From Actinacidiphila glaucinigra (GTDB taxonomy: Bacteria > Actinomycetota > Actinomycetes > Streptomycetales > Streptomycetaceae): a stretch of DNA of 64,000 nt. The stretch is taken from positions 1 through 64,000 of the forward strand of contig NZ_FZOF01000023.1 of NCBI RefSeq assembly GCF_900188405.1. The letters are read 5' to 3'. The notes under the pieces were generated by a model. That model was given only the letters and a program-made list of their open reading frames with translations, was not told where the DNA came from and searched no databases. This document shows, piece by piece, positions 1 through 64,000 of this stretch. Position numbers and translations under genes: made by a program. Each line of letters starts with the position of its first letter. Position 1 is the stretch's first letter.

Positions 1-658
1 CGCCGGTGGAGATGACCAGCAGGAAGTCGCAGACGCTCTCCAGCTCGCTGAGCATGTGCGAGGACATCAGCACCGTGGTGCCGTGCTCGGCGGCCTCGGC
101 CATCAGGGTGCTCATCATCTCGTGGCGCACCAGCGGGTCCAGGTCGGACATCGGCTCGTCGAGCAGCAGCAGGTCCGGTCGCTTGCCGAAGGCCAGGGCG
201 AAGGCGACCCGGGTGCGCTGGCCGCCGGACAGGGTGCCGACCCTCGCGTGCAGGGGCACGTTGCCCGCGCGGACGATCTGCTCGGCGGCCCGCTGGTCCC
301 AGCCCGGGTTCAGCTCCCGGCCAAGACGCAGCGTCTCGGCCACCGTGAAACGCCTGAACAGCGGCTTCTCCTGGGCGAGGAACGCCGTGCGACGCCCCGC
401 CTCCGCCGACTGCGGCACCGCACCGAACACCGTCAAGGTGCCCTCCGTCGGCTCCAGCAGATTCGCCGCGATCGACATCAGCGTCGTCTTGCCCGCACCG
501 TTGGGGCCCACCAGCCCGCAGATCCGCCCCGCAGGCAACCGGAACGAACAGTCCCGCAGCGCCCAGCCCCGACGGTACTTCCGCCCGACCCCATGAGCCT
601 CGATCGCCGACTCCTCCAAGGGGCCACCCAAGTCCATGGCATCCGTGGTCTCACGCAC
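1..658 (-). CDS. ABC transporter ATP-binding protein (3' end beyond window)
   Basis: This is the ATPase subunit of an ABC transporter and would power export or import through a membrane partner encoded beyond the window. The first 219 residues are present. Walker A GPNGAGKT lies at about residues 51-58, the signature LSGGQ at about 143-147, and Walker B (LLLLDEP) follows, with an H-loop SSHML near residue 198. The GTG start overlaps the end of the upstream GntR gene by 8 bp, so the two are translationally coupled. GntR proteins of the YtrA subfamily typically control an ABC transporter encoded next to them, which fits here. The substrate cannot be told from the ATPase alone. Confidence 0.9.
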   Translation of the reverse strand, partial: MRETTDAMDLGGPLEESAIEAHGVGRKYRRGWALRDCSFRLPAGRICGLVGPNGAGKTTLMSIAANLLEPTEGTLTVFGAVPQSAEAGRRTAFLAQEKPLFRRFTVAETLRLGRELNPGWDQRAAEQIVRAGNVPLHARVGTLSGGQRTRVAFALAFGKRPDLLLLDEPMSDLDPLVRHEMMSTLMAEAAEHGTTVLMSSHMLSELESVCDFLLVISTG

Positions 659-1097
659 TGGTCATCCTCTTTTCCCGACCTTCCGGTGTTCCGCCGGCCG
701 CCGGGATGCCGGCGTACCGCTCCTCCAGGACCGCCGCGACCAGCGCCGCCACGTCCTCCCGTTCCAGGCCCGCCTCCTGGGCCCGGGTCATCCACGCCTC
801 CAGCTCCACCCGCAGCGGGGAGTCGGCGCCCGCCTGGGGGCGGGCCAGTGAGCGGCGGATGAAGGTGCCGAGACCGGGCCTCGGCTCGACCAGCCCCTCG
901 CGTTCCAGTTCGCGGTACGCCTTGAGCGTGGTGTTCGGATTGACGGCGCTGCTCTCGGCGACCTCCTTGGCGGTGGGCAGCCGGTCCCCCGGCATCAGGA
1001 CGCCCAGCCGGAGGGCCTGCTTGGTCTGCTGCACGATCTGCTGGTACGCCGCGATCCCGCTGCGCCTGTCGATGCGAAACTCCACGAGGTTCAACAC
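651..1097 (-). CDS. GntR family (YtrA subfamily) transcriptional regulator
   Basis: A 148-residue regulator with a winged helix-turn-helix at about residues 10-75 (IAAYQQIVQQTKQ ... NTTLKAYRELEREGLV) and a short C-terminal helical tail instead of a large effector domain. That short architecture is typical of the YtrA subfamily, whose members usually repress their own ABC transporter operon. The GTG start follows an AAAGG that may act as ribosome binding site. The region just upstream (about 1098-1125) is unusually AT-rich for this genome and probably holds the promoter and operator. The gene overlaps the downstream ABC ATPase by 8 bp. Confidence 0.88.
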   Translation of the reverse strand: MLNLVEFRIDRRSGIAAYQQIVQQTKQALRLGVLMPGDRLPTAKEVAESSAVNPNTTLKAYRELEREGLVEPRPGLGTFIRRSLARPQAGADSPLRVELEAWMTRAQEAGLEREDVAALVAAVLEERYAGIPAAGGTPEGREKRMTSA

Positions 1098-1231
1098 CCT
1101 TTAGCTACTCGATTAGTGGAATGATGATGAGAGGGCGATGCGAGCCGTGTCAAACACAGCGGCCGCCCCGGCGCCCCTCGGGACACAACCGTGACATTCG
1201 TGATGCGGGGGAAGCGCCTGGTCCCGGGCAG

Positions 1232-1269
1232 CACGAAGGCCCCGGGCGGGCGGGCCCGGGGCCTTCGTG
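1232..1269. terminator. GC-rich hairpin downstream of the DUF4232 lipoprotein gene
   Basis: Perfect 15-bp arms, CACGAAGGCCCCGGG (1232-1246) and its complement (1255-1269), enclose an 8-nt loop. The hairpin lies 22 bp beyond the stop of the minus-strand lipoprotein gene. There is no T-run, but such GC-rich hairpins commonly end transcripts in Streptomyces. Confidence 0.7.
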
Positions 1270-1291
1270 GGGACGGGGGGAGGTCAGCGGT

Positions 1292-2185
1292 TCACGGGGC
1301 CGGCGCGGCCTTCCAGGCGCTGACGCCGAGCTTCCCCGTGGTGCCGAGGTCGAACTCCGGGGTCAGCGTCACCGGAGGCGAGCCGGGTGTCGCCCGCACC
1401 CTCGCGTAGGGCGCGTTGACGGGTGTGCCGTCGGTGACGGTGTTGCGCCACATCAGGCCGGCGGTCGCGCTCTCGCCCGGCGCCAGGGTGACCGGGCGGG
1501 GCGGGTCGTCGAAGCCGGTCACGAGGGCGACGCCGCCGCTGCCGCGGAAGACCTCGACGTCCGTGACGGGCTTCCGCTCCTCGTCGAGGAGCCGGACCAG
1601 CGGATGGCCCTCGACGCGCCGCACACCGGACGAGCAGTTCTCCAGGCGGAGTCCCACCACGCGCAGCCCCATGGCGGCGTCGCCTTCGTCGGCGGTGAGG
1701 CGCAGACCGGAGGAGGGGCAGGCGCCTCCCGGGGCCGGCGCCTCGTCCGCCGGGACGCTCCTGACCTTGACGACACGCACCCGTTCGCCGCCGGACCGCG
1801 GCGCGAGCGGTGCGCCGAGGTCGGCCTCGCCCCGCACGGTCCGGCCGGGCGGGACCGCGGGCACGGTGTGCGGCACGTTGGCCAGCGCCTCTCCGGCGCC
1901 GGTCGTCAGCCCGAAGGTGACGGTGTACGTGAGGGGTTCGCCGGAGTGATTGGTGACACGGAACGCGACGTGGAACGGGGCGGGGCCGGTGCAGTGGGCG
2001 GGCGGGACGCCCACCGCGGTGATCTCGACGTCGCCGGTCCCCTCGGCGCCCGCCGACGCCGAGGGGACCGGGACGGCCGAGGAGGCGCACGAGGGGCGGC
2101 CGTCCCCGTGCGGTACGACGCAGGCCGTCGCCAGGAGCAGGGGACCGGCGAGCACGGCCGGGAGGAGGAGGGCGGGGGAGCGCAT
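1292..2185 (-). CDS. DUF4232 domain lipoprotein
   Basis: A 297-residue exported lipoprotein. The signal peptide ends in lipobox LLATAC with the lipidated Cys near residue 22. The C-terminal half (about 155-290) matches the DUF4232 pattern: paired cysteines (GGACPSS ... LENCSS), followed by a GHPLVRLLDEERKPV strand and a W-R-N-T motif in a beta-sandwich. The middle part (about 45-150) also looks like a beta-sandwich. DUF4232 proteins are common, surface-exposed and of unknown function in actinomycetes. The gene stands alone, with a terminator-like hairpin downstream. Confidence 0.8.
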   Translation of the reverse strand: MRSPALLLPAVLAGPLLLATACVVPHGDGRPSCASSAVPVPSASAGAEGTGDVEITAVGVPPAHCTGPAPFHVAFRVTNHSGEPLTYTVTFGLTTGAGEALANVPHTVPAVPPGRTVRGEADLGAPLAPRSGGERVRVVKVRSVPADEAPAPGGACPSSGLRLTADEGDAAMGLRVVGLRLENCSSGVRRVEGHPLVRLLDEERKPVTDVEVFRGSGGVALVTGFDDPPRPVTLAPGESATAGLMWRNTVTDGTPVNAPYARVRATPGSPPVTLTPEFDLGTTGKLGVSAWKAAPAP

Positions 2186-2281
2186 CCGGCGACCCCATCA
2201 GGGCCCTCCCGTTCCCGGCCGTGGCGGAGGCCACAATTCCCGTCACACGACCGTCACAAAGCGCGGCGCACGGGGCGGCGG

Positions 2282-2506
2282 TCAGCGGGAGGCGGCGCTG
2301 TCGATCCACGCGACGACGGCGCCGACCGTGGCGTCGTCGAGCTGCCGGGCGATGGTGTGCACGGCGTCGCTGTCCCCCGGGAGCGGGGGCACCCCGGCCG
2401 CGATGAGCGCGGCGTGGAGTTCGATCCAGCGCGCGTCGACGGCGTCCAGATGGGCCCCCAGCGGGACACCACCCGGTGACTGCTGCGGAGTATCGAGAAG
2501 GTTCAT
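2282..2506 (-). CDS. small hypothetical protein (74 aa)
   Basis: I do not recognise this family. The ATG at 2506 has a good upstream ribosome binding site (GAGAGGAAAC), which supports a short soluble protein. It is rich in Ala and Asp, with predicted helices (GAHLDAVDARWIELHAALIAAG and DATVGAVVAWIDS) and no signal peptide or membrane segment. It lies between two exported proteins on opposite strands, so neighbours give no clue. A longer reading with an upstream start is possible but would lack the ribosome binding site. Confidence 0.6.
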   Translation of the reverse strand: MNLLDTPQQSPGGVPLGAHLDAVDARWIELHAALIAAGVPPLPGDSDAVHTIARQLDDATVGAVVAWIDSAASR

Positions 2507-2734
2507 GGTGTTTCCTCTCGGATCTCGGACGGTGTCGACCGGACTCGCCGTGCAGGACTGCCGCGCCGTGCCCGCCGGTTGCGCCGCGCCCCGGACTTCA
2601 CCCGTCCGGCCCTCACCGTGCCCGCCGGGGCCTGTGCCATGGGGATGACATTCGCCGGTCCGGCGACGCGGGCGGCGCCGCACGGGGCATGGCCTACCTC
2701 AGTGCCCGCGCCCGCATCCCACGGAAGGCCTCGG

Positions 2735-3787
2735 ATGATCGACAGGCGGACCTTCGGCACGATCGTCGGCACGGGAGCGGTCGCGGCTACGATGGCCGGA
2801 CTCGCGACGGGGTGCGCGACGACCGGACCGGACGAGAACAAGCCGGCGCCGCCCATGGCCCCCGGCAAGGAACGGCCCGGCGACGCCGCGGCGTTCGGCC
2901 CCCTGAAGCAGGTGGAGGCCGGGGTCCTGGACGTCGGCTACGCGGAGGCCGGACCGGCCGACGGCCCCGCGGTGATCCTGCTCCACGGCTGGCCGTACGA
3001 CATCCACAGTTATGTCGCCGTCGCACCGCTGCTGGCGGCGAAGGGCTACCGGGTGGTCGTCCCCTACCTGCGGGGCCACGGGACGACGCGCTTCCTGTCC
3101 CGCGCGACCCCGCGCGACCCCCAGCAGGCGGCGTTCGCCCTGGACATCGTCGCGCTCATGGACGCCCTGGGGATCAAGAAGGCGGTCCTCGCCGGCTTCG
3201 ACTGGGGGTCGCGGACCGCGGACATCATCGCGGCGCTGTGGCCGGAGCGGGTCAAGGGGCTGGTCTCGGTGACCGGCTACCTGATCACCAACCGCGAGGC
3301 GAACAAGCAGCCGCTGCCGCCGAAGACGGAATGGGCCTGGTGGTACCAGTACTACTTCGCCACGGAGCGGGGCCGTAAGGGGCTGGAGCGCTACCGGGAC
3401 GATCTGGCCCGGCTCGTGTGGAAGTTCAACTCCCCGACCTGGGGCTTCGACGACGCCACGTTCGAGCGGACCGCGACCGCCTTCGACAACCCGGACTACG
3501 TCCCCATCGTCATCGGCAACTACCGCTGGCGGCTGGGCCTGACGGAGGGCGACCCGCGCCACGCCGACATCGAGGCGCGGCTCGCCCGCGGTCCCGTCAT
3601 CACCGTGCCCACGATCACCCTCGACGGGGCGGTCGATCCGTTCACCCCGCCGGGCGACGGCTCGGCCTACCGGGCCAAGTTCACCGGGAAGTACGCGCAC
3701 CGCACGCTGCAGGGCATCGGGCACAACGTGCCGCAGGAGGCCCCGGCGGCGTTCGCGCAGGCCGTGATGGACGTCGGGCGGCTCTGA
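2735..3787 (+). CDS. exported alpha/beta hydrolase, epoxide hydrolase-like
   Basis: A 350-residue hydrolase with an N-terminal export signal that has a twin-arginine start (MIDRRTFGT) and a lipobox-like ATGC at residues 24-27. It is therefore probably a Tat-dependent exported lipoprotein. The alpha/beta hydrolase core follows: oxyanion motif HGWP (84-87), nucleophile elbow GFDWG with Asp156, and catalytic His near 330 (GIGHN). An Asp nucleophile together with HGxP is the pattern of epoxide hydrolases and haloalkane dehalogenases rather than Ser esterases. The ATG at 2735 has GGAAGG upstream. A perfect 10-bp hairpin follows the gene. Confidence 0.85.
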   Translation: MIDRRTFGTIVGTGAVAATMAGLATGCATTGPDENKPAPPMAPGKERPGDAAAFGPLKQVEAGVLDVGYAEAGPADGPAVILLHGWPYDIHSYVAVAPLLAAKGYRVVVPYLRGHGTTRFLSRATPRDPQQAAFALDIVALMDALGIKKAVLAGFDWGSRTADIIAALWPERVKGLVSVTGYLITNREANKQPLPPKTEWAWWYQYYFATERGRKGLERYRDDLARLVWKFNSPTWGFDDATFERTATAFDNPDYVPIVIGNYRWRLGLTEGDPRHADIEARLARGPVITVPTITLDGAVDPFTPPGDGSAYRAKFTGKYAHRTLQGIGHNVPQEAPAAFAQAVMDVGRL

Positions 3788-3816
3788 CCGTTCGCCGACG
3801 GTCCGGGGCGGCGCCG

Positions 3817-3843
3817 GTGGCCGGGCGCGGGGGGCCCGGCCAC
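3817..3843. terminator. hairpin between convergent genes
   Basis: Arms GTGGCCGGGC (3817-3826) and GCCCGGCCAC (3834-3843) with a 7-nt loop. It lies between the stops of the hydrolase (plus) and the PepSY gene (minus), so it could serve both. Confidence 0.6.
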
Positions 3844-3854
3844 ACGGGGGGATG

Positions 3855-4505
3855 TCAGTGGTCGTCGCCACCGCGGCCGCGGCCCCGGCCGTGACCGCCG
3901 TGGTCGTCCCCTGAGCGGTCGTCGCCCCGGACGCGGTCGCCGCCGTGGTCGTCACCCGGGGGGTCGTCGCTGCCGGCGCGGTCGCCGCCGTGGTCGTCCC
4001 CGGAACGGTCGTCCCCGCGCACGCGGTCGCCGCCGTGGTCGTCGTACCCGTGGTCGTCGTACCCGCGCCGCGTGGCCGAGGGCGCGGGCGAGGCGGTGGG
4101 GGAGGACGTGGGGGACGCCGTGGGGGAGGCGTCCCCGGTGCGTGTGCGGCCGCGGGGGCGGTCGTCCTCCGTGACCCGGCCCGTCACGGCGTCCACGTGC
4201 AGTTCGTGCACGACCCCGTCCGCACCGGTGACGTACACCTCCCAGTAGCCGCGGTGCCGGTCGTCCGGCTCGATCTTCGTGACGGTGCCCGGCGTGTGGG
4301 CGACCGCGGCGGCGGCCGCCCGGCTCGCCGTGATCCCCCGGGAGCCGGCGTCGTGCCCCGGGGTCGCACCGGGTCCGGCGGTCGAGGAGACCGCGCCGCG
4401 CGCGTCGTCGCGGCCGCCGTCGTGGCCGCCCGTGGCGAACGCCGTGTAACCCCCGGCGACGAGGACCGCGGCCGCGATGGCCGCGACGGTGGTGTTGCGC
4501 TTCAT
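3855..4505 (-). CDS. secreted PepSY-domain protein with His/Asp/Gly/Arg-rich repeat tail
   Basis: A 216-residue secreted or membrane-tethered protein. Residues 1-25 form a signal or anchor segment. A single PepSY domain spans about 58-113 (KIEPDDRHRGYWEVYV ... HVDAVTGRV). A Ser/Thr/Pro linker follows, and residues 148-216 consist of repeats of the type GDDHGGDRVRGDD, ending GGHGRGRGRGGDDH. The His/Asp richness suggests divalent metal binding, but that is inference. The gene is divergent from a response regulator/kinase operon whose kinase carries the same kind of tract outside the membrane. The shared intergenic region holds a repeat cluster that could be the regulator's operator. Confidence 0.85.
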   Translation of the reverse strand: MKRNTTVAAIAAAVLVAGGYTAFATGGHDGGRDDARGAVSSTAGPGATPGHDAGSRGITASRAAAAAVAHTPGTVTKIEPDDRHRGYWEVYVTGADGVVHELHVDAVTGRVTEDDRPRGRTRTGDASPTASPTSSPTASPAPSATRRGYDDHGYDDHGGDRVRGDDRSGDDHGGDRAGSDDPPGDDHGGDRVRGDDRSGDDHGGHGRGRGRGGDDH

Positions 4506-4577
4506 GAGGAGCCCTTCCGACCGGGGCGTGCCCGGTCTGTGTCAGGTCTGTTCCGGGACCTCAATGTCGGCGGTACA

Positions 4578-4619
4578 GGCTGAAGGCAACCTGAAACCGG
4601 CTGAAGATCTCTTCAGGTT
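4578..4619. promoter_or_regulatory. putative response-regulator operator (CTGAA repeats plus inverted copy)
   Basis: CTGAA occurs at 4580, 4591 and 4601, i.e. spaced 11 and 10 bp, about one helical turn. An inverted copy TTCAG follows at 4612. CTGAAGA/TCTTCAG forms a 7-bp palindrome with a 2-bp centre (4601-4616), and AACCTGAA/TTCAGGTT (4588-4619) is an 8-bp inverted repeat. Phased direct repeats are the usual target of OmpR-class regulators. The site is just upstream of the regulator gene and between the two divergent genes. Confidence 0.65.
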
Positions 4620-4638
4620 GATTTGGGAGGCTGGGCCC

Positions 4639-5301
4639 ATGCGGGTGCTCATAGTGGAGGACGAGAGACGGCTCGCGGTCTCGCTGGCCAGAGGGCTGAC
4701 GGCCGAGGGCTTCGCCGTGGACGTCGTCCACGACGGGCTCGAGGGGCTGCACCGGGCGGGGGAGGGCGTCCACGACCTCGTCGTGCTGGACATCATGCTG
4801 CCCGGCATGAACGGCTACCGCGTCTGCGCCGCACTGCGCGAGGCGGGCAACGAGGTCCCCATCCTGATGCTCACGGCCAAGGACGGCGAGTACGACGAGG
4901 CGGAGGGGCTCGACACCGGCGCCGACGACTACCTGACCAAGCCGTTCTCGTACGTCGTGCTCGTCGCCCGCGTCAAGGCGCTGCTGCGGCGCCGCGGTTC
5001 GGCGGGGGCGTCGCCCGTGCTGCGGCTGGGCTCCCTCGTGCTGGACACCGCCGCCCGCAGGGTCTTCCGCAACGACACCGAAGTGACTCTGACCGCGAAG
5101 GAGTTCGCCGTGCTGGAGCAACTGGCGGTGCGGGCCGGGCAGGTGGTCGGCAAGTCCCGCATCCTGGAGCACGTCTGGGACTTCGCGTACGACGGCGACC
5201 CCAACATCGTCGAGGTCTACATCAGCACGCTGCGCCGCAAGCTCGGCGCGGACCTCATCCAGACGGTGCGCGGCGCCGGGTACCGGCTGGCCTCCTCATG
5301 A
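4639..5301 (+). CDS. OmpR-family response regulator
   Basis: A 220-residue two-component regulator. The receiver domain spans about 1-118, with phosphoacceptor Asp51 (VVLDIMLPG), acidic pocket ED near residues 8-9 and Lys in TKPF. The winged-helix output domain spans about 130-218 and includes a typical recognition region (NIVEVYISTLRRKLG) and a C-terminal wing (VRGAGYRL). The chosen ATG has GGGAGG upstream. The stop overlaps the kinase start as ATGA. It probably controls both its own operon and the divergent PepSY gene through the CTGAA repeats. Confidence 0.92.
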   Translation: MRVLIVEDERRLAVSLARGLTAEGFAVDVVHDGLEGLHRAGEGVHDLVVLDIMLPGMNGYRVCAALREAGNEVPILMLTAKDGEYDEAEGLDTGADDYLTKPFSYVVLVARVKALLRRRGSAGASPVLRLGSLVLDTAARRVFRNDTEVTLTAKEFAVLEQLAVRAGQVVGKSRILEHVWDFAYDGDPNIVEVYISTLRRKLGADLIQTVRGAGYRLASS

Positions 5302-6923
5302 GACGCCCCCGCCCCCTCGGCACCGTCCGGGCCAAGATGTCGCTGGGCGCCACGGTCGTGGTCGCGGTCGCGCTGGTGGCCGCCGGGGTGGCCGTCCTGC
5401 TGTCGCTGCGCGCCAACCTCACGGGCCAGGCGCAGAGCCAGGCCGACGACACGGCCCGCAGGATCGCCCTCGACGTCGCCAGCCGCGGGGCGGACCCGAA
5501 CCGTTACGCGCGGCTCGAACTGCCCGAGGACGCACCGGTGCAGGTGACCACCGAGGACGGGCGGCTGCTCGCGGTGAGCCGGGGCCTGGAGCGGATCAGC
5601 GGCACCGGGGTCGCCGCCGTCAGGGCCGTCCGCGTGCCCGTCGCCACGCCCACTCCCACGCCCACTCCCACGCCCACCCCCACCCCCACCCCGTCCGCCG
5701 TGCCGGGCGACGACCACGGCGGCGGGGACGACGGCGGCCACGGGCGCGGCCGGGGCCGGGGCGGCCGCGACGACGAGTCGCGCGGCGGCGAGGACGACGA
5801 CCGGCACGGCGGCAGCGGCACGGCCTCCCCCGCAGCCGGGGACGACCCGGTCGTCGGCGCCATCGGCAGGACGGTCGCGCACGGCACGGGGCGGGCCACG
5901 CTGGACGGCCGGACCGCCGACTACCGCTTCGCGACGGTCAAGGCCACCGACCTCGCCGGGCAGACCGTCCTCATCCACGCGGGCGCCTCGCTGACGGCCC
6001 GCGAGAGCGCGGTGAACACCACGGCGGCGGCCATGCTCGCGGGACTGCCCGTACTGCTGCTGGTGGTCGGCGGCGCGACCTGGCGGGTCACCCGGCGCGC
6101 GCTGGCCCCGGTGGAGGGCATCCGGCGCGAGATGGCCGCCATCACGGCCTCCGAGGACCTCTCCCGGCGCGTGCCCGAGCCGGCCGCCCGCGACGAGGTC
6201 GCCCTGCTGGCGCGCACCACCAACGAGACCCTGACCGCCCTGGAGGCCGCGGTCGAGCGGCAGCGCCGCTTCGTCGCCGACGCCTCGCACGAACTGCGCA
6301 GCCCGATCGCCTCGTTGCGCACGCAGCTGGAGGTCGGCTCGGCCCATCCGCACCTGCTCGACGTCCCCGGCGCCGTCAAGGACACCGAGCGGCTGCAGCA
6401 CCTCGCGGGCGACCTGCTGCTGCTCGCCCGGCTCGACGCGGGGGAACGGCCCGCGCGGCGAAGGGTGGACCTGGGCGAACTGGTCCGCGAGGAGGTCCGC
6501 AGACGGCCCGCCGACCGGGTCCCGGTGACCGTCGACGTCGAGCCGCTACGGGAAGTGGCGGGTTCACGCGGCCAGTTGGCCCGGGTGGTCGGCAACCTGG
6601 TCGACAACGCCCAGCGTCACGCGCGGGCCGCGGTGACCGTGACCGTGGGCCTGCGGGACGGCCTGGTCGTCCTCGCGGTCGGCGACGACGGCGCCGGCGT
6701 GCCGGCCGCCGAACGCGCGCGGATCTTCGAGCGCTTCGTCCGCCTCGACGACGCCCGCAGCCGCGACGAAGGCGGCGCCGGGCTCGGCCTGGCCATCGCC
6801 CGCGACGTCGCGCACCGCCACGACGGCACGCTCACCGTCGGCGCGGCCCCGGCGGGCGGGGCGCTGTTCGAACTGCGCCTGCCGCCGGCGGCGGGGGACC
6901 CGGCCGCGTCCGTCAGGGGGTGA
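5298..6923 (+). CDS. sensor histidine kinase with (PT)n and His/Asp/Gly-rich extracytoplasmic insert
   Basis: A 541-residue membrane kinase. Transmembrane helices lie at about 14-37 and 241-262, flanking an outer sensor domain. A HAMP segment follows (about 263-320), then the H-box RRFVADASHELRSP with His331, N-box GNLVDNAQRH, and glycine boxes GDDGAGVP and GAGLGLAIA. The sensor carries an insertion at about 117-172: a run of Pro-Thr dipeptides, then GDDHGGGDDGGHGRGRGRGG and further Asp/His/Arg. This closely resembles the tail of the divergent PepSY protein, so the two probably bind the same ligand, perhaps a metal (inference). The gene overlaps the convergent SnoaL-like gene by 11 bp. Confidence 0.92.
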   Translation: MRRPRPLGTVRAKMSLGATVVVAVALVAAGVAVLLSLRANLTGQAQSQADDTARRIALDVASRGADPNRYARLELPEDAPVQVTTEDGRLLAVSRGLERISGTGVAAVRAVRVPVATPTPTPTPTPTPTPTPSAVPGDDHGGGDDGGHGRGRGRGGRDDESRGGEDDDRHGGSGTASPAAGDDPVVGAIGRTVAHGTGRATLDGRTADYRFATVKATDLAGQTVLIHAGASLTARESAVNTTAAAMLAGLPVLLLVVGGATWRVTRRALAPVEGIRREMAAITASEDLSRRVPEPAARDEVALLARTTNETLTALEAAVERQRRFVADASHELRSPIASLRTQLEVGSAHPHLLDVPGAVKDTERLQHLAGDLLLLARLDAGERPARRRVDLGELVREEVRRRPADRVPVTVDVEPLREVAGSRGQLARVVGNLVDNAQRHARAAVTVTVGLRDGLVVLAVGDDGAGVPAAERARIFERFVRLDDARSRDEGGAGLGLAIARDVAHRHDGTLTVGAAPAGGALFELRLPPAAGDPAASVRG

Positions 6924-7323
6924 GGCCGAGCTGGCGCAGCATGCCGAGCTGGTCGCTGCTCCCCCAGCGCTCGACCATCTTCCCGTCCGCGAACCGGCTG
7001 ATCTGCATACCCCGGTAGCTGACGGTGCGCCCCGTCGGGGCGTGGCCCATCAGTTCGCCGAGGTGCGTGCCGGTGATGGTGTACGCGAAGGCGATCTCGT
7101 CGTCGGTGGCCATGACGTGCTCGACCTCGACGTGCAGATCGGGGAAGGCCCGCCGCATCTCGCCGAACATCTCCTCGTAGCCCTCCGGCCCGGGCCCCTG
7201 GCCCGGGGCGGGGTCGTGGTCCACCGATCCGGCCGCGACGAATGTGCCGAGTTCGTCGAGATGGCCGCTGTTCACCGCTGTTCCGAAGCCCTCGAGGACG
7301 GAGATGTTGTCGCTGCGGGACAT
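6913..7323 (-). CDS. SnoaL-like ester cyclase/NTF2-fold protein
   Basis: A 136-residue protein of the SnoaL-like polyketide cyclase family, which has an NTF2-like cone fold. Typical features are an early helix (VLEGFGTAVNSGHLDEL), the motif VDHDPAPGQGPGPEGY, then FPDLHVEVEHVMATDDEIA and a final strand with GMQISRFADGKMVERWG. Family members are often ligand-binding or carry out unknown small-molecule reactions. The natural substrate is not evident and no biosynthetic cluster surrounds it. GGAGCGCGGC precedes the ATG as a plausible ribosome binding site. Confidence 0.85.
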   Translation of the reverse strand: MSRSDNISVLEGFGTAVNSGHLDELGTFVAAGSVDHDPAPGQGPGPEGYEEMFGEMRRAFPDLHVEVEHVMATDDEIAFAYTITGTHLGELMGHAPTGRTVSYRGMQISRFADGKMVERWGSSDQLGMLRQLGLTP

Positions 7324-7417
7324 GCCGCGCTCCCTTGCGGTCGCGATCCCGGGCGCGCGGGGCGCCCCTTCCTCCCTTCCACCGTAGGCGCGGCGCGGCG
7401 AAGCGGCCTGCCGGGGC

Positions 7418-9094
7418 TCAGCCGACGCATTCCTCCTTGTCGGCGCGCGACTGCGGGATGTCGTCCGGGAGCCGGTCCGGGTCGGCGAGCGGGGTCCCCG
7501 GGCCCTGGTAGTCGCCGCCGAGGGTGAGGGTCATGTTCGCGCCGGCTTCGGCGTCCGCCGTGCCGGGGCGGAGGGCGGCGGCGGGGAGTCCCATCATCGC
7601 GGCCAGGGCCCGGGCCTGGTCGGCCTGGTCGGGCGCGTACTCCAGGGTCGTGCGGTCCTGCTTCCCGCCGGGGGCGTTGCCGCCGTTGGTGGAGTGGGTG
7701 ACGCCCTTGGTGTTCTGCAGCCACTCCAGGGTGTCCTGCGCCGCGCCTTGGGGGCCGCCGCCGTTGTGGATGAGGACCCGGACCTGCGACGGATCCGCCT
7801 TGGCACCGCGGAGCTTGGAGTCGGCGGTCGCCGGCTTCTTCTTCTTCGCCTTGGTCAGCGAGACGTCGCTCTTGATCGCCTTGAAGAGCGCGGGCGCCTT
7901 CGTCTCGTCGACGACGACCGTCGCGTGCTTCGTCCCCTCGGCCGGGTTGTCCTTGACCGGGAGCGTCGTGAAGGTGATGTGCTCGGGGTCGACCCGGCTC
8001 AGGTCCTTGGCGAGGTCGGTGAGCTTGGCGACGCCGCCTATGCCGGTGTCCACGGTGAGCGACTTGGTGGCCGCGTTCGCCAGCTTGAAGAGCTTGGTGG
8101 GGTCGGTGAGGGTGTCACCGGACTTCATCTGGCGGATCATCGAGCCGAGGAACTGCTTCTGCAGGTCGATCCGGTCCAGGTCACTGCCGTTCTTCAGCGA
8201 GTGGCGGGTCCGGACGAAGGCCAGGGCCTGCTCGCCCTGGACCTTGCTCGGTCCGGCGGGGAGGTCCAGATGGGAGCCCTCGCCCTCGGGGGTCGTGTCC
8301 TTGATGGGGTGGGTGAGGCAGATCGGCACCCCGCCGACCGCCGTGGACAGGGTCTTCACGGCCTCGAAGTTGACCAGGACGAAGTGGTCGACGGGGATGC
8401 CCGTGATCTTCGTGACGGTCCGCATGGTGCAGCCCGGGTCGCGGCCCTCCTGGCCGAGGCTCTCGTTGAAGCGCGGGCCGAACGACCCCTGCGGCGTCGC
8501 GGGGATCGTCTTGGTGGAGCCGTCCTTCTGCTTGGTCGGGCAGTCCGGGATGCCGGTGACCATGTCGCGCGGGATGCTCATCGCGGTCGCGTTCGACCGG
8601 TCCTTCGCCACGTGGAAGAGGATCGTGGTGTCGGCGTGGCCGACGCTGCCGGCGTCCCCGTACTTGCCGCCGAGGCCCTGGCGGCTGTCGGTGCCGATGA
8701 CCAGGATGTTCACCGCGTCCTTGCTGGTCGCCTGCTTGCTGCCCGCCGTGCCGACGTCGACGGTGGCGATGTTGCCGTCGAGATGCCGGTAGAGGAAGTA
8801 GGCGCCGGTGCTGCCCGCGAGCAGCACGAACCCGAGCGTGCCCGCGGTCCACATCAGGACCTTCCGCTTCGTGGACCGCTTCGCCTTGCGGGACGCGGGG
8901 GCCCCGGCGCGGCGGCGGCCGCCCGGCTCCGGGACGGGCCGCTGCTCCTCGCGGCGCGCACGCCGCCCGCCCTGGCGGGGCACCGTCGGGGCCGGAGGGG
9001 TGTCGGTGTCCAGCCGCAGCCGGTAGGAACCGGTCTCCGGGTCGAGGACCCACTGGTCCGCGGGGTCGATGTCGCTGCCGTCGTGCCTGTCCAC
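7418..9094 (-). CDS. LytR-CpsA-Psr (LCP) family glycopolymer ligase
   Basis: A 558-residue membrane protein that probably attaches lipid-linked anionic glycopolymers to peptidoglycan. It has a cytoplasmic N-terminus rich in Arg and Pro, one transmembrane helix at about 79-102, and an LCP domain from about 125 to 310 with the conserved VIGTDSR, MSIPRDM and FVRTRHSLKNGSDLDRI elements that bind the pyrophosphate and prenyl substrate. A LytR_C domain lies near 435-530 (RVLIHNGGGPQGAAQDT). I chose the GTG at 9094 because GGAGGA lies upstream. Longer readings toward 9268 lack this. An LTA-synthase-like gene is divergent. Confidence 0.9.
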   Translation of the reverse strand: MDRHDGSDIDPADQWVLDPETGSYRLRLDTDTPPAPTVPRQGGRRARREEQRPVPEPGGRRRAGAPASRKAKRSTKRKVLMWTAGTLGFVLLAGSTGAYFLYRHLDGNIATVDVGTAGSKQATSKDAVNILVIGTDSRQGLGGKYGDAGSVGHADTTILFHVAKDRSNATAMSIPRDMVTGIPDCPTKQKDGSTKTIPATPQGSFGPRFNESLGQEGRDPGCTMRTVTKITGIPVDHFVLVNFEAVKTLSTAVGGVPICLTHPIKDTTPEGEGSHLDLPAGPSKVQGEQALAFVRTRHSLKNGSDLDRIDLQKQFLGSMIRQMKSGDTLTDPTKLFKLANAATKSLTVDTGIGGVAKLTDLAKDLSRVDPEHITFTTLPVKDNPAEGTKHATVVVDETKAPALFKAIKSDVSLTKAKKKKPATADSKLRGAKADPSQVRVLIHNGGGPQGAAQDTLEWLQNTKGVTHSTNGGNAPGGKQDRTTLEYAPDQADQARALAAMMGLPAAALRPGTADAEAGANMTLTLGGDYQGPGTPLADPDRLPDDIPQSRADKEECVG

Positions 9095-9387
9095 GGTCGT
9101 ACGGGTCCTCCGTCCACGCCCGGGGCGCCGCCCCCGCGGTGCGCCCGGTCGTCGCCTGTGTGGTCCTGGGTCCGCCCCGCGGCCGGCCCGGGGCAACCGT
9201 TCAGACATCCGAATACGGCACATGGTTGTCCTGGCGCGGTCAACTCCTGTGCGAAAGCCGGGATGCACCCGGGATTTCCGTGGCGGCTGAACCGGTTCCG
9301 CCGCCGGGCCGTACTAGGGACGGCGGTCCCGACACCCGCGCCTGGCCCGCCGTGCCGTCACGCATTCCACAGGGAAGGACCTCCGGG
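9095..9387. other. divergent intergenic region between LCP and sulfatase genes
   Basis: This 293-bp stretch holds no convincing gene. It must carry the two divergent promoters. The segment around 9195-9230 is its most AT-rich part. I could not assign -35/-10 pairs with confidence, and no clear PhoP-type direct repeat was seen. Confidence 0.5.
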
Positions 9388-11145
9388 GTGTCGCTCTTCA
9401 TACGCTCTGACCGGCCGGGCACGACGGACGACGGACCGCCGGCGGACGGGTCCTCCGCGGACGGGGGCGGCGCCCCCGGCGACGGCGCTGCCGCGCACAC
9501 CGGATGGCGGGACCGGCGTCCCGCGGCCGCCCGGGCACTGCGCCGGGTGACGACGGCACTGGCCGCGGTGGTCGTCCTGGCCGCGCTCGTCGTGCCGGAC
9601 CGGCTCTCCGCCATGGGGCCGGACCACTTCGTCCGGCTGCCCGTGGAGGGGCTGCTCGGGACCGCGCTGCTGATCGCCCTGCCGCGGCGGGCCCGGCGGC
9701 CGGCGGCCGTGCTCATCGGCCTGGGCCTGGGCGTGCTGGTCCTGCTGAAGTGCCTCGACATGGGCTTCTACGAGGTGTTCGCCCGGCGCTTCGACCCGGT
9801 CTTCGACTGGAGCCTGCTCGCCGACGGGGAGGGGTACCTCACCGCCACCTCCGGCCGGGCGTACGCCGTCGCCGCGACGACCGGGGTGGTGCTTCTCGTC
9901 CTTCTCGTACCGGCCCTGACGGTGCTGTCCACGGTCCGGCTGAGCCGGCTGGTGGACCGGCACGGCCGGGGGGCGACCCGGGCCACGCTCGCGCTCGGCA
10001 CGGTGTGGGTGCTCTGCGCGGCGCTGGGGCTGGAGACGGCCGATGCGCCGGTCGCGTCCCGGGAGTCGTCGGCCTTCGTCCAAGAGCGCGCGGGCGACGT
10101 CCGGGCCTCGCTGCGGGACCGCGAGCACTTCGCCGAGGCGGCGGCGCACGACGCCTTCGCCGGCACCCCCGGCGACCGGATGCTGACCGCGCTGCGCGGC
10201 AAGGACGTGATCTTCGCCTTCGTCGAGAGCTACGGCCGCAGCGCCGTCGAGGACCCCAGGATCGCGCCCGGCGTCGACGCGGCCCTGGCGGACGGCACCC
10301 GCACGCTGCGTGCCGCCGGATTCTCCTCCCGGAGCGGCTGGCTCACCTCACCCACGTACGGCGGCGGGAGCTGGCTCGCGCACTCCACCTTCCTGTCCGG
10401 ACTGTGGGTGCCCAACCAGCAGCGCTACCGCTCGGTCGTCACCAGCGACCGGCTGACGCTGACGGACGCGTTCCGACGCACCGGCGCCTGGCGCACGGTG
10501 GGCATCATGCCCGGGGTCACCGCCTCGTGGCCGGAGGGCGAGTTCTACGGCCTGGACCACGTCTACGACTCCCGCGACCTCGGCTACCGGGGGCCGAAGT
10601 TCAGCTGGGCACCCGTGCCCGACCAGTACAGCCTCTCGGCCTTCCAGCGGCTGGAGCACGGCAGGCCGCACGACAAGCCGCTGATGACGGAGATCATCCT
10701 GGTGTCGAGCCACCGCCCCTGGGCTCCCGTCCCCGAGATGATCGACTGGGACCGGGTCGGCGACGGCTCGGTCTACGACGGGATCAGCAAGCGGGGCAAG
10801 AACCCGGACGAGGTGTGGAAGGACCGTTCGAGCATCCGCACCGAGTACGGCAACTCCATCCGGTACTCGGTGAACAGCCTCGTCCAGTACGTGGCGAAGT
10901 ACGGCACCAAGGACACCGTGCTCGTCTTCCTCGGCGACCACCAGCCCTCCCCCGTCGTCACCGGCAGCGACGCGACGAGCGACGTGCCGGTCGCGATCGT
11001 CGCCCACGACCAGGCCGTACTGGACCGGACGGACGGCTGGGGCTGGTCCGACGGGCTGCAGCCCGCCCACGACGCCCCGGTCTGGCGGATGGACACCTTC
11101 CGCGACCGCTTCCTGACCGCGTACGGGTCCCGGCCGGCCCCCTGA
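9388..11145 (+). CDS. membrane-bound sulfatase/LTA synthase-like protein
   Basis: A 585-residue protein with about four or five N-terminal transmembrane helices (between about 50 and 215) and an extracytoplasmic alkaline-phosphatase-fold domain from about 270. Features include the entry motif VIFAFVESYGRSAV, a GGGSWLAHSTFLSG segment, and the metal-site motif LGDHQPSP near 520. The architecture resembles lipoteichoic acid synthases and other phosphoglycerol or phosphoethanolamine transferases, so it probably modifies a cell envelope polymer or lipid. The exact substrate is unknown. The GTG start has AGGACC upstream. A strong hairpin follows the stop. Confidence 0.82.
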   Translation: MSLFIRSDRPGTTDDGPPADGSSADGGGAPGDGAAAHTGWRDRRPAAARALRRVTTALAAVVVLAALVVPDRLSAMGPDHFVRLPVEGLLGTALLIALPRRARRPAAVLIGLGLGVLVLLKCLDMGFYEVFARRFDPVFDWSLLADGEGYLTATSGRAYAVAATTGVVLLVLLVPALTVLSTVRLSRLVDRHGRGATRATLALGTVWVLCAALGLETADAPVASRESSAFVQERAGDVRASLRDREHFAEAAAHDAFAGTPGDRMLTALRGKDVIFAFVESYGRSAVEDPRIAPGVDAALADGTRTLRAAGFSSRSGWLTSPTYGGGSWLAHSTFLSGLWVPNQQRYRSVVTSDRLTLTDAFRRTGAWRTVGIMPGVTASWPEGEFYGLDHVYDSRDLGYRGPKFSWAPVPDQYSLSAFQRLEHGRPHDKPLMTEIILVSSHRPWAPVPEMIDWDRVGDGSVYDGISKRGKNPDEVWKDRSSIRTEYGNSIRYSVNSLVQYVAKYGTKDTVLVFLGDHQPSPVVTGSDATSDVPVAIVAHDQAVLDRTDGWGWSDGLQPAHDAPVWRMDTFRDRFLTAYGSRPAP

Positions 11146-11176
11146 CCGCCCCGCCCGAACCACCCCGCCCGTATCT

Positions 11177-11213
11177 CCCCGGCGTCGTCCACAGCCTGTG
11201 GACGACGCCGGGG
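11177..11213. terminator. bidirectional terminator hairpin
   Basis: Perfect 17-bp arms (CCCCGGCGTCGTCCACA at 11177-11193 and its complement at 11197-11213) with a 3-nt loop lie between the convergent stops at 11145 and 11219. Confidence 0.85.
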
Positions 11214-11218
11214 CGCGC

Positions 11219-12079
11219 TCAGCCCCGCCGGGCGGCCCGTGCGGCGAGCCAGTCCAGCGCGTCCGTCGCGGAGCCGAGAACCGAGATGTGCCCCTCGCCG
11301 GGCCGCAGCCACAGCTCCGCGTCCGGGCACCGCCGGGACAGCCACACGCCGTGCGCGGCGGGCACGATGCGGTCCGCCCCGCCGTGCAGGACCAGGACGG
11401 GCGCGGCGACGCCGGCCGGGTCGAAGCCCCACGGCGCCACATAGGCGAGGTCGTCGTCGACCATGCCGCCCGGCCCGCCCTCGAGTCCCTTGCCAGCGAC
11501 GTCGCCCAGCCACCCCCACGTTCCGGCCAGCGCGGCATGGTCCCCGGGCGTGAACAGCTCGGGGTCGAAGTCGCCGGAGGCCAGTGCCTCTTCGAGCGCC
11601 GCGCGCCCCCGGACCGCCGCACCGAGCTCCGCCGCGCCGGAGGGCCCCATCCCGGCGAACCAGTCGAGCCCCTCCGCGCCGAACGGCGCCAGGCCGGCCC
11701 CGCTGACCACCGCCAGGACCCGGTCCGGCAGCAGGGCGGCGCAGGCCAGCGCGTGCGGGCCGCCGCCGGAGTGGCCCATGACCGCGAAGCGGCCGATGCC
11801 CAGCGCGTCGGCCACGGCCGCCGCGTCACCGGCCGCCGAGGCGACGTCCCGGCCCGGACGGGGCGCCGAACCGCCGTACCCGGGGCGGTCGTAGCCCACC
11901 CAGCGGATGCCGCGCTCGGCGGCGGCCGCGAACAGCGGCTCCGGGGGCGTGCCGATGTTGGGCGTGCCGTGGTGCCACAGGACGGCCAGTTCGGCGCCGT
12001 CCTCCCGGCCGCCCGGCCCGGTGTCGTACACGTGCAGCGTCCGCCCGTCGGCGAGTGCGATATCCGTCTCCGTCACCAT
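11219..12079 (-). CDS. alpha/beta hydrolase (Ser nucleophile)
   Basis: A 286-residue cytoplasmic hydrolase. It has the oxyanion motif HHGTP, a nucleophile elbow GHSGG (VMGHSGGGPHA), a late acid loop LHGGADRIVP and catalytic His in GEGHISVL, which is the typical order of the alpha/beta hydrolase fold. The family includes esterases, lactonases and peptidases, and no feature fixes the substrate. The ATG at 12079 lies 7 nt after TAGACT with no Shine-Dalgarno, suggesting a leaderless mRNA. It is divergent from a DUF1152 gene. Confidence 0.85.
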   Translation of the reverse strand: MVTETDIALADGRTLHVYDTGPGGREDGAELAVLWHHGTPNIGTPPEPLFAAAAERGIRWVGYDRPGYGGSAPRPGRDVASAAGDAAAVADALGIGRFAVMGHSGGGPHALACAALLPDRVLAVVSGAGLAPFGAEGLDWFAGMGPSGAAELGAAVRGRAALEEALASGDFDPELFTPGDHAALAGTWGWLGDVAGKGLEGGPGGMVDDDLAYVAPWGFDPAGVAAPVLVLHGGADRIVPAAHGVWLSRRCPDAELWLRPGEGHISVLGSATDALDWLAARAARRG

Positions 12080-12086
12080 CCGGCCG

Positions 12087-12092
12087 AGTCTA
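12087..12092 (-). promoter_or_regulatory. -10 element TAGACT of a leaderless gene
   Basis: TAGACT on the minus strand ends 7 nt before the ATG at 12079, so the transcript would begin at or next to the start codon. Confidence 0.55.
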
Positions 12093-12181
12093 GGCGCGGG
12101 CACCGACACCCCACCGGGACCGGGCGGACGGGCACCGGCCGCGGGCGCGGAAATCCGCTGCCCCGGCGCACCGCGCACTGT

Positions 12182-12187
12182 TACCGT
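12182..12187 (+). promoter_or_regulatory. -10 element TACCGT of a leaderless gene
   Basis: TACCGT ends 6 nt before the GTG at 12194. No Shine-Dalgarno is present, so the DUF1152 mRNA is probably leaderless. Confidence 0.55.
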
Positions 12188-12193
12188 CCCCCG

Positions 12194-13159
12194 GTGTTCT
12201 CCCTCCTCGAACCCGCCCTGTTCACCCGGCTGCGCGACGCGCGGCGGATCCTCGTCGCCGGGGCCGGCGGCGGCTTCGACGTCTACGCCGGGCTGCCGAT
12301 CGCGCTGGCGCTGCGCGAGGCGGGCAAGGAGGTCCACCTCGCCAACCTCTCCTTCGCCGACCTCTACGGCCTGGACCTCGACGTGTGGGTGGACCACGAC
12401 GTCGCCGCCGTGCGCCCCGCGACGGCCGCCCGCGGCGACTACTTCCCCGAGCGGACCCTCGCCCGCTGGCTGGAGTCGCAGGGCCTGCCCTCGACCGTGT
12501 ACGCGCTGTGCCGTACGGGCGTCGCACCCCTGCGGGCCGCGTACCGGGCGCTGATCGGCCACTTGGGCGGGGTCGACGCGATCGTGCTGGTGGACGGCGG
12601 CACCGACATCCTCATGCGCGGCGACGAGAGCGGACTCGGCACGCCCGAGGAGGACATGGCGAGCCTCGCCGCGGTCGGCGGGCTCACCGGCGTCCCGCAG
12701 CGGCTGGTGGCCTGCCTCGGTTTCGGCGTGGACGCGTACCACGGGGTGAACCACTCCCTGGTGCTGGAGAACCTGGCCGCCCTGGAGCGCGACGGGGCGT
12801 ACCTCGGGGCGTTCTCGCTGCCGCGCGACAGCCGCGAGGGCCGGCTCTACCTCGACGCGGTCGCGCACGCCCAGGAGGCGACCCCGGAGCACCCGAGCAT
12901 CGTCCACGGCTCCGTCGCGGCCGCGGTGCGCGGCGACTTCGGCGACGTGCGGTTCACGGAGCGCACCAGGAACAGCGAACTGTTCGTCAACCCGCTTATG
13001 GCGATGTACTTCTGCGTGGACGCGGTGGGCCTGGCCGCCCGCAACCTCTACCTCGACCGGCTGGAACGGACGCAGCTCACCCGGCAGATCAGCTCGATCG
13101 TCGAGGAGTTCCGCGACGAACTGCCGCGCCAGCGACCGCCGCGGACCTTCCCGCACTGA
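12194..13159 (+). CDS. DUF1152 domain protein
   Basis: A 321-residue cytoplasmic protein of the DUF1152 family. The N-terminus has a glycine-rich nucleotide-binding-like loop (RRILVAGAGGGFDVYAGLPIALAL). A conserved acidic motif VLVDGGTDILMRGDE and a GFGVDAYHGV segment follow. The function of the family is unknown. The fold suggests a nucleotide-dependent or phosphate-binding enzyme, but I cannot name a reaction. The GTG start is taken because it sits 6 nt after TACCGT and the reading begins with a family-like N-terminus. The gene is convergent with the SDR gene. Confidence 0.8.
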   Translation: MFSLLEPALFTRLRDARRILVAGAGGGFDVYAGLPIALALREAGKEVHLANLSFADLYGLDLDVWVDHDVAAVRPATAARGDYFPERTLARWLESQGLPSTVYALCRTGVAPLRAAYRALIGHLGGVDAIVLVDGGTDILMRGDESGLGTPEEDMASLAAVGGLTGVPQRLVACLGFGVDAYHGVNHSLVLENLAALERDGAYLGAFSLPRDSREGRLYLDAVAHAQEATPEHPSIVHGSVAAAVRGDFGDVRFTERTRNSELFVNPLMAMYFCVDAVGLAARNLYLDRLERTQLTRQISSIVEEFRDELPRQRPPRTFPH

Positions 13160-13184
13160 CCGTCCCCGCACCGCCGGCGGGCGG

Positions 13185-14117
13185 TCAGCCGCGCACGTCC
13201 GCCGCGAGGGCGTCCAGCGACAGCCGCCACAGCAGCGCGGCCGCGTCCGGGTCCAGCGCGTGGTCGGCCACGCCGCCGGAGGTCCCGGGGATGTGGCGGT
13301 GGGCCTCGGCGCAGTCCTCGAAGTAGCGCCCCGCCACGCGCTCCAGCCCGGGCGCGGTGGCGACGTACACGACCGTGGCGGCCCCCTGCTGCGGGGTCTT
13401 GAAGGTGTGGCCGCCGGACGCGGCGGCGGCGTCCAGGGCCTCGCGGGTGAGGTGACGGGACAGGTTGGTGCCCAGCACCGCCCCGGGGTGCACCGCGTTG
13501 ACGGTCACGCCGTCGGCGGCCCAGCGCCGGCCGGCCTCCACCGCGAAGAGGACGTTGGCGGTCTTGGACTGGGCGTACGCGAGGCCGGCGTCGTAGGGGC
13601 GGTCGCGGAAGTGGACGTCGTCGAAGTGCACCGGGCTGCGCAGGTGGGCGACCGAGCTGAGGGAGACCACGCGGGCGCGGCCCGCGGCGGCGAGCGCCGG
13701 GTGCAGGCGGGTGGCGAGCGCGAAGTGCCCGAGGTGGTTGGTCGCGAACTGCAGCTCCCAGCCCTCGGGCGTGCGCGTCTCGGGGGTCATCATGACCCCG
13801 GCGTTGTTGACGAGGACGTGCAGGGGGCCGTGCCAGGCGGCGGCGAAAGCCGCCACGGAGCGCTGGTCCGCGAGGTCGAGCGGGGCGACCAGCACCCGCC
13901 CGGCGCCGCCGGCCGCGATGCCCGCGGCCGCGCGCTCGCCGGCGGCGGTGTCCCGTACCGCGAGGGTGACCTCGGCGCCGGCGCCGGCCAGGGCGCGGGC
14001 GGTCTCCAGGCCGATGCCGGAGGCCGCACCGGTGACGACGGCGCGGCCTCCGGTGAGGTCGATGCCGCCGACGACCTCGGCGGCGGTGGACTGTGCGGTG
14101 AAGCCGGAGCCGGTCAT
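13185..14117 (-). CDS. short-chain dehydrogenase/reductase
   Basis: A 310-residue NAD(P)-dependent oxidoreductase of the classical/extended-like SDR family (retinol dehydrogenase or WW-domain oxidoreductase type). The cofactor loop TGAASGIG lies near residue 28, VNNAGVM near 108, the catalytic Ser in LSSVAH, and YAQSK with Tyr and Lys near 182-186. Substrate is unknown. The ATG at 14117 is preceded by GAAGG. The downstream side faces the DUF1152 gene, and the upstream side abuts the duplicated transpeptidase fragment. Confidence 0.88.
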   Translation of the reverse strand: MTGSGFTAQSTAAEVVGGIDLTGGRAVVTGAASGIGLETARALAGAGAEVTLAVRDTAAGERAAAGIAAGGAGRVLVAPLDLADQRSVAAFAAAWHGPLHVLVNNAGVMMTPETRTPEGWELQFATNHLGHFALATRLHPALAAAGRARVVSLSSVAHLRSPVHFDDVHFRDRPYDAGLAYAQSKTANVLFAVEAGRRWAADGVTVNAVHPGAVLGTNLSRHLTREALDAAAASGGHTFKTPQQGAATVVYVATAPGLERVAGRYFEDCAEAHRHIPGTSGGVADHALDPDAAALLWRLSLDALAADVRG

Positions 14118-14145
14118 GGCGCTGCCTTCCTCTCGGCGCGGCGGT

Positions 14146-14467
14146 GGTGCCGCCCCCTTCCAGGCAACCACCGCCGGCCGTCCGCGGCGCCCCCGGGCGG
14201 GGGTCAGCGCAGCGCGCTCTTCTGCCGCCACTGGTCCCAGCCCACGTTCCAGTCGCCGAAGCCGTCGTTCGGCGCGACGGTGCCGAAGAACGCGGCGTTC
14301 CAGGGGGCGGCGTGCGCGTACATCCCGGACCAGGTGAGCCGGATCGAGTCGTGGACCGTCTCGTCGTAGGCGTCGCCGAGGCCGACGGTCTCGGAGTTCA
14401 TCCGGACCGTGCCCTCCTTGGCCAGCACCACCGCCGTGCCGCGCCACGAACCGGTGTCCGGTCCGGG
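14146..14467. repeat. tandem partial copy 1 of the transpeptidase 3' region (with 114-bp deletion)
   Basis: This 322-bp segment repeats the sequence starting at 14468 almost base for base, but lacks 114 bp (corresponding to 14604-14717, approximately). GGTGCCGCC occurs at 14146, 14468 and 14904, i.e. at both ends and at the junction, consistent with a tandem duplication by short-homology recombination. A few substitutions separate the copies. Confidence 0.85.
14204..14467 (-). pseudogene. L,D-transpeptidase C-terminal fragment lacking the catalytic Cys region
   Basis: In the transpeptidase frame this fragment encodes the end of the YkuD domain, but an in-frame 38-codon deletion joins FFG directly to TVAPN. 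The lost segment contains the SHGC active-site motif, so the fragment cannot be catalytically active. It also lacks the signal peptide and Ig-like domains. An internal ATG at 14431 (MVLAKEG) could start a 75-residue product, but no good ribosome binding site is seen. Asn has changed to Asp in PNDGF compared with the intact gene, showing some drift. Confidence 0.75.
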
Positions 14468-14903
14468 GGTGCCGCCCCCTTCCAGGCAACCACCGCCGGC
14501 CGTCCGCGGCGCCCCCGGGCGGGGGTCAGCGCAGCGCGCTCTTCTGCCGCCACTGGTCCCAGCCCACGTTCCAGTCGCCGAAGCCGTTGTTCGGCGCGAC
14601 CGTTCCCTTGGCCTCGGACCCCTTGATCTCGAAGGGATCGCCGACCCGGACCTGGGAGTACAGCCAGCCCGCGTCGGCGTCGCTCATCCCGACGCAGCCG
14701 TGGCTGCGGTTGGCCCGGCCGAAGAACGCGGCGTTCCAGGGGGCGGCGTGCGCGTACATCCCGGACCAGGTGAGCCGGATCGAGTCGTGGACCGTCTCGT
14801 CGTAGGCGTCGCCGAGGCCGACGGTCTCGGAGTTCATCCGGACCGTGCCCTCCTTGGCCAGCACCACCGCCGTGCCGCGCCACGAACCGGTGTCCGGTCC
14901 GGG
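14468..14903. repeat. tandem copy 2 (intact 3' part of the transpeptidase gene)
   Basis: This 436-bp unit comprises about 58 bp of intergenic DNA plus the 3' part of the intact L,D-transpeptidase gene. It matches copy 1 apart from the 114-bp deletion there. Confidence 0.85.
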
Positions 14904-15737
14904 GGTGCCGCCCGAGACGGGGACCGTGCGCACCGTCCGGCCGTCGCGCTGCAGGGTGAGCTGCTTGCGGTCGAGGTCGACCTTGACCACCTGCCGGGCG
15001 CCGACGGTGAAGGAGGCCTGGTAGTCGCGGACGAACCAGCCGCCCCGCCCGGAGTCGGTGCCGTCCAGGCGGGCGTCCAGGGTGACCTCGGTGCCCGGCC
15101 GCCAGTACTCCCGGGGCCGCCAGTCGACCCGGTCCCGGCCCGAGTAGTCGGTCAGCCAGCCCCAGGAGCCCTCGGTGTCGTCGGAGGTCGTCACCTTCAG
15201 CTGCCGCTCCACGGCGGCCTTGTCGGTCACGGGGTTGTCGAAGACGAGGGATATCGGCTGGGCGACGCCGACCGTGGTGCCGTCGCCGGGCCGCCAGTCC
15301 ACCTTGTTGACCTTGCGCGCCGCGGCGGTGGTGAAGCTCGACTCGCTCCTGCCGGTCGTGCCGCCCGGGGTGCGGGTACCGGCCTCGACGGTGTACGAGG
15401 CGCCGGGCACGACGTTGCGGTCCGAGGTCCAGGTGCGGCGGTCCGCGGACAGGGTGCCGGTCAGTGCCTTGTCGTGCGGCCCGGCGACGGTGACCGCCGT
15501 GAGGGTGCCGCCCTTCGCGGTGACGCGGACGGGCTCGCCGGCCGTTACCCGCCCGCCGTGCGGGGTGACGGTGACGGTCGCCGCCCGCTCCTTGTGCTGC
15601 TCCGTGTCGCCGGCGGCGTGCGTCGCCGCCGGGGCGCTGCCCGAGCAGGCGGTGAGCACGGCGGACAGCAGGGCGGCCGCGACGGCGGCGGTGCGCAGGC
15701 GGGGCCGGCGTATCGGGCCCACACGTTTCCGGGACAA
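14526..15737 (-). CDS. lipoprotein L,D-transpeptidase (Ig-like + YkuD)
   Basis: A 403-residue peptidoglycan cross-linking enzyme that makes 3-3 cross-links. The lipobox is VLTAC with Cys31. Two Ig-like domains (about 55-140 and 145-245) precede the YkuD catalytic domain (about 247-375), which has the SHGC motif with catalytic Cys348 and upstream MYAHAAPWN. The architecture matches LdtMt2-type enzymes. The start is TTG at 15737, supported by GGAGGT upstream. A deleted partial copy of its 3' end lies immediately downstream. Divergent FemX-like and MurJ genes place it in an envelope-building neighbourhood. Confidence 0.92.
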   Translation of the reverse strand: MSRKRVGPIRRPRLRTAAVAAALLSAVLTACSGSAPAATHAAGDTEQHKERAATVTVTPHGGRVTAGEPVRVTAKGGTLTAVTVAGPHDKALTGTLSADRRTWTSDRNVVPGASYTVEAGTRTPGGTTGRSESSFTTAAARKVNKVDWRPGDGTTVGVAQPISLVFDNPVTDKAAVERQLKVTTSDDTEGSWGWLTDYSGRDRVDWRPREYWRPGTEVTLDARLDGTDSGRGGWFVRDYQASFTVGARQVVKVDLDRKQLTLQRDGRTVRTVPVSGGTPGPDTGSWRGTAVVLAKEGTVRMNSETVGLGDAYDETVHDSIRLTWSGMYAHAAPWNAAFFGRANRSHGCVGMSDADAGWLYSQVRVGDPFEIKGSEAKGTVAPNNGFGDWNVGWDQWRQKSALR

Positions 15738-15952
15738 CGGAGACCTCCGGGAGGGACGGGGAGAGCACGGCCGGGAAACGGCCGGACCCCGGGGACTCTA
15801 GGCCGCGAAAAGCCCTGGTGGAGCGCCTGGGAGCCGTATGACGGCAGCTGGTGGGAAACGGTCATGGTCCGGTCACATTCGCCGCTCGGGGCGGTCACGA
15901 AGGGCTGTGAGCCTTCCGATGTTCCCACCCGACCACACCTCAGGGAGGCGCA

Positions 15953-17149
15953 GTGTCGGCACTGCTCGTGACGGCGGGCTGCGGCCCCCGGCAGGCCTGG
16001 CTCGGACCGGTCAGCGCGGAGACGTACCGCTCGTTCCTGGCGTCCCGGACGGGTTCGGCGCTCGGCCCGAGCTTCCTCCAGTGCCCGTCGTGGGCGCTGG
16101 TGAAGCCGGGCTGGCGGCCCCGGTTGCTCGGCTGGGGCACCGGGGACGACTCCGGGCGCGGTGAGCTGCGCGGCGTCGCGCTGGTGCTGCTGCGGCAGTT
16201 CCCCGGGACGCGGAAGTCCTTCGCCTACCTGCCCGAGGGGCCGGTCGCCGACTGGTCGGACCCCGGCATCGACGCCTGGCTGACGCCGCTCCTGCGCCAC
16301 CTGCGCGGACTCGGTGCCTTCGCCGTGCGCATCGGCCCCTCGCCCGCCCACCGCCGCTGGGACGCCGCCGCGCTGAAGTCCGCGACCGGTCTCGGCCGGC
16401 GCCTGTCCGACGTCCTGGCGTGCGAGGTCGACCCGCTCGGCACGGTCGTGGCCGAGCGGCTGCGGGCCCGCGGCTGGCGGCGCTGCGGCGGCGACGGGCC
16501 GGACGGCGGCGGGGACGCGGACGCCCAGCCCCGCCACGTCTTCCGGGTCCCGCTGGCCGGCCGCAGCGCCGAGGACCTGTGGTCGGGACTCAACCAGGAG
16601 TGGCGCCGCAACATACGGAAGGCCCGGAAGTCGGGCGTCGAGGTGACCGTGGGCGGCGCGGCCGACCTCCCCGAGTTCTTCCGTCTGCTGCGGATCACCG
16701 AGGAGCGCGACGGCTTCCGGCTGGGCCGCTCGCTGGAGTACTACCAGCGCCAGTACGCGGCCCTCAACGCCGAGCAGCCGGGCCGGATGAAGCTCTACCT
16801 CGCCCGCCACGAGGGCGAGGTGCTCGCCGCCCACACGATGATCACCGTGGGCCGGAGGGCCTGGTACCAGACCGGCGCCTCGGCGGACCACCGCCGCGAG
16901 GTCCGCCCCTCCAACGCCCTGCAGTGGCGGATGCTGCAGGACGCCCACCAACAGGGCGCACTGGAGTACGACATGCGCGGGGTACCCTCCACACTCGACC
17001 CGGAGGACCGGGCGTTCGGTCTCACGCGATGGAAGCTCGGAACCGGCGGGCAGGTCGTCGAGACCCTGGGGGAATGGGAGACGGCCTTGGACGGCACCGC
17101 CAACCACACGCTCTACCGGGCCTTCCAGGTCTACCTGGCACGCCGGTGA
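15953..17149 (+). CDS. FemAB/FemX-family aminoacyltransferase (peptidoglycan bridge formation)
   Basis: A 398-residue protein of the Fem family, which adds bridge amino acids to lipid II from aminoacyl-tRNA in the cytoplasm. Two GNAT-like subdomains are visible. The second carries WRRNIRKARKSGVEV, then a FFRLLRITEERDGF region and a conserved YDMRGVPSTLDPEDRAFGLTRWK-like end that is typical of Streptomyces FemX proteins. The GTG start has CAGGGAGG 5-6 nt upstream. The stop overlaps the MurJ start by GTGA. In Streptomyces FemX adds the glycine bridge, so pairing with a lipid II flippase is sensible. Confidence 0.88.
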   Translation: MSALLVTAGCGPRQAWLGPVSAETYRSFLASRTGSALGPSFLQCPSWALVKPGWRPRLLGWGTGDDSGRGELRGVALVLLRQFPGTRKSFAYLPEGPVADWSDPGIDAWLTPLLRHLRGLGAFAVRIGPSPAHRRWDAAALKSATGLGRRLSDVLACEVDPLGTVVAERLRARGWRRCGGDGPDGGGDADAQPRHVFRVPLAGRSAEDLWSGLNQEWRRNIRKARKSGVEVTVGGAADLPEFFRLLRITEERDGFRLGRSLEYYQRQYAALNAEQPGRMKLYLARHEGEVLAAHTMITVGRRAWYQTGASADHRREVRPSNALQWRMLQDAHQQGALEYDMRGVPSTLDPEDRAFGLTRWKLGTGGQVVETLGEWETALDGTANHTLYRAFQVYLARR

Positions 17150-18825
17150 GCGCCCCCGCGGCGGCCCGGCCGGCCGACGGGAAGGCCGCCCCGGCCGGGG
17201 CGGCAGCCACCGGCTCGGTGCTGCGCAGCGGCGCCCTCATGGCGGCGGGTTCGGTGGTCTCCCGCGCGACCGGCTTCGTACGGTCCGCGACCGTCGCCGC
17301 GGCGCTCGGCGTCGGCCTGGCCGCCGACGGCTACTCGGTCGGCAACTCGGTGCCCACGATCGTCTACATGCTGCTGCTGGGCGGCGCGCTCAACGCGGTG
17401 TTCGTACCCGAACTGGTGCGGGCCGCCAAGGAGCACGAGGACGGCGGCGCCGCCTACACCGACCGGCTGCTGACCGTGTGCACCGTCGCGCTGCTGCTGA
17501 TCACGACGGCGGCCGTGCTGGCCGCGCCCGCGATCGTGGCCGCGTACACCGGCTACACCGGGGCGCAGGCGGCGACGACGGTGGCCTTCGCGCGCTCCTG
17601 CCTGCCGCAGATCCTCTTCCTCGGCCTGTTCACGCTGCTCGGCCAAGTCCTGAACGCCCGCGGCCGGTTCGGCGCGATGATGTGGACGCCCGTCCTCAAC
17701 AACCTGGTCGTCATCGCCGTCTTCGGCCTCTACCTGGCCACGGCCGGCACCGGCGGCGGGCTGACCTCCGGCGAGACCGCGCTGCTCGGCTGGGGCACCA
17801 CGGCCGGCATCGCGGTGCAGGCGCTGGCGCTGGTGCCGTCACTGCGGGCGGCGCGCTTCCGCTGGCGGCCGCGGTTCGACTGGCGGGGCAGCGGGCTGTC
17901 CCGGCCGCTGCGCTCCGCCGGGTGGCTGGTGCTGCTGGTGCTCACCAACCAGGTCGCCTACTGGGTGGTGACCCGGCTCGCCACCTCCGCCGGACAGCGC
18001 GCCGCGGCCCTCGGCATCGACGGCGGCGCCGGCTTCACCGCGTACAACAACGCCTATCTGCTGTGGGCCGTACCGCACGGCATCGTGACGGTCTCGCTGG
18101 TCACCGCCCTGCTGCCGCGGATGAGCGCGGCGGCGGCCGACGGCGACCCCGCGCGGGTGCGCCGCGACGTCTCGTACGCGCTGCGCAGCAGCTCCGCGCT
18201 GGTGGTGCCCGCCGCGTGCGCGCTGCTGGCGCTCGCCGGGCCGGCGATGGCGCTGGTCTTCGAGCACGGCAGGACCGACGCCGCCGACGTCGCGGTCATG
18301 GCGAACGCGCTGGTGGCCTTCGCCCCCGGTCTCGTCGCCTTCTCCGGGCAGTACGTGCTGTCGCGCACCTTCTACGCGCTCGGCGACACCCGCACCCCGT
18401 TCCTGCTCAACCTGGTGATCTCCGGGCTCAACGCGGGCCTGTCCGTCACCGCCTACCTGCTGCTGCCCGCGCGCTGGGCGGTCACCGGCATGGCCGGGGC
18501 GTACTCGGTGGCGCTCTTCGCGGGTTGGGCGGTCACCGCGCACGTGCTGGGCCGCAGGCTGGCGGCGCCGGACGGCGGTCGCGGGCCGTGGCGCTCGCCG
18601 ACCGCGGGCGCGCTGGCCCGGCTGCTGCTCACCGCGGTGCCCGCCGCGGCCCTGGGCCGGACGACGGCGGACCTCGCCGCGGACCTCGGACCGCTCGCCG
18701 CGGCGGTGGCCGGGGCGGCCGTCGTCGTACTGGTCTTCGCGGCCGCGGCCCGCCCGCTGCGGCTGACCGAGGTCGAGGCCGCCCAGCGGGCGCTGCTCGG
18801 CAAACTGCGGCGCGGTGCGCGATGA
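17146..18825 (+). CDS. murJ: MurJ-like lipid II flippase (MOP superfamily)
   Basis: A 559-residue integral membrane protein with about 14 hydrophobic helices. The N-terminal signature SVVSRATGFVRSATVAAALG and the internal MLLLGGALNAVFVPELVR are characteristic of MviN/MurJ proteins, which flip lipid II across the membrane. The second half has the related FSGQYVLSRTFYALGDTRTP motif. Translation starts at a GTG overlapping the FemX stop, so the two are coupled. Actinomycetes often encode more than one MurJ homologue, so this copy may not be the essential one. The response regulator follows after only 17 bp. Confidence 0.9.
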   Translation: MSAPAAARPADGKAAPAGAAATGSVLRSGALMAAGSVVSRATGFVRSATVAAALGVGLAADGYSVGNSVPTIVYMLLLGGALNAVFVPELVRAAKEHEDGGAAYTDRLLTVCTVALLLITTAAVLAAPAIVAAYTGYTGAQAATTVAFARSCLPQILFLGLFTLLGQVLNARGRFGAMMWTPVLNNLVVIAVFGLYLATAGTGGGLTSGETALLGWGTTAGIAVQALALVPSLRAARFRWRPRFDWRGSGLSRPLRSAGWLVLLVLTNQVAYWVVTRLATSAGQRAAALGIDGGAGFTAYNNAYLLWAVPHGIVTVSLVTALLPRMSAAAADGDPARVRRDVSYALRSSSALVVPAACALLALAGPAMALVFEHGRTDAADVAVMANALVAFAPGLVAFSGQYVLSRTFYALGDTRTPFLLNLVISGLNAGLSVTAYLLLPARWAVTGMAGAYSVALFAGWAVTAHVLGRRLAAPDGGRGPWRSPTAGALARLLLTAVPAAALGRTTADLAADLGPLAAAVAGAAVVVLVFAAAARPLRLTEVEAAQRALLGKLRRGAR

Positions 18826-18842
18826 CTTGCGATACTCCGCTC

Positions 18843-19523
18843 ATGCCACGCGTCCTTCTGATCGAAGACGACCCTTCCGTGCGCGAGGGTGTCGAACTGG
18901 GCCTGCGCCGCCGCGGTCATGAGGTCCGGACGGCCGCGACCGGCGAGGCCGGGCTCACCGCCCTCGGCGAGTTCCAGCCCGATCTGCTGCTGCTGGACCT
19001 GATGCTGCCCGGCATGAACGGCGTCCAGGTCTGCCGCCAGGTGCGCGAGACGAGCCAGCTGCCGATCATCATGCTCACCGCCCGCGGCGACGACTTCGAC
19101 GTCGTCGTCGGGCTGGAGGCGGGGGCCGACGACTACATCGTCAAACCCGCCCGCACCGAGGTGATCGAGGCCCGCATCCGGGCCGTGCTGCGGCGCATCG
19201 AGGAGCCCGGGGGCCGCCCGGCCGTCGAGTTCCACGGCGACCTGGCCGTCGACCGCGCGGGGCTCGGCGTCGCCAAGTCCGGGCAGCGGGTGGCACTCGC
19301 GCCCTCCGAGCTGAAACTGCTGCTCTTCCTCTCCGCCGCGCCCGAACAGGTCTTCAGCCGCCAGCAGTTGCTGGAGCACGTGTGGGAGCACAGCTACCAC
19401 GCGGACGCCCGGCTGGTCGACGCCTGCGTCCGGCGGCTGCGCAACAAGATCGAGGACGTGCCCGGCAGTCCCCGCTACATACAGACGCTGCGCGGCTTCG
19501 GCTACCGCTTCGGGCCGCTGTGA
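18843..19523 (+). CDS. OmpR-family response regulator, AfsQ1-like
   Basis: A 226-residue response regulator. The receiver has phosphoacceptor Asp52 ([11 protein letters not shown]) and Lys in IVKPA, and the winged-helix domain ends [14 protein letters not shown]. It resembles AfsQ1 of S. coelicolor in the receiver ([14 protein letters not shown]-like segment) and in the distinctive [21 protein letters not shown] region, by memory rather than search. The gene sits 17 bp after murJ, with GATACT 6 nt before the ATG. It could therefore be read both from the envelope operon and from an internal promoter. The stop overlaps the kinase start. Confidence 0.9.
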
Positions 19524-20989
19524 TCCGCTGGAGGGCCCGGATCGGGCTGCGCAGCCGGCTGGTGCTGGCGTTTCTGCTCGTCGCCGCGGTCAGCGCGGGC
19601 ACTACCGCCGCCCTCACGTACCGCGAGGCGCGCAACGCCATCCTCGAACAGGTCCAGAACACCGCCGTCTCCTCCTTCCGCGAGCAGGCCGCCACCGTCG
19701 GCACCACGCTCCCGATGGACGGCGCGGCCCTCCAGGAGGTGCTGCGCGACATCGCCCGCAAGGGCAAGCCGCGCACCTGGGTGGTGTTCGCCGAGTACGG
19801 ATCGATGCGGGTCTCCTCGGGCACCAGCCCCGTCTCCACCGTCATCACGCCCGAACTGCGCCGCGCCGCGCTGGCCAGTCCCCGGGGCGTCTTCCAGCGC
19901 GTCGACAAGGACGGCACCCCCTGGCTGACCATGGCCGTGCCGACCGTCTTCAAGACCGGGCTGTCCGCCCGCCCCACCGGGCTCGTGCTCTACGCCGTGA
20001 TGCCGCTGGCCACGGAGGAGGACGACATCCGGGCGATGCTCACCGCCGCCCGCGACGGAGCCCTGCCCGCGCTGCTCGTCGCCCTCGTCCCCGCCCTGCT
20101 CGCCGCCCGCAGCGTGCTCCGCCCGGTCCGCGACCTGCGCACGGCGGCACAGCGCATCGGCCGCGGCGAGCTCGACACCCGCATCCCCGTCAAGGGCAGC
20201 GACGAACTCGCCGACCTGGCGTACACCTTCAACGACACCGCCCTGCAACTGGAGCGCTCCGTCACCGAACTGCGCCGCGCCGAGGTGCGGGCCCGCCGCT
20301 TCGCCTCCGACGTCTCGCACGAACTGCGCACCCCGCTGGCCGGGATGCTCGCCGTCACCGACGTGCTCGACGAGGACGCCGAGCGGCTCGCCCCGGACAC
20401 CGCGGCCGCCGTCCGCCTCATCAGCGCCGAGACCGGCAAGCTCGCCGTCCTGGTCGAGGACCTGATCGAGATCTCCCGCTTCGACGCGAAGGCCGCCGAG
20501 CTCAACGCCGACGAGGTCGACGTCGCCGAGACCATCCGCAGGACCCTGGCGACCCGGCGCTGGACGGACCCCGCGCAGGTGGCCTGCGAACTGCCCCCGG
20601 GCATCCGGGCCCGGCTCGACCCGCGGCGCTTCGACGTCGTGGTGGCCAACCTCGTCGGGAACGCGCTGCGCCACGGCGGCGCCCCCGTCCGCATCCGGCT
20701 GCGCGACGAGCCGCCCGACGGCGGCCGCGCCCGGTTCGCCGTCGAGGTCGCCGACAGCGGCCCCGGCATCGCCCCGGACGTCCTGCCGCACATCTTCGAC
20801 CGCTTCTACAAGGCCGACGCCGCCCGCACCCGCTCCGCGGGCAGCGGCCTGGGCCTGGCCATCGTCCGGGAGAACGTCCGTCTGCACGGCGGCACGGTCC
20901 GCGCCGCCAACGGCCCGCACGGCGGCGCCGTCCTCACCGTGCGGATGCCGCTGGCCACCCCCCGTCCGGACGGGGAGGCGGCGCCGTGA
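19520..20989 (+). CDS. sensor histidine kinase, partner of the AfsQ1-like regulator
   Basis: A 489-residue membrane kinase. Transmembrane helices lie at about 13-34 and 181-200, enclosing an outer sensor domain of about 145 residues. HAMP is at about 198-250. The H-box [15 protein letters not shown] has His267. The N-box is [13 protein letters not shown], and the ATP-lid motifs are [17 protein letters not shown] and GSGLGLAIV. It overlaps both the regulator before it and the lipoprotein after it by GTGA, so the three proteins are probably made in fixed proportion. The signal it senses is unknown. Confidence 0.92.
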
Positions 20990-21540
20990 GACCGCGGTCC
21001 GCACCGGCCGCCGCCGGCCGCCGGTTCGTCCCGGCCCTGGTCTGCGCGGCCGCGGCCCTGCTGACCGGCTGCGGGGTCCCGGGCTCCGGGGTCGTCGAGG
21101 CGGGCGGCCCGGCCACCGTCGAGGCCTTCCCCGGGACACCGAACCGGCTGACGCTCTTCTTCCTCTCCCCCGAGGGCCGGCTCACCCCGGTCCTGCGCGC
21201 GACCCGGGACGACGCGCAGGCCCCGCCGGTGGCGACCGCGCAGGTCGTCACGGTGCTGCTGGACGGGCCCGAGCCCCAGGAGAGCAAGGCGGGACTCGGC
21301 ACCGGGCTGCCCTCCTCCGCCGGGCCGGTGGACGTCGCGTCGTCCCGGGGCACGATACGGATCACGCTGCCGTTCCCCGTACGGCGCCTGAAGGACAACG
21401 CCGTACGCCAGATCGTCTGCACCGCCGCCTACGCCGAGGGCCGCGAGGACGCCGCCGCGATCGTCCTGGCCGGCGGCGACGGCACCCTCCCGCCCGCCCG
21501 CTGCGGCGGCGCCCTGCCCGGCACGGCCTCCTCGCGCTGA
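20986..21540 (+). CDS. GerMN-type lipoprotein associated with the two-component system
   Basis: A 184-residue lipoprotein. The signal peptide ends with LLTGC (Cys near 25) followed by [14 protein letters not shown]. The core (about 45-165) resembles a GerMN domain: [18 protein letters not shown], then [23 protein letters not shown] and a late [10 protein letters not shown] segment. Regulator-kinase-GerMN lipoprotein is the same arrangement as mtrA-mtrB-lpqB and as afsQ1-afsQ2 with its downstream lipoprotein. By analogy the protein probably modulates the kinase from outside the membrane, which is inference. Confidence 0.75.
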
Positions 21541-21651
21541 CCGCGACCGGCGCCGAACTGCGGGCGCGCGCCATGAGCGGTAGAAGTGGAGGTGGGCCCG
21601 GACGGCCGCGTCCTGGCGGGGCCGGAAGAGGACGGGCGAGAACGGCGACGG

Positions 21652-24078
21652 ATGGCGATGCGAGATTCCAGCCTCGACGACGACTTCGACGGCGGCCTCC
21701 CTCCCCGGCCCGATTCGAGCGTTCCGGCCACGGCCGTCATCGACGCCCACGGGGTCGTCACGGGCTGGAGCAGCGAGGCCGAGCGGCTGCTGGGGTACGG
21801 GCACGACGAGGTCGTGGGGCAGCCCGCCAGCCGGCTGCTCGGCTCGGACGCCGCCCGGTCCACCGAGTGGTTCCTCGCGATGCCCTTCGGCTGGGGCGGC
21901 AGATCGGTGCTGCGCCGCCGGGACGGGCGCCACCTGGACGTGTCCGTGCGGGTCTACCCGTCGCTGGACGGCCACGGCCGGCCGCAGCGGCTCATCGTGG
22001 TCTCCCCGATGGACCGGCGGCACTGGGGGGCGGTGGACAGCGTGGTCGAGGAGGCCTTCGACCAGGCCATCCTGCCCATGGCGATCTTCGACAACGAGCT
22101 GCGGACCCTGCGCACCAGCAGGGGCATGCAGCGCGAGGCCGGACGCACCGAGGAGCAGATGCGGGGCAGACGCCCCTCGGAGTTCCTGGCGGGCAGCGCG
22201 GGGGAGGCCGTCGAGGAGGGCGTCCGGCACGTCCTGGCCAGCGGTGAGTCCCACGACCTGCACCTGCGCATCCGCTCCCGGGTGGCACCGGCGCCGCGCA
22301 CCTGGACGATCACGCTCTCCCCGCTCGCCGATCCCCTGCGGCGCAGCGCGCGCGTCCAGCTCACCGCGGTCGACACCACCGAGCAGCACGTGGCACGGGA
22401 GCGGCTGGCCCTGCTCAACGAGGTCAGCACCCGGGTCGGCAGCACCCTGGACGTGAGCCGCACCGCCCAGGAGATGGCCGACGTGGTGGTGGGCAACCTC
22501 GCCGACTTCGCCACCGTCGACCTGCTCGACCCGCTGTTCCGCGGGGTGGAACCGCAGCCCGGGGACCCCGGGGTCGCCCTGCGCCGCGCCGCGCAGCAGT
22601 CCGTCCTCCCCGGCATGCCCGAGTCGGTGATCGCGACCGGGGAGCTGGACCACTACCCGCTGGACTCACCGCCCACCCGCTCCCTCGTCACCGGCCGCGC
22701 CTCGCTGCACGGCACCGTGGACCGCGCCATCGACGTCTGGGCCGCGGGCGACCCCGGACGGGCCGAGATGCTGCGCCGGCACGGCATCCACTCGGTGATG
22801 GTCATCCCGCTGCGGGCCCGCGGCATCACGCTCGGCGTCGCCGTGCTCGCCCGGCACCGCAGACCCGACCCCTTCGACGAGGACGATCTGCAGGTCGCCG
22901 AGGAGATCGGCGCCCGGGCCGCGGTCGCCGTCGACAACGCCCGCCGCTACACCCGCGAACGCGCCACCGCCCTGGCCCTCCAGCGCAGCCTGCTGCCCCA
23001 GCGGCTCGGCCGCCAGGAGGCGGTGGAGGTCGCCTCGCGCTACCTGCCCGCGGGCAGCGGCGCGGGCGTGGGCGGCGACTGGTTCGACGTGATCCCGCTG
23101 TCCGGGGCCCGGGTCGCGCTGGTCGCGGGCGACGTCGTCGGCCACGGACTGCGCGCCTCCGCCACCATGGGACGGCTGCGGACGGCCGTGCGCACCCTCG
23201 CCGACGTCGACCTGCCGCCCGACGAACTGCTCGTCCACCTCGACGACCTGGTCGTCCACCTCGCCGGGGAGGAGGTCGGCGAGGACGACTCCGAGAACGT
23301 CGTCACCGACCTCGTCGCCACCTGCCTGTACCTGGTCTACGACCCCGTCTCCCGGCTGTGCACCGCCGCCAGCGCGGGACACCCCCCGCCCGTGCTGACC
23401 ACGCCGGACGGCACCGCGCAGTTCGTCGACCTGCCGCCCGGACCACCGCTCGGGCTGGGCGGACTGCCCTTCGAGACCGTCGAGTGCGCACTGGACCCGG
23501 ACAGCCTCCTGGTGCTCTACACCAACGGCCTCATCGCCACCGAGGACCGGGACGTCGACACCGGCATGGCGGCGCTGCGCCGGGCGCTCACCCGGCCCGA
23601 CCGCTCCCTGGAGTCCGTCTGCGAGAACCTGGTGGCCCTGGTCCCCGACCCCCCGGACGACGACGTCGCCCTGGTCGTCGCCCGCACCAAGGTGCTGGAC
23701 GCGTCCCAGGTCGTCACCTGGGACGTGCCCGCCGAGCCCGCCGCGGTGGCCGGTATCCGCGCCGAGGTCACGCGCCGGCTGGCGGAATGGGGGATGGAGG
23801 ACATCACCTACACCGTGGAGCTGGTCGTCAGCGAACTCGTCACCAACGCCGTCCGGTACGGAACCCCGCCCATCGGACTGCGCGTCATCCACAACTCCAC
23901 CCTCATCGTCGAGGTCTCCGACGGCAGCGGCACCGCGCCCCACCTGCGCCGGGCCCGGGTCTTCGACGAGGGCGGCCGCGGACTGATGCTGGTGGCGCAG
24001 GTCACCGAACGCTGGGGGACGCGTCACACCCAGGAGGGCAAGACGATCTGGGCGGAGGTCGCCCTGGCCGATCCCTGA
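21652..24078 (+). CDS. PAS-GAF-SpoIIE phosphatase with RsbW-like ATPase domain
   Basis: An 808-residue cytoplasmic signalling protein. Domains in order: PAS at about 25-120, a second PAS-like domain at about 130-250, GAF at about 260-440, a SpoIIE-type PP2C phosphatase at about 455-675 (GGDWFDVIPL ... AGDVVGHG ... ASAGHPPPVL ... DDDVALVV), and an RsbW/HATPase_c domain at about 685-805 (ELVVSELVTNAVRYG, DEGGRGLMLV). Such proteins combine anti-anti-sigma phosphatase and anti-sigma-kinase-like activities. The start is uncertain: ATG 21652 or 21658, or GTG 21586, are all possible. Confidence 0.9.
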   Translation: MAMRDSSLDDDFDGGLPPRPDSSVPATAVIDAHGVVTGWSSEAERLLGYGHDEVVGQPASRLLGSDAARSTEWFLAMPFGWGGRSVLRRRDGRHLDVSVRVYPSLDGHGRPQRLIVVSPMDRRHWGAVDSVVEEAFDQAILPMAIFDNELRTLRTSRGMQREAGRTEEQMRGRRPSEFLAGSAGEAVEEGVRHVLASGESHDLHLRIRSRVAPAPRTWTITLSPLADPLRRSARVQLTAVDTTEQHVARERLALLNEVSTRVGSTLDVSRTAQEMADVVVGNLADFATVDLLDPLFRGVEPQPGDPGVALRRAAQQSVLPGMPESVIATGELDHYPLDSPPTRSLVTGRASLHGTVDRAIDVWAAGDPGRAEMLRRHGIHSVMVIPLRARGITLGVAVLARHRRPDPFDEDDLQVAEEIGARAAVAVDNARRYTRERATALALQRSLLPQRLGRQEAVEVASRYLPAGSGAGVGGDWFDVIPLSGARVALVAGDVVGHGLRASATMGRLRTAVRTLADVDLPPDELLVHLDDLVVHLAGEEVGEDDSENVVTDLVATCLYLVYDPVSRLCTAASAGHPPPVLTTPDGTAQFVDLPPGPPLGLGGLPFETVECALDPDSLLVLYTNGLIATEDRDVDTGMAALRRALTRPDRSLESVCENLVALVPDPPDDDVALVVARTKVLDASQVVTWDVPAEPAAVAGIRAEVTRRLAEWGMEDITYTVELVVSELVTNAVRYGTPPIGLRVIHNSTLIVEVSDGSGTAPHLRRARVFDEGGRGLMLVAQVTERWGTRHTQEGKTIWAEVALADP

Positions 24079-24125
24079 GAACGGACGCCACCCGAGGGCG
24101 CCGGACGAGGAAGGGAATGGTGCAC

Positions 24126-24974
24126 ATGTGCCGGTGGCTCGCCTACTCGGGCACACCCATGCTGCTCGACAACATCCTCTACAAACCGCGGCACTCCCTG
24201 ATCGACCAGAGCCTGCACTCCCGCATGGGGGTCGAGACCACCAACGGGGACGGCTTCGGCATCGGCTGGTACGCCGCGGACCTGGACACCCCGGCGATCA
24301 TCCGGGACATCGGGCCCGCCTGGAACAACCGCAACCTGCGGGAGATCTCGCGCCACGTCACCTCGCCGCTGTTCTTCGCCCACGTACGGGCGTCGACGGG
24401 CACCGCGATCCAGCAGACCAACTGCCATCCCTTCCGGCACGGCCGCTGGCTGTGGATGCACAACGGCGCGATCACCGACTTCCACCGGCTGCGCCGCGAC
24501 CTCTCGCTCGCCGTCGACCCGGCGCTGTTCTCCTGCATCGAGGGCTCGACGGACTCCGAGGTGATGTTCTTCCTCGCGCTCACCTTCGGCCTGGACCAGG
24601 ACGTGCCCGGGGCCGTGGCGCGGATGGCCGGGCTGGTGGAACGCACCGGCCACGAGCACGGGGTCGAGTTCCCGGTCCAGATGACCGTGGCGGTCACCGA
24701 CGGGGAGAGCCTGTGGGCCTTCCGCTACTCCAGCGAGCACACCTCGCGGTCGCTCTTCTACAGCAGCAGGGTGGACTCGCTGCGCGAGCTCCACCCCGAC
24801 CTGTGGTTCCTGCAGGGTGTGTCGGAGGAGACCCGGCTCGTGGTGTCCGAACCCCTGGGCGACCTGCCGGACGCCTGGCACGAGGTCCCCGAGAGCACCT
24901 TCGGGGTGGTGCGGCCCGGCCAGGACGAGCTGCTGCCGTTCGAGCCCGCGGCCCCCGACGGCATCGCGGCGTGA
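24126..24974 (+). CDS. class II glutamine amidotransferase
   Basis: A 282-residue N-terminal-nucleophile amidotransferase (YafJ type). The ATG at 24126 is required because it makes Cys2 the mature N-terminal nucleophile (MCRWLAYSG). AGGAAGGGA lies upstream. Conserved features include NGDGFGIGWY, the FFAHVRASTG segment for glutamine binding, and NCHPFRHGRWLWMHNGAI. No synthase domain is fused, so the ammonia acceptor is unknown. Related enzymes act in ergothioneine hydrolysis (EgtC) and other pathways, but no egt genes lie nearby. Confidence 0.88.
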   Translation: MCRWLAYSGTPMLLDNILYKPRHSLIDQSLHSRMGVETTNGDGFGIGWYAADLDTPAIIRDIGPAWNNRNLREISRHVTSPLFFAHVRASTGTAIQQTNCHPFRHGRWLWMHNGAITDFHRLRRDLSLAVDPALFSCIEGSTDSEVMFFLALTFGLDQDVPGAVARMAGLVERTGHEHGVEFPVQMTVAVTDGESLWAFRYSSEHTSRSLFYSSRVDSLRELHPDLWFLQGVSEETRLVVSEPLGDLPDAWHEVPESTFGVVRPGQDELLPFEPAAPDGIAA

Positions 24975-25020
24975 CACGGGTCACGGGAACCCGCGGGGGA
25001 CGGACGGACAGCAGACAGAA

Positions 25021-25650
25021 GTGACCACTGATGTACGAACCCGGGTACGGGACGGGGACCCCGCCGCCTTCGCGGAGCTGTTCGACGCGTACGCCCGCGC
25101 CGTCTACAACCACGCCTTCCGGCTGACCGCCGACTGGTCGGTCGCCGAGGACGTGATGTCGGCGACCTTCCTGGAGGCCTGGCGGCTGCGGGACCGCGTC
25201 GACCCCGAAGGGGGCTCGCTGCGGCCGTGGCTGCTGGGTATCGCCACCAACATCGCGCGCAACCACTGCCGCGGCAACCGCCGCTACCGGGCGGCGGTCG
25301 CCGCCGGCGCCCAGGCCGGGACCGCCGCGCTCGAAGTGCCGGACCACGCCGAGCTCGTGGCCGGCCGGGTCGACGACCGGCGCCGCCTCGCGGCCGTGCT
25401 CGCCGCCCTCGCCCGGCTGCGCCGCCCCGAACGCGAGGTGCTGACGCTGTGCCTGTGGGAGGGCCTGGAGTACACCGAGGCCGCCGAGGCCCTCGGCATC
25501 CCGGTCGGCACCGTGCGCTCCCGGCTGTCCCGGGCCCGTACGCGACTGCGCAAACTCGCCGACGCGGAGACGGAACCCGAAGGCCGCCGCCGACAGACAG
25601 AAGGGGACCGCACGAACGCGGTCCGGCCCGCACAGGAAGGAATCCGATGA
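25021..25650 (+). CDS. ECF-type RNA polymerase sigma factor
   Basis: A 209-residue sigma-70 family ECF factor. Region 2 covers about 12-85 (FAELFDAYARAVYNHAFRL, SVAEDVMSATFLEAWR) and region 4 covers about 115-175 (LARLRRPEREVLTLCLWEGLEYTEAAEALGIPVGTVRSRLSRAR). A tail rich in charged residues follows. It starts with GTG and its stop overlaps the next gene as ATGA. The partner is a membrane protein of the CU044_5270 family, which regularly accompanies ECF factors of this kind. The stimulus is unknown. Confidence 0.92.
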   Translation: MTTDVRTRVRDGDPAAFAELFDAYARAVYNHAFRLTADWSVAEDVMSATFLEAWRLRDRVDPEGGSLRPWLLGIATNIARNHCRGNRRYRAAVAAGAQAGTAALEVPDHAELVAGRVDDRRRLAAVLAALARLRRPEREVLTLCLWEGLEYTEAAEALGIPVGTVRSRLSRARTRLRKLADAETEPEGRRRQTEGDRTNAVRPAQEGIR

Positions 25651-26744
25651 ACGCCCATCCCTCGGAATGGGAGGAGACCCCCCGTCTCCTGCCGCGCGTG
25701 GAGCGGGATCTGCCGGCGGACCGTCACCAGTTGCACAAGGAGCGTCTGATGACCCGGATCCACGAGGAGCTCGCCGCGAGCCCCGGCCCGCACGCCACCG
25801 CCGCCACCCGCCCGGCCGCGCGCCACAACCCCTTCCTGCGCCGCATGGTCCTCGTCCCGCTGACCGCGGGCGTGCTGGCCGGGGCCCTGGCGACGGGCCT
25901 GTTCGTGTTCGGCGGCACGGAGGACACCGGCACGGGCGGCGGCCCCGGCACCTCCGCCGCCGGCCCTGTCCTGACCACCCGCCTCGGCACCGCGGACCCC
26001 GAGGGCGCCGCCCGCCTGCTGGACACCGTCTCGCTGGCCGCCGCCGAGGCACCGGCCACGCCCGTTGGCGACGGCCAGTACGTCTACATCGAGTCGAAGA
26101 CGTCCGCCATCAGCGTGCGGCACGTGCACGGCACGACCAGCCTGGCGAGCTCCCCGCTGCACCGGCGCCAGACCTGGCAGTCCCGCGACGGCAAGGACGG
26201 CTGGCTGATCGAGCCCGGCACCACCGGCCCGGAGGGCATGACCCTCGCGGGCACCGACGAGCACGGCGACGAGCCCGAGCCGACCCTGAACGCGCCGAGC
26301 TACGACTACCTCACCGCCCTGCCCACCGACCCCGACGTGCTCCTGGCCAAGATCTACGAGGAGACGAAGGGCACGGGCAACGGCCCCGACCAGGAGGCCT
26401 TCACCACCATCGGCGACCTGCTGATCGAGAGCTACCCGCCGGCCGAGCTGACCGCCGCCCTCTACAAGGCCGCCGCCAAGATCCCCGGGGTGGTCGCCGT
26501 GGACGACGCCGTGGACGCCGCCGGGCGGCACGGGGTGGCGGTGGCACGGCTGGAGGAGGCCACCGGAGAGCGCACCGAGTGGATCTTCGACCGGAAGACC
26601 CACGTCTTCCTCGGCGAGCGCACCGTCCAGGCCGCGCGGGACCCCCACGGAGTCGTGCCGCGCGGCACGGTCGTCTCGACCAGCGCGGTGCTGACCCGCT
26701 CGGTCGTCGACGGCGTCAAGCAGCTGCCCGGCGCGGCGGGCTGA
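25647..26744 (+). CDS. CU044_5270 family membrane protein, candidate sigma-factor regulator
   Basis: A 365-residue protein with a cytoplasmic N-terminus (about 1-66), a single transmembrane helix at about 69-91 (MVLVPLTAGVLAGALATGLF) and a large outer domain with the family's typical QYVYIESKT, WQSRDGKDGWLIEPG and LPTDPDVLLAKIYEETKG motifs. The position directly after, and overlapping, an ECF sigma gene suggests that the N-terminus holds the sigma factor at the membrane. That role is inference. The outer domain resembles lipid-binding or LppX/LolA-like folds only vaguely. Confidence 0.8.
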   Translation: MNAHPSEWEETPRLLPRVERDLPADRHQLHKERLMTRIHEELAASPGPHATAATRPAARHNPFLRRMVLVPLTAGVLAGALATGLFVFGGTEDTGTGGGPGTSAAGPVLTTRLGTADPEGAARLLDTVSLAAAEAPATPVGDGQYVYIESKTSAISVRHVHGTTSLASSPLHRRQTWQSRDGKDGWLIEPGTTGPEGMTLAGTDEHGDEPEPTLNAPSYDYLTALPTDPDVLLAKIYEETKGTGNGPDQEAFTTIGDLLIESYPPAELTAALYKAAAKIPGVVAVDDAVDAAGRHGVAVARLEEATGERTEWIFDRKTHVFLGERTVQAARDPHGVVPRGTVVSTSAVLTRSVVDGVKQLPGAAG

Positions 26745-26751
26745 GACCGGG

Positions 26752-27243
26752 TCAGTGCGGCGGGGGCGGGGGGAGCGTCGCCACGTCCGGCGCGGCCGCG
26801 GGCCACACCAGCAGGACCGGGCAGGGCGCGTGGTCCACGACGAAGCGCGCCACGGGGCCCAGGCTCCGCGGCCCGAGCCGCGCCAGGTCGCCGTCGCGGG
26901 CCATCACCAGCAGATCGGTGCCGGCCACGGCGGCGACCACCTCCCGCTCCACCCGCCCCGACCGCTCCTCACGGCGGCACGGGCGGCCCAGCCGCCGGGC
27001 CGCGGAGTCCAGCAGCCGTGCCGCGGAGTCCGCGCCGAGATCCTCCAGGCGGGTGCCCGGATCGTGCTCCGGGTGCCCGCGACCCAGCAGCCCGGCATAG
27101 GCGGCGTGCGCGAGACCGGGCACGTCGGGGCCGCTGACGTGCAGCAGGACGACGTCGGCGGCCTCCGGCGCGTGGACGCGGACGGCGTCGACACAGGCGG
27201 GCCAGGTCCCTTCGGCGATCCAGGCGGTCACGATCACGGACAT
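26752..27243 (-). CDS. universal stress protein family protein
   Basis: A 163-residue UspA-fold protein. The N-terminal strand is MSVIVTAWIAEGTWPACVDA. The late motif DLLVMARDGD ... LGPVARFVVDHAPCPVLLVW is typical of Usp domains. The usual G-x2-G-x9-G-S/T ATP-binding pattern is not clear (DGDLARLGPRSLGPV), so nucleotide binding is uncertain. The start ATG shares one base with the stop of the upstream permease gene, so translation is coupled. It may regulate the permease, as Usp proteins often do when encoded next to transporters (inference). Confidence 0.8.
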   Translation of the reverse strand: MSVIVTAWIAEGTWPACVDAVRVHAPEAADVVLLHVSGPDVPGLAHAAYAGLLGRGHPEHDPGTRLEDLGADSAARLLDSAARRLGRPCRREERSGRVEREVVAAVAGTDLLVMARDGDLARLGPRSLGPVARFVVDHAPCPVLLVWPAAAPDVATLPPPPPH

Positions 27244-28499
27244 CACCCTCCGAGGACGTACAGCGAACCCCACAGTGCCACCACCGCCAGGCCCAGCGCC
27301 GCAGGCACGGTGAGCAGGCCGAGGACGGTGAACTCCTTGAGGTCCACGTCGTGTTCGTGCTGGTGCACGATACGCCGCCACAGCAGGGTCGCCAGAGAGC
27401 CCGCGTAGGTCAGGTTGGGGCCGATGTTCACCCCGAGCAGGACGGCGAGGACGGCGCCCGGCCCGGCGGGTGCGGTCAGCGGCAGCAGGACCAGCACGGC
27501 GGGCAGGTTGTTGATCAGGTTGGCCAGGACGGCGGCGAGCGCCGCGACGCCGAGCAGCGCGGGCAGCCCGGTGCCCCCGGGCACGATCCGGCCCAGCACG
27601 TCGGCGAGCCCGTTGTCGACCACCGCCCGGACCACCACGCCCAGCGCCAGCACGAACGCCAGGAACGGCACCCCGGCCGCCCCCGCCACGGCGCGCACCG
27701 TCATCCGCCGCCGCATCAGCGCCCGTACGGCCAGCACCAGCGCCCCGGCCGCGGCCGCCCACGCGGGATCGATCCCGAGCGCCGGGGTGACGACGAAGCC
27801 CGCCAGCGTGCAGACCACCGTGACCAGAGCGAACACCGGCAGCGGCGGTGTCCCGGCACCGTCCGGGACGGGGACGGCGGCCGCCAGGTCGCCGCGGAAC
27901 CAGCGGCGGAAGACGACGTACTCCACGGCGATCGCGACCAGCCACGGCAGCACCATCAGCCCGGCGAAGCGGGTGAAGCTCAGCCCGCTGGCCGCGAACG
28001 CCAGCAGGTTCGTCAGGTTCGAGACCGGCAGCAGCAGCGAGGCGGTGTTGGACAGGTGCGTGCAGGCGTACACGTGCGGCTTCGGCCGCACCCCCAGGCG
28101 GGCGGCGGTCGCGAACACCACCGGGGTGAGCAGCACCACCGTCGCGTCCAGGCTCAGCACCGCCGTCACCGCCGACGCCAGCACGAACACCGCACCGAGC
28201 AGCCGCCGCGGCCGCCCCGCGGCCACCCGGGCCATCCACGCCCCGCCGGCCCGGAAGAGCCCCTCCTCGTCGCAGAGCCGCGCCAGCACCAGCACCGCCG
28301 CCAGGAACCCGATCACCGGCCCCAGCCGCGCCGCCTCCTCCCGCGCGTGCTCCAGCGGGATCGCCCCGCTCCCCACGGCCACCGCCGCCGCCGGCACGGC
28401 GAGCACCGCCTCCGGAAGCCCGAACGGCCGGATCACCGCCCCGGCGAGCACGAGGAGCAGCAGCGCGACGGACAGCGCCTCCGCGGTCGTGGTGTTCAG
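27243..28499 (-). CDS. IT-superfamily ion permease (ArsB/SLC13-like), probable CTG start
   Basis: A polytopic transporter of about 418 residues with 10-11 predicted helices. Two hallmark loops, HLSNTASLLLPVSNLTNLLAF (about 155) and NLINNLPAVLVLLPL (about 330), place it in the ArsB/NhaD/SLC13 superfamily of anion or cation/proton transporters. The substrate is not evident. No ATG, GTG or TTG lies upstream of 28451 in frame, and a GTG start there would cut the first helix. A CTG at 28499 has GGGAGG nine bases upstream and restores the helix. A perfect 12-bp hairpin overlaps that ribosome binding site. Confidence 0.78.
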   Translation of the reverse strand: MNTTTAEALSVALLLLVLAGAVIRPFGLPEAVLAVPAAAVAVGSGAIPLEHAREEAARLGPVIGFLAAVLVLARLCDEEGLFRAGGAWMARVAAGRPRRLLGAVFVLASAVTAVLSLDATVVLLTPVVFATAARLGVRPKPHVYACTHLSNTASLLLPVSNLTNLLAFAASGLSFTRFAGLMVLPWLVAIAVEYVVFRRWFRGDLAAAVPVPDGAGTPPLPVFALVTVVCTLAGFVVTPALGIDPAWAAAAGALVLAVRALMRRRMTVRAVAGAAGVPFLAFVLALGVVVRAVVDNGLADVLGRIVPGGTGLPALLGVAALAAVLANLINNLPAVLVLLPLTAPAGPGAVLAVLLGVNIGPNLTYAGSLATLLWRRIVHQHEHDVDLKEFTVLGLLTVPAALGLAVVALWGSLYVLGG

Positions 28500-28511
28500 G
28501 GTTCCGTTCCT

Positions 28512-28559
28512 CCCGGGTGGGGCCGTGATGGCCCCTCATGGAACCACGCCCCACCCGGG
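28512..28559 (-). promoter_or_regulatory. hairpin overlapping the permease ribosome binding site
   Basis: Perfect 12-bp arms CCCGGGTGGGGC (28512-28523) and GCCCCACCCGGG (28548-28559) with a 24-nt loop lie between the Clp-N gene stop and the permease start. In the minus-strand RNA the last GGG of the stem is also the first half of the GGGAGG ribosome binding site. It could act as an attenuator or terminator, or sequester translation initiation. Confidence 0.6.
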
Positions 28560-28566
28560 ACGACGC

Positions 28567-29292
28567 TCACCCCTCCGCGTGCGTGCCGCCCGCGATCTCG
28601 GCGAGCGCCGCGGCGACATGGCCCTCGGTGGTGGCCTTGTCGAGGCCGAGGGAGGTCAGCGGGCCGTCGCCCGCCTCCAGTTCGAGGAGGGCGAGGAGGA
28701 GGTGCTCCGTGCCGATGTAGTTGTGGCCCAGGCGGAGGGCCTCGCGGAAGGTGAGTTCGAGGACCTTGCGGGAGGCGAGGTCGTACGGGATGAGCTCGGG
28801 GACCTCGGACACGGCCTCGGGGAGGCCCGCGGTGAGGGCGGTGCGGGCGGCGTCGGGGGTGACGCCCTGGGCCGTCATGGCGCGGCCGGCGAGGGCGTCG
28901 GGCTCGCTCAGCAGCCCGAGGGCGAGGTGCTCGGGGCGGACCTCGGGGTTGGCGGCGGCCTTGGCCTCGCTGTGGGCGACCATGACGACCTTGCGGGCCC
29001 GCGGGGTGAAGCGCGAGAAGCCCTGCGAGGGGTCGAGGTCGGGGAAGCCGCCGGGGTCCTTGGGGACGAAGCGCTTCTGGGCGGCCTGCTTGGTCACGCC
29101 CATGCTCTTGCCGATGTCGGTCCAGGAGGCGCCGGACCGCCGGGCCTGGTCGACGAAGTGTCCGATGAGGTGGTCGGCGACCTCGTCCAGGTGCTCGGCG
29201 GCGATGACGGCGTCCGAGAGCTGGTCGAGGGCGTCGGGGTGGGCCTTCTTGATGGCTTCGATCAGGTCGTCGAGCCGGATCTGCTGCGTCAT
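28567..29292 (-). CDS. Clp N-terminal domain protein with helix-turn-helix
   Basis: A 241-residue protein. A helix-turn-helix near residues 50-72 (GASWTDIGKSMGVTKQAAQKRF) follows an N-terminal helical part. Then two Clp-N repeats come, at about 94-160 and 165-235 (FTPRARKVVMVAHSEA ... PEHLALGLL; LELTFREALRLGHNYIGTEHLLLALL). There is no AAA+ ATPase domain, so it is not a chaperone itself. It is probably a DNA-binding regulator that uses the Clp-N fold for sensing or for recruiting a protease. Two identical palindromes overlap its own promoter, which points to autoregulation. The promoter would give a leaderless mRNA. Confidence 0.85.
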   Translation of the reverse strand: MTQQIRLDDLIEAIKKAHPDALDQLSDAVIAAEHLDEVADHLIGHFVDQARRSGASWTDIGKSMGVTKQAAQKRFVPKDPGGFPDLDPSQGFSRFTPRARKVVMVAHSEAKAAANPEVRPEHLALGLLSEPDALAGRAMTAQGVTPDAARTALTAGLPEAVSEVPELIPYDLASRKVLELTFREALRLGHNYIGTEHLLLALLELEAGDGPLTSLGLDKATTEGHVAAALAEIAGGTHAEG

Positions 29293-29294
29293 GC

Positions 29295-29339
29295 GTCAAC
29301 GATAGGTTGACGATGCCCGACCGTCAACCGGAAGTTGAC
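29295..29339 (-). promoter_or_regulatory. leaderless promoter with twin palindromic operators
   Basis: GTCAAC-N5-GTTGAC occurs twice, at 29295-29311 and 29323-29339, centres 28 bp apart. On the minus strand -35 TTGACG (29322-29327) and -10 TATCGT (29299-29304) are 17 bp apart, and the ATG at 29292 lies 6 nt beyond the -10. Each operator covers one promoter element, so binding would repress transcription. Confidence 0.75.
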
Positions 29340-29445
29340 GATCGGGGCGATTAACCGGTGGTGCCCCCGTCGAGCCGTACGGGCACCGGGAAGCTCGGTT
29401 CGAGCCCTGCCCCGGTGCCCGTACGGCCGGCCCTCGTCGCGGGAC

Positions 29446-30445
29446 TCAGCGCACGGTGAGGACCAGCTTGCCCGTCGTGCGCCCGGTCTCCAGCGAGGCG
29501 TGCGCCTTGGCGGCCTCGGACAGGGGGAAGGTTTCGGCGACCGTGACGCGCAGGGCGCCCTCCTCGATCAGGCGGGCGACCGCGGTCATGCCGGCGTGGT
29601 CCGCCTCGACGAGCATGCCCGTGGCGCGCACCCCCCGGCGCTCGGCCTCGGCCCGGCCGGGCCGAGCGCGGGCGGCCGCCCGTCGCCGGTCTCCCGCCGG
29701 TCGTGGCCTCGCCGATCGGCAGGAGGGTCACGAGCAGCCCGCCCTCGCGCAGGGTGCCGAGGGAGCGGACGGACTCCGGCCCTCCGAGGGGGTCGAGGAC
29801 GACGTCCACGTCGCGGACGGCCTCGGCGTAGTCGGTCGTGCGGTAGTCGACCAGTTCGTCGGCGCCGAGGCCGCGCAGGAAGTCGTGCTTGGCGGCGCTC
29901 GCGGTGCCGATGACGTACGCGCCGAGGGACTTGGCGATCTGGACCGCGACGTGGCCGACGCCTCCCGCGGCCGCGTGGACGAGCACCCGCTGCCCGGGCC
30001 GGAGCGCGGCGACGTCGGCCAGGGCCTGCCAGGCGGTGAGCGCCACCAGCGGGACCGCGGCGGCCTCCTCGTGGCTCATGGCGGACGGCTTCCGCACGAA
30101 GGCGCGGGCGGGACCGGTGACGTACTCGGCGTGGGAGCCGGCGCCGTACGGGTAGGGGAGCATGCCGAAGACCTCGTCGCCGGGACGGAACAGGGCGACT
30201 CCCAGCCCGGTCTCCTCCACGACGCCGGAGACGTCCCAGCCGAGGACGAACGGCGGGGCGCCGAGGAAGAGCCCGGACTGCCGGTGCTTGGTGTCGGTCG
30301 GGTTGAGGCCGGCGGCGTGGACGCGGACGAGCAATTGCCCGATGCCGGCGGTGGGGCGCTCCAGCTCCGCCTCCCGCAGGACCTCGGGGCCGCCGAGGAC
30401 GTCCTGGGTGATCGCGCGCATGGTGCGAGGGGTCGTGTCGTTCAT
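29446..30445 (-). pseudogene. MDR-family NADP-dependent oxidoreductase, frameshifted
   Basis: A quinone-oxidoreductase/zinc-free alcohol dehydrogenase-like protein. The first frame runs from the ATG at 30445 (MNDTTPRTMRAITQ) through the GroES-like part and the Rossmann motif VHAAAGGVGHVAVQIAKSLGA to LLVTLLPIGEATT. The expected C-terminus (RATGMLVEADHAGMTAVARLI ... GKLVLTVR) continues in another frame and stops at 29446. The shift lies in a very GC-rich stretch at about 29640-29715. It could be a true inactivating indel or a sequencing error. The gene is divergent from a GlxA-type regulator. Confidence 0.75.
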
Positions 30446-30480
30446 GCGCTCCAGCCTGCCGACCGGCGGCGCGAGGGAAA

Positions 30481-30509
30481 ATGGCCTGATTGCCATCATC
30501 CGATAAGAT
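30481..30509 (+). promoter_or_regulatory. promoter and palindrome between oxidoreductase and GlxA-type regulator
   Basis: TAAGAT (30504-30509) lies 6 nt before the ATG at 30516, giving a probable leaderless transcript. The palindrome ATGGC-N6-GCCAT at 30481-30496 sits just upstream and could be an operator. Confidence 0.5.
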
Positions 30510-30515
30510 CGTGCC

Positions 30516-31460
30516 ATGCATCGTGTGGTCGTCCTCGCCCTCGACGGCGTCTATCCCTTCGAGCTGGGCATCCCCAACCGCGTCTTCGGCTCCGCCGGGG
30601 ACCGCTACGAGGTGGTGACCTGCACCGCCGACGGGCGCCCCGTGCGCACCGACTCCGACTTCTCGGTCGCCGTCGAGAACGGCCCCGAGGTGCTGGCCAC
30701 CGCCGACACCGTCGTGATCCCGCCGTACGACCAGGCGCGGATCACCGCCGAGCTCCCCGCCCCCGTCGCCGCCGCGCTCGGCAGGATCCGGCCGGGCACC
30801 CGGATCGTCTCCATCTGCACGGCGGCCTTCGCGCTCGCGGCCGCCGGACTCCTGGACGGCCGCCCCGCCACCACCCATTGGGCGCTGGCGGACCGCTTCC
30901 GGCGGATGTTCCCCGGTGTGGCGCTCGACGCGGACGTGCTCTTCGTCGACGACGGCGACGTCCTCACCTCGGCCGGGGCCGCCTCCGGGGTGGACGTCTG
31001 CCTGCACCTGGTGCGCGCGGACCACGGCAGCGCGGTCGCCAACCTCGTGGCCCGCTGCTGCGTCGTACCGCCCTGGCGGGACGGCGGCCAGGCCCAGTAC
31101 ATCGAGCAGCCGATGCCGCAGACCGCGGACGCCGGGACGGCGGCGACACGGCAGTGGGCGCTGGACCATCTCGACCTGCCGCTCACCCTGAACGACCTCG
31201 CGGACCACGCGCGGATGAGCCTGCGGACCTTCGCCCGGCGCTTCCGTGACGAGGTCGGCACGAGCCCGGGGAAGTGGCTCATCCAGCAGCGGGTCAGCCG
31301 GGCCCGGCACCTGCTGGAGTCCAGCGACCTCCCGGTGGACCGCATCGCCGGCGAGGTGGGATTCGCCACCGCGACCTCGCTGCGCCAGCACCTCCACGCC
31401 GCCATCGGCGTCTCCCCCCTGGCCTACCGGCGCACCTTCCGGGCCGCCGCCACCCGCTGA
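30516..31460 (+). CDS. GlxA-family transcriptional regulator (DJ-1/PfpI + AraC)
   Basis: A 314-residue regulator. The N-terminal DJ-1/PfpI-like domain (about 1-180) keeps the nucleophile-elbow region IVSICTAAFALAAAGLLDG. The AraC-type DNA-binding domain (about 215-312) has two helix-turn-helix motifs (LTLNDLADHARMSLRTFARRF; VDRIAGEVGFATATSLRQHLHAAIG). Such proteins are usually activators of a neighbouring catabolic or reductive gene, so the divergent oxidoreductase is the natural target. The start lies 6 nt after TAAGAT with no Shine-Dalgarno. Confidence 0.9.
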   Translation: MHRVVVLALDGVYPFELGIPNRVFGSAGDRYEVVTCTADGRPVRTDSDFSVAVENGPEVLATADTVVIPPYDQARITAELPAPVAAALGRIRPGTRIVSICTAAFALAAAGLLDGRPATTHWALADRFRRMFPGVALDADVLFVDDGDVLTSAGAASGVDVCLHLVRADHGSAVANLVARCCVVPPWRDGGQAQYIEQPMPQTADAGTAATRQWALDHLDLPLTLNDLADHARMSLRTFARRFRDEVGTSPGKWLIQQRVSRARHLLESSDLPVDRIAGEVGFATATSLRQHLHAAIGVSPLAYRRTFRAAATR

Positions 31461-31484
31461 CGCAACCGACCCGGGGAGGCCCCG

Positions 31485-32078
31485 ATGGCAGTGGAGCTGA
31501 TCTACGAGACGCACGCCACGACCACCGACAACGAGGCGGGCATCGCCACCGGACGGCTGCCCGGACGGCTGTCGGAGCGGGGCCGTCGGCAGGCCCGGGA
31601 GCTGGGCGAACGCCGCCGCGGCCAGGACATCGCAGCGGTGTACACCTCCGACCTGCACCGCGCCGTGGAGACCGCGGCCCTCGCCTTCCCGGACGGGCGG
31701 CCCCCGGTCCACCGGGACCCCCGGCTGCGCGAGTGCGACTACGGCGCGCTGAACGGCGGGCCGGCCGAGCTCGTCGCGGCCCAGCGCCTGCGGCGCGTCG
31801 ACGAGCCGTTCCCCGGCGGCGGCCAGAGCTACCGGCAGGTACTCGCCGCCACGGACGCGCTCCTGCACGACCTGGCCGGACGGTGGGACGGCCGGCGCGT
31901 CCTGCTGATCGCCCACTCCGCCAACCGCTGGGCCCTGGCCTGCCTGCTGGGCGGGGTACCGCTGACGGAGAGCCTCCGGGCCCCCTTCGTCTGGCAGCCG
32001 GGCTGGACGTACACCCTGCCCGGCGACTGGCCGGGCCCGGACGGGGGGTCGGCGCGGCCTTGGGCCGTGTCGTCCTAG
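31485..32078 (+). CDS. histidine phosphatase superfamily protein with atypical N-terminal motif
   Basis: A 197-residue phosphoglycerate mutase-like protein. The second catalytic His is in LLIAHSANRWAL and the acid loop is RLRECDYGALNGG. The first motif, normally RHG, reads ETHA (LIYETHATTTDNEAGIATG), so the phosphate-binding Arg is missing, although the following LPGRLSERGRRQARELG region is typical. It may be a variant phosphatase or have lost activity. The ATG has CGGGGAGG upstream. Its TAG stop lies in the first of two tandem 16-bp repeats. Confidence 0.85.
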   Translation: MAVELIYETHATTTDNEAGIATGRLPGRLSERGRRQARELGERRRGQDIAAVYTSDLHRAVETAALAFPDGRPPVHRDPRLRECDYGALNGGPAELVAAQRLRRVDEPFPGGGQSYRQVLAATDALLHDLAGRWDGRRVLLIAHSANRWALACLLGGVPLTESLRAPFVWQPGWTYTLPGDWPGPDGGSARPWAVSS

Positions 32079-32094
32079 GGCCGTGTCGTCCTAG
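32063..32094. repeat. 16-bp tandem repeat carrying both convergent stop codons
   Basis: GGCCGTGTCGTCCTAG occurs at 32063-32078 and again at 32079-32094. The CCTAGG palindrome in copy 1 supplies TAG for the plus-strand phosphatase gene, and that in copy 2 supplies TAG for the minus-strand neighbour. Confidence 0.85.
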
Positions 32095-32891
32095 GGCGCG
32101 GTGAAGAGGGTGGGGAAGCGGGGGGCGAGCCAGGGGCGGCGGCCCCAGGCGGCGATCCTGCCGCGGGCCATGGCGGCGGTGGCGCCCCGGCGGCCGAGCG
32201 CGATCAGGAAGAAGGTGACCGGCTCGGTGGTGATGGTGCAGTCAGGACGGCGCGGCGGCTCGTCCGTGACGTCGGCGGCGCCGTCGGTGAAGGTCACGGC
32301 GAAACGGGTGATCCCTGGGACGCGCAGCGCGTAGCAGGCGGAGAAGCCGGCCGCCGCCCGCGCGTCGACGACCCGGGGCATGGCCGTCCTGAGGAAGGGC
32401 ATGCAGCGGGCGACCCGCTCGCGGTCGACCATGTGGGGCCGGCGCAGGGCGACCGCGATGTCGTAGCCGTGGCCGAGCATGTGGGTGAGCAGGTACGAGC
32501 CGAGCGTGGCCAGGTCCATGGGGCCGAGCGGGGTGACCACCGCCGTGCCGGGCTCGCGGGCCGCGGCCGCCTCGGTGAACGCGCGGGCGTGCCGCACGAT
32601 GCCCTCGGCCAGAACCGGGCCGCCGCGCTCGGGGAAGGCGGCCAGGGACGCGGCGTTCTCCGCGGCGAGGCTGCCGGGGGTGCCGTCGCCGTACGGCCGC
32701 TCGCGGCCCTCGGCCAGCGCGGCCATGAGTTCGCCCGCGAGCACCAGGTGCGCCGCGGCCTCGCCGACCGTCCACTCGGCACCGGGTATCGGCACCGAGG
32801 TGTCCGGGCACGCGCGGAGCAGGGCGGCTATGTCCTCGGCGGCGGCGTGCAGGGACTCGGCCTCGGCCGGGCGGTCAGGGGCGACGGTCAT
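32091..32891 (-). CDS. maleylpyruvate isomerase N-terminal (DinB-like) protein with SCP2-like C-terminus
   Basis: A 266-residue protein. The N-terminal four-helix part (about 12-160) has the family signature VPIPGAEWTVGEAAAHLVLAGE and a later LLTHMLGHGYDIAVALRRP, where the His residues normally bind a metal. The C-terminal part (about 190-262) resembles an SCP2 sterol-carrier domain (TRFAVTFTDGAADV ... TITTEPVTFFLIALGRRGATAAMARG). In actinomycetes these proteins are mycothiol-dependent enzymes or of unknown function. No pathway partner is adjacent. Confidence 0.82.
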   Translation of the reverse strand: MTVAPDRPAEAESLHAAAEDIAALLRACPDTSVPIPGAEWTVGEAAAHLVLAGELMAALAEGRERPYGDGTPGSLAAENAASLAAFPERGGPVLAEGIVRHARAFTEAAAAREPGTAVVTPLGPMDLATLGSYLLTHMLGHGYDIAVALRRPHMVDRERVARCMPFLRTAMPRVVDARAAAGFSACYALRVPGITRFAVTFTDGAADVTDEPPRRPDCTITTEPVTFFLIALGRRGATAAMARGRIAAWGRRPWLAPRFPTLFTAP

Positions 32892-32996
32892 GGTCGGACA
32901 GCGTGGACCAGCACCGTTCACCTGTCCAGGCCCTGGGAGGGAAAGTCCTGCGCGAAAACGCGACCGGAAAAGCCGCGGAATGGCGGAACGCGAAAA

Positions 32997-33038
32997 GGGG
33001 GACGCCCCCGGGCAGCCGTGGCTGCCGGGGGCGTCCCC
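32997..33038 (-). terminator. strong terminator of the SLT protein gene
   Basis: In minus-strand RNA, GGGGACGCCCCCGGCAGCC pairs with GGCTGCCCGGGGGCGTCCCC, leaving one bulge and a tiny loop. CTTTTC follows. It begins 20 bp beyond the stop at 33059. Confidence 0.85.
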
Positions 33039-33058
33039 AGGGAATGCGCTGCGCGCGA

Positions 33059-33520
33059 TCAGTACGCCGAGTTGACGTTGTCGATCGTGCCGTAGACGTG
33101 GGCCGCGTAGTTACAGGCGGCGGTGATGTTCGCGACCGGGTCGTAGATGTTCCACGAGGTACCGGGGACGTGGTACGCCTTGAACGTCGGGTCGATCACC
33201 TGCATCAGACCCTTGGAGGGAATTCCCTTGGCGGCGTTCGAGTCCCAGCCGTTGATGGCGTTCGGATTTCCGGAGGACTCGCGCATCAGGTTCTTGTAGA
33301 TCCCGTTGTACGTGCCCGGGATGCCGTTGGCGCGCATCACCTTCAGGGACTCGTTGATCCACGTGTTGACGGAGCCCGACTGCGCCGTGGTGGCGGCGGA
33401 GGCGGTGGGGGCCATGGCCACGCCACCGGCGACGACGGCGACGCTCGCGGCAGCGCAGCCGAGGGAGATCTTCTTGGCCTTGGCGACGCGGTTGAGCTTC
33501 GACATAGCGGAGATCTGCAT
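33059..33520 (-). CDS. secreted transglycosylase SLT domain protein
   Basis: A 153-residue secreted peptidoglycan hydrolase. The signal peptide ends at ASA-A (about 43), followed at once by a compact SLT lysozyme-like domain with ESSGNPNAINGWDSNAAKG and GLMQVIDPTF. The catalytic Glu is in the MRESSG motif. There is no LysM or other anchoring domain. ATG 33520 (MQISAM) with AGAGGAA upstream is chosen. An inner ATG (33505, MSKLN) is possible. Small SLT proteins of this type are abundant in Streptomyces culture fluid and take part in wall remodelling. Confidence 0.9.
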   Translation of the reverse strand: MQISAMSKLNRVAKAKKISLGCAAASVAVVAGGVAMAPTASAATTAQSGSVNTWINESLKVMRANGIPGTYNGIYKNLMRESSGNPNAINGWDSNAAKGIPSKGLMQVIDPTFKAYHVPGTSWNIYDPVANITAACNYAAHVYGTIDNVNSAY

Positions 33521-33554
33521 TCGAGTAATTCCTCTTCCGTGGGGTACGCCATGA

Positions 33555-33584
33555 ATTGTTGGCCGACTTAAATCCCGAGGTCAA
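33555..33584 (-). promoter_or_regulatory. probable promoter of the SLT gene
   Basis: TTGACC (33579-33584) and AACAAT (33555-33560), both on the minus strand, are 18 bp apart. This would start the transcript about 28 nt before the ATG at 33520. The segment is strikingly AT-rich for this genome. Confidence 0.5.
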
Positions 33585-33589
33585 TGCAC

Positions 33590-33788
33590 CCCTGTTACTA
33601 ACGGGATTAGTTGTGGGACCAGGGACGAAAGTCCCGCCGCTCAGGCGTGGGAAGGGGATTCCGGGGCGCGGTCTACTAAGAGACCGTGAAAGTGGCGCAC
33701 GTCATATCGGCCACGTCACACGCAGACCCGGACAAATCGCCCATTGAGTGACGCGGGCCATGTGGCCCGCGTCACTTTTCTGGGCGAT
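33590..33788 (+). ncRNA. candidate structured small RNA ending at a T-run terminator
   Basis: This gene-free stretch holds a series of hairpins: ACTAA-N5-TTAGT (33597-33611), GGGAC-GAAA-GTCCC with a GNRA loop (33622-33635), CGGTCT-N6-AGACCG (33669-33686), and a terminator at 33748-33775 followed by TTTTC on the plus strand. No plus-strand gene precedes it, so the terminator needs a plus-strand transcript to serve. The promoter is not identified. Alternatively some stems act in the minus-strand leader. Confidence 0.35.
33736..33788 (+). terminator. double-stem intrinsic terminator
   Basis: Inner arms GTGACGCGGGCC (33748-33759) and GGCCCGCGTCAC (33764-33775) with an ATGT loop are followed by TTTTC. 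Outer arms ATCGCCCA (33736-33743) and TGGGCGAT (33781-33788) also pair. The T-run makes it a plus-strand terminator, but the stem could also end the minus-strand methyltransferase transcript. Confidence 0.75.
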
Positions 33789-33894
33789 GGTTCACTCGGG
33801 GAAACGACGGATTCACGCACGGCGAGGATTTCCGGCCCGCCGGGTCGGCGGGCCGGCCCGGCGGGCGGATCCAGGCGCTCAGGGCCCCGGCCGG

Positions 33895-34809
33895 CTACGC
33901 CGAGGGGGCCGAGGCGATCACGACGGTCGCGTACAGCTCCTCCGACACGGCCACCCGTGCCTCCAGCCCGGCCCGGGCGACCGCGGCGACGGCGGCCGGG
34001 GCCTGCTCCTCGCCGGTCTCGAAGAGGAGCCGGCCGCCCGGAGCGAGCCACGCGGGCGCGGCGACGGCGACCCTGCGGAGGACGTCGAGGCCGTCGGCCC
34101 CGCCGTCGAGGGCGACGCGGGGCTCGTGGTCACGGGCCTCGGGGGGAAGGAGGGCGACGGCGCCGCTGGGGACGTACGGCACGTTCGCGACCAGCACGTC
34201 GACACGGCCGCGCAGCCCCTCGGGAAGGGGGCCGAAGAGGTCGCCCTCATGGACGTGGACGTCGCCGTCCGCCGCCGCGAGATTGCGGCGGGCGCAGGCG
34301 ACCGCCGACGGGTCGATGTCGGCCGCGTGCAGCACGGGGCGGTCGAGCGTGGCGGCCAGGAAGGCGCCCACCGCGCCGGAGCCGCAGCACAGGTCGACGA
34401 CGACGGCACCGGGCCGGCCCAGGGCGTGCCCGAGCGCGGCCGCCTGGCGGGCGAGGAACTCCGTACGGCGGCGCGGGACGAAGACCCCGGGGCCGACGGC
34501 GATCCGCAGGCCGCAGAACTCGGCCCAGCCCAGGACGTGTTCGAGCGGGAGGCCGGCCACCCGGCGCTCCACCATGGCGGCGAGCTCACCGGGGGTGCGG
34601 GCGGCGGAGACGAGCAACCGGGCCTCGTCCTCGGCGAAGACGCAGCCGGCCGCCCGGAGCACGGAGACGACCGGCGCGACGGACACGGCCAGGGGTACGG
34701 CGGAGGAGCCGGAAGAACCGGAAGAACCGGAAGAAGAGGAAGAAGAGGAACCGGAGAAAGAGGAGCCTGAGGAAAAGGGTCCGGAGGAAGCGGGTGAAGC
34801 GGAGGACAT
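33895..34809 (-). CDS. HemK/PrmC-related N5-glutamine methyltransferase-like protein
   Basis: A 304-residue SAM-dependent methyltransferase. The SAM site is VVDLCCGSGAVGAFLA near residue 165. The family NPPY motif reads NVPY (LVANVPYVPSG), as in the putative PrmC-related group with unknown substrate. The PrmC-like N-terminal helical domain is present (about 60-120, including AGLPLEHVLGWAEFCG). Residues 2-37 are a low-complexity Ser/Gly stretch encoded by a polypyrimidine tract, unlike anything else in the window. ATG 34809 has AAAGG upstream. The start could instead be after the Ser tract. Confidence 0.82.
   Translation of the reverse strand: MSSASPASSGPFSSGSSFSGSSSSSSSGSSGSSGSSAVPLAVSVAPVVSVLRAAGCVFAEDEARLLVSAARTPGELAAMVERRVAGLPLEHVLGWAEFCGLRIAVGPGVFVPRRRTEFLARQAAALGHALGRPGAVVVDLCCGSGAVGAFLAATLDRPVLHAADIDPSAVACARRNLAAADGDVHVHEGDLFGPLPEGLRGRVDVLVANVPYVPSGAVALLPPEARDHEPRVALDGGADGLDVLRRVAVAAPAWLAPGGRLLFETGEEQAPAAVAAVARAGLEARVAVSEELYATVVIASAPSA
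34700..34806 (+). repeat. polypurine tract within the 5' end of the methyltransferase gene
   Basis: About 105 bp of the plus strand is nearly all purine, with repeated GGAAGAACC and GGAAGAAGAGG units. It encodes the Ser/Gly-rich N-terminus on the minus strand and would read as Glu-rich on the plus strand. Confidence 0.7.
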
Positions 34810-34912
34810 GGAGGCCTTTCGGGGCGCCGCGGGGCGCTCTCGACGGCCTAGGTCGTCCGGAGCGCGGGGCCGCCGGAGGAGAGCACCCAACCTGACATGG
34901 CGGTAATGGGTC

Positions 34913-35788
34913 TCACCTCCTCGGTACGTCCACTGCTGGGGACGGCAACGTTACCCGAGCCCCCGGTACCGCGCCCACCCCCAGGGCCGCGACGGCGGCA
35001 CGCGGGTCGTCGGCGTGAAATCGCAGGACGCGGGCCTCCACGGGCGCCCCGAGGGGGCGCAGGAAGGTGACGGGCTCGGTCAGTTCGACGGTGACCGTGG
35101 TCTGGCCGCCGACGACCAGGTCGACGGTGCCGTCCCCGGCGAGCGTGACGAGTCGTCCGTCGGGGAAGCGCCGGTCGACCCGGGCCGCCGCGATCCGCCC
35201 GGCGGGTACGCGGATGTCGACGAGGGCGCCGTACCGCAGCCGCAGCGAGCCGTCCGCCCCGACGACGTGCGGGCGCACCACGCAGGCGGCGTGCATGGCC
35301 AGTACGAAGAAGCAGCCCCACACGTCGATGACGAGCGTGACGGCGTGCACCACGGGCCAGGGGATGACGAGCGCCAGCACCACCGTCTCGACGACGGAGA
35401 CGAAGAGGAAGCCGTACATCGTCGCCGTCTGCGCCCCGGTGTACGGGACGGCCACGGCGCCCTCCCCCACCCCGTGCGGCCGGCGGGCGATCCAGCGCAC
35501 CAGGCTCACCGACAGGGCGAGTTCATGGCGGATCAGCCGCCGCGCGGGCGCCGGGACGGTGTCGCACAGGGCGGTCCACGCGGCGGCGCGGCGCGTCAGG
35601 CCCCGCCGCCGTGCGTCCCGGTGGGCCCGCACCGCACGCGGCAGCCGCCACAGCAGGACGGCGGTCATGCACAGTTCCGCGCCCCAGAGCACCGGCTCCG
35701 GCACCGGCACGCCCGCCACCAGGCACGCGGCGAGCACCGCCTCGGCCGCCACCAGGGCACCCAGCGCCCACGCCCCCCGGCGGCTCAC
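34913..35788 (-). CDS. membrane protein with bacterial PH-like domain
   Basis: A 291-residue membrane protein, otherwise unrecognised. It has about four hydrophobic helices (near 5-22, 26-42, 118-140 and 145-168), an Arg-rich cytoplasmic loop between the second and third, and a C-terminal beta-rich domain (about 175-285: LRLRYGALVDIRVPAGRIAAARVD ... TVDLVVGGQTTVTVELTEPVTF) that looks like a bacterial PH domain. The GTG start overlaps the MerR stop as GTGA, so the pair is co-expressed. The MerR protein may control it. Confidence 0.72.
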   Translation of the reverse strand: MSRRGAWALGALVAAEAVLAACLVAGVPVPEPVLWGAELCMTAVLLWRLPRAVRAHRDARRRGLTRRAAAWTALCDTVPAPARRLIRHELALSVSLVRWIARRPHGVGEGAVAVPYTGAQTATMYGFLFVSVVETVVLALVIPWPVVHAVTLVIDVWGCFFVLAMHAACVVRPHVVGADGSLRLRYGALVDIRVPAGRIAAARVDRRFPDGRLVTLAGDGTVDLVVGGQTTVTVELTEPVTFLRPLGAPVEARVLRFHADDPRAAVAALGVGAVPGARVTLPSPAVDVPRR

Positions 35789-36591
35789 CGGGCACGCTCC
35801 TGCATCAGCCGGATCGCCTGCCGTACGGCCTCGGCCTGGGCGGGTGCGTGGTCGTCGAAGAAGGCCGCCATGAAGCCGTCCTCCGCACCGCCGGCCGTCG
35901 TGAGGTCCTCGCCGGAGACGTCGATCGCGGCGGCGACGTCGTCCGGGACGGAGTCGGCGATCGCCCGGGCCACCTCGGCGACCCGCGGGTCGTCCACGGC
36001 AGCCCCGGCCAGCTCGTCCATCCGCGCGTACACCTCGTAGGCGCGGCGCATCGCGCCGGGGTCGGAGCCCATGGAGCGCAGCAGGCCGGTGAGCCAGCTC
36101 CGGGCCTCGGGGGTGGCCGCCGTGTCCAGCAGCGCGAGCAGTTCGCGTTCCTTCACGGCCATCGTGGGCTCGGGTCCGGCCAGCTCCGCGGAGGTACGGG
36201 CCATCTCGGCGAAGAGCGCGGCCAGTTCCGGGGAGACCGGCGCCCCGGCGGGCAGTCCGCCGCCGGCCCCGGCCTGCTCGAGGAGTTCGGCGAGGCGGGC
36301 CCGGCGCGACCGGATGGCCTCCTCCTGCCGGGCGAGGTCCGCGTCGAGTTCCGCCAGCACCTCGTGCAGTTCCCTGCCCGCGTCGTCGGCGAGCACGTCC
36401 CTGACCTCGTCCAGGCCGAGGCCGAGTTCCGTCAGGCGCCGGATTCGGGTGAGCTCGACGGCGTCGCGCAGACCGTAGTCGCGGTAGCCGTTGACCCGGC
36501 GCGCGGGCTCGGGCAGCAGCCCGATGCGGTGGTAGTGCCGCACGGTGCGGGTGGTGACCCCGGCGAGGGCGGCGAGTTCTCCGATGCGCAT
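35785..36591 (-). CDS. MerR-family transcriptional regulator
   Basis: A 268-residue MerR-type regulator. The winged HTH covers about 1-70 (MRIGELAALAGVTTRTVRHYHRIGLLPEPAR, VNGYRDYG). A coiled-coil dimerisation helix follows (about 75-110), then a C-terminal all-helical region of about 150 residues without the Cys pairs of metal sensors, so it probably senses an organic ligand or another signal. Its own promoter has the 19-bp spacer and dyad typical of MerR targets, indicating autoregulation, and the transcript would be leaderless. The next gene encodes a membrane protein. Confidence 0.9.
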   Translation of the reverse strand: MRIGELAALAGVTTRTVRHYHRIGLLPEPARRVNGYRDYGLRDAVELTRIRRLTELGLGLDEVRDVLADDAGRELHEVLAELDADLARQEEAIRSRRARLAELLEQAGAGGGLPAGAPVSPELAALFAEMARTSAELAGPEPTMAVKERELLALLDTAATPEARSWLTGLLRSMGSDPGAMRRAYEVYARMDELAGAAVDDPRVAEVARAIADSVPDDVAAAIDVSGEDLTTAGGAEDGFMAAFFDDHAPAQAEAVRQAIRLMQERAR

Positions 36592-36597
36592 GAGCCC

Positions 36598-36630
36598 AGT
36601 AGAGACCTTGACGCCGCGACAAGGTCAAGG
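36598..36630 (-). promoter_or_regulatory. MerR-type promoter with 19-bp spacer and dyad operator
   Basis: On the minus strand -35 TTGACC (36623-36628) and -10 TCTACT (36598-36603) are separated by 19 bp. The spacer carries the dyad CCTTGAC-N11-GTCAAGG (36606-36630). The ATG at 36591 lies 6 nt beyond the -10. Confidence 0.7.
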
Positions 36631-36857
36631 AGCGAACAAGACCGGCCGGACATACGGTCGGAAACCTGGGAAAATCCCCCCAGGGCGGTGGCCGCCGACG
36701 CCCCGGCGACCCGGTCCGCGCCGCCCCGACGACCGCGGGCACCCTCAGGACCGCCGCCACCGCCGGCCCCGTCTCCCCGCGGGAGGGCCCCCGTCCGCGC
36801 GCGGCGGGCGGGAGCCTTTTGCGACTGTGACACGTCAAAGCGGAAAGGAGGCCATTC

Positions 36858-37331
36858 ATGCGTCATACGACAGCCGCGGCCGTCGCGGCGACCGCACTCC
36901 TGCTGGCCGGCTGCGGCACGCAGTCCGGCGGCCCCGCGGGCGGCAGCCCCAGCGGTTCCCCGAGCGGCACCGGCACCGCCGGAGGCGGGGACGGTACGGG
37001 AGGGGCCTGCACGGCCGAGGCGGCGCTCACCGCCGAGGACACCGGCCGCACCGTCTGCCTCACCGCCGGCGGCACGGTCCGCGTCACCCTCGACGGCACA
37101 CCCGACCGCCCGTGGTCCCCCGTGACCAGCGAGGGCAGTGCCCTCACCCCCACCAACGCGGGTATCGGCGCCCCCCGCGGCGACACCATCGCCGCCTACC
37201 GCGCCACCGCCCCCGGCACGGCGCGGCTCACCTCCACCCAGCCGCTGTGCGCCTCACCCACCGCCCCGGACCAGGTGGCCTGCCTGGGACTGCGGGAGTG
37301 GACGGTCACCGTGCGGGTCGCCGGCAACTGA
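36858..37331 (+). CDS. small lipoprotein, unknown function
   Basis: A 157-residue lipoprotein. The lipobox is LLLAGC (Cys near 19), followed by a Gly/Ser/Thr linker. The mature domain (about 50-157) has the pattern GTVRVTLDGTPDRPWSPV ... IAAYRATAPGTARLTSTQ ... WTVTVRVAGN, which resembles chagasin-like (I42) inhibitors or related beta-barrel folds. That resemblance is only suggestive. Two Cys pairs may form disulfides. AAAGGAGG upstream is one of the strongest ribosome binding sites in the window, so expression may be high. Confidence 0.75.
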   Translation: MRHTTAAAVAATALLLAGCGTQSGGPAGGSPSGSPSGTGTAGGGDGTGGACTAEAALTAEDTGRTVCLTAGGTVRVTLDGTPDRPWSPVTSEGSALTPTNAGIGAPRGDTIAAYRATAPGTARLTSTQPLCASPTAPDQVACLGLREWTVTVRVAGN

Positions 37332-37589
37332 ACTCCCCGCCTCTCCAGGAAGGTTGTACTGCAACAGGCATCGAATCGGGCACGGTATCCCCACCACCGG
37401 GCGAAGCGCCGGTAACGGATCGGCACGGGCCGTCAATGCAGTGGCCCGCTGTCAGAGACATGACGTAGCGTTCCGTCTTGCCGCCGACGTAGGTGCGCCG
37501 GACCCGTCACGGACGTCCGCGCCCCGCGGCGCACCCATTGTCTCGCCGGAAGACGTCCGGCCACCCACGCCTGCCTGGGGGGAACCAGC
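37332..37589. other. intergenic region upstream of the Ig-repeat exoprotein
   Basis: This 258-bp region has no convincing gene. It is less GC-rich near 37360-37400 and 37455-37475, where the promoter for the downstream TTG-start gene probably lies. I could not define a clear -35/-10 pair or a known riboswitch. Confidence 0.45.
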
Positions 37590-39284
37590 TTGCGCACCCG
37601 CCACCTCGCGGGCGGGACGGCTCTGTCCGTCCTGCTCGCCACCGCATCCCTGCTCGGGGTCACGGCAACGCCGGCCGCGGCCGACGCCGCCCCGTCGGCC
37701 ACCTCCTCCGAGGCGCAGCCCACGCTGCATGCCCTGGACGACCCGGCCCAGGCCGCGACCACGCTCACCGTGAACGTCCCCGCGACGGCCGTGCCCGGCG
37801 CCGAGGTCACGATCACCGGCACCCTCGGCTCGGCCGAGCCCTTCGCGGCCGGCACCGAGGTCACCGTCACCCGCACGGACCCGGCCGACACGGCCGGCAC
37901 CCCGCTGGGCACCGCGGCCGTCGCCGAGGACGGCACCTTCCAGCTCAAGGACACCCCGGCCGCCCAGGGCAACAACACCTACTGGGTCAGCTACGCCGGC
38001 GACGCGACCCACGCCGCCGCCGCCGCAACGGGCACCGTCACCGTCGCCCGGGCCTCGACCACCCTCAACGTGTCCGCCCCGGAGACGGCCCTGCCCGGCG
38101 CCGAGGTCACCATCAGCGGCTCCCTCGGCTCCACCGAGGACTACGCGCCGGGCACCACGGTCGCCATCACCCGCACGGACAGCCACGGAGGGACCGGCAC
38201 CCCGCTGGGTACCGCGACCATCGGCGAGCACAACATCTTCCAGCTCAAGGACACCCCCGCTGTCCAGGGCGACAACACCTACACGGTCAGCTACGCGGGC
38301 GACGCGACCCACACCGCCGCCACCGCCAAGAGGACCGTCAACGTCACCCGGGCCGCGACCACGCTCACCGTGAACGCCCCCGCCACCGCCAAGCGGGCCA
38401 CGAAGCTCACGGTCACCGGCAAGCTCACGGCCGCCGCGCCCTTCCCGGCCGGCACCAAGGTCACGGTGACCCGGATCGACCTCACCACCCCGAAGGGCAA
38501 GTCCCTCGGCACCAAGACGGTCGCCTCCAACGGGACGTTCAGCTTCACGGACACCCCGTACACGGGCGGCAACGTCACCTACTCCGTGCACTACTCGGGC
38601 GACGCGACGCACACCGCCGCCCTGGGCAAGGACACGGTCGCGGTCTCCCGGGCGGCCACCTCGGTCAGCATCAAGACGAACCACTCGACCTACTCCTGGG
38701 GTTCGACGGCCACCGTCACCGGCCACCTCGGCAAGACCGGCAAGAGCCGCGTGGTGTCGATCTACTCCAAGGCGGCGGACGGCACGAAGAAGCTGGTGAA
38801 GACCGGCACGGTCAACAGCTCCGGCGACTTCAAGGTGAGCTACAAGCTCTACCGGAACACCACCTTCTGGGCGTCGTTCGGCGGCGACTTCTACTCGGCG
38901 CCGAAGTCCGTGTCGCGCTCGGTCGGCACCCGGATCAAGGTCTCCACGTCCGTCGCGCGGCACTACAAGACGGGCAAGATCGGCTCGACCACGTACTACT
39001 GGTTCCACAAGAACACCGACCCGGTGTTCACCACGAGCATGAGCTACTACAAGAACCGCAAGCAGCGGTTCGAGCTGCAGGTCTACTACCAGGGCAAGTG
39101 GTACTCGGCCGGCAGCGAGTACTTCTGGCTCGCCACCAACGGGAAGTCGGCCGTGCAGCTCGAGGCCCCCGGTGAGTCCGGCATCCGCGCCCGCATGCGG
39201 TCCACGTACGTCAAGGGCTCCTCGGGCGACTCCGTGAACACCACGACCTACGGCCCCTGGAAGTACATGTACTTCACCAAGTGA
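37590..39284 (+). CDS. secreted Ig-like repeat protein
   Basis: A 564-residue exported protein. A signal peptide (about 1-33, ending ATPAAA) precedes four related beta-sandwich repeats at about 55-145, 147-245, 247-345 and 347-435. Each begins like ATTLTVNVPATAVPGAEVTI and ends like YWVSYAGDATH. The C-terminal part (about 440-564) is Tyr-, Trp- and Lys-rich (STTYYWFHKNTDP, LQVYYQGKWYSAGS) and probably binds a surface ligand or polymer. The TTG start has GGGGGGAA upstream. It is probably an adhesin-like or matrix protein. A 21-bp terminator hairpin follows. Confidence 0.82.
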   Translation: MRTRHLAGGTALSVLLATASLLGVTATPAAADAAPSATSSEAQPTLHALDDPAQAATTLTVNVPATAVPGAEVTITGTLGSAEPFAAGTEVTVTRTDPADTAGTPLGTAAVAEDGTFQLKDTPAAQGNNTYWVSYAGDATHAAAAATGTVTVARASTTLNVSAPETALPGAEVTISGSLGSTEDYAPGTTVAITRTDSHGGTGTPLGTATIGEHNIFQLKDTPAVQGDNTYTVSYAGDATHTAATAKRTVNVTRAATTLTVNAPATAKRATKLTVTGKLTAAAPFPAGTKVTVTRIDLTTPKGKSLGTKTVASNGTFSFTDTPYTGGNVTYSVHYSGDATHTAALGKDTVAVSRAATSVSIKTNHSTYSWGSTATVTGHLGKTGKSRVVSIYSKAADGTKKLVKTGTVNSSGDFKVSYKLYRNTTFWASFGGDFYSAPKSVSRSVGTRIKVSTSVARHYKTGKIGSTTYYWFHKNTDPVFTTSMSYYKNRKQRFELQVYYQGKWYSAGSEYFWLATNGKSAVQLEAPGESGIRARMRSTYVKGSSGDSVNTTTYGPWKYMYFTK

Positions 39285-39300
39285 CGCCGTCCGGCGTCGC

Positions 39301-39347
39301 ACGCGGGCGAGGCCGCCCCGGAACCTCCGGGGCGGCCTCGCCCGCGT
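39301..39347. terminator. 21-bp terminator hairpin
   Basis: A perfect 21-bp inverted repeat (39301-39321 with 39327-39347) and a 5-nt loop start 16 bp after the stop of the Ig-repeat gene. It is the longest simple stem in the window. Confidence 0.9.
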
Positions 39348-39528
39348 CACGCTCCGCCGCCGAGCGGCTCGGGCTCGGCGGCGCGGCCGGCGGGTCGGCG
39401 TCTCGGCCGAAGCGGGCTCTGGGGCACACGGGGCCTACGTGGCGTGAGCGCGACCGCGGGGGCTCACCAGGGGATGAAGCGTCCCGGTCGAGATCGCGAA
39501 GTGGAGGAATCGCCCACTCCGGAAACGC

Positions 39529-40425
39529 TCAGGCCTCGCCGGCCTCGAGCAGGTTCGCGGCGGCACCGACGATCCTCGGGTCGGGCACGCCCACGACCTC
39601 CTCGTCCTTGTCGCCGTAGTCGAAGCGGCCCAGCACGCTGCGCATGGCCTCCACGCGGGCCCGCTTCTTGTCGTTGCTCTTCACGACCGTCCAGGGCGCC
39701 TGCTCGGTGTCGGTCTCCCGGAACATCGTGACCTTGGCCTCGGTGTAGTCGTCCCACCGGTCCAGGGACGCCAGGTCCATCGGGCTGAGCTTCCACTGCC
39801 GCACCGGGTCCACCTGGCGGATCGTGAAGCGGGTGCGCTGCTCGTCGCGCGACACGGAGAACCAGAACTTCACCAGGTCGACGCCGTCGTCCACGAGCAT
39901 CCGCTCGAACGCGGGCGCCTGCCGCATGAACCGCTGGTACTCGTCCTCCGTGCAGAAGCCCATGACGCGCTCCACGCCGGCCCGGTTGTACCAGGACCGG
40001 TCGAAGAGCACGATCTCCCCCGCGGTCGGCAGATGCTCCACGTACCGCTGGAAGTACCACTGCCCGCGCTCGCGCTCGGTCGGCTTCTCCAGCGCCACCA
40101 CCCGCGCCCCGCGCGGGTTCAGGTGCTCGGTGAAGCGCTTGATCGTCCCGCCCTTGCCGGCCGCGTCACGCCCCTCGAAGACGATCACCAGCCGCCGGCC
40201 GGTCTCCTTGATCCAGCTCTGCAGCTTCAGCAGCTCTATCTGCTGGAGCCGCTTGTGCCACTCGTACTCCTTGCGCTCCATGCGGAAGTCGTACGGATAG
40301 TTCTCGCGCCACGTCTCGACCGGGGAGCCGTCCGGCCGGATCAGCACGGGGTCGTCCTGGTCGGTGTAGTCGACCTGCATCCCGGCGAGCAGATCCAGGT
40401 CCGCGGGGTGCGGGAGCGTCGTCAT
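39529..40425 (-). CDS. ppk2: polyphosphate kinase 2 (PPK2)
   Basis: A 298-residue PPK2-family enzyme that transfers phosphate between polyphosphate and nucleotides. Walker A GRDAAGKGG lies at about 85-93, the lid region around PTERERGQWYFQRYVEHLP, and the Walker B-like FDRSWYNRAGVE at about 141-152. The length fits single-domain class I enzymes, which mainly phosphorylate nucleoside diphosphates. The ATG at 40425 has GAGAGG upstream. The upstream gene on the same strand encodes a phosphate-binding-type membrane protein, suggesting a phosphate-related pair. Confidence 0.93.
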   Translation of the reverse strand: MTTLPHPADLDLLAGMQVDYTDQDDPVLIRPDGSPVETWRENYPYDFRMERKEYEWHKRLQQIELLKLQSWIKETGRRLVIVFEGRDAAGKGGTIKRFTEHLNPRGARVVALEKPTERERGQWYFQRYVEHLPTAGEIVLFDRSWYNRAGVERVMGFCTEDEYQRFMRQAPAFERMLVDDGVDLVKFWFSVSRDEQRTRFTIRQVDPVRQWKLSPMDLASLDRWDDYTEAKVTMFRETDTEQAPWTVVKSNDKKRARVEAMRSVLGRFDYGDKDEEVVGVPDPRIVGAAANLLEAGEA

Positions 40426-40557
40426 GTCGCCTCTCACCTCCGGGTCCGCGCGAACGCGCGTACGTCTGACCCCACGGTAACGCCGCCCGCCGCCACCCCG
40501 CCCCACGCCCCGGCGAACCCCACGTGACGGGCCCGGGTACATCTCGCCCGTGCGCCG

Positions 40558-42087
40558 TCAGGGGCGGCAGCGGTCCAGGCCCTCGGGGCTGTAGCAGGGG
40601 AGGTGGCCGTGGGACCTGACCACGTCCTGGCCGGCGCCGCGGATCATGTACGTGAGGAAGCTCGCGGCGAGCGAGCCCGTGGCGGGGCGGTCGTAGGTGT
40701 AGGCGTACTCGATCTCCGTGAAGGGGTAGCTGCTGTCGCCGATGGCGGCCGGGGTGGGCGTGCGGCCGTTGATGGCCAGGGTGTGCAGGCCCGGGGAGGC
40801 GGTGGCGGCGCGCAGTTCGCCGTAGCCGATGGCGCCGGGGAGGCGGGCGACGGTCTTGAGTACCTGGTCGGTGCTGTCCAGCTCGCAGCGGATGACCTTG
40901 TCGTCGGGGGAGTTGCGGTTGCGGCAGTCGCGTGAGGTGAACGCGGGCTCGCCGTGGCCGCCGAGGACGTGCCGGCGGAACAGGTCGCGGGTACCGGAGT
41001 CGGCGTTGCGGCTCACGAGGAGGACGGGCAGGTCGGGGCCGCCCAGTTGGCTCCAGTTGACGACGGCGCCGCTGTACACGCGGCGTATCTGCTCGACGGT
41101 CAGGTCCCTGACGGGGACGTCGTCGTTGACGACCAGCGCGAAGGCGGAGACGGCGACGCGGTTCTCGTCCAGGCGGGGGTTGCCGTCCGGTTTGGGGCCG
41201 TCGGAGAGGGCGACCACACCGGGGGCCCGGTCGTCGGCCAGCTCGCGGACGCCCTCGTTGCTGCCGTGCGCGTCGACCGTGATCGTCGTGTCGGGGCAGT
41301 CCGCGGCGTAGCGGCGGGCGAGCTCGTCCATGACCGGGGCGAAGGCCGTGGAGCCGGTGACGCTGAGCCGTCCGGTGGCGCAGCCGATGGGCGGCGGCGG
41401 GTCCTCGCGCACCACGATGATGGCGGCCAGGACGGTCACGCAGAGGGTGAGCATGATGGTGAGCCACCGGGCGGCCCGGCTGAACAGCGGCGGCTTGGAG
41501 TCGACCGGCATGGCCTTGTTGGGGACCACCACGCCGTCGCGGATGCCCCCGCTGACCCGGACCCCGCCGCCGACGTGGCCGCCGGTCAGCAGCACGAGCA
41601 GCTTGAAGTGCTGGCCCCGGTTGAGGGGGACGCGCGGCAGATGGATCACATTGCCCTGGTGCCGTACGCCGCCGGTGTCGCCCGCCGGGGCGAAGTGGTC
41701 CATCAGCGGCCCGGCGTCGGCCTCGGTGACGGCCACGCCCCGCACCGTGCGGCCGGCGAAGACGACGGTGAGCGCGCGGTCGGGGTCGCGGTTGGTGTAG
41801 TCGGAGTCGGTGACGGCCTCGCCGCCGTCGTTCTCGACGCGGATCAGCACCAGCGTGGCGTCCGACATGTCGGGGAGGTCGTTGAAGAGCCCGATCCGCA
41901 CGTTGGGGGCGCCGCCCCCGCCGTCGGGGTCGTCGCTGCCGATGGGCGTGTCCATCTGCACGCGGTAGCCGATGCGCCTGCGACGCGGGACGCGGCGCTC
42001 GTACCAGACCACGCCGACGGAGACCACCAGACCGAGCAGCGCGGTCAGCACCGCCACCACGTTGTCGGCGCTCAGCCAGTCGCCCAC
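40558..42087 (-). CDS. two-pass membrane protein with PstS-like substrate-binding domain
   Basis: A 509-residue protein. A first helix (about 9-28) and a second (about 207-230) flank a cytoplasmic beta-rich domain of about 170 residues (NVRIGLFNDLPDMSDATLVLIRVENDG ...). After the second helix comes a periplasmic-binding-protein domain with features of the PstS group: VTGSTAFAPVMDELARRYA, then RRVYSGAVVNWSQLGGPDLPV and SRNADSGTRDLFRRHVL. No ABC transporter genes are nearby, so it probably acts as a sensor rather than a transport subunit (inference). A gap of 132 bp separates it from ppk2. Confidence 0.85.
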   Translation of the reverse strand: MGDWLSADNVVAVLTALLGLVVSVGVVWYERRVPRRRRIGYRVQMDTPIGSDDPDGGGGAPNVRIGLFNDLPDMSDATLVLIRVENDGGEAVTDSDYTNRDPDRALTVVFAGRTVRGVAVTEADAGPLMDHFAPAGDTGGVRHQGNVIHLPRVPLNRGQHFKLLVLLTGGHVGGGVRVSGGIRDGVVVPNKAMPVDSKPPLFSRAARWLTIMLTLCVTVLAAIIVVREDPPPPIGCATGRLSVTGSTAFAPVMDELARRYAADCPDTTITVDAHGSNEGVRELADDRAPGVVALSDGPKPDGNPRLDENRVAVSAFALVVNDDVPVRDLTVEQIRRVYSGAVVNWSQLGGPDLPVLLVSRNADSGTRDLFRRHVLGGHGEPAFTSRDCRNRNSPDDKVIRCELDSTDQVLKTVARLPGAIGYGELRAATASPGLHTLAINGRTPTPAAIGDSSYPFTEIEYAYTYDRPATGSLAASFLTYMIRGAGQDVVRSHGHLPCYSPEGLDRCRP

Positions 42088-42204
42088 CTCTCGCCCCGCT
42101 CCCCGCTGGTCCCGCCTGCAGTCCGGTCACCGTACGGCGGGGAACACGCCCCGGCGGCGCCTTCCCTGTCCCGCCGTCAGATGTTCGCCGGGCGTTTCCC
42201 GGGG

Positions 42205-42669
42205 TCAGGCGCGGGGGATCCGGCGGACGCTCCAGTCGAAGCCCCCGCGGCACACCACGGCGCCCGTGGCGTCCCTGATCTCGGCCGCCGTCGCCAGCCG
42301 CGCCCGGTCGCCGGCCCCGGACAGCACCTCCCGCAGCGCGCGCCGCGCGGACTCGCCCAGCGCGCAGGAGGCCACCAGTCGGCCGCGCGCGGGGGCGAGG
42401 AACTCGACCGTCGCCGCGGCCCCGAGCGGCACCACGCCGTCGAACTCCCCCGGGGCCTCGACCGCGGCGACCACCGCGGCCAGACCCGCCGCGTCCAGCA
42501 GGGCGATCAGCCCGCTGGAGTGCAGGCTGCCGATCACATTGGTCAGCGCGTACGGGGTGTCCAGCGCCACCTCGGCGGCGCAGTCCACGGCCCGCAGCAC
42601 CTGGATCCCGGCGGTCCGGTGGGCCGGGACGGGTTCCAGCAGGGAACGCGCCAGCGCGGTGGCATCCAT
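42205..42669 (-). CDS. PaaI/YiiD-like hotdog thioesterase
   Basis: A 154-residue protein that fits the hotdog-fold thioesterase pattern of the DUF4442/YiiD C-terminal group. The central helix is NVIGSLHSSGLIALLDAAGLAAVVA, followed by strands VVPLGAAATVEFLAPARGRLVASCAL and a final AEIRDATGAVVCRGGFDWSVRRI. The substrate is unknown, probably an acyl-CoA. ATG 42669 is chosen. Longer readings toward 42798 run into the divergent promoter region. Confidence 0.75.
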   Translation of the reverse strand: MDATALARSLLEPVPAHRTAGIQVLRAVDCAAEVALDTPYALTNVIGSLHSSGLIALLDAAGLAAVVAAVEAPGEFDGVVPLGAAATVEFLAPARGRLVASCALGESARRALREVLSGAGDRARLATAAEIRDATGAVVCRGGFDWSVRRIPRA

Positions 42670-42892
42670 CCACCCAGGCTCGCGCCCCCGGCCGACGTCC
42701 GCGTTACGGGGAACCGTCGCCCCGCCCAAGAGCCGGGGCGAGGGAGACATACCCCCAACATTTGCACAGGCGAAAGTTTGCACCGTACCAACAACCACCG
42801 CCCGCGCTCAGGGAAATCGCGCAGGAGTACCGTCTCGGCGCGACGGGCTCTACCGTCCGGAAGCGCGTACGAATCCCGAGCATGGAGGCGCG

Positions 42893-43630
42893 ATGAAGGC
42901 CAACCGGTTCACGGCGGCGACCGCCCTGGTCGCCGTGGCGCTGGTGTGCACGATCGCCGCGCTCGTGTACCCGGCGATGTCCGGGGCGAACGTCGCGGCG
43001 TCCTCCCCCGAGGCGCAGGCGGTGACCACCCCGTACGGCCCGCTGACCCCCCTCGACCGGGAGTTCGTCGTCAAGGTGCGGCTCGCCGGGCTGTGGGAGT
43101 TCCCCGCCGGGCAGATGGCGGAGCAGAAGGGCACGACACAGGCGGTCAAGACCGCCGGGCGGCACCTCATCGACGGGCACACCGCGCTGGACAGCGCCGA
43201 CCGCACGGTGGCCACACAGCTCGGCATCCCGCTGCCCAACCAGCCCACGCCGCAGCAGATGGGCTTCCTCGGCACCCTGTCCTCCGCCTCCGGGGGCGAC
43301 TTCGACAGCAAGCTCGCCAACATCCTGCGGCTGACCCACGGCCAGATCTTCAACACGATCGCCAAGGTCCGCTCCACGACCATGAACAGCCTCGTACGGC
43401 AGCTGGCCGACCAGGCCAACGACACCGTGCTGGACCACATCACCGTCATGGAGCAGACCGGGCTGGTGGACTTCCCGCAGATCGTCGCGCAGACCACCGC
43501 CAGCCCGACCACGGACCCCAAGGACCTGATCGCACCGACGCCGGTGCCGGGCGAGCCGACGCTGATCGTCAACCCCTCGGCCGCGCCGCCCTCCACGGCG
43601 CCGTCCTCGGCCGCGCCGACCATCGGCTGA
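42893..43630 (+). CDS. DUF4142 domain secreted protein
   Basis: A 245-residue protein with an N-terminal signal or anchor helix (about 8-30), a DUF4142 ferritin-like helical domain at about 55-190 (LTPLDREFVVKVRLAGLWEFPAGQMAEQKG ... AVKTAGRHLIDGHTALD ... FNTIAKVRSTTMNSLVRQLA) and a Pro/Ser/Thr-rich tail. DUF4142 proteins are widespread and of unknown function. GGAGG lies 4 nt before the ATG. Its stop is only 4 bp from the convergent cobN stop. Confidence 0.85.
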   Translation: MKANRFTAATALVAVALVCTIAALVYPAMSGANVAASSPEAQAVTTPYGPLTPLDREFVVKVRLAGLWEFPAGQMAEQKGTTQAVKTAGRHLIDGHTALDSADRTVATQLGIPLPNQPTPQQMGFLGTLSSASGGDFDSKLANILRLTHGQIFNTIAKVRSTTMNSLVRQLADQANDTVLDHITVMEQTGLVDFPQIVAQTTASPTTDPKDLIAPTPVPGEPTLIVNPSAAPPSTAPSSAAPTIG

Positions 43631-43634
43631 CGGC

Positions 43635-47246
<3,612 letters not shown>

Positions 47247-47274
47247 GTCGGACGTGCCTTCCTCGGGGTCCGCG

Positions 47275-47428
47275 CCCCGGGCCGGTGGAGGACGGCGGGA
47301 GTTCCTGGCTCCCGGGGCCCGGCGCTCACGCGCCGGCCCCGGTGACAGTGGCGGGACCGCACCGGAATCGCACCGGTTTCCTCCGCTGATGCCGTCGATG
47401 GCGTGGGCGCGGCTGGGTGGCCTGCCCG
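47275..47428 (-). ncRNA. cobalamin riboswitch upstream of cobN
   Basis: On the minus strand the leader contains the diagnostic B12 box: GATTCCGGTGCGGTCCCGCC followed by ACTGT (box at about 47345-47380). The purine-rich GGAGGAAACCGGTGCG precedes it and GGAGCCAGGAACTC follows near 47290-47310. These match the cobalamin riboswitch consensus. The ends are approximate. It should reduce CobN synthesis when adenosylcobalamin is plentiful. Confidence 0.88.
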
Positions 47429-47434
47429 CGCAGC

Positions 47435-47440
47435 ATAGTA
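47435..47440 (-). promoter_or_regulatory. -10 element of the cobN transcript
   Basis: TACTAT on the minus strand would start transcription near 47428, just before the riboswitch. No strong -35 is visible. Confidence 0.5.
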
Positions 47441-47497
47441 AGCGCTGGGCCCGCCGTACGGACCCCTCGGGCCGCACGTCCCCGGAGTACCCGCAGG

Positions 47498-47503
47498 TAT
47501 GCT
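47498..47503 (+). promoter_or_regulatory. -10 element TATGCT of cobG
   Basis: TATGCT ends 7 nt before the ATG at 47511, and no Shine-Dalgarno is present, so a leaderless cobGHIJ transcript is probable. The ATG inside the hexamer (47499) is the alternative start. Confidence 0.5.
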
Positions 47504-47510
47504 CGCGGCC

Positions 47511-48836
47511 ATGCCGTCGCCCTCCGATCCCCCCGTGAGCGGCGCCTTCGCCGCAGCGACGGCGGGGCGCGGACGCGACGACGCCTGCCCCGGAGCACTG
47601 CGGCTGCACGCCGCCGACGACGGCGCGCTCGCCCGGATCCGCATCCCCGGCGGCCTGCTGACGATACGTCAGGCCGAGGCGCCGGCGACCGCCGCGGACC
47701 GCCTCGGCGACGGCCGCATCGACCTCACCTCCCGCGGGAACCTGCAGGTGCGCGGGCTCCGCGACCCCGGCGCGGGAACGGAGCTGGCGGCGCTGCTCGG
47801 CGAGGCCGGACTGCTTCCCTCCTGGGCCCACGAACGGGCCCGCAACCTCCTCGCCTCACCGCTCGCCGGACTCGACGGCCGGGGCAACGGCGAGCTGCGG
47901 GGCTGGATACGGGAAGCGGACGCCCTGCTGTGCGCGAGCCCGGCCGCCGCCGGGCTCTCGGGGCGCTTCCTCTTCGCCCTCGACGACGGCCGCGGCGACA
48001 CCGCCGCGCTCGGCGCCGATGTGACATTGATCGCGCTGCCCGGTGCCGCCACCGCCGAACTCCGCCTCGCCGGACGGCCCGTCGCGCGGGTACCGGCCGC
48101 CGACGCGCCGCGCTGGGCGGTGCGCGCCGCGGAGACCTTCCTGACCCTCGCCGCCGAACGCGGCGCCCGCGCCTGGCGGATCGCCGACATCGACCCGGAC
48201 GGCACCGCGATCGCGGCGCAGCTGCGCGCCGAAGGCGCCCCGCCCGCCGGGCCCCCGGCCGCCACCGCGGGCGGACCGCCCCCGCTCGGCCTCGTCCCGC
48301 ACCCCGGCGGAACCACCTGCGCGCTGTCCGTGGGCGTACGCCTGGGCCGCCTCACCACCGGCGCGTGGCGGCTGCTCGCGCGGATCGCCGGGACCGGCAC
48401 CGGGGAGCTGCGGATCACCCCCTGGCGCGGTGTCGTCCTGCCGGGCCTGCCGCGCGCCGCCGCGCGGGAGGCGCTGGACCGCCTGGCCGCGGCCGGCTTC
48501 CTGACCGGCGAGGACTCCCCGTGGCGCGGCGTCACCGCCTGCGCGGGACGCCCGGGATGCGCCAAGTCGCTGGCGGACGTACGCGCCGACGCACTGGCCG
48601 CACTGCGCGACGCCGTCCCCGAGCCGGGACACCGCCTGCTGCCCGTGCACTTCTCCGGCTGCGAACGCCGCTGCGGCCACCCGGACGGCTCGTGGGTCGA
48701 CGTGGTCGCCGGCGCCGACGGCCGCTACCGCGTCGCCACCGCGGGCACCACCTCCGCCACCACCGCCGCGGACCTGCCCGCCGCCCTGGACACCGCCCGC
48801 CGCACCAGCACCCCACCACCCCCGAGGACGACGTGA
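47511..48836 (+). CDS. cobG: precorrin-3B synthase CobG
   Basis: A 441-residue iron-sulfur monooxygenase that oxidises precorrin-3A to precorrin-3B with molecular oxygen. It has the duplicated nitrite/sulfite-reductase-like ferredoxin domains (RIRIPGGLLTIRQAEA and GVRLGRLTTGAWRLLARIAG) and the cluster/siroheme cysteines TACAGRPGCAKS and SGCERRCGHPDG near the C-terminus. It is slightly long, with a Pro/Ala-rich linker near 245-265. The stop overlaps cobH by GTGA. Its presence marks the oxygen-dependent pathway. Confidence 0.92.
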   Translation: MPSPSDPPVSGAFAAATAGRGRDDACPGALRLHAADDGALARIRIPGGLLTIRQAEAPATAADRLGDGRIDLTSRGNLQVRGLRDPGAGTELAALLGEAGLLPSWAHERARNLLASPLAGLDGRGNGELRGWIREADALLCASPAAAGLSGRFLFALDDGRGDTAALGADVTLIALPGAATAELRLAGRPVARVPAADAPRWAVRAAETFLTLAAERGARAWRIADIDPDGTAIAAQLRAEGAPPAGPPAATAGGPPPLGLVPHPGGTTCALSVGVRLGRLTTGAWRLLARIAGTGTGELRITPWRGVVLPGLPRAAAREALDRLAAAGFLTGEDSPWRGVTACAGRPGCAKSLADVRADALAALRDAVPEPGHRLLPVHFSGCERRCGHPDGSWVDVVAGADGRYRVATAGTTSATTAADLPAALDTARRTSTPPPPRTT

Positions 48837-49465
48837 TCGAGTACGAGAAGGACGGACCGGAGATCTACCGTCAGTCCTTTGCCATCATCCGCGCCGAGGC
48901 GGAACTCGACGGTCTGCCGCCGGACGTGGCGCAGGTCGCCGTCCGCATGATCCACGCCTGCGGCATGACCGACCTCGTACGGGACCTGGCCTACAGCCCG
49001 TCGGTGGTCGCGGACGCGCGCGCCGCGCTGCGCGCCGGGGCGCCGATCCTCTGCGACGTGCAGATGGTCGCCAGCGGCGTCACCCGCAAGCGGCTGCCCG
49101 CGGACAACGAGGTGGTCTGCACCCTCTCCGACCCCGCCGTCCCGGCCCTCGCCGCCGAACTCGGCACCACCCGCAGCGCCGCCGCCATGGAGCTGTGGCG
49201 GGACCGCCTGGAAGGCGCCGTCGTCGCCGTCGGCAACGCCCCGACCTCCCTGTTCCGGCTGCTGGAGATGATCGAGGCGGGCGCACCGCGCCCCGCCGCG
49301 GTCATCGGCGTGCCCGTCGGCTTCGTCGGCGCCGCCGAGTCCAAGGACGCCCTGGCCGCGCACGCCTCCCGCCTGGAACACCTGGTGGTACGGGGCCGGC
49401 GCGGCGGCAGCGCCCTGGCGGCCGCCGCCCTCAACGCCCTTGCGACCGAAAGCGAAATCGTATGA
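48833..49465 (+). CDS. cobH: precorrin-8X methylmutase CobH
   Basis: A 210-residue enzyme that moves a methyl group from C11 to C12 to give hydrogenobyrinic acid. Family motifs are IYRQSFAIIRAEA, the catalytic-His segment VRMIHACGMTDL, ILCDVQMVASGVTRKRLPADN-like region, and VVAVGNAPTSLFRLLEMI with GVPVGFVGAAESK. Length is typical. It overlaps cobG before and cobIJ after by 4 nt each, so the three are translated as one block. Confidence 0.95.
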   Translation: MIEYEKDGPEIYRQSFAIIRAEAELDGLPPDVAQVAVRMIHACGMTDLVRDLAYSPSVVADARAALRAGAPILCDVQMVASGVTRKRLPADNEVVCTLSDPAVPALAAELGTTRSAAAMELWRDRLEGAVVAVGNAPTSLFRLLEMIEAGAPRPAAVIGVPVGFVGAAESKDALAAHASRLEHLVVRGRRGGSALAAAALNALATESEIV

Positions 49466-50958
49466 CCACCGGCCGTCTCTACGGAGTGGGCCTCGGCCCC
49501 GGCGACCCCTCCCTGATGACCGTGCGGGCCGTGGAGGTCATCCGCTCCGCCGACGTCATCGCGTACCACTGCGCCCGGCACGGCCGCAGCATCGCCCGCT
49601 CCATCGCCGCGGCGCACATCCGCCCCGAGCAGATCGAGGAGCGGCTGATGTACCCCATCACGACGGAGACCACCGACCACCCCGGCGGCTACCGGGGCGC
49701 GCTGGACGACTTCTACGCCGAGTCCGCCGAACTGCTCGCCGCGCACCTGGACGCCGGGCGCACCGTCGCCGTCCTCGCGGAGGGCGATCCGCTCTTCTAC
49801 GGCTCGTACATGCACATGCACAAGCGGCTCGCCGACCGCTACCCGGCCGAGGTGATCCCCGGCGTCACCTCCGTCAGCGCCGCCGCCGCCCGCATCGGGC
49901 GACCCCTGGTGGAGGGCGAGGAGGTCCTGACGATCCTGCCCGGCACGCTGCCGGAGGAGGAGCTCGCCGCGCGCCTCGCGACGGCGGACGCGGCGGCCGT
50001 GATGAAGCTCGGCCGCACCTTCCCCACCGTGCGCCGGGCCCTGGAGGCCGCCGGGCGGCTGGAGGACGCGCACTACGTCGAGCGCGCCACCATGGACGCC
50101 GAACGCCTGGAGATGCTGGCCGACGTCGACCCGGAGTCCGTGCCCTACTTCGCCGTCGCCGTGCTGCCCAGCCGCGTCGACGAGCGGCCCGCGGCGGACC
50201 CCTCCCCGGCGGACGGCGAGGTCGTGGTCGTCGGGCTCGGCCCGGCCGGTCCGATGTGGCTGACGCCGGAGGCGAGGTCCGCGCTCGCCGGGGCCGACGA
50301 ACTCGTCGGCTACACCACCTACGTGGACCGCGTCCCGGTCCGCCCCGGGCAGCCGCGGCACGCCTCCGACAACCGCGTCGAGGCCGAACGCGCCGAGTTC
50401 GCCCTCGACCTCGCCCGGCGCGGGCGGAAGGTCGCCGTGGTGTCCTCGGGCGACCCGGGCGTCTTCGCCATGGCCACGGCCGTGCTGGAGGCCGCCTCCG
50501 CCGAGCCCTACCTCGGCGTCCGCGTACGGGTCGTGCCCGGCATCACCGCCGCCCAGTCGGCGGCGGCGCTCGCGGGCGCGCCCCTCGGCCACGACTACGC
50601 GGTCGTCTCGCTCTCCGACCGGCTCAAGCCCTGGACGGTCGTCGAGGAACGGCTGCGCGCCGCCACGGCCGCCGACCTCGTGCTGGCCCTCTACAACCCG
50701 GCCTCCCACAGCCGCAGGACGCAGCTGGAGAACGCGCTGAAGGTGCTGCGCGAGGGCCGTGTGCCGGGCACGCCCGTGGTCGTCGCCCGGGACGTCGGCG
50801 GCCCCGAGCAGGCCGTACGGGTCACGACGCTGGAGGACCTCGACCCGGCGACCGTCGACATGCGGTGCGTGCTGCTGGTCGGCTCGTCGCAGACGAGGAC
50901 GGTACGGCGCGGCGACGGCACCACGGTGGTGTGGACACCCCGGCGGTACCCGGCCTGA
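49462..50958 (+). CDS. cobIJ: fused precorrin-2 C20- and precorrin-3B C17-methyltransferase (CobIJ)
   Basis: A 498-residue bifunctional enzyme. Residues 1-240 are CobI (LYGVGLGPGDPSLMTVRAVEVI, VAVLAEGDPLFYGSYMHMH, VIPGVTSVSAAAARIG). Residues about 250-498 are CobJ (VVVVGLGPAGPMWLTPEARSAL, VVSSGDPGVFAMATAVLEA, VVPGITAAQSAAALAGAPLGHD, LYNPASHSRRTQL). The two SAM-dependent activities flank the CobG step. The same fusion is found in mycobacteria. The ATG overlaps the cobH stop. Confidence 0.95.
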   Translation: MTTGRLYGVGLGPGDPSLMTVRAVEVIRSADVIAYHCARHGRSIARSIAAAHIRPEQIEERLMYPITTETTDHPGGYRGALDDFYAESAELLAAHLDAGRTVAVLAEGDPLFYGSYMHMHKRLADRYPAEVIPGVTSVSAAAARIGRPLVEGEEVLTILPGTLPEEELAARLATADAAAVMKLGRTFPTVRRALEAAGRLEDAHYVERATMDAERLEMLADVDPESVPYFAVAVLPSRVDERPAADPSPADGEVVVVGLGPAGPMWLTPEARSALAGADELVGYTTYVDRVPVRPGQPRHASDNRVEAERAEFALDLARRGRKVAVVSSGDPGVFAMATAVLEAASAEPYLGVRVRVVPGITAAQSAAALAGAPLGHDYAVVSLSDRLKPWTVVEERLRAATAADLVLALYNPASHSRRTQLENALKVLREGRVPGTPVVVARDVGGPEQAVRVTTLEDLDPATVDMRCVLLVGSSQTRTVRRGDGTTVVWTPRRYPA

Positions 50959-50971
50959 CGCCGGGCCCCGC

Positions 50972-51730
50972 TCAGGCCGTACGCGCGCGGAGCCACTCCA
51001 GGGCGCCCGCCACGTCCGGGACGACGGGCACGCCCTCCGGGACCGGTGGGCGTTCCACGACCACCACGGGCAGGCCCAGTTCGCGGGCGGCCGCGAGCTT
51101 GGGCGCGGTGGCGGTGCCGCCGCTGTCCTTGGTGACCAGCACGTCGACGCGGTGCCGGCGCATCAGCTCCAGCTCCCCGTCCAGAGTGAACGGGCCCCGG
51201 TCCAGCAGCACCTCCGTCAGCGGCGGGTGCGGCGGCTCCGGGGCGTCCACCGAACGCACAAGGAACCACAGGTCGGTGACCCCGGCGAAGGCCCCAAGAC
51301 CCGTACGGCCCGTGGTGAGGAAGACCCGCCGCCCGAGCCCCGGCAGCACCCGGGCCGCCTCGGCCAGTGAGGCCACCGGGTGCCGGCGGTCCCCGGGGCC
51401 GGCGACCCAGCCGGGGCGGCGCAGGGCGAGCAGGGGAACATGGGTGGCCGAGGCCGCCTCGGCGGCGTTGAAGGACATCGTCCCGGCGAAAGGATGGGTG
51501 GCGTCGATGACCACGTCGACCGCGTGCGCCCGCAGCCACGCCGCGAGCCCCGCGGGGCCGCCGAAGCCGCCGGTGCGCACCTCCCCGGGCGGCAGCCGCG
51601 GGCGTTCCACCCGCCCCGCGAGCGAGCTGGTCACCCGCCACGCCGCCGGGTCGGCGGCCAGCGCCTCCGCGAGGCGGCGCCCCTCGGTGGTGCCGCCCAG
51701 GACGAGGACGTGCCGCTGTCTGCCGGTCAT
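50972..51730 (-). CDS. cobK: precorrin-6A reductase CobK
   Basis: A 252-residue NADPH-dependent reductase of the corrin ring. The N-terminal nucleotide loop is VLVLGGTTEGRRLAEAL. Family motifs include VIDATHPFAGTMSFNAAEA, FLTTGRTGLGAF and VLVTKDSGGTATAPKLAAARELGLPVVVVERPP. The gene faces cobIJ tail to tail (13 bp) and is back to back with cbiD, with only 21 bp between the two start codons. Its ATG lies 6 nt after TAGGGT. Confidence 0.93.
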   Translation of the reverse strand: MTGRQRHVLVLGGTTEGRRLAEALAADPAAWRVTSSLAGRVERPRLPPGEVRTGGFGGPAGLAAWLRAHAVDVVIDATHPFAGTMSFNAAEAASATHVPLLALRRPGWVAGPGDRRHPVASLAEAARVLPGLGRRVFLTTGRTGLGAFAGVTDLWFLVRSVDAPEPPHPPLTEVLLDRGPFTLDGELELMRRHRVDVLVTKDSGGTATAPKLAAARELGLPVVVVERPPVPEGVPVVPDVAGALEWLRARTA

Positions 51731-51736
51731 CCCCGC

Positions 51737-51746
51737 ACCCTACGGT
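51737..51746. promoter_or_regulatory. overlapping divergent -10 elements of cobK and cbiD
   Basis: ACCCTACGGT contains TACGGT on the plus strand (51741-51746, 5 nt before the cbiD GTG) and TAGGGT on the minus strand (51742-51737, 6 nt before the cobK ATG). The two hexamers share the same TA base pairs. Both mRNAs would be leaderless. Confidence 0.6.
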
Positions 51747-51751
51747 GCGCG

Positions 51752-52852
51752 GTGAGCGGCGGCCGGAGCGCCCAGCTGGAACGGACCGGGCTGCGGCACG
51801 GCTGGACCACCGGCGCCTGCGCGACGGCGGCCGCCACCGCCGCGTACACCGCCCTGCTGGGCGGCGAGTTCCCCGACCCGGTGACGATCACCCTGCCCAA
51901 GGGGCAGCGGCCCGCCTTCGCCCTCGCGGTGGAGGAGCGCGGCGACGGCTGGGCCATGGCGGGCGTCGTGAAGGACGCCGGCGACGACCCCGACGTCACC
52001 CACGGCGCCCTGGTCCGGACCACGGTGCGCCACGGCGCGCCCGGCAGCGGGGTCGTCTTCCGCGCCGGTCCGGGCGTCGGCACGGTCACCCGCCCCGGGC
52101 TCCCGCTCGCGGTCGGCGAGCCCGCCGTCAACCCCGTCCCGCGCACGATGATGCGCGAGCACCTCGCGGAGGTCGCCGCCCGGTACGGCGCCGCCTGCGA
52201 CGCCGAGATCACCGTCTCCATAGACGACGGCGAGGAGTTGGCGCGCCGCACCTGGAACCCGCGGCTCGGCATCCTCGGCGGGCTGTCGGTGCTCGGCACC
52301 ACCGGCATCGTGGTGCCGTACTCCTGCTCGGCCTGGATCGACAGCATCCGGCGCGGGGTGGACGTGGCGCGTGCGGCGGGCCGTACGCACGTCGCGGGCT
52401 GCACGGGGTCGACGTCGGAGAAGGTGGCCGTCGCCGTGCACGGCCTGCCCGAGGACGCGCTGCTGGACATGGGGGACTTCGCGGGCGCCGTGCTGAAGTA
52501 CCTGCGCCGCCACCCGGTGCCGCGGCTCACGATAGCGGGCGGCTTCGCCAAGCTCTCCAAGCTGGCCGCGGGCCACCTCGACCTGCACTCCTCCCGCTCC
52601 CAGGTCGACAAGGCCTTCCTCGCGGACCTGGCCCGCCGCGGCGGCGCGGACGAGACCCTGGCCGAGGCCGTCGCCACCGCCAACACCGGCCTCCAGGCCG
52701 TCCAGTCGTGCCTCGCCCACGGCGTCCCGCTCGGCGACCTCGTCGCCGAGGCCGCCCGCCGCACCGCCATGGGCGTCCTGCGCGAGGCGCCCGTGGCGGT
52801 CGACGTCATCTGCATCGACCGCGCCGGGACGATCGTCGGCCGCGCGGGCTGA
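51752..52852 (+). CDS. cbiD: cobalt-precorrin-5B C1-methyltransferase CbiD-type
   Basis: A 366-residue enzyme of the CbiD family, which methylates C1 of the corrin ring. Signatures are LRHGWTTGACATAAATAAYTALLGG, VVKDAGDDPDVTHGALV, NPVPRTMMREHLAEVA, and a central LGTTGIVVPYSCSAWIDSI. CbiD belongs to the cobalt-early route, whereas CobG and CobN nearby belong to the oxygen-dependent route that normally uses CobF. GTG 51752 is chosen because it begins 5 nt after TACGGT. Confidence 0.93.
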   Translation: MSGGRSAQLERTGLRHGWTTGACATAAATAAYTALLGGEFPDPVTITLPKGQRPAFALAVEERGDGWAMAGVVKDAGDDPDVTHGALVRTTVRHGAPGSGVVFRAGPGVGTVTRPGLPLAVGEPAVNPVPRTMMREHLAEVAARYGAACDAEITVSIDDGEELARRTWNPRLGILGGLSVLGTTGIVVPYSCSAWIDSIRRGVDVARAAGRTHVAGCTGSTSEKVAVAVHGLPEDALLDMGDFAGAVLKYLRRHPVPRLTIAGGFAKLSKLAAGHLDLHSSRSQVDKAFLADLARRGGADETLAEAVATANTGLQAVQSCLAHGVPLGDLVAEAARRTAMGVLREAPVAVDVICIDRAGTIVGRAG

Positions 52853-52880
52853 GGCACGCCCGCGGGACGGGGTCCGTCGC

Positions 52881-52886
52881 TAGGCT
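52881..52886 (+). promoter_or_regulatory. -10 element TAGGCT of a leaderless gene
   Basis: TAGGCT ends 6 nt before the ATG at 52893 and no Shine-Dalgarno is present. Confidence 0.55.
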
Positions 52887-52892
52887 CGGGGC

Positions 52893-53300
52893 ATGAGAGC
52901 CGCGGGAAGGTTCACCGTCACAGCGTTCGTGCCGACCGAGCTCGTGCCGGAGCCGGCCGTGACCACCGGGACGCCGGTCGGGGTCGCCACGATCGAGAAG
53001 ACCTTCGAGGGCGAGGTCACCGGCCGCTCGTCGACCCTCTTCACCGCCGCCTACGACCAGGCGAGCGGCACCGGCACGTATGTGGCGATGGAGTCCTTCG
53101 AGGGTGCGCTGAACGGCCGCGCGGGCACCTTCAACTTCGCCCACTCGGCGACGACTTCCGGCAGCGACCGGACCGCCGAGTTCTTCGTCGTCGTCCCCAC
53201 CAGCGGCACCGGCGAACTGTCCGGCATCACCGGCGCGGGCGGCCTCGCGATCGACGAGGACGGCACGCACCGGATCTGGTTCGACTACGACCTGGGTTGA
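52893..53300 (+). CDS. DUF3224 domain protein
   Basis: A 135-residue cytoplasmic beta-barrel protein of the DUF3224 family. It matches the family in VGVATIEKTFEGEVTGRSSTLFTAAYD, GTYVAMESFEGALNGRAGTFNFAHSAT and TGELSGITGAGGLAI. The fold resembles allene-oxide-cyclase-like barrels and the function is unknown. It sits inside the cobalamin cluster, but nothing shows it takes part. It is followed by a large inverted repeat. Confidence 0.88.
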   Translation: MRAAGRFTVTAFVPTELVPEPAVTTGTPVGVATIEKTFEGEVTGRSSTLFTAAYDQASGTGTYVAMESFEGALNGRAGTFNFAHSATTSGSDRTAEFFVVVPTSGTGELSGITGAGGLAIDEDGTHRIWFDYDLG

Positions 53301-53329
53301 AGGCTCTCGCGGCTGTCCCGCCGTCTCGC

Positions 53330-53821
53330 GCCCTGCGGGCGCAAGGACGCGGGCTGCGGACGGCGGGGTGAGGGTGTCGGGCCCGTCATCGCCGTGCGGA
53401 TGGGTGGTGGCCGGGGTTCGGGCTCCGGAGCGGGGTGCCGTTCCGTTGGCGCGGGTCTCGTCGCCGTCCGCGGGTATAGATGGCCGCTTCCACGCCCACC
53501 CATGATGGCTGGCGCGCCCGCCGTAACCGGCGTCTGCGGCTGATTCGGGGTGCTGTCGAGGGGCCTGCAGCGGAAGCAGGTCCGATCCTTGAGGGATGTG
53601 GGGGAATCACCCGCAGACGCGGGTTACGGCACGCGCGGCACCCACGAACGGTAGGCGCGGCAACCGGCCGTCTGCACCCGCGGACGGCGACGAGACCCAC
53701 GCCACCCGACACGCAGCCCGCTCCGGAGCCTGGACCCCCACCACCCACCCACCGGCGCGCCGCCGAGGCAGCCAGGCCCCGACTCTCCCGTCCGCAGCCC
53801 GCGTCTTTCCGCCCGGAGGAC
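53330..53821. repeat. large imperfect inverted repeat, about 240-bp arms
   Basis: The 552-bp gene-free gap between the DUF3224 gene and cobM is almost entirely one inverted repeat with a centre at 53575.5. Matching blocks fall in exact register about that centre: 53346-53362 with 53789-53805 (17 bp perfect), 53422-53473 with 53678-53729 (long near-perfect run around GCTCCGGAGC), and 53521-53546 with 53604-53630 (2 mismatches). The blocks between are diverged but keep their length. A small CCTGC/GCAGG hairpin lies near the tip. No credible protein is encoded. Confidence 0.88.
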
Positions 53822-53852
53822 GCAGGACGAACCCGCGCCGCGAGCGCGTGCC

Positions 53853-54623
53853 CTAGGAGGAGGCAGCGCAGTCCGTCGCGTGCCGGTGAACGCGCTCGGC
53901 GGAGTACAGGTGGCTGTCGCGGAACTGCTCCGCGCCCAGCGTGCGGCCGACCATGATGACCGCGGTACGGACCACACCGGCCGCCTTCACCTGGTCCGCG
54001 ATGTCCGCGAGCGTCCCGCGCAGCACCAGCTCGTCGGGGCGCGAGGCCATCGCCACGACGGCCGCCGGGCAGTCCGCCCCGTAGTGCGGGGTGAGTTCGG
54101 CCACGACGCGGTCGACGTAGCGGGCCGCCAGGTGCAGCACGATCAGCGCGCCGCTGCGGCCCAGCGTCGCCAGGTCCTCGCCCTCCGGCATGGGCGTGGC
54201 CTGCTGCGCGACCCGGGTGAGGATGACGGTCTGCCCGACGGTCGGCACCGTCAGCTCCCGCTTCAGGGCCGCCGCGGCCGCCGCGAACGCGGGGACGCCG
54301 GGCACGACCTCGTACGGGATTCCGGCCGCGTCGAGGCGGCGCATCTGCTCGGCGACGGCGCTGAACACGGACGGGTCGCCCGAGTGCAGCCGGGCGACGT
54401 CGTGGCCCTCCTCGTGGGCGCGGACCAGCTCCTCGGTGATCCGGTCGAGCGTGAGCTGCGCCGTGTCCACCAGCCGCGCGTCCGGCGGGCACTCGGCGAG
54501 CAGTTCGCGGGGGACGAGGCTCCCGGCGTACAGGCACACCTTGCTGGCCGCCAGGATCCGCAGGCCGCGCAGGGTGATCAGGTCGGCGGCACCGGGTCCG
54601 GCGCCGATGAAGTGGACGGTCAT
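53853..54623 (-). CDS. cobM: precorrin-4 C11-methyltransferase CobM
   Basis: A 256-residue SAM-dependent methyltransferase of the corrin ring. Motifs are VHFIGAGPGAADLITLRGLRIL, LYAGSLVPRELL, VARLHSGDPSVFSAVAEQMRRL and VVPGVPAFAAAAAALKRELTVP, all typical of CobM/CbiF. The ATG overlaps the cobL stop as ATGA, so it is the second gene of a cobL-cobM operon on the minus strand. It runs into the large inverted repeat downstream. Confidence 0.95.
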   Translation of the reverse strand: MTVHFIGAGPGAADLITLRGLRILAASKVCLYAGSLVPRELLAECPPDARLVDTAQLTLDRITEELVRAHEEGHDVARLHSGDPSVFSAVAEQMRRLDAAGIPYEVVPGVPAFAAAAAALKRELTVPTVGQTVILTRVAQQATPMPEGEDLATLGRSGALIVLHLAARYVDRVVAELTPHYGADCPAAVVAMASRPDELVLRGTLADIADQVKAAGVVRTAVIMVGRTLGAEQFRDSHLYSAERVHRHATDCAASS

Positions 54624-55858
54624 GGCTGCGCTCCCGCGGGTTTGACGGCGGACCACTGGGTGACGGGCATGGCCTGGCGCCAGCCCGTGAAGCCGCCGAC
54701 CGGGGCGGCGTGCGCGACGGCGAGCCGGACGAGCTCGCCCCCGTGCCGTGCGTACCACCGGGCGAGCAGGGCCTCGGACTCCAGCGTGACGGTGTTGGCG
54801 ACCAGCCGTCCGCCCGGCCGCAGGGCCGCCCAGCAGGCCTCCAGGAGGCCGGGCGCGGTGAGCCCGCCGCCGACGAAGACGGCGTCGGGGACGGGCAGTC
54901 CGTCCAGTGCCGCCGGGGCGGCGCCGGTCACGACCCGCAGCGCCGGGACGCCGAGCGAGGCCGCGTTGCGGGTGATGCGCTCGGCACGGACGGGGTCGCG
55001 CTCCACGGTGACCGCGCGGCAGGCGCGGTGCGCCCGCATCCACTCGACGGCGATCGAGCCCGAGCCGCCGCCCACGTCCCACAGCAGTTCGCCCGGCGCG
55101 GGCGCGAGCGCGGCGAGGGTCGCGGCCCGTACGTGGCGCTTGGTGAGCTGCCCGTCGTGCTCGTACGCGGTGTCCGGCAGCCCGGGGACGAGGCCCAGCC
55201 GCGGCGTGGCCGGCTCCGCGGCGCACTCGACCGCGACGACGTTCAGCGGATCGCCGGGCGGGTGCGGCCAGTCGCCGGCGGTGCCGTCCACGATCCGTTC
55301 GCGGGCCGAGCCCAGTTGCTCCAGCACCCGCAACCGGCTCGCGCCGTAGCCCTGTTCGCGCAGCAGCCCGGCCACCGCGGCAGGGGTGTCCGCGTCCCGG
55401 CTCAGCACCAGCACCCGGCGCCCGTCGTGCAGCGCGCCCGCCAGCGCGGGCAGCGGCCGCCCGACCAGGCTCACCACGTCGGTGTCCTCCACCGCCCAGC
55501 CGAGCCGCGCGCAGGCGTACGACACCGACGAGGGGTGCGGGAGCACCCGCAGCCGGTCCGCGCCCAGCACCTCGGTGAGCGTCCGCCCGATGCCGTGGAA
55601 CATGGGGTCACCGCTGGCCAGCACCGCGATCCGGCGCCCCGCGTGGGCGGCGATCAGCCCCGGCACGGCCGGCCGCAGCGGCGAAGGCCAGGCGACCCGC
55701 TCGGCGGTGACCTCGGGGGGCAGCAGTTCGAGCTGGCGCGGGCCGCCGACGACGACCGCGGCACCGGTGAGCGCCTCCCGCGACGCCGAGGTCAGTCCGT
55801 CCCAGCCGTCGGCGCCGATACCGACGACGGCCACGAGGGCGGACGCGTCGTCGTCCAT
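54620..55858 (-). CDS. cobL: precorrin-6Y C5,15-methyltransferase (decarboxylating) CobL
   Basis: A 412-residue two-domain enzyme. The N-terminal CbiE-like domain (about 1-205: VVAVVGIGADGWDGLTSASREAL-type start, VAVLASGDPMFHGIGRTL) methylates C5. The C-terminal CbiT-like domain (about 215-400: LLWDVGGGSGSIAVEWMRA, VFVGGGLTAPGLLEACW) methylates C15 and decarboxylates. ATG 55858 is preceded by GAGGTGA. The gene is divergent from a threonine-synthase-like gene. Confidence 0.95.
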   Translation of the reverse strand: MDDDASALVAVVGIGADGWDGLTSASREALTGAAVVVGGPRQLELLPPEVTAERVAWPSPLRPAVPGLIAAHAGRRIAVLASGDPMFHGIGRTLTEVLGADRLRVLPHPSSVSYACARLGWAVEDTDVVSLVGRPLPALAGALHDGRRVLVLSRDADTPAAVAGLLREQGYGASRLRVLEQLGSARERIVDGTAGDWPHPPGDPLNVVAVECAAEPATPRLGLVPGLPDTAYEHDGQLTKRHVRAATLAALAPAPGELLWDVGGGSGSIAVEWMRAHRACRAVTVERDPVRAERITRNAASLGVPALRVVTGAAPAALDGLPVPDAVFVGGGLTAPGLLEACWAALRPGGRLVANTVTLESEALLARWYARHGGELVRLAVAHAAPVGGFTGWRQAMPVTQWSAVKPAGAQP

Positions 55859-55947
55859 CACGGTCACCTCGGGAGTCGGCGGGAACGGTCGGGCACAGCA
55901 GCCGCACTCTACGTGACGTGCCAGGTGGGTCCCGGGCCCGGGGCCAC

Positions 55948-55953
55948 TACCCT
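55948..55953 (+). promoter_or_regulatory. -10 element TACCCT of a leaderless gene
   Basis: TACCCT ends 7 nt before the GTG at 55961, with no Shine-Dalgarno. Confidence 0.5.
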
Positions 55954-55960
55954 CGGATGC

Positions 55961-57175
55961 GTGGCAACGGACTCCCTGGCCGTCGGCCAGCGTTCGCTCG
56001 GCGACCCCGCCGTCGGCTATCCCCTGTGGCCGCCGCTGACGGAGGGCTGCCCGCGCACGAGCACGGCCAGCGTCTCCTACCCCGTCGAGGTCGACTACGC
56101 CTACGAGCGCGTCCCGGACGGCCTGTTCGGCTCCCCCGAGGCCACCACCGCCCGGCACGGCCTGGACCGCTGGGCACCGCTGCTGCCGCCGCTCGCGGCG
56201 CCGGGGCTGGGCGAGGGCGGCACCCCGCTGGTCGGCCTGGGCGGCGGGGTCCTGGTCAAGGACGAGTCGCGCAACCCGACGTGGAGCCACAAGGACCGCC
56301 TCAACCGCTGCACGGTCAGCGCGGCCCTCGCCTGCGGCGCGCCCGGCGTCGTCGTCGCGTCCTCCGGCAACCACGGCGCCTCGGCCGCCGCGTACGCCGC
56401 CCGGGCCGGGCTGCGCTGCGTCGTCCTCACCTCCCCGCAGCCGCCCCCGGCGGTCGTCTCCTTCCTGCACGCCTACGGCGCCGAGGTGCTGCCCGTGCCC
56501 GTGGAGGCGCGCCGGCCGCTGATGCGCCGCGTCCACGAGGAGTACGGCCTCCACCCGGTGAGCAGCCTCACCCCGACGCACACCGGGCACCCCTTCGGCG
56601 CGGAGGGCTACAAGACCGTCGCGTACGAGATCTTCGGCGAAGTCGGCGTGCCCGCGGCGGTGTTCGTCCCCACCGGCTACGGGGAACTGCTCTTCGGCGT
56701 CGCCAAGGGGTTCGCCGAAATCCGCCGCCTCGGCCTGGCCTCGGCCGTCCCGCGCCTGTTCAGCTGCGAGCCCGCCGCGGGCGGCCCGCTCGCCGCCGCC
56801 GTCCGCCGGGGACTGCCCGCGGTCACCGTGCCGGTCGGCCCCACGGACGCCTACTCCATCGCCTGCCAGGTGGGGGGTTACCGCGGTGTCCGGGCGATAG
56901 GCGACAGCGGCGGGGAGGCCCTGCTCGTCGCCGACACCGAACTGGACGAGGCCCGCCGCGAACTGGCCCGCGCGGGCCTGTGGACGGAGCTGTCCGCCGC
57001 GGCCGGGCTGGCCGGCCTGCGCCAGTACGGCGCGGACCGCTTCGACGGGCCCGTGGTGTGCGTGTCCACGTCCAGCGGCTTCAAGGACATCGCGGTGGGA
57101 ACCCTGCGCGTACCCCCGCCCGCCCCGGACTGGCCCACCGTCCGCCGCCGCCTGGAGTCCGCCCCCGGGTCCTGA
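55961..57175 (+). CDS. threonine synthase-like PLP-dependent enzyme
   Basis: A 404-residue fold-type II PLP enzyme (tryptophan synthase beta superfamily). The PLP lysine is in NPTWSHKDR, the phosphate-binding asparagine/glycine region in ASSGNHGASAAAYAARAG, and the substrate-loop region is FVPTGYGELLFGVAKGF. The N-terminal CPRTSTASVSYPVEVDYAYERVP resembles the zinc-ribbon-less start of threonine synthases. Whether it is the housekeeping threonine synthase or a specialised paralogue is unclear. It is divergent from cobL. Confidence 0.82.
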   Translation: MATDSLAVGQRSLGDPAVGYPLWPPLTEGCPRTSTASVSYPVEVDYAYERVPDGLFGSPEATTARHGLDRWAPLLPPLAAPGLGEGGTPLVGLGGGVLVKDESRNPTWSHKDRLNRCTVSAALACGAPGVVVASSGNHGASAAAYAARAGLRCVVLTSPQPPPAVVSFLHAYGAEVLPVPVEARRPLMRRVHEEYGLHPVSSLTPTHTGHPFGAEGYKTVAYEIFGEVGVPAAVFVPTGYGELLFGVAKGFAEIRRLGLASAVPRLFSCEPAAGGPLAAAVRRGLPAVTVPVGPTDAYSIACQVGGYRGVRAIGDSGGEALLVADTELDEARRELARAGLWTELSAAAGLAGLRQYGADRFDGPVVCVSTSSGFKDIAVGTLRVPPPAPDWPTVRRRLESAPGS

Positions 57176-57216
57176 AGCGGGAACGGGGGACGCGGGCCGC
57201 GGCGGGCGGGGGCGTG

Positions 57217-57444
57217 TCAGCCGTCTCCGCGTGCCGCGTCGGCGTCCGCCGCGGCGGCGGCGCTCTCCGCGTCGTCGACGATGCGGGTGAACTCCGAGGG
57301 CGCCGAGGGCGCCGAGGGTGCCGACGGGGCCCCGGCCGCCGGGGCGGTCGGGGCCGAGGCCGGGCCGCCGGAGGGGCCGCAGGCGGTCAGCAGTCCCGCG
57401 CAGGCCGCCGCGGCCGCGGCGAGCGCCGCGAGGCGGCGGGTCAC
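57217..57444 (-). CDS. small lipoprotein (75 aa)
   Basis: A 75-residue exported lipoprotein. The GTG at 57444 overlaps the preceding stop as GTGA. The signal peptide ends in GLLTAC (Cys near 20). The mature part is low complexity: Pro/Ala/Ser repeats (APSAPSAPSAPSEF) then an Ala/Asp-rich helix (IVDDAESAAAAADADAARG). I do not recognise a family. It is the last gene of the group formed by the regulator, the kinase and the small exported protein, so it may be part of that system. Confidence 0.6.
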   Translation of the reverse strand: MTRRLAALAAAAAACAGLLTACGPSGGPASAPTAPAAGAPSAPSAPSAPSEFTRIVDDAESAAAAADADAARGDG

Positions 57445-57839
57445 GAGGCGGCGCCGTTGTCGTGGGAGTCGCACCAGCTGCGGACCCGCGCGAGGTCGGT
57501 GCGGCGCTTCTCCAGGGTCGGCAGCAGGGACTTGCGGAAGGTCAGCCGGTCGCCGAGGTAGGTCTCGATCTCGTCGTGCCCGGCGGCCCTGGCGTTGGCG
57601 ACCCGCTTCTCCAGCCGCTCGATCGAACCGCGCCGTGTGACGGGCCCGTTCAGCCGCTTCAGCGCCCGGTCGATGCGCGCGTCGATCTTCCCGGCGCGCT
57701 TGCACAGTCCCTTGGCGCCGTCCCCGGTGGGGGCGGCGGCCGGGGCGGGGGTGCCTCCGCCGTCGGCGGTGGCCGGGCCGGCGAGGCCCAGCAGGGTGAC
57801 GACGGTGGCCACGGCCACGACGGTGGTGCGGTGTCGCAT
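57441..57839 (-). CDS. small secreted helical protein (132 aa)
   Basis: A 132-residue secreted protein of unrecognised family. The signal peptide ends near residue 26 (GPATADGGG). The mature part from about 42 is highly charged and helical: CKRAGKIDARIDRALKRLNG, SIERLEKRVANARAAG, ETYLGDRLTFRKSLLPTLEK. It has two Cys (near 45 and 123) that could form a disulfide linking the ends. GGAGG lies 6-8 nt before the ATG. It lies 47 bp downstream of a kinase gene and may be its accessory or its target. Confidence 0.75.
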   Translation of the reverse strand: MRHRTTVVAVATVVTLLGLAGPATADGGGTPAPAAAPTGDGAKGLCKRAGKIDARIDRALKRLNGPVTRRGSIERLEKRVANARAAGHDEIETYLGDRLTFRKSLLPTLEKRRTDLARVRSWCDSHDNGAAS

Positions 57840-57886
57840 GACGTCCTCCTTCGGGTCGGAGGCGCGGAGCGCCTTCGCGACGGACG

Positions 57887-59416
57887 TTAGGGGGCGTCTT
57901 TGTGGAAATCTTGTGGCTCCCCCGGCTCCCCCGGCTCCCCCGCCCGCCCGGACAGCCAGTCGCGGCGCGGCAGCGGAAGGGCCGGCCGACCGCCGTCGCG
58001 GACGCCGCTGAGCGGCAGGCGCACCTCGAAGCGGGTGCCCGGCGCGCCGTCGGGCCGGTCCAGCACGGTGATCGTCCCCCGGTGCAGCGCGATCTGCTGG
58101 GCGACCAGGGTCAGTCCGAGCCCGGAGCCGGGGCTGTCCGGGCGCCGGTGGAAGCGGGCGAAGACGGCGGCCCGCGCCCCGGGCGGGATCCCGGGCCCGT
58201 GGTCGTCGACGGTGAGGACGACGGCCGGGGCGCGCTCGTCCCGGCCGCGCCGCAGGGTCACCTCGACGTCGGGCCGCCCTCCCGGAGCGCCGCCGTGGAC
58301 GCCGCCATGGACGGCGGCGTTGGTCAGCAGGTTGTCCGTCATCGACCGGAGTCCCTGTTCCCAGCCGTGGACGAGGAGCCCGGGCGCGGCCGTCACCTCG
58401 ACCCGTGCCCCGGGGTGGCGGCGCCTGAGGTCGGCGGCGGAGGCGTCGACGAGTTCGGCCGCGTCGACCGGGCCGAAGGCGTCCTCCTCGACCAGGTCGC
58501 CCTGCGCGAGGGCGCGCAGCATGACCAGCAGGCCCAGCACACGGGTGTGTTCGGCGCGCAGGTCGTCCACGATCTCGTGGCGTTCGGCGGCCGCCAGGTC
58601 CGGGTGACCGGCGAGGATGTCGAGGTTGGTGCCCATGCTCATCAGCGGGTTGCGCAGCTCGTGCGAGGCGGCCGCGGCGAAGGAGCGGGCGGTGGCGAGC
58701 GCCTCGCCGGTCCTGGCGGCCTGCTCGTCGTAGCGGGCGAGCACGGTCTGCAGGGTGCGCGCCAGGTCGTCGACCTCGGTGATCCGGGCCGGGGCGTGGT
58801 CCAGGCGTACGGCGCTGACGCGCGGGTCGAGGCCGCTCGCGCGCTGCTGGAGCCGGCGCAGCGGGCGGACGGCGCGGCCCGCCGCGGCCCAGGCCAGCAG
58901 CGCGGACACGGGGGCGGCCAGCAGCGCGACCGTCACCACGCGGCGGCGCACCTGCTGCAGTTGGGTCTTCGTGGCCGCGTCCGGCGAGAACAGCCACAGG
59001 GTGCCCCGGACACCCTTGCGGCTCCCGTTCACCGGCACCGACAGCACACGCCAGCGGGCGCCGCCGGCGCGGATCGTGACCGGCGAGGGCGCGCGGGCGG
59101 GCAGCTCGGCGGAGGCGTCCGGCTGGGGGCCGCCCGACACCGTGCCCTCGGGTCCGGTCAGCCGGATGCCCACGTCGAGGGCGGAGCTGAACAGCCTGCG
59201 CGTACGCGCCTGTTCGGCCGCCGGGCGGTCCGCGGCGGTGGCCCGCAGCAGGGCCTTGGCGTCCGCCGCGACGGCCGCGGCGCGCTCCCGCAGATGGGCG
59301 TCCTGCTGGGCGTGCAGATCGGTGGCGACGAGCCGGATCAGCAGCACGCCGGAGGCGAGGACGAGCAGCGGGACGACCACGCCCACGGCGAGTGCGACCC
59401 GTGTGGACAGCCTCAT
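57887..59416 (-). CDS. sensor histidine kinase (MprB/TcrY-like)
   Basis: A 509-residue membrane kinase. Transmembrane helices lie at about 8-30 and 160-180, with an outer domain of about 130 residues. HAMP spans about 180-235. The H-box SFAAAASHELRNPLMS has His252. The N-box is TDNLLTNAAVHGG, and the ATP-lid motifs are DDHGPGIPP and GSGLGLTLVAQQ. The C-terminal tail carries a short Gly-Glu-Pro repeat encoded by a 9-nt tandem repeat. It overlaps the regulator stop as ATGA. Confidence 0.9.
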   Translation of the reverse strand: MRLSTRVALAVGVVVPLLVLASGVLLIRLVATDLHAQQDAHLRERAAAVAADAKALLRATAADRPAAEQARTRRLFSSALDVGIRLTGPEGTVSGGPQPDASAELPARAPSPVTIRAGGARWRVLSVPVNGSRKGVRGTLWLFSPDAATKTQLQQVRRRVVTVALLAAPVSALLAWAAAGRAVRPLRRLQQRASGLDPRVSAVRLDHAPARITEVDDLARTLQTVLARYDEQAARTGEALATARSFAAAASHELRNPLMSMGTNLDILAGHPDLAAAERHEIVDDLRAEHTRVLGLLVMLRALAQGDLVEEDAFGPVDAAELVDASAADLRRRHPGARVEVTAAPGLLVHGWEQGLRSMTDNLLTNAAVHGGVHGGAPGGRPDVEVTLRRGRDERAPAVVLTVDDHGPGIPPGARAAVFARFHRRPDSPGSGLGLTLVAQQIALHRGTITVLDRPDGAPGTRFEVRLPLSGVRDGGRPALPLPRRDWLSGRAGEPGEPGEPQDFHKDAP

Positions 59417-60132
59417 GACGGCCCACCACGGCCGTCCCGGTCGTCCCGCAGGACGAAGCCGACACCGCGCACGGTGTGCAGGATCCGCGGCCGGCCGCCC
59501 GCCTCCGTCTTGCGCCGCAGATAGCTGACGAAGGTGTCGACGGCGTCCGTGCGCACGTCGAAGTCGTAGCCCCAGACCCGGTCCAGCAGCTGATCGCGGG
59601 TGAGGACCAGCCCCGCGTTGCGCGCGAAGGCCTCCAGCAGCTCGAACTCCCGCCGGGTCAGCGCCAGGGGCTCCCCGTCGAGCCGGGCCTCCCGCGTCGC
59701 GGGGTCGACGACCAGGCCCCCGGCGCGCACCCGCCCGCCCGCGGCGGGGGGACGGCGGCGCAGCAGCGCCCGCAGCCGCAGCACCAGTTCCTGCAGCGCG
59801 AACGGCTTGACCAGGTAGTCGTCCGCGCCCGCCTGGAGTCCGGCGACCCGGTCGGCCGCCTCGTCCAGGGCGGAGAGCATCAGGACGGGGACGTCGTCGT
59901 CCTCCTCGCGCAGCGTGCGGCACACCTCGATCCCGCTGAGGTCGGGCATGGAGATGTCGAGGACCACCACGTCCGGCGCCCCGTCGCGTACGGCGGCGAG
60001 CGCGGCCCTGCCGCCGTCGGCCAGGCTCACCGAGAAGCCGTCCAGGCGCAGCCCCCGTTGCAGGGACCGGCGTATCGCCGCGTCGTCGTCGGCGACCAGG
60101 ACCCGGCCACCCGTGTGCGCTTCGGTTCTCAC
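59413..60132 (-). CDS. OmpR-family response regulator (MprA/PrrA-like)
   Basis: A 239-residue regulator with phosphoacceptor Asp59 (VVVLDISMPDLSG), Lys in LVKPFA, and a winged helix from about 140 (LTRREFELLEAFARNAGLVLTRDQLLDRVWGYDF ... VDTFVSYLRRK). The GTG at 60132 lies 7 nt after TACCAT without a Shine-Dalgarno, so its mRNA is probably leaderless. It heads the regulator-kinase-small-exported-protein group on the minus strand. Confidence 0.92.
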   Translation of the reverse strand: MRTEAHTGGRVLVADDDAAIRRSLQRGLRLDGFSVSLADGGRAALAAVRDGAPDVVVLDISMPDLSGIEVCRTLREEDDDVPVLMLSALDEAADRVAGLQAGADDYLVKPFALQELVLRLRALLRRRPPAAGGRVRAGGLVVDPATREARLDGEPLALTRREFELLEAFARNAGLVLTRDQLLDRVWGYDFDVRTDAVDTFVSYLRRKTEAGGRPRILHTVRGVGFVLRDDRDGRGGPS

Positions 60133-60139
60133 GGCCGCG

Positions 60140-60145
60140 ATGGTA
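60140..60145 (-). promoter_or_regulatory. -10 element TACCAT of the response regulator gene
   Basis: TACCAT on the minus strand ends 7 nt before the GTG at 60132. Confidence 0.5.
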
Positions 60146-60190
60146 GGCGCAACCGCCCGATCGCGAGGAGGCCCCGGACGGTGACTGGCC

Positions 60191-60214
60191 GGTGCCGGTG
60201 CCGGTGCCGGTGCC
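60191..60214. repeat. four tandem GGTGCC hexamers
   Basis: Four consecutive copies lie between the regulator promoter and the Excalibur gene stop. No function is evident, and copy number could vary between strains. Confidence 0.7.
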
Positions 60215-60292
60215 GCAAGAGGTCAACCGCCTCCGTGGCGACCGCCGGGGGAGTGCCGAGGCCCGTCCGCGCGACGGCACCCCCCGGGGCGG

Positions 60293-60838
60293 CTACTCGC
60301 AGGCGACCCCGTCGCCGTCCCGATCGAGCCCGCTCCGGTAGCCCGGTTCACCCGTGTGAAGCGGAGAGGCCCCGGCGGCACGGGCCGCGGCACAGTTCGC
60401 GTAGTACGCGCTGCCGCCACCACCCCCGGAGCTGCCACCGCTGCCGGACCCGGCGGCCTTGACGGTCTTGGTCACCGTGACCCTCGGCAGGGGCTTCGCC
60501 TTGACGGTCTTCGTCACCGTCGGCGCGGGCTCCGCCGAGGCGGTGACCGTGGCCGTGGCGGTCGCGGTGACGGTGGCCCTCGCCGTGACGGTCGGCCCGG
60601 CCTTCACCTCGGCATTGGCCTCGTCGACGGTGCCCTGGGTACCCAGACCCGTGATCACCGTGCCGATCAGGTAGAGCCCGACTCCCCCGAGCCAGACGCG
60701 CTTGCGCTTGTACAGCGGCCTGGAGTCGGGGCTTCTCGGCGTGGCCGGGGCGCCGTACGGATTCGTCGGCGGCAGACCCGGTCCCGGCTGCTGCGGCCTC
60801 GGACCCCACCCCTGCGGCTGCTGCGGGTTGTGGCTCAC
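60293..60838 (-). CDS. Excalibur calcium-binding domain membrane protein
   Basis: A 181-residue protein. A Pro/Gln-rich cytoplasmic start (NPQQPQGWGPRPQQPGPG) is followed by one transmembrane helix at about 49-68 (VWLGGVGLYLIGTVITGLG), a Val/Thr/Ala-rich spacer with repeats (ATVTATATATVTA, TVTKTVKA), and a C-terminal Excalibur domain (YYANCAAARAAGASPLHTG ... GLDRDGDGVACE) with the DxDxDG calcium loop and a disulfide pair. GTG 60838 is preceded by GGGAGG. It is probably an envelope protein with unknown partner. Confidence 0.88.
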   Translation of the reverse strand: MSHNPQQPQGWGPRPQQPGPGLPPTNPYGAPATPRSPDSRPLYKRKRVWLGGVGLYLIGTVITGLGTQGTVDEANAEVKAGPTVTARATVTATATATVTASAEPAPTVTKTVKAKPLPRVTVTKTVKAAGSGSGGSSGGGGGSAYYANCAAARAAGASPLHTGEPGYRSGLDRDGDGVACE

Positions 60839-61136
60839 GTGGTTCCCTCCCCATACAACTGCGGACGGCGCTGTCCGCATGGCGCCCGGTCGGGGTTGCG
60901 AACCCCAGCTCACGCTCCCGAGGGGACCGGGCGACGGGCGAAGGCCGAGTCGCAGCTCCGCGGTGCGGGCGGAAGCCCGGGACGCGCTGTCGGCCTTTCC
61001 CGGACGGCCGAAGAACACAAGGCCGTCACGCTCCCTTCACGGGAAGCACACACTAGCGAGGAACCACGGCAGTAGGACACCCCTCGGTATCGCGCTGACC
61101 AGGAAACCTCCGGCGGTGGCGCCCGGTACTTACCCG
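60839..61136 (-). other. long structured leader of the Excalibur gene
   Basis: No gene is seen here. A -10-like TAGTGT on the minus strand (61050-61055) would give a leader of about 205 nt. That leader contains hairpins GGGGTT-GCG-AACCCC (60892-60906) and GCGGAC-N6-GTCCGC (60861-60878) just before the ribosome binding site. It did not match the c-di-AMP riboswitch pattern. Confidence 0.4.
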
Positions 61137-62951
61137 TCAGATGTCCAGCCGGTACGGCAAAAGGCAGACGACGGCGTCGGTGCGGGAGCGCAGGATCGTG
61201 GCGAGGAGGATGCCGCGCTGGTTCTGCAGGATGCGGTAACGGGCGTGGCGCGGCTGGATCTCGGGGATGAGGACGGCGATCTGGCGGCCGTCCTGCGACA
61301 TGCGGCGGACGTAGGAGAGGATCGGCAGCACCAGTGAGCGGTGCGGGCTCTCGAGGACGTCCAGGCGGACGCCGGGCTGCCAGCGGGCCCACGTGTCGAG
61401 CAGTTCGCGCGCCTTGGCCTGGTCGGGTTCGACGGTGACCGCGACGACCTCGTCGCCGAGGGCGATGGCCGCGGTCAGCGCGTGCCGGGCGAGCCGGCTG
61501 ACCCCGCCGAGGGGGACGATGACCAGGCTGTCGGTGCGCCGCGGCCGGTCGGGGACGGTACCGAGGGCGAGTTCCCTGCCGACCTCCGTGTAGTAGCGCT
61601 CGATGCGGGCGAAGAGCAGCATCAGCAGCGGCACCACGACGACGACCATCCAGGCGCCCTCGGTGAACTTGGTGGTCACCAGGATCACCCCGGCCAGCGC
61701 GGTCAGCAGGGCGCCCAGCCCGTTGAGCGCCGCGCGCGGCACCCAGCCGCGCGGGCGCGCCCCCGCCCAGTGCCGTACGAGCCCGGTCTGGCTGATGGTG
61801 AAGCCGGTGAACACACCGACGGCGTAGAGCGGGATGAGCCGTTGCGTCTGCGCGTCGACCGCGACGAGCAGCAGCGCGGCCACCACCGCGAGGGCGACGA
61901 CGCCGTAGCGGTAGACGGGCCGCTCGGCGCGCAGCCCGAAGACGTGGGGCAGCCGGTTGTCCCGGGCGAGCAGGCTCATCAGGACCGGCAGGCCGCCGAA
62001 GCTGGTGTTCGCGGCCAGTCCGAGGACGAGGGTGACCAGCAGATTGCTGGCGTAGTACGGCCATCCCGTGCCGAAGGAGGCCGCGGTCAGCTGGGCCAGC
62101 AGGGTCACGCCGCCGCGCGGGGCGACCTCGTCCCGGCGGATGAGGAACGCCAGCCCGATCAGCATGAGTCCCAGCAGGACGCCGAGCATCAGTTCCGTGC
62201 GCTGGGCGCGGCGCACCTTGGGCGGCCGGAAGGCGGGCACGGAGTTGGCGATGGCCTCCACCCCGGTCAGGGCGGAGCAGCCGGAGGAGAAGGCCTTCAG
62301 GACCAGCAGCACGCTCAGCGCCTCCGTCGCGTGGACGGGCTGCGGGCTGCCCACGACCGCCGCGGGGTGGGCGCGCAGCAGCCCGGCGACGACGATCCCG
62401 CCGATGCACACGACGAACAGCGCCGCGGGCAGCATCAGCACCCGCGCGCTGTCGGCGACGCCGCGCAGGTTCACCAGGGTGAGCAGGGCGAGCCCGCCGA
62501 GGCAGATCTCCAGCAGATAGGGGGTGAGCGAGGGGAACGCCGAGGCGAGGCTGGCCGCGCCCGCGGCCAGGCTGACGGCGACGGTGAGCACGTAGTCGAC
62601 GACGAGACTGCCCGCCGCCAGCAGGCTCACCCGCGCCCCGAGGTCCTTCTTGGCCACGGCGTAGGAGCCGCCGCCGTCCGGGTGCACCGCGATGACCTGC
62701 CCGTACGAGATGACCAGGACGACCAGCAGCCCCGCGATGACCAGCATGACGGGCAGCGTCACGGTCAGCGCCGCGGTCCCGGCGGCGATCAGCACGAGGA
62801 CGATGGCCTCGGGGCCGTACGCCACCGAGCTGAGGGCGTCCAGCGACAGCGCGGCGAGGCCCTGCGTGCTGGTGAGCAGCGAGCGGTCCCCCTCGCCGTG
62901 CCGCAGCGGTACCCGGGGCCGTACCTGGCGGCGTGCCAGCCCGAAGGTCAT
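61137..62951 (-). CDS. APC-superfamily permease, KimA-like
   Basis: A 604-residue membrane transporter. About 12 transmembrane helices (30-440) carry the APC signature ALSLDALSSVAYGPEAIVLVLIAAG and HPDGGGSYAVAKKDLG. A soluble C-terminal domain of about 150 residues (SLVIVPLGGVSRLARHALTAAIALGDEVVAVTV ...) has a Usp-like fold. This layout and length match the potassium importer KimA, whose C-terminal domain binds c-di-AMP. Amino acid transport is the alternative. Its ATG overlaps the stop of a 10-codon upstream ORF and lacks a strong site of its own. Confidence 0.85.
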   Translation of the reverse strand: MTFGLARRQVRPRVPLRHGEGDRSLLTSTQGLAALSLDALSSVAYGPEAIVLVLIAAGTAALTVTLPVMLVIAGLLVVLVISYGQVIAVHPDGGGSYAVAKKDLGARVSLLAAGSLVVDYVLTVAVSLAAGAASLASAFPSLTPYLLEICLGGLALLTLVNLRGVADSARVLMLPAALFVVCIGGIVVAGLLRAHPAAVVGSPQPVHATEALSVLLVLKAFSSGCSALTGVEAIANSVPAFRPPKVRRAQRTELMLGVLLGLMLIGLAFLIRRDEVAPRGGVTLLAQLTAASFGTGWPYYASNLLVTLVLGLAANTSFGGLPVLMSLLARDNRLPHVFGLRAERPVYRYGVVALAVVAALLLVAVDAQTQRLIPLYAVGVFTGFTISQTGLVRHWAGARPRGWVPRAALNGLGALLTALAGVILVTTKFTEGAWMVVVVVPLLMLLFARIERYYTEVGRELALGTVPDRPRRTDSLVIVPLGGVSRLARHALTAAIALGDEVVAVTVEPDQAKARELLDTWARWQPGVRLDVLESPHRSLVLPILSYVRRMSQDGRQIAVLIPEIQPRHARYRILQNQRGILLATILRSRTDAVVCLLPYRLDI

Positions 62952-62980
62952 CGCCCGCCCGCCGGCTGCGTCTGGCTCAT
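62948..62980 (-). CDS. 10-codon upstream ORF coupled to the permease
   Basis: The ORF encodes MSQTQPAGGR. Its ATG at 62980 has an excellent ribosome binding site (GGAGGAGACC), and its stop overlaps the permease start as ATGA. The permease itself has only weak GGCGGG before its ATG, so its translation probably depends on this leader ORF. The peptide itself need not have a function. Confidence 0.55.
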   Translation of the reverse strand: MSQTQPAGGR

Positions 62981-63068
62981 CGCTGGTCTCCTCCGCCGGC
63001 GGGCCCTCCCGTCAGCCTCCGGCGGCGGCCTCCCCGGCGCAGCGCGGGGCGGCCGATCGGGTGAGCGG

Positions 63069-64000
63069 TCAGTCGGGCCTGGCCAGGAACTCCACGACGG
63101 CGAGGACGAGGACGACGGCGAGGGCCAGCCCGAGGACGACCCAGCCGGTCGGATAGGACCAGAAGGCGAGCGCGAGGGCCGCGGCCGCCACGACGATCCA
63201 GCCGACCAGCAGTTTGTGGCGCACCAGCCAGGGGCCGACGGGACCGGTCCGCAGCCCCACCCGGTGTGCCGCGTCGCCCGCGCCGCCCAGCACGGACTCC
63301 CACACCCCGCGGGTGCGGCGGGCGTACCGCCCGGGCCCGCTCAGCCAGGCGCCCAGCGCGACGACGACACCGAGCACGAACACGGCGCGGACGGTCTGGC
63401 GCAGGAAGCGGATCAGGGTGTCGTAGACCGTCCCGGCGGCCTGCTGGTCGACGCTCGCGGGCAGCGCGTCGAGGTAGATCGCCCGGAACACGGTCAGCGC
63501 CGCGCCGAGTACGAGCGCGGCGGCGGCGAAGCCCAGCGCGGCGGCGACCAGGGCGCGGCGCCGGCGCAGGGCGAGCAGCACGCCGGCGGCCGCGAGGACG
63601 ACGGTGACGATCGGCAGCCAGAAGCCGGCCAGCTGCAGCAGCCGGAAGGCGGTCCTGATCTTGCCGACCTTCTCGGAGCGGACGACGGTGAAGTCGGTGT
63701 GGACCTCGGGGATCTTCGCGGCGATGGTCAGGCCACCGTCGACCAGCCGCTGTTTGACCTGGTCGATGACGGGGGCGAGGTCGACGGCCACGGTGTCGTT
63801 GGTGAGTTTGACCGCGCCGCCGCCCTGGCCGGTCAGCGCCTTGTCCAGCGAGGCGTGGATCCGGCGGTTGGCGTCGGTCCAGACCTTCTCGAAGGCGTCG
63901 CTGCGCACGACCTTCTCCGCCGTCGAGTGCACAAGGCTCTCGATGCCGCTGGTCAGCGGGCCGGAGACACGGCCGAGGAGCTGGTCGAGGCGGGGGCGGT
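63069..64000 (-). CDS. multi-pass membrane protein (5' end beyond window)
   Basis: At least 310 residues of a membrane protein whose start lies beyond the right edge. The reading stays open from 63932 to 64000 (PRLDQLLGRVSGPLTSG...). The first part is an outer domain (about 20-115, including VIDQVKQRLVDGGLTIAAKIPEV), then hydrophobic helices near FWLPIVTVVLAAAGVLLAL, LVAAALGFAAAALVLGAAL, AVFVLGVVVALGAWL, LVGWIVVAAAALALAFW and WVVLGLALAVVLVLAVVEF. No family is recognised with confidence. The following permease gene is on the same strand after 88 bp. Confidence 0.75.
   Translation of the reverse strand, partial: RPRLDQLLGRVSGPLTSGIESLVHSTAEKVVRSDAFEKVWTDANRRIHASLDKALTGQGGGAVKLTNDTVAVDLAPVIDQVKQRLVDGGLTIAAKIPEVHTDFTVVRSEKVGKIRTAFRLLQLAGFWLPIVTVVLAAAGVLLALRRRRALVAAALGFAAAALVLGAALTVFRAIYLDALPASVDQQAAGTVYDTLIRFLRQTVRAVFVLGVVVALGAWLSGPGRYARRTRGVWESVLGGAGDAAHRVGLRTGPVGPWLVRHKLLVGWIVVAAAALALAFWSYPTGWVVLGLALAVVLVLAVVEFLARPD

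Follow-up and report, generated by a model that had tools for sequence, protein, structure and literature searches.

The 3' end of an L,D-transpeptidase gene in the window (the whole 64,000-nucleotide stretch of DNA analysed here) is repeated head-to-tail directly downstream of the intact gene, and this second copy lacks an internal segment of 114 nt. We regard it as very probable that the copy is real, that it records a recent and quite ordinary partial tandem duplication combined with a deletion, and that it is most likely a neutral relic. The features on which the argument turns are listed here by their coordinates in the window.

13185 to 14117, minus strand: gene for an SDR-family oxidoreductase directly downstream of the copy, with its start and ribosome site intact
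14146 to 14477, minus strand: partial tandem copy of the 3' end of the parent gene (tail of the coding sequence, stop codon and 3' spacer), from which 114 nt are missing internally
14146 to 14155, plus strand: outer short repeat GGTGCCGCCC, at the SDR-side end of the duplicated unit
14204 to 14431, minus strand: 75-aa open frame in the copy, whose GTG start is an internal valine codon of the parent
14281 to 14282, no strand assigned: join left in the copy by the 114-nt deletion, adjoined by the substitutions at 14266 and 14279
14468 to 14477, plus strand: middle GGTGCCGCCC, at the boundary of copy and parent
14526 to 15737, minus strand: intact parent L,D-transpeptidase gene (403 aa, TTG start)
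14904 to 14913, plus strand: outer short repeat GGTGCCGCCC, within the parent coding sequence

The parent gene codes for a YkuD-type L,D-transpeptidase, as is evident from its YkuD domain (PF03734, residues 249-371; 65.7 bits against a cutoff of 23.4) and from the SHGC motif at codons 345-348, which we take to be the active-site cysteine motif of these enzymes. It further displays a Big_10 domain (PF17964 in Pfam, residues 64-228, 176 bits) and a signal-like N-terminal stretch that was read by eye. The downstream gene at 13185-14117 matches oxidoreductase and SDR models of NCBIfam, the best of them below their curated cut-offs. Adjoining the transpeptidase gene is a FemX-like gene (15953-17149, plus strand), whose NCBIfam match lies far under the cut-off, and the region also holds a frame that, by eye, we assume to be a MurJ-like flippase. 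The combination of transpeptidase, FemX-like and MurJ-like genes suggests that positions 14526-18825 of the window constitute a cell-wall gene neighbourhood.

The copy derives from the last ~380 coding bases of the parent together with its 3' spacer, and the corresponding segment of the parent is 14468-14913. The match between them (196 nt at 100% and 143 nt at 97%) is far beyond chance. Since the offset between copy and parent shifts from 322 nt up to position 14281 to 436 nt past it, the copy is without exactly 114 nt, or 38 codons, with those for SHGC among them. With the breakpoint placed where it fits best (after 14281), just two substitutions, one at 14266 and one at 14279, separate copy and parent over 332 nt, every other position being identical, the deletion aside; one of the two is silent (ACG/ACC), and the other is missense and turns N into D (AAC/GAC). 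Whether the parent's GGA, as against GGC at the junction, counts as a third difference hinges on where the breakpoint is placed. Thus far our results bear out the first-pass annotation, which had described a tandem partial copy directly downstream, bounded by the same sequence at each end, lacking exactly 38 codons in frame and differing by a few bases. Its description of this as a loss confined to the active site is nevertheless misleading, because codons 1 to about 277 are gone as well, and with them the N-terminus, the whole of Big_10 and the start of YkuD.

The boundaries of the unit point to how it arose. The sequence GGTGCCGCC is found at 14146, 14468 and 14904, and the run common to the two outer ends is exactly 10 nt, GGTGCCGCCC. 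The order repeat-unit-repeat-unit-repeat is that expected when two short direct repeats give rise to a head-to-tail duplication, and a head-to-tail copy whose outer ends have a short direct repeat in common is a hallmark by which we recognise short-homology tandem duplication. Breakpoint runs of at least 10 nt occurred in only 0.011% of 400,000 random position pairs drawn 300-1200 nt apart in the window.

Another such hallmark, a single copy at the same site in a close relative, is provided by the closest genome compared (G001, ~93% identical), where the alignment of the syntenic site (L009) contains one transpeptidase copy and the stop codon of the transpeptidase gene is separated from the SDR start by 85 nt, as against 408 nt here. 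The spacer copy of the short repeat reads GGTGCCACC in G001 (in the orientation used here), which is one base off. Of 435 aligned sites in the tail of the parent, 20 differ from G001, as against only 2 of 332 between parent and copy, and the duplication is therefore much younger than the split from G001, barring conversion between the copies. On a broader scale, the tail region was matched at E<=1e-30 in two of the 35 genomes of the genus, namely the window's own genome (G000) and G001, with the copy confined to the former; and among 41 genomes (G000 and 40 relatives) G001 is the only other one with a long match of >68% identity to the transpeptidase gene. The tail was matched in 118 of 121 loci, 80 of the 121 being named Streptomyces records, mostly at 60-73% protein identity. 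Two tails were seen in four loci (L001, L118, L120 and L121), all of which represent one place, the window's locus, and the clipped copy was found in no other genome searched. The change would accordingly be read as a gain here rather than a loss in G001, given one close outgroup and the single-tail state of the more distant loci. Separately, the start of the transpeptidase gene in G001 (L009:1471-1530) shows a short tandem duplication of its own in the first codons, with KRVGPIR repeated; in different lineages, then, both ends of this gene have undergone tandem duplication.

In the present-day sequence there is no microhomology (0 nt) between the two sides of the junction of the internal deletion; a 3-nt overlap (GGC) appears if the parent's GGA was formerly GGC. 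That codon is indeed GGC, not GGA, in G001 and in one named record (L038), as seen in a strict-pattern comparison fitted by nine rows from five distinct places (the window, G001, L013, L038 and L039). As runs of at least 3 nt are present at 9% of random breakpoint pairs, the GGC overlap counts for little. Measured from the first base past the junction, the two substitutions stand at distances of 16 nt (14266) and 3 nt (14279). The probability that two random changes would both fall inside a span as wide as this cluster is about 0.011, and for three changes about 0.001; these are post hoc figures from a test whose centre was 14265 and not the true junction at 14281, and they depend on interval width alone. 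Such clustering is unexplained by simple slippage followed by neutral decay. It would fit a mutagenic join or a template switch, and it could stem from a sequencing problem. We rejected a patch donated by gene conversion, as the 24-nt junction sequence of the copy matches only the parent genome-wide at <=3 mismatches, and also an exchange with a diverged allele spanning the entire 3' end, as the spacers of both copies are identical to each other yet differ clearly from that of G001.

What the deletion removed calls for no special account. Among the 266 deletions of 114 nt that are possible in the tail, 125 (47%) touch SHGC and 103 (39%) remove all of it, and by simple arithmetic the frame survives for every third deletion length. 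With such figures the loss of SHGC is unremarkable, and the earlier characterisation of the event as a precise loss of the catalytic core over-reads it.

Considering these observations together, we posit a recent, lineage-specific event of illegitimate recombination (replication slippage or template switching) involving two 10-nt copies of GGTGCCGCCC, of which one would have lain in the L,D-transpeptidase coding sequence and the other in the 3' spacer. During or after this duplication, a deletion of 114 nt, joined at 0 nt (or at 3 nt, GGC, should G001 have kept the ancestral base), would have taken out the SHGC-coding part and left a few bases altered next to the junction. The resulting copy would be an unexpressed and neutral pseudogene fragment, with the parent and SDR genes staying intact; it is because both of these genes are intact that we consider the copy most likely to be such a fragment.

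Neither the YkuD domain nor the SHGC motif is present in 14146-14477 (from Pfam on the 75-aa frame and from the deletion of SHGC, respectively), and the frame has no Pfam match at E<=0.001 and no NCBIfam match. It also lacks Big_10 and, as judged by eye, a signal-like N-terminal stretch. Consensus scans recovered no match to a sigma-70-type promoter in 14000-15000 and no terminator or promoter within the copy, which has no unusual fold. The predicted ribosome-site pairing of the 75-aa frame (-2.7 kcal/mol) is the weakest of three, the SDR and transpeptidase genes having -6.3 and -10.7 kcal/mol. The G+C content here is 75%, and long open frames are common at such composition.

Of the alternatives, the one that survives best, although we think it unlikely, is an artefact of assembly or library construction, whereby a chimeric molecule or a mis-joined repeat would have given rise to a copy absent from the chromosome itself. 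The assembly is a draft of 80 contigs, the copy is missing from its sole close relative, G001, and the differences between copy and parent sit at the junction alone; moreover, amplification chimeras look much alike, with short-homology joins and local errors at the junction. Against this, the copy lies 14 kb inside a 155-kb contig and is not a plain repeat, in that it combines a clean 114-nt deletion with two base changes, which are seldom invented by an assembler.

Local direct repeats (>=70 nt long, >=85% identical, <3 kb apart) were also sought in 1,255,578 bases of G000 (13% of the genome, made up of the window and further stretches) and in 1,200,000 bases of G001. This uncovered seven pairs in the G000 sample, two of them at the transpeptidase locus, and two pairs in that of G001; a general flood of local duplications in the G000 assembly was discarded as an explanation, the difference between the genomes being too small to mean anything. 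Pairs of at least 95% identity were absent from the 1,200,000-base G001 sample, and in that of G000 they comprise the transpeptidase locus, L141:249-640 and a tandem tRNA-Asn pair (L130). At L141:249-640 (contig C75 of G000, about 280249-280640) the end of a gene, presumably pterin-dehydratase-like, is duplicated together with its spacer at 96.7% over 152 nt. The matching G001 site, which falls outside the G001 sample, has its own, different spacer tandem repeats by eye. Partial duplication of a gene end is not unique, then, even within the 13% of the genome sampled. The tRNA-Asn (gtt) genes (L130:15607-15767, also contig C75) are identical in sequence and 87 nt apart, and the region around them also matches G001 at 95% over 1,188 nt; theirs is an ordinary arrangement. 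Elsewhere in the window, at 37747-38646, there are three head-to-tail units of 300 nt, the second and third 81% and 71% identical to the first, which are probably repeated protein domains.

It is quite improbable that the duplication has a regulatory effect, by which the doubled spacer between the transpeptidase and SDR genes, with its G+C-rich stem (CCCCCGCCCGGGGG), would alter read-through from the one into the other. The spacer with the stem does now occur twice between the genes, whose distance has grown from the 85 nt of G001 to 408 nt. However, these spacers fold no better than shuffled sequences (z of 0.99 and 0.32), no terminator-like site was found in them, and the original order of the sequence is kept from the SDR start back to 14281. 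We give almost no credence to a functional decoy, namely a translated 75-residue protein that would keep substrate-binding parts without catalysis and modulate cell-wall cross-linking, or to the scarcely credible variant in which read-through from the transpeptidase promoter would yield a 75-residue fragment, devoid of catalysis, by which the parent enzyme or its substrate would be hindered or tuned: the frame of 75 codons and its stop are intact and the changes are limited to one silent and one missense, but a frame is kept one time in three anyway and stays open readily at this G+C content, and the fragment has no domain match, no signal-like N-terminus, no Big_10, no sigma-70-type promoter match, the poorest ribosome-site pairing and no counterpart in any other genome searched.

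Among the three readings put forward in the first-pass annotation, the recombination relic is hence the best supported, through the single tail at the syntenic site of G001, the 10-nt outer repeat and the lack of promoter-like and domain matches alongside weak ribosome-site pairing; the decoy is not upheld, and the artefact is the less likely, the copy not being a plain repeat. As a neutral relic the locus carries little weight alone and is an ordinary scar. It does, however, furnish a clean and young case of short direct repeats making a partial gene copy in a high-G+C actinomycete, for which a sister genome, G001, displays both a single copy and the disrupted form of the repeat. Students of mutagenic end joining or template switching may find the base changes clustered at the deletion junction of interest. 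Literature matches listed for Streptomyces 3-3 cross-link transpeptidases, partial tandem duplications and short-repeat recombination included nothing on this locus, and we make no claim that it is unpublished.

Finally, the locus can be set beside known systems. The parent belongs with the streptomycete YkuD L,D-transpeptidases (Big_10 plus YkuD) by its domains and SHGC, whereas the copy is left without a recognisable domain or motif of that family. As to mechanism, Touzain et al. (2010; PMC2884548) present illegitimate recombination between short repeats as a common origin of small variable segments: in three bacterial species, direct repeats, mostly shorter than 30 nt, flank 10-18% of such segments, and replication slippage or short-homology illegitimate recombination is named as the likely cause. 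Like those segments, the present one has end repeats of a few nucleotides, too short for RecA-dependent recombination, and represents a short gain or loss between close relatives. Unlike them, it is a tandem gain accompanied by an internal deletion, and it lies in a streptomycete-like genome; in that study, on E. coli, S. aureus and S. pyogenes, deletions between repeats dominate short-repeat events. Work on amplification in E. coli (PMC3161906) reports microhomology at 40 of 40 sequenced junctions and reads complex events as repeated template switches. Our locus resembles such microhomology-mediated template switching (MMBIR, as in E. coli lac amplification) in its junction microhomology and in having more than one novel junction; it departs from it in scale and form, as the events described there are mostly of kilobase size and involve amplification and inversion, while the spans here measure 758 and 114 nt and an origin in replication is a supposition. 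The present case works like the events described in PMC2884548 and PMC3161906 and may have engaged the same enzymes.

Follow-up and report, generated by a model that had tools for sequence, protein, structure and literature searches.

The convergent genes for a DUF3224 protein and for CobM are separated by a long palindrome (Table 1). The window, here the whole 64-kb stretch of DNA that was analyzed, holds no other long palindrome that is non-coding. Open reading frames across the palindrome match no Pfam family. The sequence-only reading had described an inverted repeat at 53330-53821 whose halves keep a mirrored register and have diverged without indels. The repeat is confirmed and proves slightly longer, at 53322-53829, and the register holds over three ungapped block pairs: the outermost (53322-53374/53777-53829; 79% complementary) and the middle (53397-53489/53662-53754; 80%) share a position sum of 107151, and the innermost (53490-53546/53604-53660; 79%) has a sum of 107150. 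The absence of indels applies to these main blocks but not to the palindrome overall, as a gapped self-alignment gives 72% identity with 10 gap openings.

Table 1. Coordinates of the palindrome, its parts and its neighbors in the window, and of two members of the second palindrome family discussed in the text
Feature	Position	Strand	Basis or remark
Palindromic repeat, whole element core	53322..53829	.	Inverted-repeat search; folding of both strands
Arm 1, with conserved block GTCTCGTCGCCGTCCGCGGGT at 53455-53475	53322..53546	+	Inverted-repeat search and copy comparison
Central loop	53547..53603	.	Inverted-repeat search and copy comparison
Arm 2, inverted copy of arm 1	53604..53829	-	Inverted-repeat search and copy comparison
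Type A outer end (CGGCTGTCCCGCCGTC...)	53310..53327	+	Copy comparison
Type B outer end, truncated (reverse complement ...GCGGGTTCGTC)	53828..53839	-	Copy comparison
Small terminal hairpin GCGCCCTGCGGGCGC	53328..53342	+	Kept in most copies; no T-run after the hairpin
Left neighbor, DUF3224 gene (PF11528)	52893..53300	+	Pfam; stop codon 21 bases from the core
Right neighbor, cobM (tetrapyrrole methylase, PF00590)	53853..54623	-	Pfam; stop codon 23 bases after the core
TCGCGCAGTTCCCCGCGCCCCT-family example	L177:3751-3947		
TCGCGCAGTTCCCCGCGCCCCT-family example	L200:3751-4006		

Folded as RNA, an analysis that the sequence-only reading had called for, both strands are far more stable than shuffled sequences. 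The plus strand reaches a minimum free energy of -389.9 kcal/mol (z = -16.6) and the minus strand -398.1 kcal/mol (z = -19.4), and no shuffled sequence matched the fold of either strand. Folded as DNA, the palindrome has a z-score of -12.4. Repeats of other kinds occur elsewhere in the window. A tandem direct repeat with a unit of roughly 300 bp, 72-74% identical, lies at 37746-38667, and direct repeats of 143 and 196 bp, 97-100% identical, lie at 14142-14913, possibly as a repeated coding segment or an assembly-sensitive region.

The palindrome at 53322-53829 is one copy of a dispersed, diverged palindromic repeat family. A similarity search of its own genome, the search elsewhere that had been proposed, recovered at least 15 loci, and a 32-base core pattern allowing up to 3 mismatches gave 24 matches per strand and brought the family to at least 32 loci on many contigs; the reversed pattern, used as a control, has no match in the genome. 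At least 28 copies are full or nearly full palindromes, mostly of 510-630 bp, four loci (L061, L071, L073 and L075) hold half-elements, and an additional partial copy lies near 291.6 kb of contig C75. Among the 27 copies compared, identity between copies averages 77% and reaches 85% at most. Conserved blocks alternate with variable ones, a pattern that suggests some constraint, and the conservation profiles of the two arms correlate at 0.75; arm 1 can be distinguished from arm 2 in every copy. The outermost ∼20 bp are of two types, A (CCGGTGGTTCGGCTGTCCCGCC) and B (CCGGTGGGTGGGTGCGGGTTC), and many copies carry a type A end on one side and a type B end on the other. The center often holds a small GATCGGGC...GCCCGATC hairpin, repeated in some copies, which the central loop of the window copy lacks. 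Register in the other copies is often poorer than in this one. Beyond the element, the full copies share no flanking sequence and lie in unrelated gene gaps.

That the arms are two unrelated gene remnants is refuted by their homology, by the recurrence of the whole palindrome and by the lack of Pfam matches in its reading frames; taken more broadly, an origin from inverted remnants, chance or misassembly is scarcely credible, as at least 32 diverged copies are scattered over many contigs and the folding z-scores are -17 and -19. A separate 719-bp palindrome (76%) in the L089 region (G000:C75:91708-92426) was rejected as a non-coding hairpin element. It consists of two convergent, apparently coding copies of a gene, presumably for a small secreted protein of rodlin- or chaplin-like appearance.

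The copies have a pronounced preference for the 3' ends of genes. Convergent genes flank 17 of the 28 full copies, whereas convergent gaps make up 19-20% of an 800-kb background, counted by gene pairs or by intergenic bases, with genes delimited by a simple codon-model gene caller (P about 2e-6 for pairs and 1e-6 for bases). Nine others lie between genes of the same direction and two between divergent genes. The copies are a median of 38 bp from a gene 3' end, compared with 163 bp from a 5' end. A general preference of stable bacterial stem-loops for convergent gaps is described in PMC1590033.

The same sites were compared with those of a close relative, G001, whose cobM is 96% identical to that of the window. 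There the DUF3224 and cobM stop codons lie 18 bp apart, with no palindrome between them. Together with 22 further aligned sites, G001 lacks the element at 22 of 23 comparable positions; L076, whose site could not be placed, falls outside this count. The sole further site with an element, L060/L045, carries a half copy in G001. The part common to both species differs at many positions, and the coding flanks are >90% identical. This divergence resembles the spread between copies and is consistent with multiplication of the family around or after the split from G001. At the L041 site, two G001 genes apparently overlap at their stop codons. Not every site is cleanly empty: several hold a different long sequence in place of the element, which leaves the ancestral state in doubt at some of them. 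The suggestion that the palindrome is a relic of a palindromic element or a decayed mobile element was thus right in kind: it is a dispersed repeat, absent from the orthologous site of a close relative.

By the relatives of its cobM, the source genome falls within the Streptomycetaceae. Searches of the genus (35 genomes) and of the Streptomycetaceae (395) found relatives of the family outside the source genome in only two of the 395, G001 (two partial copies) and G044 (one); the family-wide search scored the best two candidates per genome, and weak copies may be missed. The exact core pattern has no match in the genome_contigs or viral_contigs collections, from which the source genome was possibly left out, nor does the palindrome match plasmid or phage sequences or any structured RNA family in Rfam. 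Text and sequence searches of open papers returned no description of it, although a published name may exist in subscription papers, which lay outside their scope. The family is new and lineage-specific, and its general kind, the dispersed extragenic palindrome, is already known; its length is unusual and its 3'-end preference striking.

The inference that a retained register reflects selection on structure is for the most part not upheld. When every aligned column is counted, the two arms of one copy have an identity of 0.721, and arm 1 of one copy matches arm 2 of another at 0.714 (permutation P 0.03, or 0.08-0.09 with G-U pairs allowed). Since the arms of one copy are hardly more alike than arms taken across copies, most mismatches were inherited from the founder, and the hairpin survives largely through conservation of the sequence as such. 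A covariation test over all columns detects next to no co-evolution, and restriction to paired columns reveals a small excess. In the 216 columns with a pairing consensus among 27 copies there are 117 matched double changes against 95.5 ± 9.1 expected (P 0.01), and borrowing arm 2 from near relatives lowers this to 95-104. The 146-pair RNAalifold consensus contains 21 pairs with double changes, where shuffles give 11.2 ± 2.2, although the structure comes from the same alignment and the shuffles ignore relatedness. The excess in paired columns lends weak support, rather than none, to selection on the hairpin. The proposed search for compensatory changes thus yields a signal of ambiguous origin, as both compensatory selection and arm-to-arm conversion predict a small copy-specific excess. 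G-U-type and A-C-type discordances are equal, at 268 each, which gives no support for pairing at the RNA level.

Considered together, the dispersed family, the empty site in a relative, the 3'-end location and the shared outer ends and core argue for a mobile repeat. We consider it probable that the palindrome is a copy of a lineage-specific, non-coding and non-autonomous fold-back (MITE-like) repeat, inserted or tolerated behind genes. Like MITEs, it is a short non-coding inverted-repeat element in many dispersed copies, with empty orthologous sites at the G001 positions described above. Ends shared with an autonomous transposon were not found, every end-motif match in the genome being a family locus, and no transposase gene in the genome is bounded by element ends; the parent transposon may have diverged or been lost. 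No target-site duplication is consistent across copies, the one 8-bp candidate (CCCGGCGG) occurring at L070 only, in a search by shared words that was swamped by G+C-rich chance words and for which the G001 gaps are too diverged. The variable ends, types A and B, are not typical of a precise transposon and count against a mobile element, as do the block-wise conservation and the G001 sites with other long sequence noted above. In the model that we favor, an element with two similar inverted arms would have proliferated as this lineage diverged from the closest relative compared, or later, moved by a transposase acting in trans or by another DNA-copying process acting on hairpins. Copies would have survived mainly behind stop codons, through a preference of the machinery or the loss of insertions in genes and promoters, and arms and copies would then have drifted, leaving arm-arm mismatches that are mostly family-wide. 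A convergent transcript that passed its stop codon would enter ∼230 nt of self-complementary RNA, and it is likely, though not proven, that the element acts incidentally as a transcript-end structure in both directions.

The four half-elements have a different organization. Each is fused to a fragment of the galactokinase gene (galK) within another dispersed inverted repeat, forming composite repeats (L061:1950-3155, L071, L073 and L075) of a half-element and some 170 bp from the 3' part of the galK coding sequence. The outer inverted repeat contains CTCCCCCAGCCTTCGGCCGGGGGGACCCCCA and is also present at G001 sites. The galK piece is ∼98% identical between L061 and L071, that of L061 is likewise ∼98% identical to the real gene, and a full copy of the element (L062) lies just behind the real galK. 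Such rearranged half-copies imply activity in recombination or transposition, and they indicate that recombination also had a part in the history of the family. An account that replaces transposition by homologous recombination or gene conversion among dispersed repeats as the means of spread would draw on this shared galK fragment within a second repeat, on the L075 site of G001, which has the outer repeat without the half-element, and on the lack of a target duplication. We nevertheless find it improbable for the family at large, as the full copies lie in unrelated gaps without shared flanks, so that recombination among repeats already in place cannot have seeded them.

A further alternative is that the palindrome is a functional two-way 3'-end element of convergent genes, kept by selection as a terminator, mRNA stabilizer or RNase III target, by whatever route it originally spread. 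The strong bias to gene 3' ends and convergent gaps would suit such a role, but insertion tolerance behind genes explains the position equally well. The very stable fold of both strands and the excess of matched double changes, in both tests, point the same way; against them stand arms that barely co-vary over all columns and the equality of the two kinds of discordance. An unrelated palindrome fills this cobM gap in two further species, yet G001 lacks the element at nearly all sites and its genes are intact. The intrinsic-terminator pattern of a stem-loop followed by a T-run was not found in the element, although terminators of streptomycetes may do without one. Position and fold make a role at transcript ends plausible, and the location of the copies fits, rather than proves, an RNA-level effect; the terminator, insulator and dsRNA roles suggested in the sequence-only reading are candidates of this kind. 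As the reason for the palindrome's maintenance we judge such a function unlikely, and favor the mobile repeat.

The palindrome downstream of cobM in those two species, Streptomyces sp. MNU76 and S. stelliscabiei, is about 200-260 bp long and belongs to a second family, with the core TCGCGCAGTTCCCCGCGCCCCT, which has 88 and 97 matches in the respective genomes. Exact matches to its 22-base core are present in 163 of 298 Streptomycetaceae genomes, at most about 276 in a single genome, and absent from the source genome (G000), G001 and G044. Convergent genes flank 7 of the 20 copies examined, and the distance to 3' ends has a median of 21 bp. No published name for this family was found in open papers, subscription papers being outside the scope of the search. 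The presence of two unrelated palindrome families in the same cobM gap of different species fits a shared site preference or tolerance. A bolder proposal, which we regard as speculative and unlikely, is that streptomycetes repeatedly recruit unrelated long palindromes as two-way transcript-end barriers between convergent genes. The present element would then be one lineage's own version, in a genome without the TCGCGCAGTTCCCCGCGCCCCT family, with effects at dozens of gene pairs on termination, on the suppression of antisense RNA or on RNase III cleavage.

It is unusual to find half-kilobase palindromes dispersed at gene 3' ends, and the natural insertions, at least 28 in number and many of them matched by an element-free site in a relative, provide material on how hairpins spread and on their effects on neighboring transcripts. 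The family resembles bacterial MITEs and fold-back elements in being non-coding and dispersed, with inverted arms, lineage-specific multiplication and intergenic insertion. It differs in that nearly the whole half-kilobase is palindromic, in its two alternative end types, and in that neither a target duplication nor a parent transposase has been found. REP/REPIN elements, extragenic palindromes linked to RAYT transposases, share its preference for convergent and same-direction gaps behind genes (PMC3733652). However, REPs measure 20-40 bp, whereas the present elements span about 510-630 bp with arms of about 225 bp and do not have the REP/REPIN unit, and they number dozens rather than hundreds. 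A REP/RAYT link found no support, the two Y1 transposase genes of the genome having no copy of the element nearby. The TCGCGCAGTTCCCCGCGCCCCT family offers a further parallel: its members, too, are long, imperfect palindromes scattered next to gene 3' ends, and in two species one of them lies in the cobM gap. This second family is unrelated in sequence, shorter (about 180-260 bp where examined) and far more widespread, and through it the present family points to a much larger family of Streptomycetaceae palindromes with hundreds of core matches per genome.
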